Assembly (NCBI RefSeq): GCF_003940805.1
Contig: NZ_CP034328.1
Span: 806,001 to 870,000 of the forward strand
DNA: 64,000 bases
DNA from: Tabrizicola piscis
GTDB taxonomy: Bacteria; Pseudomonadota; Alphaproteobacteria; Rhodobacterales; Rhodobacteraceae
Direction of reading: 5' to 3'
The position numbers and the translations under genes are program-made. Position 1 is the stretch's first letter. Every line of letters starts with the position of its first letter. This document shows positions 1-64,000 of this stretch, one piece after another. The notes under the pieces were generated by a model that had not been told where the DNA came from, searched no databases, and saw nothing but the letters and a program-made list of their open reading frames with translations.

Positions 1-215
1 GCTTGTAAGGCCTATCTATCAGGACGGCGGGTGCTGCTCCTCTCGTGCGAGGCCTTTTTTCCAGTGGCCGATAAGCAAACGCACGGGGGCTGGCTCTGAC
101 AGGATCCTGGTCCTGTTATCTGGCTCCCACCTGAGACCTCTGGCTCTCGGGAAAATCCCGGCACTCCACGGTTGCTGCGGGCCCGCCACCCTTTCCACCG
201 ATCTGACGCCGCACG

Positions 216-284
216 CCGGAGTTTTCAAAAACTCCGGACCGGAGCCTTCAAAGGCTCCGACCCGATTTCTTCAAAGAAATCGGG
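216..284 (-). terminator. Array of three tandem hairpins after the Anbu operon
   Basis: Three perfect inverted repeats follow one another at 216-237 (10-bp stem), 241-258 (8-bp stem) and 261-284 (11-bp stem). Each has the same TT-CA-AA centre. They lie just 3' of the last gene of the leftward Anbu operon, so a transcription-termination or RNA 3'-end role is plausible. None has a clear U-run on the exit side. The remaining bases 1-215 show no gene I can support. Confidence 0.5.
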
Positions 285-305
285 GCCAGACGCTCAGGAC
301 AGTGC

Positions 306-632
306 TTAGGACCGACGTGCCTTCGCGGCTTCCTTCGCCGGAACGGTCACCGGGATCAGAACCGGTTCCGCCGCGCGTTCAAAGACGCCCCGGCCCCCGA
401 TCTTGCCGTCATCTTCAGCCATACCCATGATCTGATAGGCGAACTGCACGGCGCCAAAAATGATGCCGTTGAAGAACACCATCATCAGGGCAGCGACCCA
501 GCCGATGTCAGACCCAAGGATCAGATGGCCGATCCCGGCCACATCAAGCCACACAAGACCTGCGGTAAAGACCACCGCGACGCCGAAGCCGATCGCCACG
601 CTGCGGATGTAAAGACGGACGAGTTCGGGCAT
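306..632 (-). CDS. Small two-helix membrane protein, unknown function
   Basis: This 108-residue protein is not recognised. Two hydrophobic stretches at about residues 7-29 and 43-69 predict an inner-membrane hairpin protein. The tail after residue 70 is polar, with Ala/Lys/Arg at the end. The start at 632 was chosen because GGAGG sits six bases upstream; an in-frame extension to 698 would have no such site. It is the last leftward gene after Anbu, 55 bp away, and could share that transcript, but nothing ties it functionally to the proteasome-like genes. Confidence 0.6.
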   Translation of the reverse strand: MPELVRLYIRSVAIGFGVAVVFTAGLVWLDVAGIGHLILGSDIGWVAALMMVFFNGIIFGAVQFAYQIMGMAEDDGKIGGRGVFERAAEPVLIPVTVPAKEAAKARRS

Positions 633-687
633 CGGAACCTCCATGCTGCAAGGGGAACGTAGGACTGCAGCGCCGGATTGCCAAGCC

Positions 688-1410
688 TCAGATGACAATT
701 CTTGCGAATCCGTCGCGCAGCGCGGTGGACCATGCCTCGCTCATCGCGCGAAACGCCGGGTCGCCCGCCTCGATCCGCCTGCGCAGCGTGACCTGACAGG
801 CGTCCTTCTCGATGACGGCAAGGTCCAGTGGCATCCCCACGGACAGGTTGGACCGCAGCGTCGAATCCATCGACAGCAGCACGGCCTTCTGGGCGTCGGA
901 AAGACTGGTCGAAGGCTTCACCACCCGGTCCAGGATCGGCTTGCCATATTTGTGTTCACCGATCTGCAGAAACGGGGCGTCCTCGGTCGCCTCTATGAAG
1001 TTGCCTTCGGGATAGATCAGGAACAGCCGCATCGCGCCGCCCTTGCGCTGCCCCGCGACGATCATGCTGGCACTGGCTCCTTGCGCGGCTGACAGCTTGT
1101 GGTCGATCTCTTCCCGCACCTTCGCCAGCCGGTCGCCCACGATCTCGGCCACTTTCAGCAAGGTCGGCGCCAGCATGATGCTGGTCTCGGCCGTCGCCTC
1201 TGGATCCTCGATCGCCTCGCGCAGCTGCGCCAGCGTGGTCTGGCTGACTGACAGGCTGCCCGCTGTCATGATGACGATCACCCGCTCACCCGGCTCTTCA
1301 AAGGTGAACATCTTGCGGTAGGTCGAGATATTGTCGAGCCCGGCATTGGTGCGTGTATCCGACAAGAGCACCATGCCCTCATTCAGCAAAAGCCCGACGC
1401 AGTAGGTCAT
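688..1410 (-). CDS. Anbu-type proteasome-like peptidase
   Basis: This 240-residue protein has the ancestral beta-subunit (Anbu) fold signature of the Ntn-hydrolase proteasome/HslV family. The start MTYCVG would expose Thr2 as the N-terminal nucleophile once Met is removed. Asp18 in the LLSDTR motif and Lys33 in TYRKMF fit the usual catalytic neighbours. Anbu is known to occur with an ATP-grasp, an alpha-E and a transglutaminase-like protein, exactly the three genes upstream here. The natural substrate of the family is not established. It follows the transglutaminase gene by 27 bp and is presumably co-transcribed with it. Confidence 0.9.
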   Translation of the reverse strand: MTYCVGLLLNEGMVLLSDTRTNAGLDNISTYRKMFTFEEPGERVIVIMTAGSLSVSQTTLAQLREAIEDPEATAETSIMLAPTLLKVAEIVGDRLAKVREEIDHKLSAAQGASASMIVAGQRKGGAMRLFLIYPEGNFIEATEDAPFLQIGEHKYGKPILDRVVKPSTSLSDAQKAVLLSMDSTLRSNLSVGMPLDLAVIEKDACQVTLRRRIEAGDPAFRAMSEAWSTALRDGFARIVI

Positions 1411-1437
1411 TCCCGTCTCCCTATTCCGGCGGTCAGC

Positions 1438-2244
1438 CTATTGGCTTGCCTGCAGGATCGCAACGGTCACATCCATCTCTTCCTTGCCGCCGCCCCGCGC
1501 AATGCCGCGGATGGGCGCTGCATCCTGTGCATCAAAGCCTGACCCCAACCGGATATAGCGGTCATCCGGGCAGCAGCGGTTGGCCGGGTCAAACCCGACC
1601 CAGCCCAGACCGGGCAGATGCAGCTCGGCCCAGGCATGCGCCGCCTCATGGCTTTGCCCGTCCGCATCGGCAAAGAGGTAGCCCGACACATAGCGCCCGG
1701 CCAGCCCCCGCACCCGCGCCACCGCGATCAGCGCATGCGCATGGTCCTGACACACGCCTTCACCCAAGGCGAGGGCCTCGGCCGCCGTGGTGTGGGCATG
1801 GGTCACCCCCGGCTTGTAGGCGATGGCATCCGCCACCACAGCGCTCAGCGCATGGGCCAGCGCAAGGGGATCCGCCCCCTCGGCCTGCATGGCCAGCCCG
1901 GCCAGCGCGGTATCGGCCCGCGTCGGAACTGTCGCGCGCAGATAGCAGTCCGGCGTCACGGTTTCCTTGTGGCCGCGCAAGACGCCCGTCAAGTCCACCG
2001 TGTCGATCGTGCCTTGCACCCGCACGGTCACTTCGCTGACCGGCCCGGCCACCGTCCAGCCCTGCACCTGATCCCCCGCCCCATCGCGGAACGCCGCCCC
2101 GCGCACCCCGCCCGTGACCGTCACCTCCCACTCGGACACCTTCTGCCCGGCAAAGACCGATGGCTGCAGCCGGTGGCTTTGCACAACCGACCGCACCGGG
2201 CGGTCGTAGTGATAGCGCGTCACATGATCCACCGTCAGCCGCAT
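1438..2244 (-). CDS. Transglutaminase-like cysteine protein of the Anbu operon
   Basis: This 268-residue protein has an N-terminal beta-rich bacterial transglutaminase region (about 1-90) and a transglutaminase-like core. The Cys-His-Asp triad is visible as Cys165 in GEGVCQDH, His203 in EAAHAW and Asp219 in GFDP. Members may act as peptidases or amide-forming enzymes; the reaction here is not known. Its ATG overlaps the stop of the upstream alpha-E gene by one base (TGATG), so the two are translationally coupled. The location in the Anbu operon supports a joint role with the ATP-grasp protein. Confidence 0.9.
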   Translation of the reverse strand: MRLTVDHVTRYHYDRPVRSVVQSHRLQPSVFAGQKVSEWEVTVTGGVRGAAFRDGAGDQVQGWTVAGPVSEVTVRVQGTIDTVDLTGVLRGHKETVTPDCYLRATVPTRADTALAGLAMQAEGADPLALAHALSAVVADAIAYKPGVTHAHTTAAEALALGEGVCQDHAHALIAVARVRGLAGRYVSGYLFADADGQSHEAAHAWAELHLPGLGWVGFDPANRCCPDDRYIRLGSGFDAQDAAPIRGIARGGGKEEMDVTVAILQASQ

Positions 2245-3194
2245 CAGCGCATCTCCCCGCTCAGATAGGCCTCGTTGATCGCCTGGGCGAGCACCGCCAC
2301 CTCGGCGATGAACCGCGTCAGGTATTCGTGCAGCCCCTCTTCGAAGATCGCCTCAACCGTCGCGCCCTCGATTTCCGCCTGAAGCACCCGCGCCTTGTCC
2401 TGCGCCGCCGTTTCGCGCCCATAGGCCTTGGCCACACGCCCCATGTGATTGACCAACCCGGCCGAGCAGGTGGCCAGCGACCGGGGCGACTGCGGGTTCA
2501 GGATCAGAAAGTCGGCGATCTTGGCCGCCGTCACTTCGCCCCCATAGGCCCAGTGAAACGCCCGCTGCGCCCCCATGGCGCGCAACAGCGTGGTCCATTG
2601 ATAGTTGTCCAGACCCGAGCCGACGAAATCCACCCGGGGCAGCAGGACATAGTATTTCACGTCCATCAGCCGCGCGGTATTGTCGCCACGCTCCAGATAA
2701 TACCCGATGTTCAGAAAGTTATAGCCATCATTGCGCAACAATGTGGCGTCAATCGCCCCCCGCACCATCGCAGCGTGGCGCATCACCCATTCGGTCAGGC
2801 GCGACAGTTCCAGTTCTGACCTTGGCGTGCGTTCCAGCGCTTTCAGTTCCTGGAACGCGGTGTTCAGCGCGTCCCAGACCTGCGTCGTCAGCGCCGTCCG
2901 CACGATCCGCCCGTTTTCCCGCGCCGCCGTAAAGCAACTGGCGACCGAGGACGGGTTGTCACGGTCAAAGAACAGAAAGCTTTCGATGTTCCGCTGCACC
3001 GGGTCGCCGTATTTCTTGGCGAAGGAATCGGCCATCCCCGTGGCCTGCAACAGGCTGTCCCATTCGCTGCGATAGCCGTGAACCGATGGGATCAGGCTGA
3101 TCCGGCTGCCCACTTCCAGCAGCCGCGCGACCGTATCGGCCCGTTCCATGTAGCGGGCGATCCAGTAAAGGTTGTCGGCGGTGCGGCTCAGCAT
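2244..3194 (-). CDS. Alpha-E domain protein (DUF403)
   Basis: This 316-residue, helix-rich protein opens with MLSRTADNLYWIARYMERAD, the hallmark of the alpha-E (DUF403/COG2307) family. The family accompanies circularly permuted ATP-grasp proteins and Anbu; its biochemical role is unknown. The frame is open another 76 codons upstream, but those codons translate a palindromic repeat rather than family sequence. GGAGGG stands directly before the ATG at 3194, so I place the start there. The stop overlaps the transglutaminase start. Confidence 0.92.
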   Translation of the reverse strand: MLSRTADNLYWIARYMERADTVARLLEVGSRISLIPSVHGYRSEWDSLLQATGMADSFAKKYGDPVQRNIESFLFFDRDNPSSVASCFTAARENGRIVRTALTTQVWDALNTAFQELKALERTPRSELELSRLTEWVMRHAAMVRGAIDATLLRNDGYNFLNIGYYLERGDNTARLMDVKYYVLLPRVDFVGSGLDNYQWTTLLRAMGAQRAFHWAYGGEVTAAKIADFLILNPQSPRSLATCSAGLVNHMGRVAKAYGRETAAQDKARVLQAEIEGATVEAIFEEGLHEYLTRFIAEVAVLAQAINEAYLSGEMR

Positions 3195-3219
3195 GAGTAG
3201 CCCTCCAGCCTTTGGGCAG

Positions 3220-3366
3220 GCCCCCCCACCCCATCCCTCCCCCACAAGGGGGGAGGGAGGTGCCCCTCCCTGCCGGCAAAGCCAAATGATCCGCCCGAAG
3301 GCAAGCACGACGATTGCGCTCCGCGCCCCCCTCCCCCCTTGTGGGGGAGGGATGGGGTGGGGGGGC
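3220..3366. repeat. Long inverted repeat in the Anbu operon spacer
   Basis: A 38-bp perfect inverted repeat has arms at about 3220-3257 and 3329-3366, separated by some 70 bp. The arms are C- or G-rich (CCCACCCCATCCCTCCCCCA type). The element sits between the alpha-E and ATP-grasp genes, which otherwise form a close-packed operon. A related half-element occurs inside the Kdo-transferase gene at about 32934-32987, so this is a dispersed palindromic repeat family. It could form a very stable mRNA hairpin between the two genes. Confidence 0.85.
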
Positions 3367-3390
3367 AAGCGACCAACATAAAACCCAAGC

Positions 3391-4800
3391 TCATTCCGCC
3401 AACACCCAGGTGTCCTTGACACCCCCCCCTTGCGAAGAGTTCACGACCAGCGACCCTTCCTTCAGCGCAACCCGCGTCAGCCCGCCGGGAACCAGTTCGA
3501 TCCGTTCCCCCACAAGGCAATAAGGCCGAAGGTCCACATGCCGGGGTGCCACGCCTTCCTCGACAAAGGTCGGCACCGAGGACAGCGCAAGCGTCGGTTG
3601 CGCGATGTAATTGCCCGGGTCCTCGACAATCTTGGCGCGGAAGCGCTCCACCTCCTCGCGGCTGGACTTCGGCCCGACCAGCATCCCGTAGCCGCCCGAG
3701 CCATGGACCTCTTTCACCACCAGCTCCGGCAACTGGTCCAGCACATATTTCAGATCGTCCGACTTGCCGCATTGCCAGGTTGGCACGTTCTTCAGGATCG
3801 GCTCTTCGCCCAGATAGAACCGCACCATATCAGGCACATAGCAGTAGACCGCCTTGTCATCGGCCACGCCTGCCCCCGGCGCGGAACAGATGCTGACCCC
3901 GCCAGACCGGTACACGTCCATCAACCCCGGGATGCCCAGCATGCTGTCGGGGCGAAAGCACAGCGGGTCCAGATAAGCGTCATCAATCCGCCGATAGATC
4001 ACATCCACCCGGCGCGGACCTTCCGTCGTGCGCATCCAGCAATATTCGCCGTCAACGAACAGGTCCTGCCCCTCAACCAGTTCGACCCCCATCAGGTCCG
4101 CCAGCAGCGAATGTTCATAATAGGCAGAATTGAAATGCCCCGGCGTCAGGATCACGACCGTCGGCTCACCCTTGCACTTTTTTGGGGCCACACTGGCCAG
4201 CGTGCGCCGCAGCTTTTCAGAATAGCCATCCACCGGCTCGATCCGGTTTTCCCGGAACAGTTCGGGAAACATCCGCATCATGATCTCGCGGGATTCCAGC
4301 ATATAGCTGACCCCGCTTGGTGTGCGGCAGTTATCCTCAAGCACATAGAACTCGTCCGGTCCGGTGCGCACGATGTCGATGCCGACGATGTGGCTATAGA
4401 CCCCCTTTGACGGCACAAACCCCGCGACGGCCTTTTCATAGGCCTCGTTCTGGTAGACCAGCCGCGCCGGGATGCGGCCGGCGCGAATGATCTCGCCCCG
4501 CCCGTAGACATCGACAAGAAAGGCATTCAACGCCCGGGCCCGCTGCTTGATCCCGCGTTCAAGCTTGGCCCATTCGGCCGCAGCGAACACCCGGGGAAAC
4601 ATGTCGAAGGGGATCAGCCGATCCGGGTCGCCGCCTTCGCCGTAGACGGCAAAGGTGATCCCGATCCGCCGGAACAGTGCCTCGGCTTCCGCCTGCTTCA
4701 GGCTGCGCAGTTCCTGCGGCATCGCCGCCACCCAATCGTCAAGCCGCGCATAGGGGGGGCGCACGCCCGTGCCCTGATACATTTCGTTGAACTGCGTCAC
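3391..4800 (-). CDS. Circularly permuted ATP-grasp protein (DUF404/DUF407)
   Basis: This 469-residue protein belongs to the circularly permuted ATP-grasp type 2 family (COG2308). Family-typical stretches include FNEMYQGTGVRPPY near the N terminus, ILTPGHFNSAYYEHSLLAD and the glycine-rich VHGSGGYGMLVGP. The family is expected to form amide bonds at ATP expense, but no product is established. The start is assigned to GTG at 4800, giving the usual length, with a G-rich SD just upstream. The frame stays open another 126 codons into low-complexity sequence. It is the first gene of the leftward Anbu operon. Confidence 0.88.
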   Translation of the reverse strand: MTQFNEMYQGTGVRPPYARLDDWVAAMPQELRSLKQAEAEALFRRIGITFAVYGEGGDPDRLIPFDMFPRVFAAAEWAKLERGIKQRARALNAFLVDVYGRGEIIRAGRIPARLVYQNEAYEKAVAGFVPSKGVYSHIVGIDIVRTGPDEFYVLEDNCRTPSGVSYMLESREIMMRMFPELFRENRIEPVDGYSEKLRRTLASVAPKKCKGEPTVVILTPGHFNSAYYEHSLLADLMGVELVEGQDLFVDGEYCWMRTTEGPRRVDVIYRRIDDAYLDPLCFRPDSMLGIPGLMDVYRSGGVSICSAPGAGVADDKAVYCYVPDMVRFYLGEEPILKNVPTWQCGKSDDLKYVLDQLPELVVKEVHGSGGYGMLVGPKSSREEVERFRAKIVEDPGNYIAQPTLALSSVPTFVEEGVAPRHVDLRPYCLVGERIELVPGGLTRVALKEGSLVVNSSQGGGVKDTWVLAE

Positions 4801-5367
4801 GCCGTCACCCCCACTCTGCCGCCCCACTAGAACAGGCGGCTTCGGCCACGAAAAGTCCCCTCTTCGGAAATTTCGCCCGCCATGTGACCATCCGCCCATG
4901 TTTTGGGCAATTGTTGTGTGACACCGGTCCCCATCCTGGGGTCGTCCGCGCTTTTGCCGCCCGCCGCCGCACCAGCGCCCGGATTTGCCCTTGCTGTCCG
5001 ATCCGCATGGCACCCTCCGCAAGGCCACGTCCACAAGGCCCGTCTGCTGGGTCCGCCGCTGGGCACGTCTGCTGGGCCCATGTGCCTGACCCCGTCTGTT
5101 GGGCCCCGTCTGCCATGCCCCCGTGCAAGGCACCATCTGCAAAGCCCCGCCCAATTGACCGCGCGCCCTGGTGTACAAAGGTCCGCGCAGCCCATGTCAC
5201 CACAAGCCATCGCTCAACCCGCGCCAGCGCCACAACCGCCCGTTCCTTGAAAATTCCTTAACGCGGCCCACTAACACCTTGAAATCATTAAACTACCATA
5301 TGTGTCCCTTGCAGGGACACTTCCCCCACACCCTTGCACCCCCCCGCCCCCGTGCTACCTTCTCCAC
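4801..5367. other. Intergenic region with degenerate short repeats
   Basis: About 570 bp between two divergent genes carries no protein I can support. Its centre (5041-5140) contains roughly five imperfect copies of a CGTCTGCTGGGCCC-like motif at irregular spacing. The segment at 5225-5320 is less GC-rich and must hold the promoter of the exonuclease gene. It ends in a dispersed-repeat candidate listed separately. Confidence 0.5.
5277..5320 (+). repeat. Candidate dispersed element with TGTCCC/GGGACA hairpin
   Basis: TCATTAAACTACC is followed by a perfect 7-bp hairpin GTGTCCC-TTGCA-GGGACAC (5302-5320). A reverse-complement relative sits at about 32507-32547, with TCATTGAAACTACC and TGTCCC-GGGCA-GGGACA, so both parts recur together. 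This copy lies 48 bp upstream of the exonuclease start codon. Its function is unknown: a mobile intergenic repeat, or a regulatory or RNA element. Confidence 0.5.
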
Positions 5368-6378
5368 ATGGCCCAGCCCGTCCTCACCTTCACCGACCGC
5401 GGCATCTACTGCCCTGCTGGTGATTTCTACATCGACCCCTGGCGCCCCGTCCCCCGCGCCCTCATCACCCACGGCCATTCTGACCACGCCCGCTCCGGCA
5501 TGGGGGCCTACCTTGCCACCACCCACGCCCTGCCCGTGATCCGCCGCCGCCTTGGCCCCATCACCGCCGAAGGCATCCCCTACGGCGAGACCCGCGAGGT
5601 TGGCGGCGCGACCGTCTCCTTCCACCCCGCAGGCCATGTGCCGGGCTCCGCCCAGATCCGGGTCGAGGTCGGGGGCGAGGTCTGGGTCGTCTCGGGCGAT
5701 TACAAGACCGAACCCGACGGCCTGGCCGAGGCTTTCGCCCCCGTCGCCTGCGACACCTTCATCTCGGAGTGCACCTTCGGCCTTCCCGTCTTCCGCTGGG
5801 ACCCGCAGCCAAAGGTCATGTCGGGCATCGCCGACTGGTGGGCCGCCAATGCCGCCGCGGGCAAGACGTCGATCCTTGGGGCCTACAGCTTCGGCAAGGC
5901 TCAGCGCCTGATGGCGGGTCTGCCCCGGATCGGCCCGATCCTGACCCACGGCGCGGTTGAGGAGATGACCGAGGTCCTGCGTCAGCAGGGCTACCCCCTG
6001 CCCCCCACCATCCGCGCCACGGCCGACGTCACCGCCAAGACGCACCCCGGCGCGCTGGTCATCGCCCCGCCGTCCGCCCTTGGCTCCGCCTGGGCCACCC
6101 GCCTTGGCCCGGCGGAGGAGGCGTTCGTGTCCGGCTGGATGGCCGTCCGCGGCATCCGCCGCCGCCGCGCGCTTGGCACCGGCTTTGTCCTGTCCGACCA
6201 CGCCGACTGGGCCGGTCTGAACGAAGCGATCCGCGCGACCGGGGCCGAACGGGTTTTCGTCACCCACGGCTACACCGCCCCGTTCCGGCACTGGCTGGAA
6301 ACGCAAGGCTATGACGCCGGGATCGTGGAAACCCAGTTCACCGGCGACGACGCTGACACCGAGGTTGTGACCGGCTGA
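5368..6378 (+). CDS. Ligase-associated DNA exonuclease (metallo-beta-lactamase fold)
   Basis: This 336-residue protein is of the MBL/beta-CASP type. The metal motif HGHSDH falls at residues 35-40, with later motifs AGHVPGSAQI, SGDYKTE and SDHADW. This family is called the ligase-associated exonuclease because it is usually adjacent to an ATP-dependent DNA ligase (and a Lhr-type helicase) in a DNA-repair cassette. The ligase is indeed present at 7513, but two unrelated genes lie between. ATG at 5368 was chosen because the family N terminus begins here; the longer frame upstream is proline-rich noise. Confidence 0.92.
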   Translation: MAQPVLTFTDRGIYCPAGDFYIDPWRPVPRALITHGHSDHARSGMGAYLATTHALPVIRRRLGPITAEGIPYGETREVGGATVSFHPAGHVPGSAQIRVEVGGEVWVVSGDYKTEPDGLAEAFAPVACDTFISECTFGLPVFRWDPQPKVMSGIADWWAANAAAGKTSILGAYSFGKAQRLMAGLPRIGPILTHGAVEEMTEVLRQQGYPLPPTIRATADVTAKTHPGALVIAPPSALGSAWATRLGPAEEAFVSGWMAVRGIRRRRALGTGFVLSDHADWAGLNEAIRATGAERVFVTHGYTAPFRHWLETQGYDAGIVETQFTGDDADTEVVTG

Positions 6379-6384
6379 TCAGGC

Positions 6385-6714
6385 TCAGCGCTGCTTGGCC
6401 CAGTCATGCAGCGCGATCAGCACGCGCCGCAAGGCTGCCCCGCGTGGGGTCAGGTGGTAGCCCGGCACCGGGTCGCCCGTGTCGCGGTGGCAAAGGATAT
6501 CCCGATCAACAAGCTCTTTCAGACGCTCGGCCAGCAGGCGGTCACTGATCCCGGGGATGGCGTTGCGGATCTCGGCAAAGCGGTGCTTGCCATGGACCAC
6601 GGCCCAGATCACTGCGCCGACCCAACGCTTGCCCACAAGCTCTGCCGCGTCCTGAAACGCCGCGTCGAACGGCCCTTTGCCGATCCAGCCATCCTGATCA
6701 CGCGCCTTGTCCAT
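6385..6714 (-). CDS. HxlR-family transcriptional regulator
   Basis: This 109-residue winged-helix protein is of the HxlR (DUF24/MarR-like) family. The core LVGKRWVGAVIWAV, RFAEIRNAIPGISDRLLAERLKEL and the wing ending in YHLTPRG are typical. It lacks an obvious N-terminal redox cysteine; the single Cys lies in the wing (DILCHRD). It ends 6 bp from the end of the convergent exonuclease gene and is divergent from the isochorismatase-type hydrolase, which it probably controls. A TACT-N7-AGTA site lies between them. Confidence 0.9.
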   Translation of the reverse strand: MDKARDQDGWIGKGPFDAAFQDAAELVGKRWVGAVIWAVVHGKHRFAEIRNAIPGISDRLLAERLKELVDRDILCHRDTGDPVPGYHLTPRGAALRRVLIALHDWAKQR

Positions 6715-6781
6715 TCCGTGACGCTAGCCGATTTCACATCTGCTTTCGACCCTGCTTGAAACTGCCATAGCTAACGATACA

Positions 6782-6797
6782 TACTTACTTATAGTAA
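6782..6797. promoter_or_regulatory. Candidate HxlR-family operator
   Basis: TACT (6782-6785) is separated by seven bases from AGTA (6793-6796), and TTACT-TAT-AGTAA (6785-6797) is a perfect palindrome. The spacing equals the TACT-N7-AGTA box I recall for the HxlR-family regulator YodB of Bacillus. It sits 21 bp upstream of the hydrolase ATG and 68 bp from the regulator ATG, a natural place for an operator serving both. Confidence 0.5.
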
Positions 6798-6817
6798 TCG
6801 ATGATCAAGAGGGCTCC

Positions 6818-7453
6818 ATGCAATCGATCAACACGCTCACACCCCAGAACTCTGTCCTTTGCCTGATCGACCACCAGCCCTGGGTTGCCTTTCCGATCCA
6901 CTCCATCACGCCTGAGGTGTTGACAAACAATGTCCTGGCCCTTGCCAAGACCGCAAAGGCGCTGGAGGTTCCGACCATCCTCAGCACGATCAACGCCAAG
7001 GGCGGGCCGCTGAACGATCCCCTTTTTGCCGGGCTGTCCGACCTTCACCCCGGGGCAGAGCCGATTGACCGGCGCAACACCAACGCCTGGGCCGACCCGG
7101 CCTTTGTGGCCGCCGTGCAGGCGACGGACCGCAAGAAGCTGGTGATGGCGGGGCTTTGGACCGAGGTCTGCCTGGCCCAGACTGCCCTTTCTGCGCTGAA
7201 CGCAGGGTATGAGGTCTATTTCGTCTCAGACGCCTCAGGCGGGCTGTCGACCGAGTCGCATGAACGGGCCTGCCAGCGGATGATCCAGGCCGGCGCGGTT
7301 CCGATGACATGGTTCGCGGTCGCCGCCGAATGGTGCCCCGACAACACCGCGCCGGAATATCCACGGATGTATCCGATTGCGCTGGCCCATGGGGGCGGGG
7401 TCCAATGGGCGGTGGAATACATCATGGCAAACCTGCCGCGCCAAGCGGGCTGA
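6818..7453 (+). CDS. Isochorismatase-family cysteine hydrolase (YcaC-like)
   Basis: This 211-residue protein is of the isochorismatase-like hydrolase superfamily. Asp18 in CLIDHQ and Cys118 in LWTEVCLA are the expected catalytic residues, with a Lys near residue 61 (NAKGGP) completing the triad. YcaC-like members hydrolyse small amides or related compounds; the substrate cannot be read from sequence. It is divergent from an HxlR regulator and probably controlled by it. The pair interrupts the exonuclease-ligase DNA-repair cassette, which suggests insertion as a unit. Confidence 0.88.
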   Translation: MQSINTLTPQNSVLCLIDHQPWVAFPIHSITPEVLTNNVLALAKTAKALEVPTILSTINAKGGPLNDPLFAGLSDLHPGAEPIDRRNTNAWADPAFVAAVQATDRKKLVMAGLWTEVCLAQTALSALNAGYEVYFVSDASGGLSTESHERACQRMIQAGAVPMTWFAVAAEWCPDNTAPEYPRMYPIALAHGGGVQWAVEYIMANLPRQAG

Positions 7454-7512
7454 CGCCGGTTGCGCCATCACGCATTCGCCTTGCCGGGGAAAGGCGCTAT
7501 CCTTCCCCCACA

Positions 7513-9105
7513 ATGCACCGCTTTGCCGCCCTTTTCGCTGCTCTTGACGGCACCACGAAGACCGGCCTCAAGACAGCCGCGCTGGCCGACTATTTTCGTG
7601 CGGCCCCCGAAGCGGACCGGGTCTGGACCGTGGCGCTTCTGACCGGGCGAAGGCCAAGGCGGGCAGTCAATTCCACCGAACTGCGTCTTTGGGCGGCCGA
7701 GGCGGCAGACATTCCCGACTGGTTGTTTGAGGAAAGCTATACCGTGGTCGGCGATCTGGCCGAAACCATTGCCCTGCTGCTACCGCCGCCAGAAATCACC
7801 ACGGGCATCACGCTGGATGAAACCATTCGCGGCCAGATCCGCCTGACGGGCCAACCCGTCGAGGTGCGCCGGGCCGCCGTCCTGTCCGCCTGGTCCCAAC
7901 TGCCCGCGACGGAGCGGTTCCTTTACAACAAGCTGCTGACCGGGGGCTTTCGCATGGGTGTGGCGCAGGGCCTGTTGACCCGCGCGCTGGCGCAGGCTAC
8001 GGGGGTGGAAGAAGCCACCCTTGCCCACCGCCTGATGGGCAACTGGGACCCGGCCCACACCCCCTTTGCCGCCCTGATCGAGGGCAATGCAGGCGGCGAT
8101 GCGCGCCCTTACCCCTTTGCCCTTGCCAGCCAGCTTGAGGACGGGCCAGACAGCCTTGGCCCCCCGCAGGACTGGCTGGCGGAGTGGAAGTGGGACGGCA
8201 TCCGGGGGCAGTTGATCGCCCGCCCCGGCGCTTTTGCGCTGTGGAGCCGGGGGGAGGAACTGATCACCGACCGCTTCCCGGAGCTTGCCGCCTTGGCCGA
8301 TTTTCTGCCCCCCGGCACGGTGATTGACGGCGAAATCGTCGCCTGGGACAGCCCGGCCAACCAGCCCCTGCCCTTTGCCGCCCTGCAAAAGCGGATCGGG
8401 CGCAAGACCGTGCCGAAGGCGTTGCTGGCATCCGCCCCGGCCCGAATGCTGGCCTATGACCTGCTGGAGGACGGCGGGACCGACATCCGCGACCGCCCCT
8501 TCGCGCAGCGCCGGGCACGGCTGGAGGCGATCCTTGCAGCGCTGCCGCCGGGCCTGCCCTTGGCTGCCTCGCCCGTGGTGGCGTTCGACACTTGGGAAAG
8601 CCTGACCCGGACGCGCGCCACGGCACGCGAACGGGAGGCCGAAGGCGTGATGCTGAAGCGCGCCCTTTCCCCCTATTTCACCGGGCGCAAGCGGGGTGAC
8701 TGGTGGAAATGGAAGCTGGACCCCTACACGGTGGATGCCGTGATGCTGTACGCCCAGGCCGGGCATGGGCGGCGGGCGAACCTGTTTACCGATTTCACCT
8801 TTGGCATCCGTGACGGCAATGAGCTTGTGCCCTTCACCAAGGCCTATTCCGGCCTGACCGACGCCGAATTTTCCGAGATCACCCGCTGGGTCCAGTCCCA
8901 CACGCTGGAACGCTTCGGGCCGGTGCGCAAGGTGCCCGCCGAACTGGTGTTCGAGATCGGGTTCGAGGGGATTCAGGCCAGCCCGCGCCACAAATCCGGG
9001 ATCGCGCTGCGTTTTCCCCGGATGCTGCGCTGGCGCCGTGACAAGCCGGTGAACGAAATCGACACGCTGGACAGCCTGCGCGCGCTGCTGCGGGCGGCGG
9101 GTTAG
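7513..9105 (+). CDS. ATP-dependent DNA ligase
   Basis: This 530-residue protein has the N-terminal DNA-binding domain of ATP ligases followed by the nucleotidyltransferase core. Motif I is EWKWDGIRG with the adenylated Lys at about 226. Further motifs are VIDGEIVAWD, EGVMLKR and DWWKWKLDPYTVDAV, and then the OB domain ending PRHKSGIALRFPRMLRWR. It would seal nicks together with the exonuclease encoded upstream. The ATG at 7513 starts the family N terminus. It ends with a 4-bp overlap with the convergent membrane-fusion protein gene. Confidence 0.93.
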   Translation: MHRFAALFAALDGTTKTGLKTAALADYFRAAPEADRVWTVALLTGRRPRRAVNSTELRLWAAEAADIPDWLFEESYTVVGDLAETIALLLPPPEITTGITLDETIRGQIRLTGQPVEVRRAAVLSAWSQLPATERFLYNKLLTGGFRMGVAQGLLTRALAQATGVEEATLAHRLMGNWDPAHTPFAALIEGNAGGDARPYPFALASQLEDGPDSLGPPQDWLAEWKWDGIRGQLIARPGAFALWSRGEELITDRFPELAALADFLPPGTVIDGEIVAWDSPANQPLPFAALQKRIGRKTVPKALLASAPARMLAYDLLEDGGTDIRDRPFAQRRARLEAILAALPPGLPLAASPVVAFDTWESLTRTRATAREREAEGVMLKRALSPYFTGRKRGDWWKWKLDPYTVDAVMLYAQAGHGRRANLFTDFTFGIRDGNELVPFTKAYSGLTDAEFSEITRWVQSHTLERFGPVRKVPAELVFEIGFEGIQASPRHKSGIALRFPRMLRWRRDKPVNEIDTLDSLRALLRAAG

Positions 9106-10283
9106 GGCAAGGGCGCGACGGCAACGCCGTCGGCCACCGTGTCGCTGGGGTGCAGGATCACCGTGTCGCCTGCCGCAAGGCCGGTCAACACTTGTGCAAA
9201 ATCCTCATTCCGTTCGCCAAGGGTGATGGTCTGCAACCGCGCCCGGCCACCCTGCACGACAAAAGCCGCCCAGTCGGAGCCGTCACGGAACAGGGCCCCT
9301 ACCGGGATCGACAGCACCTGATCCCCTTTCCACAGGGTGATGCGCGCAACAACGCGGAAGCCGTGGCCGAGGAGCTGCCAGTCCTGCGGATCGCCCTCAA
9401 GCGTCAGGATCACGCCGACGCGCTGTTCGTCGATGCCAAGGGCCGAGACGCGAGTCGTGGCGGAAGGTTCGATCCGTTCGACCCGCGCCGGGATTGGCGG
9501 CCCGCCCCAGCCGCTGACCGTCGCCGAGGCGCCTTCGCGCACCCGGACCGCATCGCGCGACAGAAGATCGACCGTGATCTCAAGATTGCCGGGATTGCCG
9601 ATTTCGAGGATCGGGGTGCCGGGGGCGACCACCTGCTCATCCTCGCTTAACACACGCAGGACCTTGCCGGAAACTGGAGCGGTCAGGCTGATGCAGCAAG
9701 CCTCGGCCGCAGCGGCGTCAGGGGTGCCCAGAACCGCGCGGGCGCTTTCCAACTCGCGCTCGCGCACGGAAAGGTTGGCGCGGGCGCTGTCCAGTGCGGC
9801 AATGGCGGTGCGCTGGTCCAGTATGGCGGTATCCCGCAGCCGGGCGGAGACTGCGGCGCGTTCGAAAAGGGCGATGGACCGGCTCGCCTCGGCCGTGGCG
9901 AATTCTACTGCCGCTTCGGCTTGGGCCACCTGCGCGCGGGCCAGATCGACCGCGGATTGCGCGGCGGCCACTGTCGCCTCGGCCACGGCGCGCGCGCGGG
10001 CGTCCAGAAGCGCGGGGGCGGCCGGGCCGATCACTGCCACCACGGTTTCCTCGGCCACCACGTCGTCGCCCGCATGCAGGCCGATCCGCTGCAGCTTGCC
10101 CCCGATGGTGGCCGAGATGGTGAAGACTTCGCGGATGCGCGCCTCACCCTCCTCCTCCACCGCGACTTCGAGGGTGCGGGGGGCGATTTCGGCCAGTTCC
10201 ACCGCAATGGGCCGGGGCTTGAAGGCCCAGAAGGCAAGGCCAACCAGCGACAGGGCGGCAAGCACAAGGATCAATCGGCGCAT
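9102..10283 (-). CDS. HlyD/MacA-type periplasmic adaptor protein
   Basis: This 393-residue membrane-fusion protein has an N-terminal anchor (about residues 3-21). A long Ala-rich coiled-coil hairpin follows (roughly 90-190), then lipoyl-like and beta-barrel regions. It should link the FtsX-type ABC exporter encoded just upstream to the outer envelope. The second of two nearby ATGs (10283) is preferred because GGGGA lies at a better distance from it. The gene is 16 bp downstream of the permease gene and closes a three-gene leftward operon. Confidence 0.85.
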   Translation of the reverse strand: MRRLILVLAALSLVGLAFWAFKPRPIAVELAEIAPRTLEVAVEEEGEARIREVFTISATIGGKLQRIGLHAGDDVVAEETVVAVIGPAAPALLDARARAVAEATVAAAQSAVDLARAQVAQAEAAVEFATAEASRSIALFERAAVSARLRDTAILDQRTAIAALDSARANLSVRERELESARAVLGTPDAAAAEACCISLTAPVSGKVLRVLSEDEQVVAPGTPILEIGNPGNLEITVDLLSRDAVRVREGASATVSGWGGPPIPARVERIEPSATTRVSALGIDEQRVGVILTLEGDPQDWQLLGHGFRVVARITLWKGDQVLSIPVGALFRDGSDWAAFVVQGGRARLQTITLGERNEDFAQVLTGLAAGDTVILHPSDTVADGVAVAPLP

Positions 10284-10299
10284 GGTCATTCCCCAGTCT

Positions 10300-12660
10300 T
10301 TATTCGCGTGTCTTAAGGACTTCGATCATATCAAGGCTGTTGATCCGCCACCGCACCGCCCAGGCCGAGGCAAGCGCTGCGGCAAGGACGACAAGCGTGG
10401 CGGTGGCATAGACGTCGCGCCCGATGACGAAGGGCACGCGGTAAAGGTCGGATGAAAAGGCGGTGACCATGCCCAGCCCGATCGCGTAGCCGATCACCCA
10501 GCCCAGCGGTTGCGCCAGAAGGACGATCATCGCCAGTTCGGCAAAGAGGATGCCCGACACCTCGCCCCGGGTGAAGCCCAGCACCCGCAGGCTGGCCAGT
10601 TCCCGCCCCTGTTCGGACAGGGCGATGCGGGCGAAGTTGTAGACCACCCCGACCGCGATGATGCTGGCAAGGCCGACATAGACCGTGATCATCACCGTGA
10701 TGTTTTCGGCCAGCGTTTCGCGAAAGCGCCCGACGGTCAGCGCCATCACCGTGACAAACCCGGTCTTCGGCGCGGCCATTGTGGCGGCATAGAAATCGGC
10801 TTGCTCCGCCGCGTCCAGTTGGAGGTTCACGCCGGAAATCACTGCCCCTTCCCCAACCGCGCGGTTCAAGGCCGAAATCTCCATCGCAGCGCCAAGGCCG
10901 ACATAGCCCAGCGACACCCCGCTGACGGGCAGGGTCACCGTCCGCCGCGCGCCTTCCAGAAAGGCGACCGTAACAAGGTCGCCGGGGCGGACCTGCAACG
11001 CCTCGGCCAGCGCTTCGGACAGGATCAGCCCGGCCTCTGGCATCGCCATGGGGCGCAGGTCGGGGTCAAGGACGCGCGACAGCCTTGCCTCGGCCGGTTT
11101 GCCCATGATCGACAGCTTGCGCGACAGGTTGCGGTTGCTGATCCGCGCGGCCACGGCGCGGAAGGGCTCGGCCACCAGCACCCCGGGCATCTGGCGGGCG
11201 GCGTTCAGGGCGCGGGCCGGTTCGGGCGCGCCGAAGGCCACCATCGCGTCCTGCCGTTCGGACCGGGCGAAGGTCACGTCGATCATGTGGTCGATCGACC
11301 CAAAGGACCAGAGCGAGGCCACCAGAATGGCCACCGCCATCGCCACCCCAAGGATGCCCGAGGCCGTGCGCATGGGCCAGCGCAACAGGTGCCGCGCAAC
11401 CATCACCGCTGTCTGCCGGAAGGCCAGAAGCCGCCAGAAGACCCCACCACCGGACCGGTAATCCGCCGGGGCCGGCGGCGCCATTGCCACGGCGGGCGGC
11501 AGCGCCAGCACCGCGCGCACGGCCATGATGGCCCCCCCGACCGCCGCCGCCGCCGTAACAATGGCGGCCAGACCGTAGATCTGCGGATCGCGCGTGAAGA
11601 CCAGAAACGGGAAGGAGAAGAACTTGGCATAAAGCTGCGCCAGCCCTGCCCCCAGCCATGCCCCCGCCGCAAAGCCGATGCCGATGCCGACCACGGCAAT
11701 GGCCAGCACAAACTCCACATAATGCTGCGCAATCGCGCGTGAGGTATAGCCGATTGCTTTCAACAGCCCGATTTGCGCGCGCTCCAGCGTGATCAGGCGG
11801 GACAGCGTCATGTTCACCAGCATCGCCGCCACCAGAAGGAAGATCGGCGGCAAGACCTTCACCATGGCCGAAAGCTGCTTCAACTCGGCGTCCAGAAACG
11901 CGTGCGAGATCTGATCCTCGCGCCCCGTTGCGCCAACCCGGCCATAGGGCGCGGTCAGCCGGTCCACGGCCTCGATCACCCGGTCGACCGATGCGCCGGG
12001 GGCAAGCTTCAGCACCAGATTGGAAAACGCGCCCTCAAGGTCATAGGCCGCCTCAAGGCTGGGGAGGGGCAGCCAGGCGATGCCAAAGCGGCGCGGGTCG
12101 GGCATCATCTCACCCGGGCCGAGGGCATAGATGAACTCGGGCGACAGGGCGATGCCGGTGATGGTCAGTTCGCGCCGCTGGCCGTTCATCACCACGTTCA
12201 ACGTCGCACCGGGCCGCAAGCCATGCGCGGCGGCAAAGCCTTCTGACACCACGATTTCGCGGGCTGACTGCGGGTCAGGCAACCGCCCCTGCCGCAAGTG
12301 CAGCCGGTTCAACCCGCCCGCCGCAGGCAGCGACACCAGAAGGATCGTCCCCGGTTCCACCATCTGCGGCATGTCCAAGAGCCCCAGCTTCACGATCCGC
12401 GCTTCGGCCGCCAGCACGCCGTCGATATCCCCGATCTCGCCCATCAGGGCGCGGGGGGCGCGGGTCACGTCGGCAAAGACATCGGCAAAGCGGTAGCTGT
12501 CGTAGTACCGATCCCGGGTTTCCGACAGCGACGCATAGGCCCCGTTGCCAAGGATCAGCGTCGCCACCCCCGCCGCCAGCACCAGCGCAATCGCCAGCGC
12601 CTGCGCCCAAAGCCGGACGAGATCACGCAGGACTTTGCGGCGCAGGGGCGAGATTACCAT
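10300..12660 (-). CDS. FtsX-like ABC transporter permease
   Basis: This 786-residue protein has two FtsX/MacB-type permease modules: an N-terminal helix, a large periplasmic domain, three helices near 270-380, then a second helix-periplasm-three-helix unit to the C terminus. The C-terminal motif with [14 protein letters not shown] is typical. Such permeases work mechanically with a LolD/MacB-like ATPase and an adaptor, both encoded in this operon. The cargo (antibiotic, peptide or lipid) is unknown. Its ATG overlaps the end of the ATPase gene by seven bases. Confidence 0.9.
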
Positions 12661-13367
12661 GACACCTCCGCCGGGGTTTTCCGGGTGGCATTCACCGTCT
12701 CCTCGACAATCCGCCCATCGGCAAAGCGTACCACGCGGTCGGCGATTTCGCGGATGGCGGCGTTGTGGGTGATGACAAGGGTGGTGGCGCCGACGGTCCG
12801 GTTCACCTCGGTCAGCGCCTCAAGCACGCGGATGCCGGTGGCGGAATCCAGCGCGCCGGTGGGTTCGTCGCACAAGAGCACCTCGGGGTTCTTGGCGATG
12901 GCGCGGGCAATCGCCACGCGCTGCTGTTCGCCGCCGGAAAGCTGCGCGGGGAAATGGTTGGCGCGGTCGGAAAGGCCGACCAGCGCAAGGGCCGCGTCGG
13001 GGGTCATCGGGCGGCGGGCAATCTCGGTCACCAGCGCCACGTTTTCGCGGGCGGTCAGGCTGGGCACCAGATTGTAGAACTGGAAGACGAAGCCCACATG
13101 GTCACGCCGGAACTGGGTCAGCCCGGCCTCATCCAGTGCGGTCAACTGGTGGTCCTCAAACCACGCCTCGCCCCCCGTTGCGGTATCAAGGCCGCCGACG
13201 ATGTTCAGAAAGGTGGACTTGCCCGACCCCGAGGGGCCAAGGATCACGATGAACTCGCCCCGGGCGGCCTGAAAATCGACCCCGCGCAGGGCATGCACCT
13301 CGCCCGCGCCGCTGCGGTAGACCTTGGTCAGGCCAGTCGTGCGAAAGACGGTTTCCGCTGCTGCCAT
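12654..13367 (-). CDS. ABC transporter ATP-binding protein (MacB/LolD type)
   Basis: This 237-residue ATPase shows Walker [10 protein letters not shown], signature [14 protein letters not shown] and Walker [13 protein letters not shown], the pattern of the LolD/MacB subgroup. It is the first gene of the ATPase-permease-adaptor operon. The start at 13367 follows an AGGA site; the longer in-frame extension has no family similarity. A G/C-rich imperfect hairpin lies upstream at about 13459-13488, in the divergent region shared with pepF. Confidence 0.93.
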
Positions 13368-13534
13368 AGTGCTGATGTCCTTCTGCAGGTGGAATTCTAG
13401 ACCAGTGGGCCAGATCAGGCGGTGACATAAATCAAACCGCGCTTCACGATCCGGCAACCGGGCGGGCAACCGGGGTTGCACCCGCCCGCAACTGCCCCCT
13501 AGATGACATCAGCCAGTTTACCCCGGAGTGTCCC

Positions 13535-15379
13535 ATGCCCCTGCCCCAGATCCTGCCCGCCTCCCTGCCCGCCTTTGACGCCCATGCCAGCGGCGGTGCA
13601 GGCGGCTTTGGCGATCTGCCCGACTGGGACCTGACCGACCTTTACCCCGCCCCCGACGCCCCGGCCTTTCCCACCGACATGGCCGAGCTTGAGCGCGCCT
13701 GCGCCGCGTTTGCGACGGCTTACGAAGGGCGGCTTGGGCAGTTGGACGCCGCCGCGCTGCTGGCCTGCGTGCAGGAATATGAACGCATCGACGTGATCGC
13801 CGGGCGGCTGATGTCCTATGCGGGCCTGCGCTACTACCAGAACACCATGGACCCCGAGCGTGCCCAGTTCATGGGCAACGCGCAGGACAAGGTGACCACG
13901 GCCACCACGCCCTTGGTGTTCTTCAGCCTTGAATTCAACCGGCTGGACGATGCCCATCTGACCCGGCTGATGGCGGAAAACGCGGCCCTCGCCCGCTACA
14001 AGCCCGTCTTTGACCGCATGCGCGCCATGCGGCCGCACCAGCTGTCGGACGAGCTGGAAAAGTTCCTGCATGACGAAAGCGTGGTCGGTGCCAGCGCCTG
14101 GAACAAGCTGTTTGATGAGACGATGGCCGGTCTGATGTTTAGCGTCGCCGGTGAGGCTGAGGAGCTGAACCTTGAAGCCACGCTCAACCTTCTGACCGAT
14201 CCGGTGCGCGCGCGGCGTGAGGCGGCGGCACATGCGCTGGCCGACGTCTTTGGCAAGAACGTCAAACTGTTCGCCCGCATCCACAACACGCTGACCAAGG
14301 AAAAGGAAATCCACGACCGCTGGCGCAAGATGCCCAGCCCGCAGCACGGCCGCCACCTTTCGAACCATGTTGAGCCTGAGGTGGTGGAAGCGCTGCGCAA
14401 TGCCGTCGTCGCCGCCTACCCGAAGCTGAGCCACCGCTACTATCGGCTGAAGGCGAAATGGCTGGGGCTGGAGAAGCTGCAGGTTTGGGACCGCAACGCG
14501 CCCCTGCCGACCGAAGCCCCCCGCCTTGTCAACTGGGCCGAGGCCCGGGCCACCGTGACCGACGCCTACGCCGCCTTTGATCCGCGGATGGCCGACCTTG
14601 CGACACCCTTCTTCGACAAGGGCTGGATTGATGCAGGCGTCAAACCCGGCAAGGCCCCCGGCGCCTTTGCCCACCCCACGGTGACGACCGTCCATCCCTA
14701 TGTGATGCTCAACTATCTTGGCAAACCGCGCGACGTGATGACCTTGGCCCACGAACTTGGCCATGGCGTGCATCAGGTGCTGGCGGCCGGCCAGGGCGAA
14801 CTTCTCGCCTCCACCCCGCTGACGCTTGCCGAAACCGCATCCGTTTTTGGCGAGATGCTGACCTTCCGCAAGCTTCTGGACAACGCCAAGACCCCGGCGG
14901 AAAAGAAGACCCTTCTTGCCGGCAAGGTCGAGGACATGATCAACACGGTCGTCCGCCAGATCGCGTTTTACGACTTTGAATGCAAACTTCACGCTGCCCG
15001 GGCCCAGGGCGAACTGACGCCCGATGACATCAACGCCCTGTGGATGTCGGTTCAGGCCCAGTCGCTTGGCGATGCGTTCGAGTTCATGGACGGGTATGAG
15101 ACGTTCTGGGCCTATATCCCGCACTTCGTCCATTCGCCGTTCTACGTCTACGCCTATGCCTTTGGCGACGGGCTGGTGAACGCGCTTTATGCGGCCTATG
15201 CCAATGGGATGCCGGGGTTCGAGGACAAGTATTTCGACATGCTGAAAGCTGGCGGGTCAAAGCACCACAAGGACCTGCTGGCGCCCTTCGGCCTTGACCT
15301 GTCGGACCCCGCGTTCTGGGATCAGGGCCTGAGCATGATCGCAGGCTTCATCGACGAGCTTGAGTCGATGGAAGGCTGA
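13535..15379 (+). CDS. pepF: Oligoendopeptidase F (M3 metallopeptidase)
   Basis: This 614-residue protein is of peptidase family M3. The zinc motif HELGH is at about residues 406-410 (LAHELGHGVHQ), and the third ligand Glu is in the following ETASVFGEM segment. Oligoendopeptidases degrade short cytoplasmic peptides. The length is normal for the clade. It is preceded by an intergenic region shared with the ABC operon, and its stop directly abuts the stop of the convergent B12-binding gene (TGATCA). Confidence 0.92.
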   Translation: MPLPQILPASLPAFDAHASGGAGGFGDLPDWDLTDLYPAPDAPAFPTDMAELERACAAFATAYEGRLGQLDAAALLACVQEYERIDVIAGRLMSYAGLRYYQNTMDPERAQFMGNAQDKVTTATTPLVFFSLEFNRLDDAHLTRLMAENAALARYKPVFDRMRAMRPHQLSDELEKFLHDESVVGASAWNKLFDETMAGLMFSVAGEAEELNLEATLNLLTDPVRARREAAAHALADVFGKNVKLFARIHNTLTKEKEIHDRWRKMPSPQHGRHLSNHVEPEVVEALRNAVVAAYPKLSHRYYRLKAKWLGLEKLQVWDRNAPLPTEAPRLVNWAEARATVTDAYAAFDPRMADLATPFFDKGWIDAGVKPGKAPGAFAHPTVTTVHPYVMLNYLGKPRDVMTLAHELGHGVHQVLAAGQGELLASTPLTLAETASVFGEMLTFRKLLDNAKTPAEKKTLLAGKVEDMINTVVRQIAFYDFECKLHAARAQGELTPDDINALWMSVQAQSLGDAFEFMDGYETFWAYIPHFVHSPFYVYAYAFGDGLVNALYAAYANGMPGFEDKYFDMLKAGGSKHHKDLLAPFGLDLSDPAFWDQGLSMIAGFIDELESMEG

Positions 15380-16228
15380 TCACATCTGCCGGACGGAAAG
15401 CCGCGTCAACTCGGCCAGATGTCCGGTCAGCGTCGCCTCGGCCTCGTCCAGCGTGGCCGCGGCGGCGTCGGCGTCGACGATGCGGGCAATGTCGGGGTCA
15501 TGCGCCACGATCTGTCCGGCGACGAGGATCCAGATATGCGGGCAGCGGATCCGCAGTGCCACGATCAGCCGCGCGGTGGCAAAGGTCATCGACGGCAGCG
15601 ACGCGGACAGCCCCAGCATCGTCGGCTGCAGCCGGGCGATTTCCTCGACCAGCGCGTCATGGCCCAGCCCCAGCCGCAACGAGATATCCCACCCCCGGCG
15701 GCGCATGGTATCCGCCGCGATGGTGGCACCAATGCCATGCACCTCGCCCGGGACGCTGGCGAAGATCGCCTCGGCCCCCGGAGGTGCCACCAGGCGTTGC
15801 GCCAGAAACACCGTCCGAAGGTCGCGCAGAATGGCATAGATGCGCCCGGCGCCAAGGATCACCTCGGCCGCGGTCGCCTCATCCCGGTCCCAGCGCTGGC
15901 CCAGACGGCGGGCCGCTTCGGCCAGATAGACGTGATAGATCGTGTCAGCCGACATCCCATCCAGCCGCGCGCTTTGCACCAGATCGGCGGCGGCAGTGTC
16001 ATCGCGCGATAAGAGCGCGTCGCACAGAAGCTCGATTGCGGCGCTGCCGGGGTGGTCGTTGTGCAGCGCGACAGGCGCCTCGCTGCGACTGACCCGCAAG
16101 ATCACCTCACGCGCCAGAACCCGCAGCGCCGTGACGGAAAGGGTCTCACCTCGCCTGACCAGCGATTCGTGCGCGCGGGCCACCTGCGGCACCGGAAAGC
16201 CGGGAATGGGGTGGAATTCTTCAGACAT
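15380..16228 (-). CDS. Cobalamin-binding-domain protein (AerR/PpaA-like)
   Basis: This 282-residue protein has a helical N-terminal half and a B12-binding Rossmann-like C-terminal half (about 140-270). The cobalamin-ligand signature appears as EVHGIG, the D-x-H-x-x-G motif with Glu for Asp, and LGLSASLPSM follows it. It resembles the PpaA/AerR group, which tune redox and light responses with CrtJ/PpsR-type repressors; no DNA-binding domain is obvious. No photosynthesis genes are in view, so the regulon is unknown. ATG at 16228 has GGAAGG upstream; 16270 is an alternative. Confidence 0.75.
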   Translation of the reverse strand: MSEEFHPIPGFPVPQVARAHESLVRRGETLSVTALRVLAREVILRVSRSEAPVALHNDHPGSAAIELLCDALLSRDDTAAADLVQSARLDGMSADTIYHVYLAEAARRLGQRWDRDEATAAEVILGAGRIYAILRDLRTVFLAQRLVAPPGAEAIFASVPGEVHGIGATIAADTMRRRGWDISLRLGLGHDALVEEIARLQPTMLGLSASLPSMTFATARLIVALRIRCPHIWILVAGQIVAHDPDIARIVDADAAAATLDEAEATLTGHLAELTRLSVRQM

Positions 16229-16375
16229 TGGCGGGCCTTCCAACTGAAGCGACGGGGAGTAAACCGGCAATAAAAGAACCAGTTACACAGTTTTTCGCGC
16301 AAAACTCAGCACTGTCGCAGAAGCAGTCGGGTGGCAGCGGCCCTGAGGCTGATCCAGCGACGTTGGGTGAGCCTA

Positions 16376-16389
16376 TCACAGCGCTGTGA
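16376..16389. promoter_or_regulatory. Perfect 14-bp palindrome, candidate operator
   Basis: TCACAGCGCTGTGA is a complete palindrome in the 231-bp region upstream of the B12-binding gene (16229-16459). Its symmetry and position, about 150 bp upstream of that gene's ATG, suggest a dimeric regulator site. I cannot assign the protein. The rest of this spacer shows no gene. Confidence 0.4.
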
Positions 16390-16459
16390 CCATGGAACCA
16401 AATTCGCCGCCGCGCTGCAGCAAGGCCATTTGCCATCCCGGACACGATCGCCACGGCAA

Positions 16460-17443
16460 TCAAATCTCGACCGCCACCTCATAAACCCGGTCCATCATGC
16501 TTTGCGTCCCGCGCACGAATTCCAGCGGGCAAGGATAGGCCACGCCCTCGCGCACGGTCCGTCCAAACGCCTCGACCTGCAGCTTGTAGTGGTTGGCGGT
16601 GGGGAAGCGTTCCACGATCACCCGGTTGCCATTCTGGTGCAGTTCCACCTCGGCCAAGTCATTGACGTTGGCGTTGAACGGCCCGCCTTCCAGCCGGATC
16701 ATCCCCTTGGTGCCCTGAAACGTCGCCACCTGCCGGTTGTACATCCGCATCGAGGTCATCGAGCCATAGGTGAACCGCCCACCCGGCCCGTCCATCACCC
16801 CGGCCACCTGGGCAAACACATCCACCCCGTTTTCACGGTGAATGCGCGCCGACAGGTCGACGGGTTCGGCCCCGGTCACAAACCGGGCGCAGCCGAAGGT
16901 GTAGACGCCGATGTCGCGCAAGGACCCGCCACCGGTTTCCGGCTTGTTGCGGATATTGCCCCCCTCGGTCAGGTTGAAGCTGAAGGCGACGTCGGCATGG
17001 ACCAGCGTGCCGATCTCGCCCGCCTCGAACCACTCTTTCGCGCGCTGCCACTGCGGGTGATGCACGATCATGTAGGCCTCGGCGGCCAGAAGCCCGGTCC
17101 GGTCGCGCGCGGCGATGATCTGGTCAATCTCGCGCGCTTTCATGGCGATGGGCTTTTCGGTCAGCACATGCTTGCCGGCGGCAAGGGTTTTCAGCGTCCA
17201 TTCCACATGCAGATGGTTCGGCAAGGGAATGTAGACCGCGTCAATGCTGGTGTCGGCCAGCAGCGCGTCGTAACTGGAATGGACCGCAATTCCGGGGCAG
17301 AAGGCGCGAAAGCCGTCGGCCTTGGCCGGGTCCGATGTCGCAAGCGCGGCCAGTTCGGCCCCCTGCGCGGCGTGGATCGCGGGCGCCATATGCTCACGCG
17401 CGAATTTCGCAGCCCCAAGCACGCCCCATCTGACTGGTTTCAT
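16460..17443 (-). CDS. Gfo/Idh/MocA-family oxidoreductase
   Basis: This 327-residue NAD(P)-dependent sugar-type dehydrogenase starts MKPVRWGVLGAAKFAREHM with the Rossmann motif. It contains the family stretch LTEKPIAMKAREID (Lys of EKP). GSLRDIGVYTF matches the substrate-binding GG-x-x-x-D-x-G-x-H region, but the His is replaced. The substrate is not predictable. The start has a GGGGAG site. It stands alone between the pmtA gene and the B12-binding gene, all on the same strand. Confidence 0.85.
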   Translation of the reverse strand: MKPVRWGVLGAAKFAREHMAPAIHAAQGAELAALATSDPAKADGFRAFCPGIAVHSSYDALLADTSIDAVYIPLPNHLHVEWTLKTLAAGKHVLTEKPIAMKAREIDQIIAARDRTGLLAAEAYMIVHHPQWQRAKEWFEAGEIGTLVHADVAFSFNLTEGGNIRNKPETGGGSLRDIGVYTFGCARFVTGAEPVDLSARIHRENGVDVFAQVAGVMDGPGGRFTYGSMTSMRMYNRQVATFQGTKGMIRLEGGPFNANVNDLAEVELHQNGNRVIVERFPTANHYKLQVEAFGRTVREGVAYPCPLEFVRGTQSMMDRVYEVAVEI

Positions 17444-17497
17444 GGCAATCTCCCCCCCGTATTCCCTACGACGGGCAGTTGTCCAGAATTCCGCCGA

Positions 17498-18115
17498 TCA
17501 ATCAACCCGCCGAAAGCGCAGAAACGTCATCAGGCCGAAGGGTCGCACCTGTCGGCTTTCCTCCAGCATCAGGCCGGGGTGGCCCAGCACGCGGTCGATG
17601 GCAAAATCGGCATGCCAGCCCAGAAAATCCGCGAGCGGCGCGGCCATCCGGACGGCGAGCGACCAGCCCTCGACCCGACCGGCAAAGTGGTTGGCAATCA
17701 GCACCGACCCGCCGGGGCGGCAGAGGCGCACCATTTCATCCAGCACCCGCTCGGGTTCGGGGACAACGGACATGATGTGCATGGCGGCCACATGGTCAAA
17801 GGACGCGTCGGGCAGGTCGATGGCGCGGGCGTCCATCTGGTGCAGCCCCGACAGGTTGCGCAAGCCCAGCTTGGCCGCCCGCGCCTCCGCCCCGCGCAGC
17901 ATTTCGGCGGAGACGTCAATGCCCGTGACCTGAATCTTCGGGGAATAATAGCCCAGCGCCAAACCCGTCCCGATGCCCACCTCCAGCACCGATCCGCCGG
18001 TGGCATTCACATGCCGGGCCGCCAGAATGCGCCCGCCCTGGGTGATCCGGCCGAACGCCAGATCATAGACCGGCGCCCAGCGGCGATAGGTTTTCTGTAT
18101 GGTGTCCACTTGCAT
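17498..18115 (-). CDS. pmtA: Phosphatidylethanolamine N-methyltransferase
   Basis: This 205-residue SAM-dependent methyltransferase carries motif I LEVGIGTGLALG and the acidic GIDVSAEML. The short, soluble form starting TIQKTYRRWAPVYDLAFGR matches the Rhodobacter-type PmtA that methylates phosphatidylethanolamine to phosphatidylcholine. The assignment is strengthened by pssA and psd immediately upstream, which make the phosphatidylethanolamine substrate. The gap to pssA is 58 bp, so co-transcription is likely. A UbiE-like methyltransferase would be the alternative. Confidence 0.82.
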   Translation of the reverse strand: MQVDTIQKTYRRWAPVYDLAFGRITQGGRILAARHVNATGGSVLEVGIGTGLALGYYSPKIQVTGIDVSAEMLRGAEARAAKLGLRNLSGLHQMDARAIDLPDASFDHVAAMHIMSVVPEPERVLDEMVRLCRPGGSVLIANHFAGRVEGWSLAVRMAAPLADFLGWHADFAIDRVLGHPGLMLEESRQVRPFGLMTFLRFRRVD

Positions 18116-18173
18116 GCATATGATTCCCTTGGTCTTTCAACCCCAGCCTGCGCAGCTGGCACGGAAATGCAAG

Positions 18174-18935
18174 TCAGATGGACGTCCCTGCCCGGATGGA
18201 GCGGAGGAAGATCACGAGGATCGCCGCCAGATAGCCCAACGACAACGCCAGAAGCGTGACCCAAGGATAGGTCAACAGCGCTGCAACCACCATCACTGAC
18301 CCGACAAGCGCATAGCGGGCATAGTCAGTCGCGATCGTGATCCGCTTCAGGGATGGTGTGCGGACCCGGCTGATCATCAAAGCGCCGATTCCCACCATCC
18401 ACAGCGCCACCAGAACCGGAGGCAGCGGGACGATACCGCCCAGCGCATCAGACAGCGCAAAGGCCAGATACATCGGCGCCAGCGCCAGCATCGCGCCCGC
18501 AGGGGACGGCACGCCGATGAACACCGTCTTCTCCGCCGGTTCCCCCACCGCGCGGTTGCCGACATTGAACCGCGCCAGCCGCAACATGCAGCAGACCGCA
18601 TAGACAAGCACGGCAATCCAGCCCAGGCTGGTTTCGGGCCGCAGGCCCCATAGGTACAGCACCAGCGCCGGAGTCACGCCGAAGTTGACGAAGTCGCACA
18701 GGCTGTCCAGTTCCGCCCCAATCGCGCTTTCCGATTTCAGCATCCGCGCCAGCCGACCATCCAGCCCGTCCAGCGCCGCCGCCGTCCCGATCAGCAGGAT
18801 CGCCATGGCGAAATTCCCCGCAATCGCAAAGCGGATGGCCGTCAGCCCGGCACAAAGCGCCAGAATCGACACCAGATTGGGCAAAAGCTTCAGCACCAGA
18901 AGCTCGCGCGGGGCCTCTGACGGACGGCGTCCCAT
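18174..18935 (-). CDS. pssA: CDP-diacylglycerol-serine O-phosphatidyltransferase
   Basis: This 253-residue integral membrane enzyme has the CDP-alcohol phosphotransferase signature DG-x2-AR-x8-G-x3-D-x3-D within DGRLARMLKSESAIGAELDS and the following LCD. About six to eight hydrophobic helices follow. It forms phosphatidylserine from CDP-diacylglycerol and serine. Its start overlaps the psd stop by one base (TGATG); a GTG one codon earlier is also possible. Confidence 0.93.
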   Translation of the reverse strand: MGRRPSEAPRELLVLKLLPNLVSILALCAGLTAIRFAIAGNFAMAILLIGTAAALDGLDGRLARMLKSESAIGAELDSLCDFVNFGVTPALVLYLWGLRPETSLGWIAVLVYAVCCMLRLARFNVGNRAVGEPAEKTVFIGVPSPAGAMLALAPMYLAFALSDALGGIVPLPPVLVALWMVGIGALMISRVRTPSLKRITIATDYARYALVGSVMVVAALLTYPWVTLLALSLGYLAAILVIFLRSIRAGTSI

Positions 18936-19627
18936 CACTCGATCCGCGCCGCACGCGCCGGGGCGTCCTGCCCGATCAGCGCAAGGACCGTTTCACCCGC
19001 CACCATGGTCTGGCCCAGCGCCACCTGCGGTTCGACCCCATCGGGCAGATACACATCCAGCCGGCTGCCAAAGCGGATCAGGCCAAAGCGTTCCCCGGTC
19101 CGCACCACGTCACCCGGCTTTTTCCAGCACATGATCCGCCGTGCCACCAGTCCCGCGATTTGCACCACTGCAATCGTTCGGCCATCAGCCATCTCGATCG
19201 CAAGCGCGTTGCGTTCATTGTCCTCGCTCGCCTTGTCCAGCGACGCGTTGACAAAGGTCCCCGGCCGGTAGGCCACCGCGGTGATCTTCCCCGCAATCGG
19301 CGCGCGGTTCACATGGCAGTTGAAGACGGACATGAAGACGCTGACCCGCATCAGCGCCTCGGGCCCAAGCCCAAGTTCGGGGGGCGGAACCGCGCGTTCG
19401 ATCAGGCTGACCACCCCATCCGCCGGGCTGACCAGAAGCCCCGCATTCTGCGGCACGGCGCGCTTGGGGTCGCGGAAGAAGTAATAGCACCAGACCGTCA
19501 GGCCCGCGCCGATCCAGCCGAGCGGCTCCCACAGCCAGAACAGCACCAGCGTGATCGCGGCAAAGACCGCCACGAATTTCCACCCCTCGGGGTGCATCGG
19601 CTTGAGGAACGTATCGACCATGCGCAT
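18935..19627 (-). CDS. psd: Phosphatidylserine decarboxylase (short, single-anchor type)
   Basis: This 230-residue proenzyme has an N-terminal membrane anchor (about 15-45) and the self-cleavage site Gly-Ser in [11 protein letters not shown], where the Ser becomes the pyruvoyl group. The upstream [10 protein letters not shown] motif contains the catalytic His. It decarboxylates phosphatidylserine to phosphatidylethanolamine. ATG at 19627 is chosen because AGAAGGG lies about eight bases upstream; a GTG at 19636 touches that site and is unlikely to be used. Confidence 0.93.
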
Positions 19628-19845
19628 TGGGTTCACCCTTCTGAGGGTCGCCTACTACTTCCACAGCCGAGGACAGGCAACGGAAAACGCTTTGGACCCG
19701 CAAAGCGGGCATGTCTGCCACACCTTGCGAAACCATGCATTCGGACCGGGCTGATTTACACACAAAAATACGAATTTTCAATTATCGTACATCAATCGAA
19801 ATACTTGGCGCAAAAAACAGCCATATTCAGAACTGGAACACACAA

Positions 19846-20463
19846 ATGTCGAACAAAATTGTGCGAACTCAGGCCTGCTTGCTGGCACTGATCTGTCTGG
19901 GCACTCCGGCGCTGGCGCAGGACTGGTCCGGGTTTTATGCGGGCGGCACGCTGAACTATGACCAGATCGAAGTGAACGATCTGACCTATGGTGACGGGCC
20001 CGTCGACCTTGACGGTGCCGGTGTCGGGATCTTTGCCGGCTACAATCTCCAGTCCGGCAACCTTGTCTATGGCGCCGAGGTGATGGCCGCGACGCATTCC
20101 GGCGAAGGCGACGACGGTGACTTTCTGGTGCCGGCCACCGCCGAATGGTCGCTTGGCCTGCGGGGCCGCGTCGGTTTTGTCACCGGTCGCATGTTGCCCT
20201 ACCTTTCGGTTGGCATGACCCGCACCGCCTGGGAAGCCGACCATGAAGGCGACGGATTGGCTGACGATATCTGGGGCGACAAGGCGAACGGAACGTCGAT
20301 AGCGCTTGGGGTTGACTGGTCGATGGGGGAACGGTCGCTGGTGCGGTTCGAAGTGGAACGCACCCGGTATGGCGAGCACGAGATCAACTTCTACGGCGAC
20401 GACATCCACGAATACGACATGGACGCCACGCGCGTTTCGGTCGGCTACGCGCTGCAGTTCTGA
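19846..20463 (+). CDS. Outer-membrane beta-barrel protein (Omp25/OmpA-like)
   Basis: This 205-residue protein has a signal peptide ending ALA-QDWSGFYAGG. An eight-strand-type porin barrel follows, with alternating Gly/aromatic residues and a C-terminal Phe (VSVGYALQF), the outer-membrane sorting signal. The QDWSGFYAG start is typical of alphaproteobacterial Omp25-like proteins. The ATG at 19846 was chosen for the signal peptide, although its SD is weak. The upstream 200 bp are AT-richer than average and contain the divergent promoters of this gene and psd. Confidence 0.85.
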   Translation: MSNKIVRTQACLLALICLGTPALAQDWSGFYAGGTLNYDQIEVNDLTYGDGPVDLDGAGVGIFAGYNLQSGNLVYGAEVMAATHSGEGDDGDFLVPATAEWSLGLRGRVGFVTGRMLPYLSVGMTRTAWEADHEGDGLADDIWGDKANGTSIALGVDWSMGERSLVRFEVERTRYGEHEINFYGDDIHEYDMDATRVSVGYALQF

Positions 20464-20484
20464 CCGGACCGGTGATTTGACGGC

Positions 20485-20506
20485 GGGCGGGCCAAATGGC
20501 CCGCCC
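20485..20506. terminator. Bidirectional terminator between omp gene and rpoH
   Basis: A perfect 9-bp stem GGGCGGGCC with loop AAAT (20485-20506) followed by AAATTT lies between two convergent genes. It can serve the barrel-protein gene on + and rpoH on -. Confidence 0.75.
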
Positions 20507-20514
20507 AAATTTCA

Positions 20515-21411
20515 TCAGGCGGGGATCACCATCCCCTTGCCCTTGGCCAGTTCCCGCATCTTGGCCTGCAGCTTTTCAAAGGCCCGCACTTCGATCTGGC
20601 GGATCCGCTCGCGGCTGACACCATAGCTTTCGCTCAACTCCTCCAGCGTGACCGGTTCTTCCGACAGGCGGCGTTGCATCAGCACGTCCTTTTCGCGGTC
20701 ATTCAGCACGGACATCGCCTGAAACAGCAGCGCCCGCCGCGCATCAAGTTCATCCTTGGCTTCATAGGCTTCGGCCTGATCGCTGTCTTCATCCTCCAGC
20801 CAGTCCTGCCATTGGGTGGAACTGTCACCATCCGACCCGACGGTCGCGTTCAGGCTGGCATCCGACCCCGAAAGGCGGCGGTTCATGTCCACCACCTCGG
20901 CCTCGGTCACACTCAGATCCTTGGCGATCTGGGCCACGTTTTCGGGCCGCAGGTCGCCCTCTTCCAGCGCGCCGACCTTGGCCTTTGCCTTGCGCAGGTT
21001 GAAGAACAGCTTTTTCTGCGCGCTGGTGGTGCCAAGTTTCACCAGGCTCCACGACCGCAGGATGTATTCCTGAATGCTCGCGCGGATCCACCACATTGCA
21101 TAGGTCGCAAGGCGGAAGCCCTTTTCGGGATCAAACCGCTTGACCGCCTGCATCAGGCCGACGTTCGCCTCACTGATGACCTCGGCCTGCGGCAACCCGT
21201 AGCCCCGATAGCCCATGGCGATTTTGGCCGCCAGCCGCAGGTGGCTGGTCACCATCTTGTGCGCCGCTTCGGTATCCTGATGGTCCACCCAGCGTTTGGC
21301 CAGCATGTACTCTTCCTCAGGCTCCAGCAGCGGAAACTTGCGGATTTCCTGCATGTACCGGTTCAGCCCCTGTTCCGGGCTGGGTGCAGGAAGGTTTGTA
21401 TAGGTGCTCAT
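20515..21411 (-). CDS. rpoH: Heat-shock RNA polymerase sigma factor RpoH
   Basis: This 298-residue group-3-like sigma-70 factor has region 1.2/2.1 GLNRYMQEIRKFPLLEPEEEY, the region 2.4 stretch ATYAMWWIRASIQEYILRSW and the diagnostic RpoH box QKKLFFNLR. Region 4.2 is YGVSRERIRQIEVRAFEKL. It directs transcription of heat-shock (and in Rhodobacterales also oxidative-stress) genes. The start at 21411 follows AGGGGG. Many Rhodobacterales carry two rpoH copies; only one is visible here, and its class is not decided. Confidence 0.95.
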   Translation of the reverse strand: MSTYTNLPAPSPEQGLNRYMQEIRKFPLLEPEEEYMLAKRWVDHQDTEAAHKMVTSHLRLAAKIAMGYRGYGLPQAEVISEANVGLMQAVKRFDPEKGFRLATYAMWWIRASIQEYILRSWSLVKLGTTSAQKKLFFNLRKAKAKVGALEEGDLRPENVAQIAKDLSVTEAEVVDMNRRLSGSDASLNATVGSDGDSSTQWQDWLEDEDSDQAEAYEAKDELDARRALLFQAMSVLNDREKDVLMQRRLSEEPVTLEELSESYGVSRERIRQIEVRAFEKLQAKMRELAKGKGMVIPA

Positions 21412-21595
21412 GTCATGCCCCCTTGTCGTTCCGGTGCATTGTGCCCCCGGAAGATCGCGTAATCTGAGGTAACTATCGGACGGACGCAACCGTTCCGCTT
21501 ATACCCTCTTTCGATGGCAAATGTGCGTCAGTGCCCGGTATGTGAAGCGTTGTGACATTCTACTCACGAAAACGTCACCAAAATCTTGCGACGAG

Positions 21596-22681
21596 TCACG
21601 GTTCTGCTGGCACAGGCTGGCCCCGCAATCCCGCTATCAATTCGGCCATATCCTCTGGGAGCGGAGAGGTGAATTCCACCCTCTCTCCCGTGACCGGATG
21701 ATCAAAGCCAAGACTTGCCGCATGCAGCGCCTGCCGGGGGAAGGTGTTGGCCCGCCCTGCCCCTGCGCCAAAGACCTTTTCCGACAGCCGCCGCGTGCCG
21801 CCATAGGTCTGGTCGCCCACAAGCCCGTGGCCCGCATAGGACAGGTGCACCCGGATCTGATGGGTTCGCCCGGTTTCCAGCCAACATTCCACCAGCGCGG
21901 CTTCGCCGGAAAACCCCTCGATCACCCGGGCACGGGTGACCGCATGGCGGCCACTTTCCCACACGACCGCCTGACGCTGCCGGTCGGTCTTGTGGCGGGC
22001 AAGGCCGGTGGCGATCCGCAGGATGCCCCCCGCCTCGAAGGTGACCCCCCGCAAGCCGCGCAGCCGCGGGTCCGACGCCTGCGGTACGCCGTACACCACC
22101 GCGACATAGCGGCGGGTGACCGAATGATCCTCGAACTGCCGGGCCAAGCCGTGATGCGCCCTGTCTGATTTCGCGACCACCAGAAGCCCGGTCGTGTCCT
22201 TGTCGATCCGGTGAACGATCCCCGGCCGCCGTTCCCCGCCGATGCCCGAAAGCGTGTCACCGCAGTGGTGCAAGAGCGCGTTGACCAGCGTTCCCGAAGG
22301 TGAACCGGGCGCGGGATGCACCACCATTCCAGCAGGCTTGTCGATGACGATCAGGTCGTCATCCTCAAACAGCACGGTAAGGGGAATGTCCTCGGCCAAA
22401 GTCTCAACCGGCGCGGCGGGGGCAAGGGTCAGAACGTAGACCTCACCTGCCGCAACCTTGGCCTTTGGGTCCGTCACCGCCACGTCGTTGCGAAAGACGT
22501 CTCCGTCCGCGATCATCCGCATCAGGCGTGAGCGGGACAAGGACGCTGCCTCTGGCACCGCGGCGGCAAGCGCCTTATCAAGACGCGAGGGCGCATCTTC
22601 GCCAATCGTGACCGCAAGGGTTCCGCCTGCGGAAAGCCCGTCGGCCGCCACATCGTCACCATCCTCGAAAGCCTCGTCCAT
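21596..22681 (-). CDS. RluA-family pseudouridine synthase
   Basis: This 361-residue enzyme has an S4-like N terminus (SRLDKALAAAVPEAASLSRS) and the catalytic motif HRIDKDTTGLLVVAK with the essential Asp. RTHQIRVH follows in the C-terminal part. It isomerises uridines in rRNA; the RluD type is the likely subgroup because of the S4 domain. Its ATG at 22679-22681 shares the tetranucleotide CATG with the ATG of the divergent gene, so each promoter must lie within the other's coding region. Confidence 0.9.
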   Translation of the reverse strand: MDEAFEDGDDVAADGLSAGGTLAVTIGEDAPSRLDKALAAAVPEAASLSRSRLMRMIADGDVFRNDVAVTDPKAKVAAGEVYVLTLAPAAPVETLAEDIPLTVLFEDDDLIVIDKPAGMVVHPAPGSPSGTLVNALLHHCGDTLSGIGGERRPGIVHRIDKDTTGLLVVAKSDRAHHGLARQFEDHSVTRRYVAVVYGVPQASDPRLRGLRGVTFEAGGILRIATGLARHKTDRQRQAVVWESGRHAVTRARVIEGFSGEAALVECWLETGRTHQIRVHLSYAGHGLVGDQTYGGTRRLSEKVFGAGAGRANTFPRQALHAASLGFDHPVTGERVEFTSPLPEDMAELIAGLRGQPVPAEP

Positions 22682-23018
22682 GTCCGATCCTGACCCGCAA
22701 TTGTCCGCCCCTCCCGATGATCCGGAGGAGATGGCGCTGCCGCCCAGCCTGCGGCTGTTGAAGTGGCTGGTGATTGTGCTGACGATCACCTTGATCTGCG
22801 GGCTCATAACGGTGGTGGCGCTGATTGTCACCCGGATGCCGCAGGCCTTTGCCACCCAAGCCCCGATTGTGCCGGAAAACCTTGTCCTGCCGCAGGGCAC
22901 GAAGGCTGCTGCCGTGACCTTTGGCAAGGGCTGGGTCGCAGTCGTGACCGAGGACGACCGCATTCTGGTCTTTGGCACTGACGGCACCTTGCGCCAGGAC
23001 ATCAGCATCGCACCCTGA
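22680..23018 (+). CDS. DUF6476-like single-helix membrane protein
   Basis: This 112-residue protein has an acidic, Pro-rich N terminus, one transmembrane helix (about residues 24-48) and a small extracytoplasmic domain with GWVAVVTEDDRILVFGTDG. It resembles the DUF6476 proteins that accompany RluA-type synthases in Rhodobacterales. Its function is unknown. Its ATG interlocks with that of the divergent synthase, and no strong SD is visible, consistent with leaderless or weak initiation. Confidence 0.75.
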   Translation: MSDPDPQLSAPPDDPEEMALPPSLRLLKWLVIVLTITLICGLITVVALIVTRMPQAFATQAPIVPENLVLPQGTKAAAVTFGKGWVAVVTEDDRILVFGTDGTLRQDISIAP

Positions 23019-23150
23019 CCCCCGGAGCCCGGAGGTCGAACTTTTCGGCGCATTCGGGCCATGTCCGGAAACCGACCCCGTGGTGACGGGTATGGACTTG
23101 CCACTTGGCGGTGGCGGCTGCAGGGTTCGGGAAAACCGATGGGGGACTGG

Positions 23151-24587
23151 ATGACCTGGGAATTTGGCGCGGCAGATGCAACGGCCTTGGCGGGCCTTGT
23201 GGCAACGGGAGAGGTGACGCCCGATGAACTGCTGGACGCAGCCCTTGCAGCGGTCGAGGCACATAATGGTGCGCTGAACGCGGTGGTCCTGATGCAAGAA
23301 GGTGTGGCCCGCAAGGCGATTGCCGAAGGCCTGCCAAGGGGGCCGTTCCGGGGTGTGCCCTTTTTGATCAAGGACCTTGGGATCGAGGCGAAGGATTTCC
23401 CCAGCCACAACGGCAGTCGTCTGCTGGCCAATACGGTCTACCGGGGTGACAGCAGCATCTTCAAGCGGATCAAGGCCACAGGCGTCGTGACCTTCGGACG
23501 CACGACCGCCCCAGAAGGCGGGATCGGTGCCGCGACCGAGGCAGCCGTCTATGGCGGCCCGACGCGGAACCCGTGGAACCTTGACCACACGCCCGGCGGT
23601 TCGTCCGGCGGGGCCGGGGCGGCGGTGGCAGCCGGCATCGTCTCCTTCGCGCATGGGTCGGACGGGGGCGGATCAGTGCGGATCCCGGCGTCAAGCTGCG
23701 GGCTTTTCGGGTTCAAGCCGACGCGGGCACGGCTGCCGGATGGCCCCTATGCCGGCGAGGGGTGGGCCGGGATGGCGATTGACGGGTTCCTCACCCGGTC
23801 GGTGCGCGACACTGCGGTCATGCTGGACGCCTGCGAAGGCGCAGACCTTGGAGCACCCTATTGGGCACCGCCCTTGGCGCGCGGCCATGCCGCCGCGATC
23901 AGCCGGCCACCCCGGCGGTTGCGGATCGCAGTGTGTGACACCACCCTGACCGGGGACCCGATCCACCCCGAGGTCGCTGCGGCGGTCCGTTCGGCAGCCA
24001 AACTTCTGGAATCGCTCGGGCATGTTGTCGAACCTGCCCAGCCGCGTGCTGATGTTCTGGGCATGATGCGGGCCTGGACAGACATCGTTGCCGTGGGCAC
24101 CGCGCTTGGCATCCGGTCGGCGCTGAAAGGCCGGCCCCTGACCGCCGACCTTGTGGAGGGCGTCAGTCGCGGCGCCTGCGCCCATGCCGAAACCCTGCAT
24201 CCCACCCGCTATCTGGAAGCGGTGGGGGAAATCCACGCCTTCGGGCGCCAGATGGCGGCGTTCTTCGATCAGGGGCCGGATATCCTGTTGACCGCCACCC
24301 TCGCCGAACCGCCCGCAAAAGTGGGCCGCTTCGACCACGCCACCGAAGATTACGTCGCCTACCGCACCGGGCCCGAGGGGATCTTCGCCTATTCGCCCTT
24401 CTGTGCCGCTTTCAATGCCTCGGGCCAGCCAGCGGCAAGTCTGCCACTGGGATGCTCGGCGGATGGCCTGCCGATTGGCATCCATCTGGCAGCCGCCTTC
24501 GGGCAGGACGAAACCCTGATTTCCCTGTGCGCAGAGCTTGAGCAAGCCGCCCCATGGGGGGCTCTTCGGGCACCGATGTCGCAGTGA
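23151..24587 (+). CDS. Amidase-signature family hydrolase (upstream copy)
   Basis: This 478-residue enzyme has the amidase signature: catalytic Lys in PFLIKDLG, and [16 protein letters not shown] with the cis-Ser and nucleophilic Ser. [27 protein letters not shown] follows in separate short blocks. It hydrolyses a carboxamide whose identity is unknown. ATG at 23151 has GGGGGA four bases upstream; 23139 is an alternative. It ends 78 bp before the polyamine-type ABC operon, which has another amidase at its far end. Confidence 0.88.
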
Positions 24588-24665
24588 CGGGGAAGGAATC
24601 GCTTGTCAGCGCACAATCCAGCGTCTCAATATGATCAAATGAACAAAAGTGAAGGAGGTCTGACC

Positions 24666-25735
<1,070 letters not shown>

Positions 25736-25736
<1 letters not shown>

Positions 25737-26644
25737 TGAGCCCCGCCGAAGACAACGCCATCCGCACGTCGGCCCGCAATGGCTGGATCCTGTCCACGCC
25801 CGCGCTGGTGATCCTGTTCTTCGCGGCCTCGGGGCCCTTGCTGATCGTCCTGATCTATTCCTTCCTGACCCCGGGCCAACATGGCAACGTGGTCTGGGAT
25901 TTCTCGACCAATGGCTGGGTCGGCATCCTGTGGTCCAAGGACATCTTCAGCGAAGAATGGATGCTGGCCGACGCGCATCTGGCGATCTTCTGGCGGTCGC
26001 TCTGGCTGTCCTTGATGACGACCGCCTTCACCTTTCTGGTGGGCTTTCCCACCGCATGGTTCATCGCCACAAGGCCGCCAAAGGAACGCGCGCTTTGGCT
26101 GTTCCTCATCACCATTCCCTTCTGGACCAACCTTCTGATCCGCACCTACGCGATCAACGAGGTGCTGCGGAAGGAAGGTTTGATGAACACCGTCCTGATG
26201 GGCCTTGGGATCACCGACTCGCCGATCGAGGTGCTCTATACCCAGACCGCGATCTTCATCGGGATGACCTATGTCTACCTGCCGCTGATGGTCCTGCCCC
26301 TGTTCGCCGCCATCGACCGCTTTGACATGAAACTGCTGGAGGCCGGGTATGACCTTTACGCCAGCCGGATGCAGGTGCTGCGCCGGGTGATCCTGCCCAT
26401 CGTCAAGCCGGGGATCATCGCCGGGTCGATCCTCGTCTTTGTCCCCTCGCTGGGGGCCTATGTCACGCCGCGCGTGCTGGGCGGTGGCAAGCAGATGATG
26501 ATCGGCAATTTCATCGAACTGCAGTTCCTGCAGGGCAAGAACTGGCCGCTCGGGGCGGCGCTGTCGATGCTGCTGCTGGTGATCGTGATGGTCGCGCTGC
26601 TGGTCTATGTGCGCTATGCCAACAAGGGGTCGTCCCATGGCTGA
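25736..26644 (+). CDS. ABC transporter permease, PotB-like
   Basis: This 302-residue inner-membrane permease has six hydrophobic segments. The EAA loop is LLEAGYDLYASRMQVLRRVILPIVKPG, present in parts around residues 200-225. It forms the transmembrane pore with the following PotC-like protein. It is translationally coupled to the ATPase gene upstream and overlaps the next permease gene by eight bases. Confidence 0.9.
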
Positions 26645-27461
26645 GCGTGGCTTTCAGGTCGCCCGTCTGCCGGGCTTTGCCACCACGGCGATCATCGTGT
26701 TCGTGGCGCTGTACCTGCCGATCTTCACGCTGGTCGCCTATTCCTTCAACGCCAGCACCTCGCTGGCGATCTGGGGCGGGTTTTCGCTGGATTGGTACGC
26801 CAAGGCCTGGGACAACAGCCAAGTGAAGGACGCCACCCTGCGGTCGCTGATCATTGCCAGCTTTGCCGCCGTCATCTCAACCACCGTGGCGACCATGGCG
26901 GCTTTGGGCACCACGCGGCGGCGGGCGTTCAAGGGTCAGACCCTGATCTATGTGATGATCAACCAGCCCTTGATGGTGCCCGAGATTGTGACCGCCGTGG
27001 CCCTTATGATCGTCTTTGGCCTCGTGAAGGTCTGGCTGACGGCCAACGGGATGGGTGCGCTGACCACGGGGCTGGGCTACCTGATCCTTGCCCATTCGGC
27101 CTTCTGCATTCCCTTCGCCTACCTGCCGATCCGCGCACGGCTGGAAGGGATGGACCTGACGCTGGAAACTGCCGCCGCCGACCTTTATGCTACACCTTGG
27201 CAGATCTTCCGGCGGGTGACCCTGCCGCTTCTGGCACCGGGGATGATTGCCGGGGCGATGCTGGCCTTTGTCATCAGCCTTGACGATGTGGTGATTACCG
27301 AGTTCGTGAAATCAGGCGGGCAGGATACTCTGCCGACCTACATGCTGGGCCAGATGCGGCGCCAGCTGACGCCCGAAATCAACGCCGTCTCGACCATGCT
27401 TCTGGGCCTGACGGTCGTGCTGCTGACCGCGTTCTTTCTTCTGACGCGCAAGAAAACCTGA
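26637..27461 (+). CDS. ABC transporter permease, PotC-like
   Basis: This 274-residue inner-membrane permease has six predicted helices and the EAA-loop region TAAADLYATPWQIFRRVTLP. ISLDDVVITEF near residue 220 is characteristic of the PotC/PotI family. It completes the heterodimeric channel of the polyamine-type importer. The start overlaps the preceding gene. Confidence 0.9.
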   Translation: MAERGFQVARLPGFATTAIIVFVALYLPIFTLVAYSFNASTSLAIWGGFSLDWYAKAWDNSQVKDATLRSLIIASFAAVISTTVATMAALGTTRRRAFKGQTLIYVMINQPLMVPEIVTAVALMIVFGLVKVWLTANGMGALTTGLGYLILAHSAFCIPFAYLPIRARLEGMDLTLETAAADLYATPWQIFRRVTLPLLAPGMIAGAMLAFVISLDDVVITEFVKSGGQDTLPTYMLGQMRRQLTPEINAVSTMLLGLTVVLLTAFFLLTRKKT

Positions 27462-27483
27462 AAAACCAACCGGGAGACTTCTG

Positions 27484-28509
27484 ATGAAAAGAATGATGAC
27501 CGCAACCGCCCTTCTGATGGCCACGACCGGCCTCGCCTCGGCCGAAGGGGTGCTGCAGCTTTACAACTGGGGCAACTACACCTCGCCGGAGCTTTTGGAG
27601 AAGTTCAAAGCCGAAACCGGGATCACCGTCACGGTCACCGACTATGACAGCAACGACGTGGCGCTGGCCAAGATCGAGGCGGGCGGGCATGGGTTTGACC
27701 TTGTGGTGCCGTCGGCCAACTATGTGACCATCTTCGCCGACAAGGGCCTGACCACGCCCCTCGACCTCGCCCGCCTGCCGAACCACGCCAACATCGCACC
27801 GGAATGGATGGACGTGGTCTGGGATCCGGGTCGCACCAACTCCATCCCGTGGCAGTGGGGCTCGGTCGGCATCGCCGTCGATACCGCGGTCTATTCCGGC
27901 GACATCAACACCAGCGCCGTCTGGCTGGAAGTCCCGGATGAGCTGAAGGGCAAGATCAACGTCGTGCCAGAGATGACCGACATCATCAGCCTGGCGACGC
28001 TCTATTACGGTGGCGAGCCGTGCAGCGAAGACCTTGAGGTCCTGAAAAAGGTCCGCGACGGCCTTCTGGCCGCCAAGCCGAACTGGATCGCGATGGACTA
28101 CGGCGCGACCGAGAAGATGTCGAACAAGGACTGGGCGGCCTCGGTCAACTGGAACGGGTCCACCATGCGGGTGCGTGAAAACGTGCCGACCGTGGTCTAT
28201 GGCTATCCGAAAGAGGGCTACACCCTGTGGATGGACAGCGTCATGCTGCTGAAAGACGCGCAGAACGTGGATGAGGCCTACGCCTTCATGGACTTCATCA
28301 TGAAGCCCGAGAACGCGGCGCTGATCTCGAACTTCGCGAAATACGCGAACGGGATTGCCGGGTCGGAACCCTTCATGGACCCGGCCATGGCCACCGCGCC
28401 CGAAGTCGTGATCCCGGAAGAGCACAAGGCCAATGGCGTCTTCCTGCCGGTCTGCAGCGAAAAAGCGCGGGAATACATGACCGCGATCTGGACCGAACTG
28501 CAGAAGTAA
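27484..28509 (+). CDS. PotD/PotF-like periplasmic polyamine-binding protein
   Basis: This 341-residue protein has a signal peptide (about 1-20, ASA-EG) and the family opening LQLYNWGNYTSPELLEKF. The region AVDTAVYSGD and the DSVMLLKDAQNVDEAYAFMDF segment fit PotD/PotF. It captures substrate for the importer encoded just upstream. A GGGAG site precedes ATG 27484. A perfect 11-bp hairpin (28529-28552) follows the gene. Confidence 0.92.
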   Translation: MKRMMTATALLMATTGLASAEGVLQLYNWGNYTSPELLEKFKAETGITVTVTDYDSNDVALAKIEAGGHGFDLVVPSANYVTIFADKGLTTPLDLARLPNHANIAPEWMDVVWDPGRTNSIPWQWGSVGIAVDTAVYSGDINTSAVWLEVPDELKGKINVVPEMTDIISLATLYYGGEPCSEDLEVLKKVRDGLLAAKPNWIAMDYGATEKMSNKDWAASVNWNGSTMRVRENVPTVVYGYPKEGYTLWMDSVMLLKDAQNVDEAYAFMDFIMKPENAALISNFAKYANGIAGSEPFMDPAMATAPEVVIPEEHKANGVFLPVCSEKAREYMTAIWTELQK

Positions 28510-28528
28510 GCGCACGTCACCAACCGGA

Positions 28529-28626
28529 GTGCCGGGGCCAAGGCCCCGGCACACCCCCTTCACTGGCGCGCGCCGCCGCGCGCGCGGCGGGGGCGCTTCG
28601 CCCCCCGCACCCCCAGAGAGTATTTG
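28529..28626 (+). repeat. Intergenic hairpins and repeat-like GC block
   Basis: A perfect 11-bp inverted repeat (28529-28552, loop AA) is followed by GC alternation (28565-28587) and a second stem GCGGGGGCG/CGCCCCCCGC (around 28587-28607). AGAGAGTATTTGG then follows. The last part looks like an intergenic repeat often seen in Rhodobacteraceae (recalled, not checked). It may reduce transcription from the binding-protein gene into the amidase gene. Confidence 0.55.
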
Positions 28627-28641
28627 GAAAAGAGCAAGCCC

Positions 28642-30063
28642 ATGCTTGAGGCATCCGCCACCGACCTCTCGGCCGCAATCCACGCCCGCAAGATCGCCCC
28701 GTCCGAGGTCATGGCCGCCCATCTGGCACAGGTGGCGGCGCTGAACGGCAGTGTGAACGCGCTGGTATCAACGCGCGACCCTGACGTGCTTTTGGCCGAG
28801 GCGCGGGCGCTGGATGATGTGAAGCCTGCAGGCTGGCTGCATGGGATTCCCTTTGCGGTCAAGGATCTGGTGGCGACGAAGGGTTTACGGACCACCTGGG
28901 GGTCGCCGATCTACGCCGACCATGTGCCTTTGACGGATGATCTGGTTGCCGCCCGGCTTCGCGCGGCGGGGGCGCTGTTCACCGCCAAGACCAATGTGCC
29001 GGAATGGGGCCAGGGGTCGCACAGTTTCAACCCGGTCTTCGGCGTGACGCGCAATCCCTATGACCTGGCACGCAGCGCCGGGGGGTCCTCGGGCGGGGCG
29101 GCGGCGGGGCTGGCGGCACGGATGCTCTGGGTGGCCGACGGGTCCGACATGATGGGATCGCTGCGCAACCCTGCCGCCTTTTGCAACGTCTACGGCTTTC
29201 GTCCGACCTGGGGCCTTGTGCCTGCGGATGCCGAGGGGGACACCCACCTTGCCACCCTGTCGACCGAAGGGCCGATGGCGCGCACGGTCGAGGATCTGGC
29301 GCGGCTGTTGTCTGTGCTTGCGGGCGAAAATCCGCAAGTGCCCTTCCCCCGCGCGGTCCCAGACCTGCTGGCGGGCCTTGACCGGGGCATCAAGGGCCTG
29401 CGCATTGGCTGGCTGGGCGATTGGGGCGGTGCCTACCCGATGGAGCCGGGGATCCTTGACGCCTGTGACGCGGCCCTGAAGCAGATGGAAGAGATGGGTG
29501 CGGTGGTCGAACCGCTGCCACCGCCATTCCCGGCGGAAAAGCTGTGGCACTCCTGGACCACCCTGCGCGCCATGCTGAACGCGGGGGGCAAGCGTGCCCT
29601 GGCCGAGGACCCTGCTAAGCGCGCCCTGACCAAACCCGAGACGATCTGGGAAATCGAGCAGGGGCTGACCCTGTCCGCGCAGGCGGTGCATGAGGCCAGC
29701 GTGATCCGCAGCCGCTGGTACGCCCATGCCGCGCGGCTGTTTGACCGGTTTGATGCCGTGGTCCTGCCTTCGGCGCAGGTCTGGCCCTTCCCCGCCGACT
29801 GGCGCTGGCCGAAAGAGATCAACGGGCAGCCGATGGACACCTATCACCGCTGGATGGAGGTGGTGATCCCCGCCAGCCTGATCGGCCTTCCCGCGCTGTC
29901 CGTTCCGGTGGGATTTGGCGCGCAGGGCCTGCCGATGGGCATGCAGATCATTGGCCGTTCGGGCGATGACGCCGGGGTGCTGGCGATCGGCCAGGCCTGG
30001 CACCGCGCGACGGAATGGCCACAGCAGCGCCCGCCTCTGGCAGGCGGCGACGTTTCGCGCTAG
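28642..30063 (+). CDS. Amidase-signature family hydrolase (downstream copy)
   Basis: This 473-residue amidase has catalytic Lys in PFAVKDLV, and SAGGSSGGAAAGLAARM with the cis-Ser and acyl Ser; DGSDMMGSLRNPAAFC follows. It is clearly distinct from the amidase at 23151. Being the sixth gene in line behind the polyamine-type importer, it probably hydrolyses an imported amide. ATG at 28642 is preferred; a TTG six codons upstream lies in repeat sequence. Confidence 0.88.
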   Translation: MLEASATDLSAAIHARKIAPSEVMAAHLAQVAALNGSVNALVSTRDPDVLLAEARALDDVKPAGWLHGIPFAVKDLVATKGLRTTWGSPIYADHVPLTDDLVAARLRAAGALFTAKTNVPEWGQGSHSFNPVFGVTRNPYDLARSAGGSSGGAAAGLAARMLWVADGSDMMGSLRNPAAFCNVYGFRPTWGLVPADAEGDTHLATLSTEGPMARTVEDLARLLSVLAGENPQVPFPRAVPDLLAGLDRGIKGLRIGWLGDWGGAYPMEPGILDACDAALKQMEEMGAVVEPLPPPFPAEKLWHSWTTLRAMLNAGGKRALAEDPAKRALTKPETIWEIEQGLTLSAQAVHEASVIRSRWYAHAARLFDRFDAVVLPSAQVWPFPADWRWPKEINGQPMDTYHRWMEVVIPASLIGLPALSVPVGFGAQGLPMGMQIIGRSGDDAGVLAIGQAWHRATEWPQQRPPLAGGDVSR

Positions 30064-30088
30064 GCCTGCCCAAGGCAAAGGGGGGATC

Positions 30089-31024
30089 ATGCGGGTTCTC
30101 GTCATCGGTTCCGGGTCCATCGGCCGCAGGCACCACGACAATCTTCAAACGCTTGGCGCGGCCTCGCGGCTGGTGTCGTGGCGCGCGGCCGGGTTGGACG
30201 GTGCGGTTGCCGAGATGGACCAGACCGACGCCGTGGTCATCGCGACGGCCACGGATATCCGCCTGCCCCTGATCGAAGCTGCCGCAGCGCGCGGGTTGCC
30301 AATCTATGTTGAAAAGCCGCTGGCGTTTCGGCCTGCGGAGGTGGAAGCGATTGCCGCCGTTGCTGCGCCGGTGGCGGATCGGTCGATGCTGGGCCTGATG
30401 CTGCGCTATCACCCGGCCGTTCGTGCCCTTGCCGCGGCGGACTTGTCCGACGTGTTCCAGTTTGCGCTGACCATCGGCCATGACGTGACCCAATGGCGCG
30501 AGAACTGGCGGTTTTCCGAAAGCTACGCCGCCCGGGCCGACGGCGGCGGCGTGCTGCTGGACCTGTGTCACGAGCTTGATCTGGCGGTCTGTCTGTTCCC
30601 CGGCTTGCAGGTCACGCGGGTGGAAAGCATCGGCCAGCCGGACTTTCCGGGCGTGGATTTCGCCAGCCGGATTTCGCTGCAAAATCAGGGGTGTGTGGGC
30701 GATGTGTCGATGGACTATCTGACGCCCCGACTGCATCGCCGCACGATCCTGCGGGGGCATGAACGGATGCATGACTTTGACTTTGCCACCCAGACCTATC
30801 AGGTGGTGGAAAGCGAGGGTCCCCGCCAACTGGACTTGCCCCTAGAACGAAACGCGATGTTTCTGGATGCGATGCGCGACTTTCTGGCGCTTGCCGGTGG
30901 GCTGCCGACCTCGGGCAACCCGCTGATCCCGCGCCTTGACCTGTGCCTGCCCTCGGCCCGCCTGGTCGCCTCGGCTTGGGCGGCGCGCGAATTCGTCGGT
31001 GTGATCACGAAGGAGATCCCATGA
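30089..31024 (+). CDS. Gfo/Idh/MocA-type oxidoreductase, nonulosonate module (PtmF-like)
   Basis: This 311-residue dehydrogenase starts MRVLVIGSGSIGRRHHDNL and has the YVEKPLAF motif and GGVLLDLCHELDL. It is followed, with start-stop overlap (ATGA), by a CMP-sugar synthetase and then an SDR. This order matches the Gfo/Idh - cytidylyltransferase - SDR part of legionaminate (ptm) clusters as I recall them. A role in preparing the amino-sugar precursor is therefore inferred, not shown. GGGGGA precedes the ATG. Confidence 0.8.
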   Translation: MRVLVIGSGSIGRRHHDNLQTLGAASRLVSWRAAGLDGAVAEMDQTDAVVIATATDIRLPLIEAAAARGLPIYVEKPLAFRPAEVEAIAAVAAPVADRSMLGLMLRYHPAVRALAAADLSDVFQFALTIGHDVTQWRENWRFSESYAARADGGGVLLDLCHELDLAVCLFPGLQVTRVESIGQPDFPGVDFASRISLQNQGCVGDVSMDYLTPRLHRRTILRGHERMHDFDFATQTYQVVESEGPRQLDLPLERNAMFLDAMRDFLALAGGLPTSGNPLIPRLDLCLPSARLVASAWAAREFVGVITKEIP

Positions 31025-31713
31025 TCCTTGGGCATATCGGTGCGCGCAAAGGCTCCAAAGGCGTGCCGCGCAAGAACTTCCGGATCATCCATGGCAAACC
31101 GCTGATCGACTGGTCGCTGGACCAGTTGTTTGCGCATCCGCAGGTGGACGCAGTGGTCGTGTCGACCGATGACGAAGAAATCTACGATCATGCGGTGGCC
31201 AAGGGTGCCCTGAAAATCGGGCTGCGGCCGGCGCATCTTGCGACCGATACCGCAGGAAAGTGGGGCGTCTGGCAGCATGCGCTGGAGGCTTCAGAGGCGC
31301 TGATCGGGCCAGTCTCGGCCTTCCTTGACCTTGATTGCACGTCCCCCCTGCGCCTGCCCGAGGATATCTCGGCGGCTTTGCAGCTTTACAATATCGAACA
31401 TCCAGACCTCGTGATGAGCTGTTGTGAGGCCCGAAAGAATCCATATTTCAACCTTGTGGAGCCTGATGCCAGTGGGGCGCTGCATGTGTCAAAGCCCTTG
31501 CCCGGGGGCGTGGTCGCGCGGCAGCAGGCTCCGGTTGTCTACGAACACGCGGCGTCGACCTATGTCGTGTCGCCCGCCTATCTGAAGCGGGCGGGCGGGC
31601 TGTGGGCGGGGCGTGTGATCCCCTACCTGATGCCGCCGGAACGCTGCGTCGACATCGACACGCCGTTCGATTTCCGCCTTGTCGAATTTCTCATGCAGGA
31701 GGCCAACCCGTGA
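31021..31713 (+). CDS. Acylneuraminate (nonulosonate) cytidylyltransferase
   Basis: This 230-residue CMP-sugar synthetase has the N-terminal P-loop-like motif ARKGSKGVPRKN and DAVVVSTDDEEI. The metal-site region LDLDCTSPLR and the C-terminal DIDTPFDF complete it. It activates a nonulosonic acid (sialic, legionaminic or relative) with CTP for transfer to a surface glycan. It is coupled to its neighbours by overlaps on both sides. The specific sugar cannot be told from sequence. Confidence 0.9.
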   Translation: MILGHIGARKGSKGVPRKNFRIIHGKPLIDWSLDQLFAHPQVDAVVVSTDDEEIYDHAVAKGALKIGLRPAHLATDTAGKWGVWQHALEASEALIGPVSAFLDLDCTSPLRLPEDISAALQLYNIEHPDLVMSCCEARKNPYFNLVEPDASGALHVSKPLPGGVVARQQAPVVYEHAASTYVVSPAYLKRAGGLWAGRVIPYLMPPERCVDIDTPFDFRLVEFLMQEANP

Positions 31714-32501
31714 CTGACCAGTTGAAGGGACGTACCGTCTTCATCACCGGATCCGGGGGGGTGCTGGGGTCGACCTATGTCCGCCGGATGCTGGCCGAGG
31801 GCGCGCGGGTGATCGGGTCGGACCTTCCCGGCCACCGGGCCGACGCGCTGGTCGAGGCGCATGGGGCGAACGACCGCTTTCGGTTCTATCCGCTGGATGT
31901 GGCGAGCGAAGATGAAGTGACCGCGATCTTCCAGCGCATCCTGAAGGATGGGTGGGAGCCGAATGTGGTGCTGAACAACGCGGCCATCACGGGTGAGCTG
32001 TTGATGGGGGCGGGGCAGGCGTTTCCGGACTTTGCCGACCTGAAGGTCAGCGACTGGGAGAAGACGCTGCGGACCAACCTGACGGGGCCGTTCATGGTGG
32101 CGCGGCAGATGGACCGGGACATTGTGGGCAAGTGGCCCTGCACGCTGATCAACGTGGCCAGCATGTACGCGCTGAATGGGGCGCATCATCGGATTTATGA
32201 GGGGATGCCGTTCAAGAATTTCTCGGCCTACGGGGTGACGAAGGCGGGGATCCATGGGTTGACGGTCTGGCTGGCGGGGTATTGGGCGGCGCGGGGGGCG
32301 ACGGTGAACACCATCGCGCCGGGGGCGGTGTTCAACAACCACTCGGAGGAGTTTCAGCGGCGGGTGGGGGAATTGATCATGCTGGACCGGATGGCAAAGC
32401 CGGACGAGATTGCCGATGTCATGCTGTTTCTGGCAAGCGCGCAGGCGGGGTATATGACCGGGCAGATGGTCAATGTGGATGGGGGTTTCAGCGGCTGGTG
32501 A
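31710..32501 (+). CDS. Short-chain dehydrogenase of the nonulosonate module (PtmA-like)
   Basis: This 263-residue classical SDR has the cofactor motif TGSGGVLGS, NNAAITG, the catalytic Ser in NVASMYAL and Tyr/Lys in SAYGVTKAG. GTG at 31710 is the start: AGGAGG lies seven bases before it, and it overlaps the previous stop (GTGA). The context suggests action on the sugar precursor of a CMP-nonulosonate. The last third of the gene is unusually rich in G. Confidence 0.85.
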   Translation: MTDQLKGRTVFITGSGGVLGSTYVRRMLAEGARVIGSDLPGHRADALVEAHGANDRFRFYPLDVASEDEVTAIFQRILKDGWEPNVVLNNAAITGELLMGAGQAFPDFADLKVSDWEKTLRTNLTGPFMVARQMDRDIVGKWPCTLINVASMYALNGAHHRIYEGMPFKNFSAYGVTKAGIHGLTVWLAGYWAARGATVNTIAPGAVFNNHSEEFQRRVGELIMLDRMAKPDEIADVMLFLASAQAGYMTGQMVNVDGGFSGW

Positions 32502-32506
32502 GGGGG

Positions 32507-32560
32507 TGTCCCGGGCAGGGACAGGTCTTGCAATCAGGTAGTTTCAATGACTTGGCCAAA
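32507..32560 (-). repeat. Second copy of the TGTCCC/GGGACA dispersed element
   Basis: TGTCCC-GGGCA-GGGACA (32507-32523) is followed, on the - strand reading, by TCATTGAAACTACC upstream of it (about 32534-32547). This mirrors the element at 5277-5320. It lies in the short gap between the convergent SDR and Kdo-transferase genes. A further inverted repeat TTGGCCAAA (32552-32560) / TTTGGCCAA (32582-32590) overlaps the transferase stop and may help termination. Confidence 0.5.
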
Positions 32561-32576
32561 GCCATTAACCCGGCCT

Positions 32577-33899
32577 TCACTTTTGGCCAAGGCGGGCGTC
32601 GAGGGCTTGCAGCGTCTTGAGCGCAGCCCCCGAATGGGCGGTGAAGAAGCTTGAGATGGCCTGCGCATCGGGGCCGGGCCAGTCGGTCAAAGCGGCGGTC
32701 AGGGCGGCGGGGGTTTCCACTCGGAGGCAGACGCCAGCGGCAATCGCCTCGACCGCCGGGTATTCGATGGTGTGGATTTCGGGGCCGACGATCACCGGCC
32801 GCTTCAGCGCCAGCGGTTCGATGATGTTGTGTGCGCCGTGGGGGGTGAAGCCGCCGCCGGTGACCACGCGGTCGGAGAGGGCGATGTAGAAATACATCTC
32901 ACCCAAGGAGTCACCCAGAAGGATGTCGGCCTTTGGCGGTGGCCCGCCACCCCCATCCCCGCCCCAGGAGGGCGAGGGGAGGTGCCTGAGGCCCAGCGCT
33001 GCATCAAGGGCCTGACTGCGGCGGATCGTGTTCAGGCCGCGCGTGGCAAGGAGTTCGGCCACCTCGTCAAAGCGTTCGGGCTTCCGCGGGACGTAGACCA
33101 CGAAAGGGTGTGAGGGGTGGTTGAGAGCAGCGGTGATGGCATCGAGATAGAGCGCATCCTCGCCTTCCACTGCCGAGGCGAAGGTGATGACGGGACGATC
33201 CCCTGACAGCGCGGGGCGAAGCGCCGTTGCGGCGGCGATCTGGGCGGGGGGGACGGGTTGGTCAAAGCGCAGCTCACCCGTCACGGTGATGTTCGGGACA
33301 CCGACCGAGGCGAAGCGCTGCGCTTGGAGGTCGGATTTGACGAAGGCCCCGGCGTAGCCCTGCATCAACTTGTGACGCAAGGTGAAGCGCGCGTCGCGGG
33401 CCATTGATTTCGTTGGATATTGGGCGTTGCACATGAAAAGCGGCACGCCTGCCCCTTTGGCGGCGAAGATCATGCGGGGCCAAATCTCGATCTCCATCAC
33501 CAGTCCGGCGCGGGGGCGGAAGGCGCGGAAGAAGCCCGCGTAGGCCCAGGACGTTTCAAACGGCACCCAGACGGCGGCAAGGCGCCCGGCGGCGATGTCG
33601 GGGGCAAAGACGCGGAGCGCCTCACGCCGGCCAGCGGGGGTGAAATGGGTCGTGACAACCGTTTCGCCCCGGTCGAGCAGCGCCCGGATCAGGGGGACGG
33701 CAGAGCGCACTTCGCCAAGACTGACAGCATGCACCCAGATGGCGCCACGCAGGCGCTGGGGGTAGCGGCCAAAGCGTTCGGCAAGGCGCTGGGAATAGAG
33801 CGGGTCTTTGCGGCCCCGGCGCCAGAGGTAGATCAGCACGACGGGCAGCCCAAGGTGCCAGAGGAGCGACCAGAGGCGGAGAAAGACCCAAAGCCTCAT
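32577..33899 (-). CDS. waaA: 3-deoxy-D-manno-octulosonate transferase with embedded repeat
   Basis: This 440-residue GT30 enzyme has an N-terminal membrane-proximal helix, IWVHAVSLGEVRSAVPLI, FMCNAQYPTKS and the CMP-sugar site GDSLGEMYFYIALSDRVV; IIEPLALKRPVIVG follows. It transfers Kdo (or a related CMP-activated acid) to lipid A precursor. Between residues about 304 and 322 there is an extra HLPSPSWGGDGGGGPPPK segment, encoded by a palindromic repeat like that at 3220-3366. Its ATG overlaps the stop of the second transferase gene (ATGA). Confidence 0.88.
   Translation of the reverse strand: MRLWVFLRLWSLLWHLGLPVVLIYLWRRGRKDPLYSQRLAERFGRYPQRLRGAIWVHAVSLGEVRSAVPLIRALLDRGETVVTTHFTPAGRREALRVFAPDIAAGRLAAVWVPFETSWAYAGFFRAFRPRAGLVMEIEIWPRMIFAAKGAGVPLFMCNAQYPTKSMARDARFTLRHKLMQGYAGAFVKSDLQAQRFASVGVPNITVTGELRFDQPVPPAQIAAATALRPALSGDRPVITFASAVEGEDALYLDAITAALNHPSHPFVVYVPRKPERFDEVAELLATRGLNTIRRSQALDAALGLRHLPSPSWGGDGGGGPPPKADILLGDSLGEMYFYIALSDRVVTGGGFTPHGAHNIIEPLALKRPVIVGPEIHTIEYPAVEAIAAGVCLRVETPAALTAALTDWPGPDAQAISSFFTAHSGAALKTLQALDARLGQK
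32934..32987 (-). repeat. Palindromic repeat inserted in frame in waaA
   Basis: This roughly 54-bp C/G-rich block (CCACCCCCATCCCCGCCCCA and GAGGGCGAGGGGAGGTGCC) is similar in order and sequence to the arms of the inverted repeat at 3220-3366, including the GGAGGTGCC end. It keeps the reading frame open and adds about 18 Pro/Gly/Ser/Trp residues to the Kdo transferase. Confidence 0.75.
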
Positions 33900-35149
33900 G
33901 CCAGCCCCGCAAGGCCAAGGAGTTCAGCGGCTAGGGGCGCAATGGAACCCTGCGCGCTGTCGGACAGCGCCTTGGCGCGGGAGGCCATGGCGCTGTGGTC
34001 ATCCCCAAAGGCGGAGGCGAGCGCTTCGGGCGTGATCGAAAGCGCCCCCCCTGCCCCATGCAAGGCGGCAAAATCGGCGGCGAAATTGGCGATGCGGGGA
34101 CCATGCAGGATGGCAGAGCCAAGGGCGGCGGGTTCCCACGGGTTGTGGCCTTCAGTCGCGCCAAAGGTGCCGCCGATGATCGTCACGGGGCAAAGGCGGA
34201 ACCAAAGCCCCATCTCGCCAAAGGTGTCGACGACCCAGACATCCTTGTCCGGCCCCTCACCCAAGCTGCGGCGGGTGGCGGAAAGGCCGTGGTCATGGAC
34301 CATGCCGACGATTTCGGCCCCCCGGTGCGGATCGCGTGGGGCAATGAGGAGGAGCGGCTTGTGCTGGGCCAACTTCAGGGCGGTCAGGGCCACAAGCTCA
34401 TCCTCCGGGTGGGAGGAGGCGAGAAGCACAGGTTGGCGGCCTGCAAGCTGGGCGCGGGTGTCCCGCAGGGCCTGAGGGTCGGCAGCAAGCGGCGGCGCGG
34501 CGGCCTTGAGCGACCCGGTGGTGCGGACCCCTTTGGTGCCAAGGCCTTGCAGGTTCTGGGCCGTCGCACTGTCCTGCGCGGTGACAAGCTGAAACCGGGC
34601 GAAAAGATCGGCAAACAACCCGCGCCAGCGATAGCGGCGGGCGAAGGCGTCGGCGTTCATGCGCGCATTCACCAGCGCAAGCGGGATGCCGCGGGCATCG
34701 GTCGCCGCAACGGCACCGGGCCAAAGGTCCTGTTCCGCCCAGATCGACAGCGCAGGGCGCCAGTGGTCAAGGAAACGGGTCAGGTAGCCGGGCGCATCGA
34801 GGGGCAGGAATTGGTGGCGGGTTTTCGGCGGCAGGTTCTGGGCGAAAACCTGAGCCGAGGCGCGGGTGGTGGAGGTCACAAGGAAGTTTGCCTGCGGGGC
34901 CTGTGCCGCAAGTTCGGCAATCAGGCCGCGCAGCGCCAGAGTTTCGCCAAGACCCACGGCGTGACACCAGATCAGCGGGCCATTCGGGCGGGGTTGGCTG
35001 GCCTCGCCCAGTTTCTCGCGCCAGCGGTCGGGGTCGTCCTTGCCCTTGGCAAGGCGGCGTTTCAGGACGGCGGGCGCGACAAGCGGGATCGCGCGAGAGG
35101 CGATGAGATAGGCCCGAAGCTGGGGCCCCGGGGCCTTAGGCAAGGTCAC
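33896..35149 (-). CDS. Second Kdo-transferase-like glycosyltransferase (GT30)
   Basis: This 417-residue paralogue of WaaA has the family blocks PLIWCHAVGLGETLALRGLI, SIWAEQDLWP and ALVNARM; GGTFGATEGHNPWEPAALG follows in the C-terminal domain. It diverges from the adjacent waaA: the acidic WAEQDLWP replaces EIEIWPRM. Its acceptor or CMP-sugar donor may differ. GTG at 35149 overlaps the neuC end by 14 bases; the longer frame upstream is antisense-like. It forms an operon neuC - this gene - waaA. Confidence 0.83.
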   Translation of the reverse strand: MTLPKAPGPQLRAYLIASRAIPLVAPAVLKRRLAKGKDDPDRWREKLGEASQPRPNGPLIWCHAVGLGETLALRGLIAELAAQAPQANFLVTSTTRASAQVFAQNLPPKTRHQFLPLDAPGYLTRFLDHWRPALSIWAEQDLWPGAVAATDARGIPLALVNARMNADAFARRYRWRGLFADLFARFQLVTAQDSATAQNLQGLGTKGVRTTGSLKAAAPPLAADPQALRDTRAQLAGRQPVLLASSHPEDELVALTALKLAQHKPLLLIAPRDPHRGAEIVGMVHDHGLSATRRSLGEGPDKDVWVVDTFGEMGLWFRLCPVTIIGGTFGATEGHNPWEPAALGSAILHGPRIANFAADFAALHGAGGALSITPEALASAFGDDHSAMASRAKALSDSAQGSIAPLAAELLGLAGLA

Positions 35150-36257
35150 GGAAGGCCTTTTGCAGGCTGAGCGTCCAGAATTCCGGGCGGGCGAGGACCT
35201 CGACAAAGCGCTCGGCCGCGGTGCCCTGGCCGAAACCTTCATGTGGCGTGGCCTGCCGGCCCCAGTGGGTTTGCAGGAATTGCCGGATCGCCGGACGATC
35301 CGCAGCCTCGCAGGCGGTGACGGACGGGGCGTCTGAGCGGTTGGTCTGGCGGGTGCCGATGTCAAGGGAAGGCAGGCCAAGGAACGGCGCCTCACGCACC
35401 CCGGCGGAGGAGTTGCCGACCATGCAGGCGGCGTTCTTCATCAGTTCCGAGAAATGCGCGAAGCGCATGGAGGGGAGGATGCGGAAGCGGTCCTGCGGCA
35501 GGGTGTCAAGCGTGGCGAAGATCTGCGCCGAGCCGGGGTCGTTGTTCGGGGCGATGACGACGAAGTTGCGGCCACTGTCGGCAAGGGCGCCGAACAGCGC
35601 GGTGGCCTGCGCGCCGATGGTGGCCTGTTCGCTGGTCACGGGGTGGAAGGCCACGATGCCGTAGTCGGTGAACGGGATGGCATAGCGGGTGCGCACATCC
35701 TCCAGCGTCACCCCCGAGGGGCGGGCATGAAAATCAAGCTCGGGCGAGCCGATGGTGTGGATCGTCTCGGCCGGTTCGCCAAGGGCCATGACACGGCGGG
35801 CGGCGGCGTCGGAGGACACGAAGTGATGGGTGCAGAGCTTGGTGTTGCAGTGGCGAAAGACCTCATCAATGGTGCCCGACACCTCCCCCCCCTCGACATG
35901 GGCGGAGCGGATGTAGTTGGTCGCGGCGACAAGGGCCCCGGCAAGCGCCTCGATCCGATCGCCGTGCAGGACGATGAGATCGGGCCGGTTGGCGGTGGCG
36001 AAGGCGGAAAAGCCGGTGATCGTCTGGGCAAGGACAAGGTCCTGCGGTTGGCCTTCGGTCTGGTTGGCACATTCGTGGGTGGTGACACCGGGCATCCGGC
36101 GCACCTCGTTCCGGGTCAGGCCATAGCGGTCCATCATGTGCATGCCGGTGACGTAGAAAGTGATCCGGTGCCCGGCATCGCGGGCGGCGGCGGCAAGGGG
36201 TTCGAGCTTGCCAAAGTCGGCGCGCGTCCCGGTGAGGAAAAGCAGATGGCGGGTCAT
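35136..36257 (-). CDS. neuC: Hydrolysing UDP-GlcNAc 2-epimerase (NeuC/LegG type)
   Basis: This 373-residue enzyme begins MTRHLLFLTGTRADFGKLEP, diagnostic for NeuC-type epimerases. VLHGDRIEALAGAL, HVEGGEVSGTIDEVFRH and GNSSAGVREAP follow. The family converts a UDP-HexNAc to the free 2-epimer (ManNAc or the diacetamido form), the entry step to sialic or legionaminic acid. Its presence next to the CMP-nonulosonate module is coherent. The condensing synthase (NeuB/LegI) is absent from the window. The start at 36257 is the family N terminus. Confidence 0.87.
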   Translation of the reverse strand: MTRHLLFLTGTRADFGKLEPLAAAARDAGHRITFYVTGMHMMDRYGLTRNEVRRMPGVTTHECANQTEGQPQDLVLAQTITGFSAFATANRPDLIVLHGDRIEALAGALVAATNYIRSAHVEGGEVSGTIDEVFRHCNTKLCTHHFVSSDAAARRVMALGEPAETIHTIGSPELDFHARPSGVTLEDVRTRYAIPFTDYGIVAFHPVTSEQATIGAQATALFGALADSGRNFVVIAPNNDPGSAQIFATLDTLPQDRFRILPSMRFAHFSELMKNAACMVGNSSAGVREAPFLGLPSLDIGTRQTNRSDAPSVTACEAADRPAIRQFLQTHWGRQATPHEGFGQGTAAERFVEVLARPEFWTLSLQKAFRDLA

Positions 36258-36542
36258 GCGGGGGCCTTGGTCCTTGGCGGCGCGGTACGGGGACGGACTT
36301 GGGCTTATGGCCAGAAAGCGCCGGTTTGTCCAGTTGCGCCACAGGGCTGGGCGAGGGTCCGCCCTCGCTGGGCTACGGCTGTGCGCGGCCCCGGTCGGCC
36401 TTTTGCAGGCACCCAGGCTGCCGGGCTGCTCGGGTGGACGGCCACCCTGCCCCGCCAGACAGTCCAAAGCCGAAACGCCTTGACAGAAATGCCACCCGTT
36501 CGCTCTTGCATAAACTGGCCGGTCTTGGCAGAAGGGCGCGAC
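36258..36542. promoter_or_regulatory. Divergent spacer between neuC and tRNA-Ser
   Basis: This 285-bp spacer holds no supported gene. TTGACA at 36480-36485 is a good -35-like hexamer 58 bp upstream of the tRNA, but no -10 at normal spacing is evident; CATAAA at 36509-36514 is too far away. The neuC promoter must read leftwards from the same region. Confidence 0.3.
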
Positions 36543-36632
36543 GGACAGTTGGCCGAGTGGTCGAAGGCGCACGCCTGGAAAGTGTGTAGGCGGGGAACCG
36601 TCTCGAGGGTTCGAATCCCTCACTGTCCGCCA
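36543..36632 (+). tRNA. tRNA-Ser(GGA)
   Basis: The 90-nt tRNA has acceptor arms GGACAGT and ACTGTCC, discriminator G and an encoded CCA. The anticodon stem CACGC/GTGTG encloses loop CTGGAAA with anticodon GGA. A long variable arm (type II tRNA) and the T-arm GAGGGTTCGAATCCCTC fit serine. The region downstream to about 40630 is rich in mobile-element remains, as expected for a tRNA used as an integration site. Confidence 0.95.
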
Positions 36633-37000
36633 TTACCCATTGATATCTATGCTATTTCCGTTCTGGCAGGCCTTTACCCCAAGTAACCGCAGGTTACGGC
36701 GGTTTACCTGCAGGAAAGACGCCCCTCCTTCCTTCTTTTGCCTGCAAACGCGCCTCTCGTCTCCGTGGCCGGGGCGTCTCGTTCGGTGTGCCCACGCTCA
36801 AAGAACAGGGAATTATCAGGGAGTTTCGGTCTTTCCAGAGCCAGTTTGGCGATCATGCGCCTCAAATCTACGCGCGTTTTCAGCGGGTTACGGGCGAAGT
36901 CCCTGCTCGACAGGAACAGGGAAGGCACGAATTCCGGCCCTACGGCCCGATCCTCAAGGCAGACGCCGCAGTCGATGACGATGCCGCGGCTCTCGCCGGA
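36633..37000. other. Spacer after tRNA-Ser, no supported gene
   Basis: About 370 bp follow the tRNA. Short open frames exist on both strands but none has recognisable protein character. I see no obvious repeat of the tRNA 3' end within the next kilobases, so attachment-site ends are not identified. Confidence 0.4.
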
Positions 37001-37780
37001 TCAGGCGATCTGGAAGAGCTGCGCTTGCTCGCGCCAGCCCATCGGAATGCCGTCGCGGATGAGTTGCGCTACGGAGAGATCCGCGGGTTGGCGCCCGTCC
37101 AGGATCGCTCCCTGCACCTATCGGGCAAGGAAGGCGAGCGGAATGCGAGGCCGGATGTAGGGTTCGGATCGTCCGGTCTGGCGAGCGATCTCGATGAGCG
37201 AAGTGCCGGCGCGCAAGGCCCGCGCCCAGAGATGTGCTTCGGCCATGGTCCGCTGCAGGACTTCGTCCGGAGCCGGGATGGTCTCTCCCGCGATGATCCG
37301 GGTCTCGACGCCCCGGCGCCGAAGGGCGAAGGCAGAGATGACGTGGAGAAGCTTGCCCGACAGGGCCGCTGCGGGTACGTCCAGCGCCCCCGCCATCGCG
37401 ACCGGATCAAGGTCAAGCTGCAACTGGCCTAGCGCCAAGGTACCGGAGGCGATGATCTTGCCAAGAAGCGCTAAATCGCCCTCGACCCGATCTGCAAGAG
37501 CTGTCGCGCGGTGCAGCAGCTCCGTGGCACTGCTTGCCTCGGACGCTGCCAGAAGCGCATGGCCCGCGGCTGCCTTGCGCAGATGCCCGGCGATGATCTG
37601 CCCGATGGCCGCCTCCAGGGCTTCGGCGGGCAGCCGCGAGCCAGAGGGGTTTGTGCCACCCGTAATCAGCCGGTTGGAGACATAGTAGGCAAAGCGCCGC
37701 CTGCGCCGCTTTGTATGGGTCGGGGTAAGATGATCGCCGGTCTCGTCCCGGAGCTTGCCCATGAGGATGCGCGCATCTGT
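37001..37780 (-). pseudogene. Serine-recombinase C-terminal fragment with in-frame stop
   Basis: Read on the - strand, the sequence runs from MGKLRDETGDHLTPTHTKRR through FAYYVSNRLI to RIPLAFLAR. A TAG at 37118-37120 follows, and then the same frame continues with GAILDGRQPADLSVAQL to a TGA at 37001-37003. This is the zinc-ribbon/C-terminal part of large serine recombinases, whose end usually reads AFLAP-DIVEAILDGRQP. The N-terminal catalytic domain is missing: the open frame upstream of about 37780 is antisense to a DnaJ fragment. It is therefore a decayed integrase relic. Confidence 0.75.
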
Positions 37781-37817
37781 TGCGGTTGGGACTGCGCCCC
37801 CGAGGTCGCGCGCCTGC

Positions 37818-38138
37818 GGTGAGCAGCTTGGCGACATTCTGGTCACGCTTCCCATCACCATCGACGAAGCCATCCTGGGCGGCAAGGTAAGCACCCCAAC
37901 CATTACCGGCCCGGTCAGCCTAACAATCCTTCCCGGCACCAGTTCGGGCCGCCTGCTGCGCTTGCGCGGGCGAGGGCTTGCGAGGACGGTTGGCAAAAGT
38001 GTCCGCGATCAGCTTGTCGACTTGCGGATCGTCGTTCCAAAGGAGATTGACCCGGAATTGCGCGACTTGCTGACCAACTGGCGCATCGGACACCACCACG
38101 ATATCCGTGCCGAGCTTTTGAAAGAGGCGGTCCCATGA
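37818..38138 (+). pseudogene. DnaJ/CbpA C-terminal fragment
   Basis: About 106 residues match the end of a DnaJ-family co-chaperone: GDILVTLPITIDEAILGGKV, TPTITGPVSLTI and GTSSGRLLRLRGRG; LVDLRIVVPKEIDPELRDLL follows. The J-domain and the first part of the substrate-binding region are absent, and homology starts abruptly at the recombinase remnant junction. It is probably non-functional. Confidence 0.8.
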
Positions 38139-38763
38139 GTGACATCGGGCTAGACGCCCGGTCGGCCCTTGGACGTCAAGCAGACGCGGGATCGATTGGC
38201 GCTCTTCGAAGTCTCATTCCGCGACAGGTTCACCTTAGGAGCGGAAAGGGTGACTGCTCGGTTCAGCCCGGCATCCCATTGTTGAGCACGAGTGTCGGCT
38301 ATGGGCCGAATACGCAAGTTGGGCCGGTCTGCATGTAGGTCCGCATGATCCGCATAGCTGAGCTTCAACCGTTCCAGATGGTGCACGACGCCCGAATGTC
38401 CGGTTCGTTGATGCTCAGATGGAAGCGAGCAAGCGGCAGATTTGGGCTGATGACGATGTCGAGAAAGTGGCGGAGGGTGGCGTTCCAGTTGCTGAAGCCC
38501 AATCCTGGAACATCGTTGCGACACGCTCGTGCTTGCTGGCTTGCGCCATTGGGAATTTCTAATTTATTGGAAATATTGATAATTATTTGGATTTGATCTG
38601 CGCAGCGGCACCCAAGAGGCTACTTCGCACGCAAAATAGTAGATATTCTAATGAAACATAAGAATACCTACTTTTGGTCGAAGGAGGGACGAACTCGCCG
38701 TCTAGAAAGACGACATTCCCGGTCACAAACACGCAACCGGCATCAATTATGGAACCGTCAGAT
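38139..38763. other. Low-GC spacer upstream of the repeat-protein gene
   Basis: About 620 bp contain only short frames on both strands that I cannot identify. From about 38555 to 38760 the base composition turns AT-rich, unlike the rest of the window, which suggests foreign origin. The promoter of the repeat-protein gene should lie here; the AT-rich stretch GGAAATATTGATAATTATTT is the most promoter-like part. Confidence 0.45.
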
Positions 38764-40179
38764 ATGGAAAAGTTCAGATTCGTAGTCGCGTTTTCTCTGG
38801 CACCGTTTGCCTCGATCTCGTTCGCAGATCACGCGGCAGCAGAGACAAGACATTTGGATCGCAGTGTCCGTCCGTGGATCGCCTTGTCACAGGAAAATGG
38901 ACGCCAGACAAAGTTGATCTGCCACGAGTTGGCTTGCCAGGGTCTGTTGGGCAGCGCCGAGCCTGTCGGGATCAAGCGGCAACTTCCGGATGACATCATT
39001 CCTGTCGACCCCACCGACCCGACCGATACCACTGACACGACCGATCCAACCGATACGACGGATACCACTGACACGACCGATCCGACCGATACCACGGATA
39101 CCACTGAAACGACCGATCCGACCGATACTACGGATACCACTGACACGACCGATCCAACTGATACCACGGATACCACTGACACGACCGATCCGACCGATAC
39201 CACGGATACCACTGACACGACCGATCCGACCGATACCACGGATACCACTGACACGACCGATCCAACCGATACCACGGATACCACTGACACGACCGATCCG
39301 ACCGATACCACGGATACCACTGACACGACCGATCCGACCGATACTACGGATACCACTGACACGACCGATCCGACCGATACAACCGACGTTGGTGGCGGTA
39401 GCGGTGGCAACCCCTGTGGCGGAAACTGCGGCACCGGTAATGGCGGAGGCGGTGGCAATGGCACCGACAACGAAGGCGGCAAGGGCGACGGCGACAAGGG
39501 CGACGACGGCAAGGGCGACGACGGCAAGGGCGACGGCGGCAAGGGCGACGGCGGCAAGGGCGACGGCGGCAAGGGCGACGGCGGCAAGGGCGACGGCGAC
39601 AAGGGCGACGAAGGCAAGGGCGACGGCGGCAAGGGCGACGGCGGCAAGGGCGACGAAGGCAAGGGCGACGGCGACAAGGGCGACGGCGGCAAGGGCGACG
39701 GCGGCAAGGGCGACGGCGACAAGGGCGACGAAGGCAAGGGCGACGAAGGCAAGGGCGACGGCGACAAGGGCGACGGCGACAAGGGCGACGGCGGCAAGGG
39801 TGACGGCGACAAGGGCGACGGTGACAAGGGCGACGGTGGCAAGGGCGACGGTGGCAAGGGCGACGGTGGCAAGGGCGACGGTGGCAAGGGCGACGGTGAC
39901 AAGGGCGACGGCGGCAAGGGCGACAGCGGCAAGGGCGACAGCGGCAAGGGTGACGGCGACAAGGGCGACGGCGGCAAGGGCGACAGCGACAAGGGCGACG
40001 GCGGCAAGGGCGACGGCGGCAAGGGCGACGGCGGCAAGGGCGACGGCGGCAAGGGCGACGGCGGCAAGGGTGACGGCGGCAAGGGCGACGGCGGCAAGGG
40101 TGACGGCGGCAAGGGCGACGGCGACAAGGGCGACGGCGACAAGGGCGACGGCGACAAGGGCGACGGCGGCAAGAGCTAA
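38764..40179 (+). CDS. Secreted low-complexity repeat protein
   Basis: This 471-residue protein has a probable signal peptide ([20 protein letters not shown], then ADHAAA). A short unique region to about residue 80 has two Cys (ICHELACQG). Nine exact 36-nt units (39043-39366) encode [12 protein letters not shown], one with Glu for Asp. A Gly/Cys linker ([12 protein letters not shown]) comes next, then 46 exact-length 15-nt units (39481-40170) encoding KGD plus two residues (GG, GD, DG, EG, SG or SD). It ends KS. The first block is very acidic; the second alternates Lys and Asp. No function is recognised; an extracellular matrix, adhesive or ion-binding role is possible. Confidence 0.65.
39043..39366 (+). 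repeat. Nine tandem 36-bp repeats
   Basis: Nine 36-bp units of GATCCGACCGATACCACGGA-type sequence lie head to tail without spacers. Differences between units are mostly third-base changes. They encode the Asp/Thr/Pro block of the secreted repeat protein. A shorter unit precedes them and a partial one follows. Confidence 0.95.
39481..40170 (+). repeat. Forty-six tandem 15-bp repeats
   Basis: Forty-six 15-bp units of AAGGGCGACGGCGGC type run without interruption. Variation is limited to the codons for residues 4 and 5 (Gly, Asp, Glu, Ser) and a few synonymous GGC/GGT and GAC changes. The near-identity of units indicates recent expansion by slippage or recombination. Confidence 0.95.
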
Positions 40180-40320
40180 GTTCGGCCCGATGTTCGCCGC
40201 CGAGATCAGAGGGCAACGCGTACAGGCGATGCGCGCCCACCGCCACTGGCAATGGCCCCTGGACGAGGTCTGCGTGAAGATCAACGGGGTGACGCACTAT
40301 CTCGCGAGATGGGACGTTGC
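40170..40320 (+). mobile_element. IS6-family transposase remnant
   Basis: In the frame one base off from the repeat gene, the sequence reads [12 protein letters not shown], then MRAHRHWQWPLDEVCVKING and VTHYLA. This is the conserved start of the DDE domain of IS6-family transposases (WHLDEVFVKINGxTHYL). Similarity stops after about 40312; no full ORF or terminal inverted repeats are seen. The remnant starts at the very end of the repeat-protein gene, whose TAA lies inside it. The following 40321-40632 hold no supported gene. Confidence 0.75.
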
Positions 40321-40632
40321 CTCTCCAGCTGGCTTCGTAGCAGGTGAGTTCGCTGTTCTTCCCGAGATGACAGGGAGTTGTTTGCATTTCGCGCGCAGCT
40401 ATCAGGGGCCAGTCTATCGCCCCTACGCCGTAGAAGACGCGCAAAATCCATGCCTTGGACGGACAGATTTGCCGTGCGCGAAGAACTGGTGATCAGGGTT
40501 CGGGCGGTCGCGACCAGAGTCCGGAGAGTCTACATTTCGCTCTCTGCTCGAGCACCGAATAATGCGGGTTATGACGGCAAGACGCAGACACTATCGGGTT
40601 GGGTACTGGGGATTGGCCGGCGCCGAGCTTGT

Positions 40633-42381
40633 CTAAACCCCGCCCTTCAATTGAAGACCGCTGTGAATTCGGTTCTCGGCGTCTCGGAGCGCTTGCCGCG
40701 CCGCCTTTCCATGAAAGACCGCATCGTGGATCTCGGTTCCGAGGATCGCTTCGATCAGACTAAACTCGGGTATTGGGGGTCTTGCCCAAGTGACGAGTTC
40801 GTTCCTGCGGGCCAGTTGATCCACCATGCTGACGATTGGTGATGAAGCCAGCGCCTCGGGGTCTGCGCAGACCGAAAAGCGGGGCGCGACGGGGAAGCCG
40901 TTCTTCACATGGGCCTTCATCGCTTCGGGTGACACCATCCAGGCAAGCGCGTTCATGATCTGGCGTTGCCGGGCCGGTGGGACGCGCGCCGGGATGGTCA
41001 TCAGAAAGCCACCCACCGGCGCAGCAATCTGGCGCATCCGGCGGGACGGTGGGGGAAGATAGGCCACGCGGCGGGCGACTTGCGAGCTGAGCTCATGTTC
41101 GAACCGGGCGGCGCGCATCGTCCAGCAATAGGCCAATCCGACCTGACCATACATGAAGTAATTCAGCCCGCGTTCCCAGTCGACCTCGGCGATGTCGGGG
41201 GGCGAAACTTCGGCCAGCTGCTTCATGTACTCAATCACATCGACTGAATCGTCCGTGTTGATCTGCAGCTTCAGTTTCTCGAAGCGGTCATAGGTCCAGC
41301 TTTCCCGATTGTGCATCGGAATGTCGATGATGGTCTTCTGGCATGCGGCCAAGAAGAACATGAAGGAATTGGCGATCGGCATGCCGCGCTGACCGTTCCA
41401 GGCAATGCCGTAGAAATCATTCGCCGGGCGGTGCAGCGCCCTGGCCGCGGCGATGGTCTCGTCGAAGGTCCGCGGATAGGTCAGGCCGCGGTCTTCAAAC
41501 AGGTCGCGGCGGGCGGCCAGAATCTCGATCGTGCAGTAAAGCGGGATGCCGTATTGAGTGCCCTTCCAGTTTCCGGTGCCCCAGACGGAGGGATGAAAAT
41601 CCAAAGGGTTGATGGCCGCGTCATTGAGCAGCTCATCCAGAGGGGCAAGACAGCCCTTTTCGGCAAATTCACCAAGCCACGGCATGTTGAGCGCCACGAC
41701 ATCATGGTCGGGTGTCGGCGCGGCAAAGGCCTTGTGCGCATTGGTGTAAAGGTCGGGCAAGCGGTGCAGTTGGAAGCTGCTCTTGCGGCTCAGGTCATTG
41801 CGAAAATCCGACCACATGTTCCGCATGGCGGAAAAGTAGTTGTCGTCGTTCAGAAGGAACCGGATATCGCCGGGCACCTTGACGGCAATATCATCGCCCT
41901 GAACGGGAGAGATGATCTGCGCGGCAAAATAGCTGCCCCCGAAGTAATACTCGTTCGCCTCGGTCCCTTTGCGCAAGCCGAAGGTCTTGGCAAGGTGACC
42001 CTTCACATGCGTGGCATAGTCCATGAAGGCGTGCAGCAGCGTGTCGGTTGGTTCCAGAAAGTGCGTCTTGAGCCCACCACCGCGTGGCACTTGGCGGATC
42101 TGGTTGTCGGCGATCATCTTGGTGATCATCCGGTTGCCAGTGCTGTAGGGCACGCCAGCCAGCGTCACCAGGCCCGACTTGTCGATGGGCCGGCGGTGCA
42201 GGTGGGCATCGACAAGCTCTAGTACGATGTTCCAGAACACATCCTTGCTGGCCCCCGGCACGCCGGTGTCAAACGGCGCGCGCAGCTTGCGCAGGAAGTC
42301 GACGATGCGCGACAGTTCGTGGCTGGTAAGCTCGGATCGTGGGGCTGTCCCAGAAGCGGTTGACGTGTTCATCTGTTGCAC
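40633..42381 (-). CDS. Winged-helix regulator fused to a solute-binding protein domain
   Basis: This 582-residue protein has no signal peptide. Residues about 15-130 form a winged helix of MarR-like type (LSRIVDFLRKLRAPFD, then GVPYSTGNRMITKMIADNQI). From about 150 on it resembles ABC solute-binding proteins of family 1: DHDVVALNMPWLGEFAEKGC, LAPLDELL, GIPLYCTIEILAARRDLFED and FFLAACQK. The periplasmic sensor fold thus appears in the cytoplasm as the ligand domain of a transcription factor. It lies 13 bp behind a dehydrogenase gene and divergent from the catabolic operon it probably controls. GTG 42381 or ATG 42372 may start it. Confidence 0.78.
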   Translation of the reverse strand: MQQMNTSTASGTAPRSELTSHELSRIVDFLRKLRAPFDTGVPGASKDVFWNIVLELVDAHLHRRPIDKSGLVTLAGVPYSTGNRMITKMIADNQIRQVPRGGGLKTHFLEPTDTLLHAFMDYATHVKGHLAKTFGLRKGTEANEYYFGGSYFAAQIISPVQGDDIAVKVPGDIRFLLNDDNYFSAMRNMWSDFRNDLSRKSSFQLHRLPDLYTNAHKAFAAPTPDHDVVALNMPWLGEFAEKGCLAPLDELLNDAAINPLDFHPSVWGTGNWKGTQYGIPLYCTIEILAARRDLFEDRGLTYPRTFDETIAAARALHRPANDFYGIAWNGQRGMPIANSFMFFLAACQKTIIDIPMHNRESWTYDRFEKLKLQINTDDSVDVIEYMKQLAEVSPPDIAEVDWERGLNYFMYGQVGLAYCWTMRAARFEHELSSQVARRVAYLPPPSRRMRQIAAPVGGFLMTIPARVPPARQRQIMNALAWMVSPEAMKAHVKNGFPVAPRFSVCADPEALASSPIVSMVDQLARRNELVTWARPPIPEFSLIEAILGTEIHDAVFHGKAARQALRDAENRIHSGLQLKGGV

Positions 42382-42394
42382 GGGCGAAACCCTG

Positions 42395-43315
42395 CTAAGT
42401 GGAGATGTCGGTCTGCCATTTCACCAAAGCGAAGAAATCCTGATCCCGCAACCCCGAATTGGCCGCAGCACGATAGAGCTCGAGGATCAACCCGGTGGTC
42501 AGCAAGGGCACGCCGTTGGCGCGTCCGGCATCGCTGATAAGGCTGAAATCCTTGATCATCTGCGCGATGGTAAAAGCCGGCGCATAGTCGTCGGACACCA
42601 CCGCATCAGACTTGTACTTGAACAGGGGGGAGGCGACGGCGCTTTCGCAGATCACGTCCATCATGCTGGCGCGGGACAGGCCGCCGCTTTCGCCCAGCGC
42701 CACAGCCTCGGCAAGAATGGCCGAACTGGCGCCGACAAGGGTATTGATCACCAGCTTCATGTATCGGGCCTCTTCGCCGGCCCCAAGGTAGAATTGCCGC
42801 GCCGACAGCAAACGGATCATGGGAAGGACGGTGGTCCAAGCCGCCTCATCGCCTGAAGCGAGGACTGTCAGCGCAGCCTTTTCGGCAAGGGCCGTACTGC
42901 CAGAAAGCGGCGCGCGCAGGTATGCGACCCCACATTCCCGCAGCGCTGCGGCTATTTCCGCCGAACAACCGGGCGAGACCGTGCTCATCTCGACAAAGAT
43001 CGACCCACGGGTCATGTGATGGATCAGTCCTGTCGCGGCCTGGGTGCCGAGCACCACTTCGCGCAGGACCTTGTCATTGGGCAGCGTGGAAAAGACGACG
43101 TCGTTCCGGCTGTGCTGGTCAAGCGAACCGGCGTTGACAGCGCCTGCGCGTTCAAGATCACGGATGACCTGCCGGTCCGGCTCTGTCACGGCCACCTTGG
43201 TACCGGCGGCCAGCAGGTTGCGGATCATCGGCGCGCCCATCTTCCCGGCGCCGATCCAGCCAATGCCCCGGCCGCCCGGTTGCGCGTGCGCTGCCTCTGC
43301 CATCTTCGATTGCAT
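42395..43315 (-). CDS. 3-hydroxyisobutyrate-dehydrogenase-family oxidoreductase
   Basis: This 306-residue beta-hydroxyacid dehydrogenase has the cofactor motif GIGWIGAGKMGAPMIRNLLAAG. The substrate motif region is APLSGSTALAEKAALTVL, the catalytic Lys is in YMKLVINTLVG, and KDFSLISDAG follows. It would oxidise a 3-hydroxyacid or reduce an aldehyde acid in the catabolic pathway. The start 43315 has GGTGGA upstream; GTG at 43327 is an alternative. It is the first gene of the two-gene unit with the HTH-SBP regulator. Confidence 0.87.
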   Translation of the reverse strand: MQSKMAEAAHAQPGGRGIGWIGAGKMGAPMIRNLLAAGTKVAVTEPDRQVIRDLERAGAVNAGSLDQHSRNDVVFSTLPNDKVLREVVLGTQAATGLIHHMTRGSIFVEMSTVSPGCSAEIAAALRECGVAYLRAPLSGSTALAEKAALTVLASGDEAAWTTVLPMIRLLSARQFYLGAGEEARYMKLVINTLVGASSAILAEAVALGESGGLSRASMMDVICESAVASPLFKYKSDAVVSDDYAPAFTIAQMIKDFSLISDAGRANGVPLLTTGLILELYRAAANSGLRDQDFFALVKWQTDIST

Positions 43316-43423
43316 GCCGAATTCCACCCCTCGCTCCGCCCCCGACTGTAAATCGCCGGAGCGGCGGTGGTTGGGGTAATTTCTTCGGATCGGCTAAATT
43401 TCATCAAAACAGCTTATCGAGAT

Positions 43424-43437
43424 TTGATAGCAATCAA
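43424..43437. promoter_or_regulatory. Candidate operator TTGAT-N4-ATCAA
   Basis: A perfect inverted repeat TTGAT-AGCA-ATCAA lies in the 277-bp divergent region between the dehydrogenase/regulator genes and the + strand catabolic operon. A single half-site-like ATCAA occurs nearby at 43403-43407. It is a good candidate for binding of the adjacent winged-helix regulator. The rest of the spacer has no gene. Confidence 0.45.
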
Positions 43438-43592
43438 CGTGGGAGTGAGTCATCGCCACTATGTTTGCCAGACGCAGCCAGCCCCATGGGGTTGCAGGCC
43501 AAGGGTGCCCTTGTCCGCTTGCTGACGGCTGACCTGCGACGGTGGCATTGGGTGCCGTGGCTGCGGCTACGGGTCTGAGGGAGGAAGACAGG

Positions 43593-44660
43593 ATGAGAGC
43601 AATTCGGTTCCACGGTGCCAAGGACATCAGGGTTGAGGATGTGGCAGAACCATCAGGGCCACTTGCGCCGGATGACGTGTTGATCGCCCCTGCTGTCACC
43701 GGCATTTGCGGCACCGACCTGCATGAATACATCGCTGGGCCGATCGTCACCCCGAAAGAGCCGCACATCTTCACTGGTGCCAGCAATCCGCAGATCCTGG
43801 GGCATGAGTTTTCCGCCCGCGTGCTGGCGGTGGGCGATGCCGTCAGCCATGTGAAGGCGGGGGATCGCATCTCGATCCAGCCGCTTCTGTCGCCGCGCAA
43901 TGACTATTACGGCAAGCGTGGTCTTTACCACCTGTCGCCGAAGATGGGCTGTGTGGGCCTGAGCTGGGCCTGGGGCGGGATGGCCGAAAAGGCCATCGTC
44001 AAAGACTACAATGCCCAGCCAGTGCCGGACGGCATCACCGACGATCAGGCCGCGATGATCGAGCCTGCGGCGGTGGCGCTTTATGGGGTGGATCGCGGCG
44101 GGATCACGGCGGGATCAACGGTGCTGGTGTCGGGAGCAGGGCCAATCGGGGCGCTGACGATCCTTGCGGCCAAGGCGGCGGGGGCATCGACCATCATCGT
44201 GTCCGAACCGAACCCGAACCGGCGGCGCATCATCTCTGAGATCGCGCCCTATGCCCATGTCGTGGACCCGCGCGATGGCACGCTGGCACAGGTTGTTGGC
44301 GACCTGACCGAGGAAGGCGTGGGCGTTGACGTGGCGCTGGAATGCGTCGGGCTTGAAGCGTCGCTGAACGCCTGCGTGCAGGCGGTGCGGCGGCAGGGCA
44401 AGGTCGTGCAGGTGGGGCTGCACATGAAGCCCGCCAGCATTGACGCGATGCTTTGGGCGCTAAAGGACATCACGGTTGAGGCAACGTGGTGCTATCCGAC
44501 GCAGATCTGGCCGCGCATCGCCCGGATGATCGCGGCAGGCACATTCCCGGTGGAAAAGGTGATCACCGCCCGCATCGACGCCAAGGATGTGGTGGCCAAG
44601 GGGTTCGAGGCGCTGCTGAACCCGACGGGCGAGCATCTGAAGATTCTGGTCACGACCTGA
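43593..44660 (+). CDS. Zinc-type medium-chain alcohol dehydrogenase (butanediol-DH-like)
   Basis: This 355-residue MDR enzyme resembles 2,3-butanediol/sorbitol dehydrogenases: MRAIRFHGAKDIRVEDV, catalytic Cys in GICGTDLHEY and GHEFSA; the cofactor motif is SGAGPIGALTILAAKAAG. The four-Cys structural zinc site of typical members is not present (PLLSPRNDYYGKRGLYHL in its place). An excellent SD (GAGGGAGGA) precedes the ATG. It is the first gene of the rightward catabolic operon. Confidence 0.87.
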   Translation: MRAIRFHGAKDIRVEDVAEPSGPLAPDDVLIAPAVTGICGTDLHEYIAGPIVTPKEPHIFTGASNPQILGHEFSARVLAVGDAVSHVKAGDRISIQPLLSPRNDYYGKRGLYHLSPKMGCVGLSWAWGGMAEKAIVKDYNAQPVPDGITDDQAAMIEPAAVALYGVDRGGITAGSTVLVSGAGPIGALTILAAKAAGASTIIVSEPNPNRRRIISEIAPYAHVVDPRDGTLAQVVGDLTEEGVGVDVALECVGLEASLNACVQAVRRQGKVVQVGLHMKPASIDAMLWALKDITVEATWCYPTQIWPRIARMIAAGTFPVEKVITARIDAKDVVAKGFEALLNPTGEHLKILVTT

Positions 44661-44691
44661 CCTCTGGACCAAGAACAGAAAGAAAAGACCA

Positions 44692-45762
44692 ATGACCAAA
44701 GAAAACGTCGCTCTTATCGTCGGCGCCACGGGGCTGTCTGGCAGCTACACCGGGCGGCTTTTGAAGGAACAGGGCTGGACAGTGGTGACGCTGTCACGCG
44801 GTGCGGCAGATCTGGAGTTTTCCGATCGCCACATCGCAGCCGACCTGCAAGACGCGGCCTTAACGGCGACGGCACTGAAGGCGGCAGGGGATGTCACGCA
44901 TGTGTTCTTCTGCACCTGGTCACGGCAAGCGAATGAAGCAGAGAATGTCCGCGTCAATGCCGGGATGATCCGCAACCTGTTTGACGGGCTGGGCCATGCG
45001 ACGATCAAGCATGCAGCGCTGGTGACGGGGCTGAAGCACTACCTTGGGTCGTTCGACGATTATGCCAAGGTCAAGCCCTACACCCCGTTTCTGGAAAGCA
45101 GCCCGCGTCTGCCCGGTCTGAACTTCTACTACGCACAGGAGGACGTCCTGTTCGAAATGGCGGAGAAGCGCGGGTTCACCTGGTCAGTCCATCGCCCGCA
45201 TACCATGATTGGCTTTGTCATCGGCAACGCCATGAACATGGCGGTGACGCTGGCGGTCTATGCCAGCATCTGCAAGCACACCGGGCGGCCCTTCGTCTAT
45301 CCGGGATCGCCGGAGCAGTTGAATGCCGTCACCGACGTGACCGACGCGCGCCTGCTGGCCAAGCAACTGCACTGGGCCGCCACCACGCCCGCGGCGGCGA
45401 ACATGCCGTTCAACACGTCGAACGGCGACGTGTTCCGCTGGACTTGGCTTTGGCAGCAGATCGCTGACTATTTCGGGATCGAGGCCGCCGCCTATCCGGG
45501 CCAGCCGACGCCGCTGGAAGGCCAGATGGCCGACGCGCAGACTGTGTGGTCCGAGATCGTGGCCAAGCACGGCTTGCAGGACATTCCGGTGTCGAAGCTG
45601 GCGTCCTGGTGGCACAGCGACGCCGACCTTGGCCGCACGCTGGAATGCTTCACCGACATGACCAACAGCCGGACGCTGGGGTTCGATGCCTATCAGTCGA
45701 CCCGCAGCAGCTTCACCGACGTGTTCGACGAACTGCGCGCCCGTCGCATCATCCCGGCCTGA
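44692..45762 (+). CDS. PRISE-type short-chain reductase (progesterone 5-beta-reductase-like)
   Basis: This 356-residue atypical SDR has the cofactor motif IVGATGLSGSYTGRLL. The PRISE motifs are TGLKHYLG (catalytic Lys) and NFYYAQEDVLF (catalytic Tyr), followed by WSVHRPHTMIGF. Family members reduce enone C=C bonds (progesterone 5-beta-reductase, iridoid synthase). In a bacterial catabolic operon it probably reduces an unsaturated carbonyl intermediate. This use of a PRISE enzyme is not one I can match to a known pathway. Confidence 0.85.
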   Translation: MTKENVALIVGATGLSGSYTGRLLKEQGWTVVTLSRGAADLEFSDRHIAADLQDAALTATALKAAGDVTHVFFCTWSRQANEAENVRVNAGMIRNLFDGLGHATIKHAALVTGLKHYLGSFDDYAKVKPYTPFLESSPRLPGLNFYYAQEDVLFEMAEKRGFTWSVHRPHTMIGFVIGNAMNMAVTLAVYASICKHTGRPFVYPGSPEQLNAVTDVTDARLLAKQLHWAATTPAAANMPFNTSNGDVFRWTWLWQQIADYFGIEAAAYPGQPTPLEGQMADAQTVWSEIVAKHGLQDIPVSKLASWWHSDADLGRTLECFTDMTNSRTLGFDAYQSTRSSFTDVFDELRARRIIPA

Positions 45763-45772
45763 GGAGACAGAA

Positions 45773-46057
45773 ATGCACTACGTTGTTCACTGCCTGGATC
45801 ATGAGGGCGCCGTCGACAAGCGGCTGGCGAATTACGACGCGCACAAGGCCTATCTGGCCGCCGCACCCGTGAAAACCGTGATCTCTGGCCCGCTGCTGGC
45901 CGATGACGAACAGACCATGATCGGCAGTTGCTTCGTGCTGGAGGCCAACAGCCTGGCCGAGGTGGAAGCGTTCAACAGCAACGACCCCTTCGCAAAGGTG
46001 GGGTTGTGGAAGACCGTGTCGATCCGCCCGTTCTCCAAGCGGGTGGACAACCGCTGA
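45773..46057 (+). CDS. YciI-family small protein
   Basis: This 94-residue protein is of the YciI (dimeric ferredoxin-like) family: HYVVHCLDHEGAVDKRLANY with His and Asp residues, and ISGPLLADDE; PFAKVGLWKTVSIRPF follows. YciI-like proteins act as dehydrochlorinases or muconolactone-isomerase-like enzymes in some aromatic pathways. It starts 10 bp after the PRISE gene, and its stop overlaps the next ATG, so it belongs to the operon. Confidence 0.85.
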   Translation: MHYVVHCLDHEGAVDKRLANYDAHKAYLAAAPVKTVISGPLLADDEQTMIGSCFVLEANSLAEVEAFNSNDPFAKVGLWKTVSIRPFSKRVDNR

Positions 46058-47061
46058 TGGCACATCCGGTCAAGATCGCCCTCGTGGGCATGGGGTGGTG
46101 GGGGCAGAAGATGCTCTCGGTCCTGCAATCCGCGCCTGAGGACATTCAGGTGGTGCGCGCGGTGGAGCCCAACATCGACACCGTTCGCCAGCTGTGCGCG
46201 GACAAAGGCATCGCGCTGTCGGCGGACTATGCCGATGCGCTGAACGATCCTGCGGTCGAGGCGGTGGTGCTGGCCACGCCGCATTCGCTGCACACCGACC
46301 AGATCGCCAAGGCGGTGGCGGCGGGCAAGCACATCTTCTGCGAAAAGCCGTTGGCCCTGACCAAGGCCGAGGCGGAGCGGTCGGTTGCCCTGTGCCGCGA
46401 TGCAGGGCTGGTGCTGGGCATGGGCCACGAGCGGCGGTTTGAGCCGCCAGTGGCCGAGATGCTGGCAATGGCCGATGCGGGCACTTTGGGCCGTATCCAC
46501 CAGATCGAGGCGAATTTCAGCCATGACAAGTTCCTGACCCTTGCCCGCGACAACTGGCGACTGAAGGCCGATCAGGCCCCGGCGGGCGGGATGACGGCGA
46601 CCGGCATCCACCTTCTGGATCTGTCGGTGCGGCTGCTGGGGGCTGCGGAAAGCGTGCTGTGCATCTGTGAGCAGCTGTCGTCGGACCTGCCGCAGGGCGA
46701 TACGGTGGCGGCCTTCGTCAAGTTCAAGGGCGGCGGGACGTCCTATGTCTCGGCCTCTCTCGCCAACCCGTTCATCTCGCGCTTTGCGGTGTTCGGATCG
46801 AAGGGCTGGATCGACATCCGCGACAAGGCGCATGTCGAGGCGCCTGATGGCTGGATCGTCACTTCAGCCATGGCCGGTGGCCCGATTGTCACCCGCGAAA
46901 TCGGCAAGGCCGAACCGGTGAAGGATAATCTGGTGGCTTTCGCCCGGGCCGTGCGCGGCGCGGACTATCCGATCACCGCCGACCATCTGGTGAACAACAT
47001 TGCCCTGCTGGAGGCGGTCTTCGCCTCGGCGAAAAGCGGCCGTATCGAAACCGTGGCGTAA
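46057..47061 (+). CDS. Gfo/Idh/MocA-family dehydrogenase
   Basis: This 334-residue NAD(P)-dependent dehydrogenase has the N-terminal motif IALVGMGWWGQKML. Other family blocks are IFCEKPLALTKAEAE and the substrate site GGMTATGIHLLDL, which contains the G-x-H-x-x-D pattern. It presumably oxidises a cyclic polyol or sugar-like intermediate. It is translationally coupled to the YciI gene (TGATG). Confidence 0.88.
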   Translation: MAHPVKIALVGMGWWGQKMLSVLQSAPEDIQVVRAVEPNIDTVRQLCADKGIALSADYADALNDPAVEAVVLATPHSLHTDQIAKAVAAGKHIFCEKPLALTKAEAERSVALCRDAGLVLGMGHERRFEPPVAEMLAMADAGTLGRIHQIEANFSHDKFLTLARDNWRLKADQAPAGGMTATGIHLLDLSVRLLGAAESVLCICEQLSSDLPQGDTVAAFVKFKGGGTSYVSASLANPFISRFAVFGSKGWIDIRDKAHVEAPDGWIVTSAMAGGPIVTREIGKAEPVKDNLVAFARAVRGADYPITADHLVNNIALLEAVFASAKSGRIETVA

Positions 47062-47085
47062 GCCGCCAAGCTGACGGAGACACCG

Positions 47086-48066
47086 ATGAAAGCGCTGATT
47101 TTCGATCAACCGAACAAGCCTGTCGTCACCGACATCCAGATGCCCAGCATCGGCGACAATGAAGTGATGGTCCGCTCGCGCCGCGTTGGCATCTGCCATT
47201 CCGACTACGAGCTTCTGTCGGGCAACTACATCATCCCGATTTCCTACCCGGTGACGCCCGGCCATGAATGGGTGGGCGAGGTGGTCGAAGTAGGCCGCAA
47301 CGTCAAAGGATTGCAGCGCGGCGATCGGGTGGTCGGCGAATGCGTGATCCGCACGCCCGAGCGTATCCACCATTTCGGCTTTTCGATGGACGGGGCGAAC
47401 CGCGAGTTTTTTGCCGCGCGGCCCGAATGGCTGCACAAGCTGCCCGACGGCGTGGATGACGCCAAAGGCGCGCTGATCGAGCCTTTTACCTGCGGCTATT
47501 ACGCAGTGCTGCGGCACGGCGGGGTCGATGCGTCGCAGACCGTGGTGGTGTCAGGCGGCGGGACCATTGGGTTGGTGTCGGCGGCGGCGGCGATTGGCAT
47601 GGGGGCGAAGGTGATCGTGGTCGATCCCGTGCCGCTGCGCCGCGAGATTGCGATGAAGCTGGGGGCTGCCGGCACGGTGGACCCAACGGCGGGCAACCCG
47701 GTTGAAGCGGTGACCGAGATGACCAAGGGCGGCGCCGACCTTGTGGTCGAGGCGGCCGGGCATCCATCATCTTTGGCCAATGTGTTCGACTATGCCCGGC
47801 CCGAGGGGTTTGTGTCGATGGTGGGGATCAGCATCGGCCAGAAGATCCCGGTGGAACTGGGCAAGATCCAGATCAAGGACCTGACCGTGCGCGGCTGTAT
47901 CGGGTCGCCCGGTGTCTGGCCTGCGGCGATCCGGTTTCTGGAGCGGACGGGGATCGACCTGTCGCCGATCCAGACCCACAGCTTTGCGCTGGACGATGCG
48001 ATCAAGGCCTACGACCTCGGGAAAGACCCGACCAAGGCGGTGAAGATCACGCTGGAAATCGCTTGA
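47086..48066 (+). CDS. Zinc-type medium-chain alcohol dehydrogenase
   Basis: This 326-residue MDR protein is distinct from that at 43593. Catalytic zinc residues are Cys in GICHSDYEL, His-Glu in GHEWVGEV and probably Glu in IEPFTCGYYAV; the cofactor motif is SGGGTIGLVSAAAA. The structural-zinc Cys cluster is missing, as in the other dehydrogenase of the operon. It lies 24 bp after the Gfo/Idh gene. Confidence 0.87.
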   Translation: MKALIFDQPNKPVVTDIQMPSIGDNEVMVRSRRVGICHSDYELLSGNYIIPISYPVTPGHEWVGEVVEVGRNVKGLQRGDRVVGECVIRTPERIHHFGFSMDGANREFFAARPEWLHKLPDGVDDAKGALIEPFTCGYYAVLRHGGVDASQTVVVSGGGTIGLVSAAAAIGMGAKVIVVDPVPLRREIAMKLGAAGTVDPTAGNPVEAVTEMTKGGADLVVEAAGHPSSLANVFDYARPEGFVSMVGISIGQKIPVELGKIQIKDLTVRGCIGSPGVWPAAIRFLERTGIDLSPIQTHSFALDDAIKAYDLGKDPTKAVKITLEIA

Positions 48067-48098
48067 CGCCAGCTGGCGCCAAACGGGGGGAGGGGATC

Positions 48099-49133
48099 AT
48101 GGCACAGTACCAACAGATAGCGGGACAGGACGGCTCTGGCCTTGATCTGCGGTCGTTGAAACCGGCACGGGGGTTCGTGACGGTTGTCATCTCGACCATG
48201 GCGCTGGTTGCTGTCTGTGCCATTTTCGCGCCCTCGGCCATTTCGGCGGGGGGGTTGGCAGGCAGCCTGCCCTTCGCCGCGATCATCGCCATCGTCGGGC
48301 TGGGGCAGATGTTGGTGGTGCAGCAGGGCGGGTTTGACCTGTCGCTGGCCGGGGGCGTGTCGCTGGCGGTGGTGATCACCACACATATGTCGGGCGGCGA
48401 TGACGCGCAGCTGCTTGGGTCCATCGCCTTCGCTTTTGGCTGCGCGGTGGTGGCCGGGGTGGTGAATGGCGTCCTGGTGGGCGTGCTGCGGCTGAACGCC
48501 ATTGTCGCCACCATCGGGATGAACGCGCTGCTCTACGGCGCTGTCTTTGCGGTTTCCGGCGGCGTGCCGCGGATCACCACACCGCTGATGTCGCAGATTG
48601 CCGCCGGAAAGACGCTTGGCATTCCGAACTCTGTCCTCTTTGCCCTGGGCATCATGCTGCTGGTCAGCTTCGTTCTGAAAAAGACGGTCATCGGGCGGCG
48701 GTTCGAGGCGATCGGGGCCAATCCGGCAGCGGCCCATGCGGCGGGCCTGAAGGTGCAGCTCTATCAGGCAATGGCGTACGTCTTTGCCCAGCTTCATTAC
48801 TGCGTCGCGGGCATTCTGATTTCGGGGATCACGCGCGAACCCACCGCCTTTCAGGGCGACAGCCTTCTTCTTCCTTCGGTGGCCGTGGTGGTGCTGGCAG
48901 GGACATCCCTGCTGGGCGGGCGCGGCTTTCCCATCTCGACCGTGATCGCGGCGTTCTTTCTGAACCAGCTTAGCCAGTTCGCGCTGGCGGTCGGGGTGCC
49001 CTTCTCGGCGCAGACCATCATTCAGGCATTGGCGTTGGTCTTTGGGATCGGCGTCTACTCGCTGCGCTGGAAACAGGCGGCAACCAAACGTGCACTAAAG
49101 TCCAAAACGGAGGAAACGGACAATGAAGTTTAA
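48099..49133 (+). CDS. Monosaccharide-type ABC permease (RbsC-like)
   Basis: This 344-residue permease of the ribose/xylose class has about ten hydrophobic segments. Family signatures are VVQQGGFDLSLAGGVSLA, GRRFEAIGANPAAAHAAG and LAGTSLLGGRGFP. A second RbsC domain is fused to the ATPase encoded at 50266, so the system would use two different permease halves. ATG at 48099 follows GGGGA. Its end overlaps the binding-protein gene by 11 bp. Confidence 0.9.
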   Translation: MAQYQQIAGQDGSGLDLRSLKPARGFVTVVISTMALVAVCAIFAPSAISAGGLAGSLPFAAIIAIVGLGQMLVVQQGGFDLSLAGGVSLAVVITTHMSGGDDAQLLGSIAFAFGCAVVAGVVNGVLVGVLRLNAIVATIGMNALLYGAVFAVSGGVPRITTPLMSQIAAGKTLGIPNSVLFALGIMLLVSFVLKKTVIGRRFEAIGANPAAAHAAGLKVQLYQAMAYVFAQLHYCVAGILISGITREPTAFQGDSLLLPSVAVVVLAGTSLLGGRGFPISTVIAAFFLNQLSQFALAVGVPFSAQTIIQALALVFGIGVYSLRWKQAATKRALKSKTEETDNEV

Positions 49134-50187
49134 GGCAATGAAGATGACTGCCGCATGTGCGGTGGCCACGCTGACCATGGGACTTGCGGCCTCGACCGCC
49201 CTGGCGCAGACCCCGTCCTGGTGCGGGCCCAATGAGGCGTCGCTGGCGCTGCTGGACGGCTTTGGCGGCAACAGCTGGCGTCTGGTCACCACGGCATCGG
49301 GTGCGGAAGAGGCCGCGAAATGCCCCAGCATCACCCAGTATGAATATGCCGATGGTCAGGGTGATACCCAGAAGGCCATCTCGGACATCAACTCGATGGC
49401 CGCACGCGGGATCAAGGCGATGGTCGTGTTTGGCGATGCCGGCCCCGCTGTCCTGCCGGCGCTGACCAATGCGCATCGCGCGGGAACCATCGTTGTTCCT
49501 TACCGTGTCAACGTGGGCGGCACCGAGGGCGAGAACTATGCCAAGTTCATCGGCTCGTCCTTCTTCGAGGATGGCGTCAGCTGGGGCAACTGGATCAAGG
49601 AAATCCTGCCGGAAGGTGGCAACCTTTTGTTCCTCAGCGGCCCGGCCGGCAACAGCCAGGGCACGGATGAACTGGCTGGCATGAAGTCGGTGCTGGATGA
49701 CAAGTATGTCTTCATCAACCCCGAACCCTTTGCCGTCACCAACTGGGACCCGTCGCTGACGCAGCAGGTCTTGTCGGCCGAGATTGCCAAGAACGACAAG
49801 ATCGACGTGATCGTGTCGGACTTCGGGCCGTCGCTGGTCGGCGCGCTGCCGGTGTTTGCGGAATTCGGCCGGTCGATCCCGGCGCTTGCCACGTCGGACG
49901 GCAATTCGCTGTCCTGCTTCTGGGAAGAGAACAAGGAGGCCAACCCGGACTTCAAACTGTTCACCGTCGCCACCGGCAACGACAACGTCCGTCTGGCCGT
50001 GCAATGGGCGGTCGCTCTGGCCACCGGGGGCACCCCGCCCACCGACGAGATCTTCAAGGCTCCGGTCTATGAAAACTCGGTCTCGGGCACGCCGAACCCG
50101 GTGACCTGCCGCCCCGATCTGCCCGGATCAATCTACCTGTCGGCTGAGATGGCAGATGACGCGCAAGCGAAAGCTGTCGGTCAGTGA
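49123..50187 (+). CDS. Periplasmic sugar-type binding protein
   Basis: This 354-residue protein has a signal peptide ending TALA-QTPSWCGPNEA. A ribose-binding-like (peripla_BP_4) body follows: DGFGGNSWRLVTTASGAEEA, MVVFGDAGPAVLPALTNAHR and IDVIVSDFGPSLVGA. Two Cys pairs may form disulfides. It would deliver the pathway's substrate to the RbsC-like channel. GGAGG precedes the ATG. A strong hairpin (50196-50225) follows. Confidence 0.9.
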   Translation: MKFKAMKMTAACAVATLTMGLAASTALAQTPSWCGPNEASLALLDGFGGNSWRLVTTASGAEEAAKCPSITQYEYADGQGDTQKAISDINSMAARGIKAMVVFGDAGPAVLPALTNAHRAGTIVVPYRVNVGGTEGENYAKFIGSSFFEDGVSWGNWIKEILPEGGNLLFLSGPAGNSQGTDELAGMKSVLDDKYVFINPEPFAVTNWDPSLTQQVLSAEIAKNDKIDVIVSDFGPSLVGALPVFAEFGRSIPALATSDGNSLSCFWEENKEANPDFKLFTVATGNDNVRLAVQWAVALATGGTPPTDEIFKAPVYENSVSGTPNPVTCRPDLPGSIYLSAEMADDAQAKAVGQ

Positions 50188-50195
50188 TCAAACTC

Positions 50196-50225
50196 GCGGC
50201 CCCGGGCACCATGCCCCGGGGCCGC
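50196..50225 (+). terminator. Intra-operon hairpin after the binding-protein gene
   Basis: A perfect 11-bp stem (GCGGCCCCGGG / CCCGGGGCCGC) with an 8-nt loop lies between the binding-protein and ATPase-permease genes. No T-run follows. Such hairpins usually stabilise the upstream message or attenuate, giving an excess of binding protein over the membrane components. Confidence 0.65.
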
Positions 50226-50265
50226 CCCCCCGTTCCGAACACCCGCAGGTATGGCAGGACGTGAT

Positions 50266-52794
50266 ATGCCCAAGGTCGCAGCGATGAAACTTGTGGAAAC
50301 GGCACCTTTGAGCAGCGCGCCTGAGGCAGCGCCGACGATCCGGCTGTCCAGTATCACCAAGCTGTTTTCCGGCGTTGTGGCCCTGTCTGACGTGTCGGTC
50401 GAAATTCTGCCCGGCGAGGTTCACGCCATTCTGGGCGAGAACGGCGCGGGCAAGTCCACGCTGATGAACATCATCTCGGGCGTTTTGCAGCCAGACATCG
50501 GCGTGATCGAATTCAACGGTGAGGTCATCTCTCCGATGACGCCGGAACGCGCGGCTGCCTTGGGCGTGTCGATTTCCTATCAGCATCCGGCCGTGCTGGA
50601 TGACCTTTCGGTGCTGGAAAACCTGCGGGTGGCGCTTCCGGACCGCGTTTTTGCTGTTGGCAACCCGGCTGAGATTGCCCGCGCCATGCTGGACGACGTG
50701 GGCTTGCATGTGCCGCTGACTGCGCGCGCCGATTGTCTGACCGTGGCGAAAAAGCACTTGCTTGAGATTGCCAAGGCGCTTGCCACCCGGCCCCCCGTGC
50801 TGATCCTTGATGAGCCGACGGCGGCTTTGGATCAGGATGCGACCGAGATGCTGTTCGCCCGCATCCGCAGCGTCGCGGCGCAAGGCACCGCCGTCATCTA
50901 TATCACCCACCGTCTGGCCGAACTGCGCCAAATCGCCCACCGCGTGACGGTGTTGCGCGACGGCCAGTATGCCGGTGGCGCCTTGGTTCGGGATGTGACC
51001 GACGACGATCTGCTTGCCATGATCGTGGGGCGCAGTCTGGCGTCCGCCTTTCCGCCAAAGGCCCAGGAAGCGGACCCCGAAATCAATTTCGTCGTCAAAG
51101 GCCTGTCGGGTCGCAAGTTCCATGACATCAACTTTGCCATCGGGCGCGGGCAGATCATCGGCATCGCCGGGGTGGAAGGCAACGGCCAGTCGGGCGTGAT
51201 GCGCGCCCTTGCCGGGCTGGAACCCTGGAAGGGGGAGGTGCTTCTGAAAGGCGTCCCGCTTTCCGCCGCCGAGGTGAAAGCGAAATCGGCCTACATGCCG
51301 TCGGATCGCCACGAAGAGGGGATCATCGCCGACCTGACCGTGCGGGAAAATGCGACCTTCTCGGCGCTGGATCAATTCAGCCATCTGGGCATTCTCAGCC
51401 GTCGCAAGGAACTTGGTGAGGTTGGCCGCGTGTTCGGATCGCTCTCGGTCAAGACACCGGGGCTGGATGCGGGCATCCTGTCGCTGTCCGGCGGCAACCA
51501 GCAGAAGGTGGTGATGTCGCGGGCGCTGATGTCGCGCCCCGGCTTCATTCTGGCGGATGAGCCGACGCAAGGCGTGGATGTTGGCGCAAGGTTCGAGATT
51601 TACCGCATCCTGCGCGAAGTGTCGCAATCCGGTACGCCGGTGATCGTGAACTCATCCGACGCGGCTGAACTGGAGGGTCTGTGCGACGTGGTGATCGTCA
51701 TGTCGCGGGGGCGGGTCGCCGAGACATTGCGCGGCGAAGATGTCACCGAAGGCCGCATCGTGGCGGCTGCCGTCAAGGCGCAGTCCCATGTCGCGGGTGT
51801 GGGTGAGGCGACGAAGGCCGCAAAATCTGCCAGCGGCGGCCTGCGTCAGTTCCTGCAAAGCGACAATGCCACAGTCGTGCCGCTGGCTGCGGTTGTGGTC
51901 ATGCTGGGGCTTTACGTCTTCGGGCAGAACGAAAACTACCTGTCGGCCTTCAACATCTCGAACATCCTGCTGCTGGCGACGGCGCTGGGGTTCATCGCCC
52001 TTGGTCAGACCGTCGCGCTGCTGATGGGCGGGATCGACCTTTCGGTCGGGCCACTGGCCGGGTTTCTGGTGGTTGTCGCGTCATTCTTCATCAATGACGG
52101 GCAATCGCCGCAGACCATCGCGCTTGGTTTTGCGCTGATGTTTCTGGCCGCGCTGGCGGTGGGGACAATCAATGGCTGCCTGATCCGCTTTGCCAATTTC
52201 ACCCCGATCGCCGCGACCTTGGCGATGTATATCGGGTTGCAGGGCCTTAGCTTCGTGCTGCGTGACGGGCCGGGCGGGTACATCAATTTCGCCGTGATGG
52301 ACACCATCGGCTGGAAACTTGGGCCGCTCCCGGTTGCCTTTCTTGTGCTGGTCGTCGTGGCCCTGCTGGCGGAGTATGTGCTGCGCAAGCGTCGCCTTGG
52401 CTGGCAGTTCCGCGCCGTTGGCTCGCATGAGGAGTCGGCCCGCCGGATGGGTATCCGCGTCAATCTGGTGATCATCGGGGGCTACATCGCCGTGTCGCTG
52501 TTCACCGCACTCGGGGCGGTCATGCTGATGGTGCAGATCGGCGTGGGCGATCCGGCGCAGGGCGTGAACTACACGCTGGCCAGCATTACAGCCGTGGTCC
52601 TGGGCGGCACCAGCCTGCGTGGTGGGCGGGGAACCTTCATCGGCACGGTGATGGGCGCGGTCTTGCTGACCGAAGTGCTGAATGCGGTGTCCTTCCTGGG
52701 GCTGTCGCAGACCTATCAATACCTCTTCCAAGGCGCCCTGATACTGGCGGCGGCGCTGATCTATTCCACGGCGCGGCGGCAAGCGGGCAACTGA
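50266..52794 (+). CDS. ABC transporter ATPase-permease fusion (RbsA-RbsC in one chain)
   Basis: This 842-residue protein unites two nucleotide-binding domains and a permease. NBD1 (about 20-245) has Walker A GENGAGKST and Walker B PPVLILDEPTAALD. NBD2 (about 255-495) has a degenerate Walker A GVEGNGQSG, the signature LSGGNQQKVVMSRAL and ADEPTQGVDVG. From about 540, ten helices form an RbsC domain with LLMGGIDLSVGPLAG and LGGTSLRGGRGTF. These parts are normally separate proteins. ATG at 50266 has AGGA at good distance. Confidence 0.92.
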   Translation: MPKVAAMKLVETAPLSSAPEAAPTIRLSSITKLFSGVVALSDVSVEILPGEVHAILGENGAGKSTLMNIISGVLQPDIGVIEFNGEVISPMTPERAAALGVSISYQHPAVLDDLSVLENLRVALPDRVFAVGNPAEIARAMLDDVGLHVPLTARADCLTVAKKHLLEIAKALATRPPVLILDEPTAALDQDATEMLFARIRSVAAQGTAVIYITHRLAELRQIAHRVTVLRDGQYAGGALVRDVTDDDLLAMIVGRSLASAFPPKAQEADPEINFVVKGLSGRKFHDINFAIGRGQIIGIAGVEGNGQSGVMRALAGLEPWKGEVLLKGVPLSAAEVKAKSAYMPSDRHEEGIIADLTVRENATFSALDQFSHLGILSRRKELGEVGRVFGSLSVKTPGLDAGILSLSGGNQQKVVMSRALMSRPGFILADEPTQGVDVGARFEIYRILREVSQSGTPVIVNSSDAAELEGLCDVVIVMSRGRVAETLRGEDVTEGRIVAAAVKAQSHVAGVGEATKAAKSASGGLRQFLQSDNATVVPLAAVVVMLGLYVFGQNENYLSAFNISNILLLATALGFIALGQTVALLMGGIDLSVGPLAGFLVVVASFFINDGQSPQTIALGFALMFLAALAVGTINGCLIRFANFTPIAATLAMYIGLQGLSFVLRDGPGGYINFAVMDTIGWKLGPLPVAFLVLVVVALLAEYVLRKRRLGWQFRAVGSHEESARRMGIRVNLVIIGGYIAVSLFTALGAVMLMVQIGVGDPAQGVNYTLASITAVVLGGTSLRGGRGTFIGTVMGAVLLTEVLNAVSFLGLSQTYQYLFQGALILAAALIYSTARRQAGN

Positions 52795-52979
52795 TGAGGG
52801 GCGATGCGGTTATCTGTCAGTCGCCGTCCATCCGGGGGCGGTGCGGAGCGGGCATGCTGCGCCACCTTGCCGAAGTGATCGACTTCATCGGCGGCACCCG
52901 TGCCCTGATCCTTTCGACATCGTTCCAGAAAGACGATGCCGACGCGCGTGCCGCCCGGATCGGGCGCGATCTGAACTGA
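52794..52979 (+). pseudogene. Maleylacetate reductase N-terminal stub
   Basis: The 61 codons end soon after GAGMLRHLAEVIDFIGGTRA, then LILSTSFQKDDADARAARIG. This matches the first beta-alpha unit of maleylacetate reductases (iron-alcohol-dehydrogenase fold), which are normally about 350 residues. The rest is missing. It overlaps the transporter stop (TGATG) and ends 11 bp before the intradiol dioxygenase, where maleylacetate reductase genes typically sit in hydroxyquinol operons. It is probably a deletion relic kept as a translated leader. Confidence 0.65.
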
Positions 52980-52990
52980 AGGGACAAACC

Positions 52991-53854
52991 ATGACCGCAA
53001 CTGCCGCCAATGACTATTTCACCGAAAGCCATTCGGTCGAGGCCGTGAATGGGCGGATGGGCAAGGCCACCGATCCGCGGCTGGCACATGTGATGGCGCG
53101 GCTGGTGGCGCATCTGCATGCCTTCATCAAGGATGTCGGACTGACGCAAGAGGAATGGGCGACGGCAATCGACTTTCTGACCCGCACGGGTCAGATCTGT
53201 GACGCCAACCGGCAGGAATTCATCCTGCTGTCGGATGTGCTGGGCGTGTCGATGCTGGTGGATGCGATCAACAACCGCCGCCCCTCAGGCGCCACGGAGA
53301 ACACCGTGCTGGGGCCGTTCCATGTGGAGGGCGTGCCGAAATATCCGATGGGGGCAAATATCTCACAGGACGGCGGGCGGGAGACGTGCCTCTTTCAGGG
53401 CCAGGTGAAAGATCTTGACGGCATCCCGCTGGAAGGGGTGCGGATCGATGTGTGGTCCGACAATGAGGACGGTTTTTACGATGTCCAGCAGCCGGGGACG
53501 CAGCCGATCCACAACAACCGGGGTGTTTTCGTCACCGGCCCAGATGGGCGCTACTGGTTCAAAGGGATCAAGCCCGTGTCTTATCCCATTCCAGACGACG
53601 GGCCGGTTGGGCAGATGCTTGGCAAGCTTGGTCGTCACCCTTTCCGCCCGGCGCACATGCATTTCATCGTCAGCCGGGAGGGGTTTGAAACCGTCGTCAC
53701 GCACAGCTTTGTGGCGGGTGATGACTACCTGCAATCGGATGCTGTCTTTGGGGTCAAGCAATCGCTGATCGCGCCGTTTGAACCGGTGGCCGGGGGCGAC
53801 ACGAAGTGGCTTTCGACCTTCGATTTCGTCCTGAACAAGGTTGCAGCAGAATGA
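52991..53854 (+). CDS. Intradiol ring-cleavage dioxygenase, probably hydroxyquinol 1,2-dioxygenase
   Basis: This 287-residue non-haem Fe(III) dioxygenase has an N-terminal helical dimerisation domain (about 1-100) and the catalytic beta sandwich. Iron ligands are visible as Tyr163 (DGFYDVQ), Tyr198 (VSYPIP), His222 and His224 (RPAHMHF). The length and GPFHVEG motif favour the hydroxyquinol subgroup, which converts benzene-1,2,4-triol to maleylacetate; a catechol substrate is possible. The maleylacetate reductase stub upstream supports hydroxyquinol. Its stop overlaps the next start (ATGA). Confidence 0.88.
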   Translation: MTATAANDYFTESHSVEAVNGRMGKATDPRLAHVMARLVAHLHAFIKDVGLTQEEWATAIDFLTRTGQICDANRQEFILLSDVLGVSMLVDAINNRRPSGATENTVLGPFHVEGVPKYPMGANISQDGGRETCLFQGQVKDLDGIPLEGVRIDVWSDNEDGFYDVQQPGTQPIHNNRGVFVTGPDGRYWFKGIKPVSYPIPDDGPVGQMLGKLGRHPFRPAHMHFIVSREGFETVVTHSFVAGDDYLQSDAVFGVKQSLIAPFEPVAGGDTKWLSTFDFVLNKVAAE

Positions 53855-54885
53855 CGCTGCATCACAAAAGCCCCCGCATCGCGTTCTTGGGAACCGGGGC
53901 GCAGGGAGCCTCCATCGCCGCTGATTTTGCACTGGCGGGGCTGGACGTCACCTTCATCGACCAGTGGCCCGCCCATATCGAGGCGATCCGCGCGCATGGC
54001 ATCACGGTCAACCTGCCGACACGACAGATCAACGCCCGCGTCACCGCCCTGCATCTGTGCGAGGTGGCCGAAATCAAGCAGCCCTTCGATCTGATCTTTC
54101 TGGTGGTCAAAGCCTATGACACGACTTGGGCCACCCAGCTGATCAAGCCGGTTCTGGCCGAAGACGGGTTTGTGATCGGTCTGCAAAACGGCATGACCCA
54201 CGAAGACATTGCCGCCGTCGTCGGCCGCCACCGCACGATTGGCGCGGTGATCCAGATTGCGTCGAACATGTGGGTGCCCGGTGTCACCAACCGCCAGAAT
54301 GACCATGACGAATCCTGGTTTGCCATGGGCGCTCTGGACCTCGCTCAACAGCACCGGGTCGAGGCCGTGGCCGACCTTCTGCGCCATTCCGGCCGGGTCG
54401 AGATGACCGATAACATCCGGTCGGCCAAATGGATGAAGCTGGTCGTCAATGCCGCCGAACTGATCCCCTCTGCCATCATCGACACCGCACTGAACGACGC
54501 CGCCCGCGCGCCGGGAATGCTGGAGGTGATGCGCGAAGCGGGGTACGAGGCGATGCAGGCCGCGCTGGCCGATGGTGCCACGATCATGCCGATCATCGGG
54601 ATGCCACCCACGATGAGCAACGATCCCGAGCGATATGTCGATGAGATCTTTGATGAAGTTCTCCGCACATTCTCGCGCGAGGATACGCTGACCACCTCGC
54701 TGCAGGATTGGCGCAAGGGCCGCCGGGCCGAGGTGGAAGAGGTGAACGGCTGGGTCGTGAACACGCTGGCCGCCCATGGTCGCGATGCACCGGTCAACCG
54801 GCGGGTGGTCGAGACAGCCCTGCAGATCGAGGCCGGCAAGCTGGCCCCGCGGCCGGAAAACGTGCACCTGCTCATGCCGCGGTGA
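53851..54885 (+). CDS. Ketopantoate-reductase-family oxidoreductase
   Basis: This 344-residue protein is of the 2-dehydropantoate 2-reductase (PanE/ApbA) fold. It has FLGTGAQGASIAADFALAGL, LVVKAYDT, GLQNGMTHE and the catalytic Lys in SAKWMKLVVNAAEL. It is longer than biosynthetic PanE (about 300), and its context is catabolic, so reduction of another 2-oxoacid is more likely than pantothenate synthesis. It is coupled to the dioxygenase gene by a 4-bp overlap. Confidence 0.85.
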   Translation: MTLHHKSPRIAFLGTGAQGASIAADFALAGLDVTFIDQWPAHIEAIRAHGITVNLPTRQINARVTALHLCEVAEIKQPFDLIFLVVKAYDTTWATQLIKPVLAEDGFVIGLQNGMTHEDIAAVVGRHRTIGAVIQIASNMWVPGVTNRQNDHDESWFAMGALDLAQQHRVEAVADLLRHSGRVEMTDNIRSAKWMKLVVNAAELIPSAIIDTALNDAARAPGMLEVMREAGYEAMQAALADGATIMPIIGMPPTMSNDPERYVDEIFDEVLRTFSREDTLTTSLQDWRKGRRAEVEEVNGWVVNTLAAHGRDAPVNRRVVETALQIEAGKLAPRPENVHLLMPR

Positions 54886-54897
54886 TCCGGGGGAAAA

Positions 54898-55230
54898 ATG
54901 CCAAACGTAAAGATCTTCGTCGACGAGGTGATCTATCCCTCCTGTCGTGGCCGCTTGCCTGCCGCGCTGGGTCCGATCCTTGATATGCTGTGCCATGACC
55001 TCGGCGTTGATCGTCCGGCCTGCCAGTTGGCGGTGATGCCTGTGCTGGCCATGCCCGGCCTGCCGCCCGTCAATGTTGAAATCGCGATCATGCCGCGCCC
55101 GGAACGCACGCGGGCGGTGCTACTGGGGGTCAGCACGAAACTGCGCGAGATGTTGGGAGCAGCGACGGGCGCCCAAGTGGCTGTCCGGGTCACCACGCTG
55201 GACCCCGAAACCTACATCGCCCTGAAATAG
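54898..55230 (+). CDS. Small tautomerase-like protein with Pro-1
   Basis: This 110-residue protein starts Met-Pro, which would expose an N-terminal Pro as in the 4-oxalocrotonate tautomerase/MIF superfamily. Pattern MPNVKIFVDEVIYPSC, then VNVEIAIMPRPERTRAVLLG and a final beta strand, fits a beta-alpha-beta repeat of that fold. I do not recognise the exact family, so the tautomerase call is an inference from the Pro, size and operon. It starts 12 bp after the reductase gene. Confidence 0.6.
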   Translation: MPNVKIFVDEVIYPSCRGRLPAALGPILDMLCHDLGVDRPACQLAVMPVLAMPGLPPVNVEIAIMPRPERTRAVLLGVSTKLREMLGAATGAQVAVRVTTLDPETYIALK

Positions 55231-55241
55231 GAAGCGACCAA

Positions 55242-55406
55242 ATGGACAAGATACTTCCCGACCTGAAGGCTGCGGTTGCCGGGATCGCCGATGGCATCAC
55301 CGGGACCGCCGCGCTGCAACTGGCCCTGACGGGGGGACGGCGGTCCTTGTCGACCATGTGCATCGGCGTGGGCCAAGGGATCGCCATCGCACTGGAACGG
55401 GTCTGA
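55242..55406 (+). pseudogene. Deletion scar joining CoA-transferase start to thiolase end
   Basis: This 54-codon frame begins MDKILPDLKAAVAGIADG, like the N terminus of 3-oxoadipate CoA-transferase subunit A (PcaI-type). After Ile-Thr it switches to GTAALQLALTGGRRSLSTMC and IGVGQGIAIALERV, the exact C-terminal pattern of 3-oxoadipyl-CoA/acetyl-CoA thiolases (PcaF), including the Cys of the CxG active-site region. Everything between (the rest of pcaI, pcaJ and most of pcaF) is gone. The frame is preserved and starts 11 bp after the tautomerase-like gene. Confidence 0.75.
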
Positions 55407-55457
55407 CGGGGAACATCACATTCGCAGCTGACTGCAGTTTTAGGGAGGAACGGGATC

Positions 55458-55976
55458 ATGGCTGAACACGTCTATGGGATGCATCACATCGGCATCACAG
55501 TGCCGGACATCGAAGAAGGCATCCGCTTTTTCAAAGCTGTTTTCGGGGCTGTCGATGTGTTTCGCACAGGCCCTTTCGATGTGGATGAGGCGTTCATGCA
55601 GCGGAAACTGGGAACGCCCGGACATACCCGCATCCGCGATCTGGTTTTCCTGCGCTGTGGAGCCGGCACGAACGTTGAGCTGTTCGAATACGAAGGTGAG
55701 GACAGCTCTGCCAGGCCAAGACGAAATTCAGAGATTGGCGGGACGCACCTGTGCTTTGAGGTGGAAGATGTCTTCGCATCAGTGGAGCGACTGCGTGCTG
55801 AAGGGATCGAGTTCCTGGACGGCCCCAACACCGTGACGGAAGGACCGCTGGCGGGCTTCAACTGGATCTATTTCAACTCGCCATGGGGGCAGTCCCTGGA
55901 AATTGCGAGCTTCTCGTCTCTGGGGTACGAAACGAACACGACGCAGCGCATCTGGAGTGCAAAGCTTATGGGCTGA
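55458..55976 (+). CDS. VOC-family (glyoxalase/dioxygenase fold) protein
   Basis: This 172-residue vicinal-oxygen-chelate protein has the metal-binding pattern His in YGMHHIGITVPDIEEGIRFF, Glu in NVELFEY, His in GGTHLCFEVEDV and Glu in QSLEIASF. Two beta-alpha-beta-beta-beta modules are evident. It may act as an epimerase, lyase or extradiol-type enzyme in the pathway. GGGAGGA precedes the ATG. It is the last gene of the rightward catabolic operon. Confidence 0.88.
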   Translation: MAEHVYGMHHIGITVPDIEEGIRFFKAVFGAVDVFRTGPFDVDEAFMQRKLGTPGHTRIRDLVFLRCGAGTNVELFEYEGEDSSARPRRNSEIGGTHLCFEVEDVFASVERLRAEGIEFLDGPNTVTEGPLAGFNWIYFNSPWGQSLEIASFSSLGYETNTTQRIWSAKLMG

Positions 55977-56118
55977 TGCTGGCGCATGACGGTCGCGAGA
56001 GGCCTTCTGCGCGTGGGCAGTCAGTCTTTGAACGACGTTGTGGGGCGGATCGGATACGGTTCTGCAAGAGCCTTCAGCCGGCAGCCGGCGGACCGCCCCA
56101 GCGGTTCAGGCGCTTGGT

Positions 56119-56916
56119 TTACTCGGTCACTTCGGTTGCGAGTCTGAAGGCTTCAAGCTCTTCCGGCAGCAGAATGTAGATGTCATCCGGCGGCGTCACC
56201 AGCGCCTTGGCCATGATCATCGGGTCGATCCCCATCTCCTCCAGATAGGCCATGACCTCGCCTTGGCCGGCCTGAATATCCGACACCAGAAGGAACGCCG
56301 GGAGATAGGTGTTCTCGCCGAAGTAGTGTTGATGAACGCCCACGAACCCCTCTTTTGACACTTCACGCTCAACGCCGGCCGCCAGAATGTAGGGACAGGC
56401 AGAGAAACAGAAAGCGCCTGGTGCGATGACCATCGGGATCGCCTTTTCGCGGACCAGGCGGCCGATCGTCAGGGCGTCACCCACGCTGCCGCCCGGAGAG
56501 TTCAAGGCAATGGCCGAAGGCAGCGCAGGCAAGGCCAGTAGCCAGTCCGCAAAACGCTCGGCGTCGCCTTCCGCGATGGTGCCGTTCAGCAGGGCCGCGC
56601 CGTCCCGATTTTCGAGATCGGTACTGGTGAACTCCAGTCGGGAGGGGACGGAGTCATCGCCCTGAAACCCTGGAGGTGCCGGAAGGTCAAGGGGAGCGCG
56701 CCGCGGCTCGAAACGGCGGGTCTGATTTCCCGGGGCGATGGGGACATCCATCTCGGGGGAACGTTCGGTACCGGTCAGTCCAGCCAGAAACTCCCTCGGC
56801 AGGTCGGCAAGCACGACGAACACCCCAAGGGCGCACTGAGCGACGAGTGTCAGCTTGAGTATCCTGGCCCCGCTCCAGCGCTTGGCATTGCGGACCGATA
56901 CGACGGCGTCGCTCAT
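56119..56916 (-). CDS. Membrane-anchored ClpP/SppA-like periplasmic protein
   Basis: This 265-residue protein has one N-terminal helix (about 20-42) and a Pro-rich linker. A crotonase/ClpP-fold domain follows with IALNSPGGSVGDALTIGRLV and a Ser in GAFCFSACPYILAAG at the place of the ClpP nucleophile. It resembles COG3904-type proteins, whose proteolytic activity is not established; the catalytic His/Asp are unclear. Its start overlaps the stop of the upstream membrane-protein gene (ATGA), implying joint function. Confidence 0.75.
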   Translation of the reverse strand: MSDAVVSVRNAKRWSGARILKLTLVAQCALGVFVVLADLPREFLAGLTGTERSPEMDVPIAPGNQTRRFEPRRAPLDLPAPPGFQGDDSVPSRLEFTSTDLENRDGAALLNGTIAEGDAERFADWLLALPALPSAIALNSPGGSVGDALTIGRLVREKAIPMVIAPGAFCFSACPYILAAGVEREVSKEGFVGVHQHYFGENTYLPAFLLVSDIQAGQGEVMAYLEEMGIDPMIMAKALVTPPDDIYILLPEELEAFRLATEVTE

Positions 56917-58253
56917 TTGCGCAGGCTTCGGTCTATGGGTGCGACTTTGTCGAACGCGGTGTCCGTTTCCGCTTGGGACGGCAGATCCGTCCCCTGAGCC
57001 TCCGGCACGGTCGTGTCGTCGCGCAAGCCTGCGGAGTCCAGTCCGCGATAGGCGATCATGGCGGCCCGCAACTCACGCAAAGTCATCGTGTCCTCGGGGT
57101 TCGTCATGGCCCGATCTTCGCGGATGGCGGACTGGGCAACCATCATCATGAACACCAGGACCGCCGGCAAAAGGTCGATGGCAATCGCGCCTGCCCAGGA
57201 CGGGATGAAGTCGCCGGCATAGCGCAAGACGGCGTCTGCCGCTGAAATCGGCTGGTAGGTCGTTTCTTCTGCGGCGGGAAGCGCAATCACTTCCTGGGCC
57301 GCGTCGCGCAGGGATTCCGCACGCTGACCCAAAAGCTCCAGCACGGACTCGATCGTGGTCTGTTGTGCGCCACGAATGCTGTCGTTTGGGCCATCAAGTT
57401 CGGGCAGCACGACAGAGGCGGCAAGATCGCGGGCTGCGCGGTCCACGACCGGTGCCACCGAAAGCTGCCTGAGCCGGGCGATCAAGCCGGCCAGCCGCAC
57501 CGACTCTTCGGCAAAGACGACGGATCGCTCGCTTACCGGCCCAGCGGCGGCCGTCAGCTCGCGCATCCGTGACAGGATGGCATTGCCTTCGGAAAAGGCC
57601 GCCTCGATCAACGGTCCCTGCGCTTCGATCTGTGACTCCAGGGCGGCGAGTTCGTCGCCCTTTGAGGTCAGGACGCGGAAGACGGCACCGCGCCCGGACG
57701 TCCCCGACAGATTGCCTGCAGCCTCTTGCGTTGAGAGATCCTCAAAGGCCTGCCGCGCGCGGCTGACGTCAAGCTGGAGCCCCTGTGACGCGACCGCAAC
57801 GCGGTTCGCTTGCTCCAGCTCTGTCTGATAGTCCTGCACGGTCAGCGCCAGATGTTGCTCGACCGCCGCCGATCCGGCCAATGCCGCAGCATTCAGCCAG
57901 GATGACATGGCGACAATCGCAAGCGAGCCGAGAGCCATTGTCAGCAGCATTCCAAGCCGAGATCGGGCCGTGCGCATGGCGGGGGTCAAGCGCAGCATGT
58001 AGCTCCAGAACACAAAGATCGCGACGGAGACGGCAAGAGAATAGGCAACGGCGGCGAAGAGCGTCAGCGCGCCGGACCCATCAAGCTGGGCGCGTACGCC
58101 GAGGTAAGTGTAGATCCCCGACGCGACCGCAAGCACACCCAGCGCCATGGGGGCGAAGCTGTCCAGTGCGGTCAGGTGTCCTTCAATCTCTTTCGCCTGG
58201 AGAAGCCCGACAGCTTCAGCCTGAGACATCTGTCGCTCACGGTTGTCGTCCAT
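56913..58253 (-). CDS. Membrane protein with periplasmic coiled-coil domain, unknown
   Basis: This 446-residue protein is not recognised. Hydrophobic segments lie near residues 32-52, 60-82, 100-128 and 355-375. Between 130 and 340 stands a long charged, heptad-like helical region (VQDYQTELEQANRVAVASQG and onward) predicted to be extracytoplasmic. A polar C-terminal tail of about 70 residues follows the last helix. It is co-transcribed with the ClpP-like protein and could present substrates to it or anchor it. Confidence 0.7.
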   Translation of the reverse strand: MDDNRERQMSQAEAVGLLQAKEIEGHLTALDSFAPMALGVLAVASGIYTYLGVRAQLDGSGALTLFAAVAYSLAVSVAIFVFWSYMLRLTPAMRTARSRLGMLLTMALGSLAIVAMSSWLNAAALAGSAAVEQHLALTVQDYQTELEQANRVAVASQGLQLDVSRARQAFEDLSTQEAAGNLSGTSGRGAVFRVLTSKGDELAALESQIEAQGPLIEAAFSEGNAILSRMRELTAAAGPVSERSVVFAEESVRLAGLIARLRQLSVAPVVDRAARDLAASVVLPELDGPNDSIRGAQQTTIESVLELLGQRAESLRDAAQEVIALPAAEETTYQPISAADAVLRYAGDFIPSWAGAIAIDLLPAVLVFMMMVAQSAIREDRAMTNPEDTMTLRELRAAMIAYRGLDSAGLRDDTTVPEAQGTDLPSQAETDTAFDKVAPIDRSLRK

Positions 58254-58533
58254 TGTCGCCCCCGATTGCCGAAGCTGACGAGGTTAGGGTGGAGTGCTCT
58301 GCCCACACAACGCCAAAATCACCGTTTTCGGGCTACTCGCAGAATTGTCAGAACGGCGTTAGCGCGTTCGTTGACCCTCCATAGGCACCGGCCTATGCTC
58401 GACCCGTCTGAAACAGGTTAGGCGCGGGAAGGTTGGCCCGGCCCCCGTCCTCGCGGGTCCTTCCGTTGCAAGCCAACGGCCCAAGACTATCAGGGTCTCT
58501 GCTTGGTGCGGGGACCGATAGAAAGGGCGTGGA
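58254..58533. other. Divergent spacer, no supported gene
   Basis: This 280-bp spacer separates the leftward membrane-protein genes from the rightward VOC gene. I see no ORF, hairpin or operator that I can support beyond normal promoter space. Confidence 0.4.
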
Positions 58534-58959
58534 ATGAAACCCAGAATCTCTGTCGTGACGCTTGGCGTCGCTGATCTTGAACGATCGCTTGCCTTCTACC
58601 GTGACGGGCTTGGGCTGCCGACCGATGGCATCATCGGGCGGGAGTTCGAGCATGGCGCGGTTGTTTTCTTTGACCTCGCGGGCGGGGTGAAACTCGCCCT
58701 TTGGGCGCAGCGCGACATTGCGCACGATACCGGATTGCAGATGCAGCCCGTCAGCCCGACTGCCGTCACCATCGGCCACAATGTGGCGCGGCGCGAGGAG
58801 GTGGATCAGGGCATGGAGGCTGCCGCGCGGGCGGGGGCGGAAGTCATCAAGCCCGCGCAGGACACGTTCTACGGCGGCTATGCGGGCTATTTCAGCGACC
58901 CCGACGGCCACCTGTGGGAAATCGTCTGGAATCCGGCGCTGCTTCCACCGGATGACTGA
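58534..58959 (+). CDS. VOC-family protein
   Basis: This 141-residue glyoxalase/bleomycin-resistance-fold protein begins ISVVTLGVADLERSLAFYRD. It has GAVVFFDLAGGVKLALW and the terminal FSDPDGHLWEIVWNP with the metal-site Glu. Function unknown; such proteins often detoxify or bind small molecules. It is monocistronic or followed by the truncated gene at 59013. Confidence 0.85.
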   Translation: MKPRISVVTLGVADLERSLAFYRDGLGLPTDGIIGREFEHGAVVFFDLAGGVKLALWAQRDIAHDTGLQMQPVSPTAVTIGHNVARREEVDQGMEAAARAGAEVIKPAQDTFYGGYAGYFSDPDGHLWEIVWNPALLPPDD

Positions 58960-59012
58960 GGGGTTGTCCTGGCTACTGGCTGGCAGGCGAGAGCGCGCTT
59001 TTCGTGCCAGCC

Positions 59013-59618
59013 ATGTCGGTCGCCTATCCGATGACCTTTCTGGAACAGGTGGCGATGACCGATGTGGCGACCGAGACTGGAACCGCCTGCTATGCCGGGG
59101 CGCTGATGCTGCAGGCGCTGGGTCTGGGGGGCTGGATGTATACCGGGATCAACCCCTTCGTCGTGCTGGGTGCCAGCGGCGATCCGGCAGTGCCGGGCCT
59201 TGGGTTCCAGTTCCAGATGCGCGAGGGCAGCCCCCTGCCCTATATCACGGGCCTGCCCGGCGTGTTCGAGGCGCATGTGCCGCCGCATCACGCCAGCATG
59301 CGCGCGGCGGTCGAGGCGGTGGTGGCCCGAAAGTTCGGCGCGGGGGGTCCGTTTGACGCGGGCCAAAGTGGCCCCTACCGGGAGAATGCCGCTGTCCGTG
59401 GGGCGGCTGCAAAGATCGACGCCGAGGCGGTGGAGATTGCGACGATCATGGCGGAATACGTGTTTTCGACCTTCGGGCGGTTCCCGGCCACGGCCCCGGC
59501 GGTGTTCATCAACACCTACCTGCAAGCGCATCGGCTGGATACCGGGTTCTACGACACGCATTTCGAGCCGGGTGCCTATCTGCCGACCCATGCCGACCAC
59601 GATCGCAACTGGTCCTGA
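59013..59618 (+). pseudogene. Probable 5'-truncated gene, family not recognised
   Basis: The frame from ATG 59013 (201 codons) has no SD. Protein-like sequence continues in frame upstream (GYWLAGESALFVPA) back to about 58971 with no start codon of standing. That indicates a missing N-terminal part. The product has TFLEQVAMTDVATETGTACY, LGLGGWMYTG and a His-rich HVPPHHASMRAA segment. I cannot name it. The break lies directly after the VOC gene stop. Confidence 0.5.
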
Positions 59619-59686
59619 CCCAGCACGGCTGGCGCGCGACAAGCTGCGCGCCAGCCAAGCTTTCCCTCACATCTGGCTTAGGTGCG

Positions 59687-60169
59687 TCAATCGAGGTGCC
59701 GCGTTTCCTGCAGCAACTGAGCCAACTCGGCCCGCATCGTCGCGATGTCCGAGTGTTCATGGGCTTCAACGGGCGATTTGAGCACCTCATCAAAGGCCTT
59801 GAGAACATGGCCTTCGCCGCTGCGCACACTGCTCATGACTTCTTCGTCGATTTCGTCGAAGAAGGCGCGCAGGCCGACCACGGTCTCGTTGATCGTCCCC
59901 ATGAACGACCCATCGGCGTCTACCGTTTTGCCTCTGGCCATCAGAAGGCGACCGATTTCTTCGGCATGTCGGACATGCAGATCGTGGAACTTCTGGACAA
60001 CGGGCCGGAACTCAGGCTCGGCGTTCTCGACCATCTTCACGAAGCCTTTGAGCGCATCGACCGTGCGCGTGTGAAGCGTGGCAAGTGCGGCTTCAGCGTC
60101 GGGCACGCCAGCGGAAGGCTCGCTGGCAGTTTCATCAAGCATCATGCCGGCTACAAAGGGGGTGGTCAT
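59687..60169 (-). CDS. Ferritin-like four-helix protein (DUF2383/PA2169 type)
   Basis: This 160-residue helical protein has TLHTRTVDALKGFVKMVENA, FHDLHVRHAEEIGRLL and FFDEIDEEVMSSVRSGEGHV. The spaced Glu/His residues are as expected for a ferritin-like bundle. The PA2169/DUF2383 family is linked to stress and envelope functions but has no defined reaction. ATG at 60169 follows AGGA; the longer frame to 60301 has no supporting SD. Confidence 0.8.
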   Translation of the reverse strand: MTTPFVAGMMLDETASEPSAGVPDAEAALATLHTRTVDALKGFVKMVENAEPEFRPVVQKFHDLHVRHAEEIGRLLMARGKTVDADGSFMGTINETVVGLRAFFDEIDEEVMSSVRSGEGHVLKAFDEVLKSPVEAHEHSDIATMRAELAQLLQETRHLD

Positions 60170-60339
60170 CGGGGATCCTTCCTGTCTGATCATGCGAACT
60201 CTTGTCGGCAACGCGAAAGCGGCAACACGGTTCCTTCTTTCGCGGGCCGCAAGTTCAGCGGCCTCTCCCGTGGGATGCGCCGACACCGCTGCAGGCAGCA
60301 TCTTTTGCGGGTGCCCGTGAAAGGCCCGAAGACTTAAGG

Positions 60340-60924
60340 CTAGATGCTTGCGATTACACTGCAGACCGGGCGCAACTGCGCGTCTTCGGGTGAGACACCG
60401 CCCGCAAGCCCGGTATAGGTCTGCACGTCATCGTCCGGGCTGTGAACCTCGGCCCCGTCAATCGCGCCGGTCACGGATGTCTCATTTGCCGCACCAGTGG
60501 CAGTGTCTGCCGTCGCCTCAGCGCGCGGCGCGCCTTCATCGGCGGGCAGTTCCACATTGTCGTCTTGCAGGGCACCATCACCGGCGTCCCCGGTGGCAAG
60601 GCCGTCCGTCGTGGTTTCACCAAGCTCGGTGTTGGAACCCAGTTGCTCTGACGGTACGGATGTACCGCTGGTGTCCGGCGTTCCGGCCTGGTTCATCAGG
60701 ATCGCGCACCGTTCCAGAACGGCCGCCTGATCGTCTGAACTCAAGGCGGTCCAGTGCGCCCGAATTTCAGGCTCGGGACGAAGGACAGTCAGCCCCTCGT
60801 CACTGAAAAATCCTGAGCCCACGCGATCCCACCAGTTCTCGGTCGATGGCTGGTCATCGCCAGCAGTCTGGGACAAGGCGGGAGTTGCGGCCACACAGGC
60901 CACGCATAGTGCGTATCGAAACAT
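60340..60924 (-). CDS. Secreted acidic protein, unknown function
   Basis: This 194-residue protein has a signal peptide (MFRYALCVACVAATPALS) and a short folded-looking part (about 25-80, SDDQAAVLERCAILMNQAGT). A low-complexity acidic tail rich in Thr, Ala, Asp and Gly follows, ending with a Cys-containing VCSVIASI. AAAGGA precedes the ATG. Family not recognised. Confidence 0.65.
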   Translation of the reverse strand: MFRYALCVACVAATPALSQTAGDDQPSTENWWDRVGSGFFSDEGLTVLRPEPEIRAHWTALSSDDQAAVLERCAILMNQAGTPDTSGTSVPSEQLGSNTELGETTTDGLATGDAGDGALQDDNVELPADEGAPRAEATADTATGAANETSVTGAIDGAEVHSPDDDVQTYTGLAGGVSPEDAQLRPVCSVIASI

Positions 60925-61049
60925 CTGAAATCCTTTCCGTCAGCGATCAGTGAGTCAAACAGCAACTCGCGGGAATTGTTCCCACGTCAGCTTTGAGTGC
61001 CGGTCGGGATGTGGTGCGGACCCTGATACCTTGGCGATCAGAGCAAACG

Positions 61050-61078
61050 AAAAAGGCCCGCAGTGTGCGGGCCTTTTT
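61050..61078. terminator. Strong intrinsic terminator
   Basis: AAAAAGGCCCGCA-GTG-TGCGGGCCTTTTT is a perfect 13-bp hairpin with T-runs on both strands. It lies 18 bp beyond the stop of the leftward PRC-barrel gene and can act in either direction. Confidence 0.9.
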
Positions 61079-61095
61079 GCAAGGGGTGGCGCAGA

Positions 61096-61992
61096 TTACA
61101 TTTCTGCTTTCGGCAGGCTCTCAAGCTCTTCCTGCGTCATCCGCACGTAGGCGCGCAGGTCACCACCGTCTGAGGACTGGACCAGCTGCAGTGCGGTCAT
61201 ATCTAGTGCAACCGGCTTTTCGCCAATCCCAAGAAACCCGCCGACGTCCACGATGACCTGGTTGGGCGCACCTGCTTCGGTCAGAACGACCTCCGAAATT
61301 TCGCCAAGGTCCTCTTCGTTCGGACCATAGACGCGCACGCCGCGCAGTTGGTCGCCGGTGATGCCCGCCACGTCAACCGAGGCATAACCCTCCATCGGGG
61401 CCGCGCCGTCGACGACAGCGCCGTCGGTGGCACCATCAGTGGCAGCGACCTGGCCTTGATCGATCGCCGCATCTTCCGTTACCGGCGTGGTGGCCGGGTC
61501 ATCGGCGGTTGCCGCATCGGTAATGGCGGTCTCCGTGGCAGGCTCGGTGGCGGCGGGATCAGCCGACATTTCGCCGGTGCGCATGTAGTCTGGCGCGCCT
61601 TCAAGAACCGAACGGTCGGCATTGATCACCACGAAGAAGTCGTTCGCCGCATCCGCCGTCGCGCTGTCCGAGACGAAGCGGATGCTTTCCATGCCAAGTG
61701 CGACCTGACGCTCGCCCATGCCAAGGAAACCGCCGATGTCGACCAGCACGGAATCCACGGCGCCATCGCGGGTCAGGATCACGTCATTGATCTCGCCAAT
61801 GTCTTCCCAGCCGTCTTGCACGCCGGCGTATTCTTCCGCGTCAACCGCGGCTTCGGCAGCGTAGACGCGCATGCCGATGAAATCGGACGCAGCAATGGCA
61901 ACGGGATCCATTTCGGCACGGAACAGGTCCTGTGCCGACGCTACCGTTCCGAACGCCAACGCCATTGCGGTCCCAAGCATAAGATTTTTCAT
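61096..61992 (-). CDS. Secreted protein with two PRC-barrel domains
   Basis: This 298-residue protein has a signal peptide (MKNLMLGTAMALAFGTVASA). PRC-barrel domains lie at about 30-125 (ASDFIGMRVYAAEA, EINDVILTRDGAVDSVLVDI) and 210-298 (GDQLRGVRVYGPNEEDLGEI, APNQVIVDVGGFLGIGEKPV). An Ala/Thr/Asp-rich linker joins them. PRC-barrels mediate binding in RNA processing or envelope stress; the role here is open. GGAGAGAG precedes the ATG. The 288 bp upstream show no other gene. Confidence 0.85.
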   Translation of the reverse strand: MKNLMLGTAMALAFGTVASAQDLFRAEMDPVAIAASDFIGMRVYAAEAAVDAEEYAGVQDGWEDIGEINDVILTRDGAVDSVLVDIGGFLGMGERQVALGMESIRFVSDSATADAANDFFVVINADRSVLEGAPDYMRTGEMSADPAATEPATETAITDAATADDPATTPVTEDAAIDQGQVAATDGATDGAVVDGAAPMEGYASVDVAGITGDQLRGVRVYGPNEEDLGEISEVVLTEAGAPNQVIVDVGGFLGIGEKPVALDMTALQLVQSSDGGDLRAYVRMTQEELESLPKAEM

Positions 61993-62280
61993 CTCTCTCT
62001 CCATGGTTTAAGATGGTGGCGCCCAGAAGGGACGCTTGGGAGAGAAACAGTTGGCGCGCCGCTTTGTTCCCATGGCGCGGCGTTCCAGCACCGAATTCGG
62101 CTATGCTTCTGATCGCGCAGCCATATCCGGATCATTGGCCAATAACGCGCCTTGGTTGACTGCCTTGCATCGGCGAAGTTTGGCCGAAAGCCCTTGGGAT
62201 TCAGCAAAAGCGGCAAGCCGAATCTGGAAGATTTGTAGCATGATTGACGCTCTGGACTGGGTGGCAGGACGGAGGATCGC

Positions 62281-62592
62281 ATGAAACTGCTTGAACAAAA
62301 ATGTGCAGGAGTAGCGGTGGTATCGCGGCCAGATCGGGACCAATCGCGAACCTCATCCTCGGACAAACCATTGCCGCTGGTTTGTGAGGTGACGTTCGAC
62401 CTGTCCGTCAGTCGGGAGGAGGTCGGCCGCGGTGCGACCGAGCATTTTGAGCTTACGACGACGGTGCAATCGGAAGGACGTTTCGCTGACCGGGTGACCG
62501 TAGAAACGGCAGCGGCGCGGCAGCTTCCCGACCTGTTCCGGGAAATTGCGGATGAGCTTGAAAAGGCTGGCGCAAAAACCCGAAGCGGTTGA
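62281..62592 (+). CDS. Hypothetical protein, 103 residues
   Basis: A clear GGAGGATCGC site precedes ATG 62281, which supports real translation. The protein has a beta-strand-like middle (LVCEVTFDLSVS, HFELTTTVQSEG) and a charged C-terminal helix (QLPDLFREIADELEKAGA). No family is recognised. It stands alone between a leftward PRC-barrel gene and a leftward DUF378 gene. Confidence 0.6.
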   Translation: MKLLEQKCAGVAVVSRPDRDQSRTSSSDKPLPLVCEVTFDLSVSREEVGRGATEHFELTTTVQSEGRFADRVTVETAAARQLPDLFREIADELEKAGAKTRSG

Positions 62593-62649
62593 CGTACCGC
62601 GCCGCGTTCGTGCAGCAACTGCCACGGCCCGGACAAAGGCCCGGATCAA

Positions 62650-62880
62650 TTATCTGCGTCTTGGCAGGTCGCTGAAGATTGCGGTTCCCAGGAGGCGCGG
62701 TATCGTCATGGCCACCACGATCGCCGACAGTCCGACAAGCACGTAGACAACGCGCGCCAGCAGCGCCGATTGCCCGCCAAAGACTGCGGCGACCACGTCG
62801 ATTTGCGCAATGCCGACCGCAAGCCAGTTCAGACCGCCGACGATCAGCATCAGGTGCGCGATGGCAAGGATTGTCCGCAA
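62650..62880 (-). CDS. DUF378 small membrane protein
   Basis: This 76-residue protein has two hydrophobic helices (about 4-26 and 40-62) and the DUF378 signature GGLNWLAVGIAQIDVVAAVFGG, split across residues 15-36. VYVLVGLSAIVV follows. The family is of unknown function. An AAGGA-type SD precedes the ATG. It lies downstream of the catalase gene on the same strand. Confidence 0.88.
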   Translation of the reverse strand: MRTILAIAHLMLIVGGLNWLAVGIAQIDVVAAVFGGQSALLARVVYVLVGLSAIVVAMTIPRLLGTAIFSDLPRRR

Positions 62881-62919
62881 GGCAAGCTCCTTTTGCCGCA
62901 GGGTTCCGGGTGGGCTGGA

Positions 62920-64000
62920 TCATACCATTCCGCGTCGCGCCCAGTAGCGCAAATCCGCGCAGCTTGAGATGAACCTTGCCATCGTGTCGCCGTCGTCGAT
63001 CAGGCCAAGGTCAAAGCAGCCGTCGTCAATCTTAGTGTCCAAGCCGGCACTCTGGAACAGTGCCTGAGCACTTGCGTGACCGATGAACTTGCCGTGCGCA
63101 AAGGCATCGCGCAGGAAAGTCTGGGCCTGGGGCATTTCGGCGACTGTCTTTTCATCATCCGCACCTAGGATCACGGCCACAGCGTCGAACAGAACGGATG
63201 GGCCGCCGGGAATGGAGAACTGCGCCTCGTGCAGGTCACCCCGGTCATCCAGCGCGCCCGTGACGCGGGGCGCGATGAGTTTCACCTTGCCCCCTGCGTC
63301 GGTGATGGCACTCGTCAGGCTATCCAGCACCGTTCCGTCAAAGCCGTTGCTGACCATCACGCCCATAACGCGGCCAGCAAAGCTGGTCGGTCCGTTGGCA
63401 AGAATGCTCAGTGCGGGCGATAGCACAAGGTCTTGCCGGGTTGGCCGCGCCGCCGTTGCCGGTGGCGGAAGTTCGGGCAGCCCAAGGCCACTTGCCACGC
63501 CCGAGGCAAGGTCTTCGTCTATGTTGCGAAGATGGCCGACCATGGCCGCGCGGATGCGGGTGTGCTCGCATTTCGACAGCTCGAACACCAGGGCATCGCG
63601 CAGGTGAGTCTGCTCGACCGGGGTTTGGCTAAGATAGAACTGCCGGGCCTGACTGTAGTGGTCGGCAAAGCTTTCCGCCCGGATGCGGACCTTTGCCCCC
63701 TCGACCGGGGCGGCATAGCTGACATAGCCCTGAAGCGGATCCTCGCGCGGGCCAACTTCAAAGCCGTTCGGCTCATACATAACCTGACCCTTGCGGTTGC
63801 CTTTCCGCATATGGCCGTCCTGTTGGAAGTTGTGCATCGGGCATCCCCGTGGGCGGTTGACCTCCAACTGGGTGAAGTTCGTGCTGCCAAGCCGCTTCAA
63901 CTGGGTGTCGAGGTACGAAAAGTTCCGCCCCTGCAACAGCGGGTCGTCGGAAAAGTCGATGCCGGGGATGACGTTCTGGGTGCAGAAGGCAACCTGTTCG
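62920..64000 (-). CDS. katE: Large-subunit catalase, C-terminal part (cut by window edge)
   Basis: The window holds the last roughly 360 residues of a haem catalase of the HPII type. The proximal haem Tyr lies in [32 protein letters not shown] follows. After a helical domain, the C-terminal flavodoxin-like extension is present ([31 protein letters not shown] and VFDLGLI-like ends). It decomposes hydrogen peroxide. The reading frame is open through position 64000, so the start lies outside. Confidence 0.92.

Follow-up and report, generated by a model that had tools for sequence, protein, structure and literature searches.

The closest described counterparts of the locus analysed here are of three kinds: hydroxyquinol gene sets (compared through the solved proteins 8r2x, 1tmx, 3hl0, and 3w5s), the CoA-transferase subunits PcaI and PcaJ with the thiolase PcaF (TIGR02429, TIGR02428, and TIGR02430), and deletion-derived chimeric pseudogenes and gene remnants, which are a known kind of sequence. 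Hydroxyquinol is converted to maleylacetate, then to 3-oxoadipate, and then to succinyl-CoA and acetyl-CoA. Our locus is an operon of Tabrizicola piscis that lies in a 64,000-nucleotide stretch (positions 806,001 to 870,000 of NZ_CP034328.1), which we call the window. Like the hydroxyquinol gene sets, it has a dioxygenase gene that is preceded, in many related loci, by a gene for maleylacetate reductase (MAR), but the window's operon adds an ABC importer and two dehydrogenases, and it has lost MAR. Like the chimeric pseudogenes, it contains two gene ends that were almost certainly joined by a deletion and that can be recognised by synteny. It departs from them only in that the frame is kept, the deletion seems recent, and the operon holds a second stub that is apparently older. 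We found nothing on this operon or its scar among the titles and abstract openings listed from a mostly open-access collection of papers.

The genes of the operon are listed in Table 1. By sequence, the dioxygenase is closest to hydroxyquinol-type 1,2-dioxygenases: its best solved relatives are 8r2x (E = 1.1e-126) and 1tmx (E = 1.1e-74), ahead of catechol dioxygenases. The operon is therefore most likely to belong to the hydroxyquinol/maleylacetate branch, and in its ancestral form it could have taken hydroxyquinol via maleylacetate and 3-oxoadipate to succinyl-CoA and acetyl-CoA. The initial annotation had argued that a beta-ketoadipate lower pathway once stood in this operon; our analysis agrees and narrows the pathway to this branch. 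In the window, the operon retains only ring cleavage, and the later steps have been lost. (The window also contains long low-complexity repeats at 38674-40492, with TDTTDPTD and KGDGGKGDG units and several frames open.)

Table 1. Features of the operon in the window, with the evidence for each label.
Feature	Coordinates	Strand	Basis
Gfo/Idh/MocA-like dehydrogenase	46066..47061	+	label by sequence, without family search; start approximate
Zinc-type medium-chain dehydrogenase	47086..48066	+	ADH_N, ADH_zinc_N
ABC permease	48063..49133	+	label by sequence, without family search
ABC substrate-binding protein	49123..50187	+	label by sequence, without family search
ABC ATPase-permease fusion	50251..52794	+	label by sequence, without family search
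Second scar, 61-codon MAR stub ORF	52794..52979	+	59-67% to MAR N-terminal part in L045/L046/L047
Hydroxyquinol 1,2-dioxygenase-like intradiol dioxygenase, retained	52991..53854	+	8r2x, 1tmx
ApbA/PanE-type reductase	53806..54885	+	family match; start uncertain
Tautomerase-like small protein	54898..55230	+	label of the initial annotation; no Pfam match over cut-off, no NCBIfam match
54-codon deletion-scar ORF	55242..55406	+	ATG at 55242, stop ends at 55406, 54 aa
CoA-transferase subunit A remnant, about codons 1-18	55242..55297	+	70/75% over residues 1-20 to G021/G315; breakpoint scan
3-oxoadipyl-CoA thiolase remnant, last 36 codons and stop	55296..55406	+	97/100% to G021/G315; TIGR02430, NF006551 partial
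VOC/glyoxalase-family protein	55458..55976	+	family match; 87-89% in G315/G021

Between the tautomerase-like and VOC genes lies a short open reading frame (ORF), 11 bp from the stop of the former and 51 bp from the latter, with an AGGA stretch upstream of its start. It had been read as the start of a CoA-transferase gene fused to the end of a thiolase gene. We confirmed the 54-residue open frame, and both of its ends align to full genes in two relatives: G021, a congener, and G315, from another part of the family. The first 20 residues align with the beginning of CoA-transferase A (E = 1.7e-5 for G021 and 2.3e-6 for G315), and residues 19-54 with the end of the thiolase (E = 1e-18 and 9e-20). 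The thiolase part has 36 residues instead of the 34 first proposed. In both relatives, the two matches are collinear and are flanked by the same neighbours. Residues 19/20-54 also match the last 35-36 positions of NF006551 (3-oxoadipyl-CoA thiolase; E = 6.5e-11) and the pcaF model TIGR02430 (E = 1.2e-9); as partial matches, these are far below the whole-protein cut-offs. In Pfam, the thiolase part matches positions 89-123 of 123 of Thiolase_C (E = 0.001, below cut-off). The N-terminal part has no match to a CoA-transferase model in Pfam or NCBIfam, and synteny was needed to recognise it. (We took a match to VIT1, with E = 0.042 and below cut-off, to be due to chance.) About 18 + 36 codons, or 54 of about 865, are left (the G021 proteins have 244, 221, and 400 amino acids). 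The predicted peptide lacks the catalytic core and probably has no function.

These relatives were found by searching with the tautomerase-like protein, which matched 6 of 32 genomes from the genus and 10 of 295 genomes from the family (this genome is counted in both). In G021 and G315, the operon runs dehydrogenase, permease, binding protein, ATPase-permease, dioxygenase, ApbA-type reductase, and tautomerase-like gene, and it continues with CoA-transferase A (244 aa), CoA-transferase B (221/223 aa), thiolase (about 400 aa), and VOC. All three G021 proteins of this block exceed the model cut-offs (343.9 vs. 128.5 bits for PcaI/ScoA, 292.1 vs. 243.55 for PcaJ/ScoB, and 687.5 vs. 597 for PcaF). 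Because TIGR02429 and TIGR02428 also cover ScoA and ScoB, the CoA acceptor has to be inferred from context; the neighbouring dioxygenase, MAR, and thiolase genes suggest 3-oxoadipate. The congener G017 has the tautomerase-like, A, B, and thiolase genes together, and the two ends of the scar match there at 83% and 94%; in the stretch examined, the dioxygenase, ApbA-type, and VOC genes have no close counterparts. Two other congeners, G027 and G006, have full-length matches to the tautomerase-like protein, and the scar has no such match in their stretches. The sixth match in the genus (G014) is weak and partial and contains stops. At E <= 1e-60, the deleted type of A subunit occurs in 3 of the 32 genus genomes (G021, G017, and, at another place, G027) and is absent from this genome and from G006.

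We also scanned the genome contigs of 84,980 species, using three aligned ApbA-type proteins (the probe was the part from 53866), and obtained 63 loci. The initial annotation had suggested looking for the three genes between the tautomerase-like and VOC genes of relatives, and that arrangement is present in four of the 63 (L045, L046, L047, and L100). One of the four is from a congener (we take L045 to be the locus of G021 and L046 to be that of G315), and two were also reached by the whole-genome searches. All four have the same gene order, with a Gfo/Idh/MocA-like dehydrogenase that is 94-97% identical. (In G021, which is a metagenome-assembled genome, a frameshift splits the dioxygenase gene at L045 9182-9983.) The intact block at the same interval supports the proposal that a single deletion removed pcaI-pcaJ-pcaF.

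A point against this reading is that the block is missing from this interval in most of the 63 loci. In L048, L053, L055, and L056, the tautomerase-like gene is followed by the VOC gene, with a short gap in three of the four. We searched these gaps (91-251 bases) for remnants, and the best match (E = 0.039) was taken as chance; the genomes carry the A subunit (91-92%) at another place. (In Tabrizicola sp. TH137, for instance, the gap is about 200 bp, at L048 11420-11619, and the block is elsewhere in the genome.) In two other relatives, CoA-transferase A/B, thiolase, and MAR (55-56%) form a separate cluster (L114 4122-7820 and L115 4900-8603), which suggests that the block is mobile between loci. 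In 13 of 14 operon-bearing genomes that we selected (this one and 13 behind the 63 loci), the deleted A subunit has a relative with 71-100% identity, where 100% is the query's own genome and the 71% and 75% matches each contain one TGA; the best match in this genome is 46%. In a tree built from four proteins (1355 columns for 23 taxa), the window falls near L045, L046, L047, L048, and L100. The supports there are 58-70, so the tree gives no number of independent losses.

When each position is scored against L046, the ORF stops following CoA-transferase A and starts following the thiolase after its base 54-56, and over all four intact loci the breakpoint falls after base 52-56. The inferred loss is 2448 bp relative to L045, 2454 bp relative to L046, 2433 bp relative to L047, and 2454 bp relative to L100. 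The size is a multiple of three against all four, that is, in frame, which by itself is a one-in-three outcome. Near the junction, both parents have AT[G/C]ACCG, offset by one base, in L045 and L100. We are highly confident that the 54-codon ORF arose by deletion. A single event, in frame and about 2.43-2.45 kb long, would have taken all but the start of the CoA-transferase A gene, the whole B gene, and all but the end of the thiolase gene out of a hydroxyquinol-degradation operon. The mechanism was probably illegitimate recombination, or slippage during replication, at this very short repeat, and the scar would have kept the old start signal.

The operon has a second scar, which the initial annotation did not report. 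In L045, L046, and L047, a MAR gene sits between the ATPase and dioxygenase genes. At this place, the window has about 57 MAR codons, followed by RDLN and a new stop, and the rest of the gene is absent. The stub aligns from MAR residue 4-7 to residue 50-57, with 59% identity to L045, 62-64% to L046, and 67% to L047 (E = 9e-12 to 9e-14 for tblastn against the window). The G021 MAR fits solved maleylacetate reductases (E = 1.8e-133 for 3hl0 and 4.7e-133 for 3w5s). The interval could be defined in 26 of the 63 loci: 18 have a MAR match within it (in 16, MAR sits by itself in a gap of about 1.1 kb, and in L054 and L099 the gap is 5.2 kb and holds a relative at 54-55%), and eight have no match at E <= 1e-3. 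With just the stub left in the window, maleylacetate reductase is a fourth pathway enzyme lost from this operon.

Which loss came first? We compared sites where L045, L046, and L047 agree and counted the changes in the window. The ATPase gene was left out (it has no single stop-free match in L047), as was L045 from the dioxygenase row (its match is split). The MAR stub has changed at 10 of 36 residues and, silently, at 2 of 15 identical codons; the corresponding counts are 0 of 33 and 3 of 14 for the thiolase stub and 2 of 14 and 2 of 7 for the CoA-transferase stub. In six pooled control genes (GfoIdh, MDR, permease, SBP, ApbA, and VOC), 20 of 1608 residues are window-specific, and 121 of 821 codons have silent changes. 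(The tautomerase-like gene, with 4/72, and the dioxygenase were scored outside this pool.) The MAR stub is well above the controls (Fisher p = 1.5e-10). A caveat is that the N-terminus of MAR is variable in any case: against the same stretch in the relatives, p is 0.003 for L046 (0/26), 0.23 for L045 (4/30), and 0.12 for L047 (3/29). The CoA-transferase stub is also above the controls (p = 0.014), but it does not exceed the corresponding part of the relatives' genes (p = 0.48-1). By a rough estimate with small numbers, the replacements expected without selection over the whole branch are about 15 for the MAR stub (10 seen), about 11 for the thiolase stub (none seen), and about 6 for the CoA-transferase stub (2 seen). 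The MAR stub looks decayed and the thiolase stub does not, which suggests that the reductase was probably lost first. Similarly, the observed and expected replacements suggest that the loss of the block probably fell late on the branch and that of MAR before it. A separate and probably older event would thus have cut MAR to about its first 57 codons.

Could other genes in this genome carry out the lost steps? None of its five CoA-transferase-domain matches is close to the lost A subunit. One locus (L033, at about 3.1233-3.1273 Mb of the same chromosome) encodes a pair of CoA-transferase subunits, a thiolase of the PcaF type (673 bits vs. the cut-off of 597; 78% identical to that of G021), and a MAR-like iron-containing alcohol dehydrogenase (51% identical to the G021 MAR). 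The transferase's best solved relative is a glutaconate CoA-transferase, and both subunits are far below the PcaI/ScoA and PcaJ/ScoB cut-offs; by sequence, it is assigned to a glutaconate-type branch, a subtype other than the deleted one. (A CatI/CatJ-like label was also considered for it.) Its A subunit was found in this genome alone among the 32 in the genus search (E <= 1e-20) and in 8 of 394 genomes in the family search (E <= 1e-60), this genome included. The composition of L033 gives no clear sign of foreign origin (GC 0.625 vs. 0.640 for the window). We rejected the idea that operon genomes generally carry the L033 genes, as 13 of the 14 selected genomes have no MAR above 55% identity to that of L033. 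Another locus (L111 5955-7010, near 0.67 Mb) has an intact MAR-like gene (353 aa, 54%) and a distant dioxygenase (38%), and its counterpart in G021 is L112. (Elsewhere in the genome, L110 1776-3461 on contig C4 is ISPme1, an element of the IS1380 type that shares about 99.8-99.9% identity with plasmid copies from several bacteria.) Candidate counterparts of all four lost enzymes are thus present at L033, with two for MAR (L033 and L111). We put the chance that the MAR-like, CoA-transferase, and thiolase genes of L033 finish the operon's product at about even.

A tentative account is that the lower pathway was handed to other loci stepwise, in the order in which backups became available. MAR would have gone first, as an L111-type MAR is common to the congener G021. 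The CoA-transferase/thiolase block would have gone later, after the patchily distributed L033 genes were gained, and the operon would have been left specialised for uptake and ring cleavage. That redundancy caused the losses is our inference from one genome. It is also possible, although we would not bet on it, that the deletion is real and the operon is simply dying, so that L033 is a coincidence and not what made the genes dispensable. Two losses in one operon are consistent with this, and the dioxygenase has more window-specific changes (14/247) than L046 (4/237), though fewer than L047 (23/256). But the remaining retained genes look constrained, and every one of the four lost steps has a candidate counterpart in the chromosome.

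The alternatives to a natural deletion fare much worse. A deliberate markerless deletion in the sequenced strain is very improbable. It would account for the frame and for the retention of both gene ends, as in designed deletions, but the MAR stub runs on for four extra residues to a new stop, and 10 of its 36 conserved residues have changed. This suggests that loss from the operon was naturally under way, though it is not direct evidence on the first scar. Collapse of 2.4 kb during assembly is harder still to credit: we judged the junction from the assembled sequence alone, but the breakpoint scan gives just a few overlapping bases between the parents, a search for close copies of CoA-transferase A elsewhere in the genome found none, and the genome is in 5 contigs with 100% completeness and 0.79% contamination.

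We also searched about 5.8 billion proteins for homologues conserved across the junction, which would have argued against a scar. Of 144 scored candidates, 132 had E <= 1, and among the 120 of these that were listed, just the query covers all 54 residues; the others cover 54-80% and none spans the junction. (The match with 80% coverage, P0036, has an N-terminus that looks unrelated. It is a 47-residue protein in which, by our reading, a Rossmann-like N-terminus is joined to a thiolase C-terminus, and its longest contig is 507 bp. It is perhaps another scar or a chimeric assembly.) That the ORF is a real small gene encoding a domesticated chimeric peptide is the least credible reading of all: it has an open frame, the upstream AGGA, and no changes at conserved thiolase sites, but a recent deletion would also leave the residues unchanged, the peptide would have no catalytic core, and no junction-spanning homologue was listed.

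Overall, we interpret the 54-codon ORF as the scar of a natural deletion. The event is ordinary gene loss, but its record is unusually complete, with two stubs in one operon, the full genes in relatives, and candidate counterparts elsewhere in the chromosome. It is a natural record of a catabolic operon shedding steps that another locus may perform. Because the two stubs are apparently of different ages and intact relatives exist, the order of loss and the dependence on a second gene set can be tested directly. More broadly, a 54-residue "hypothetical protein" can be a fossil that exposes a missing pathway.
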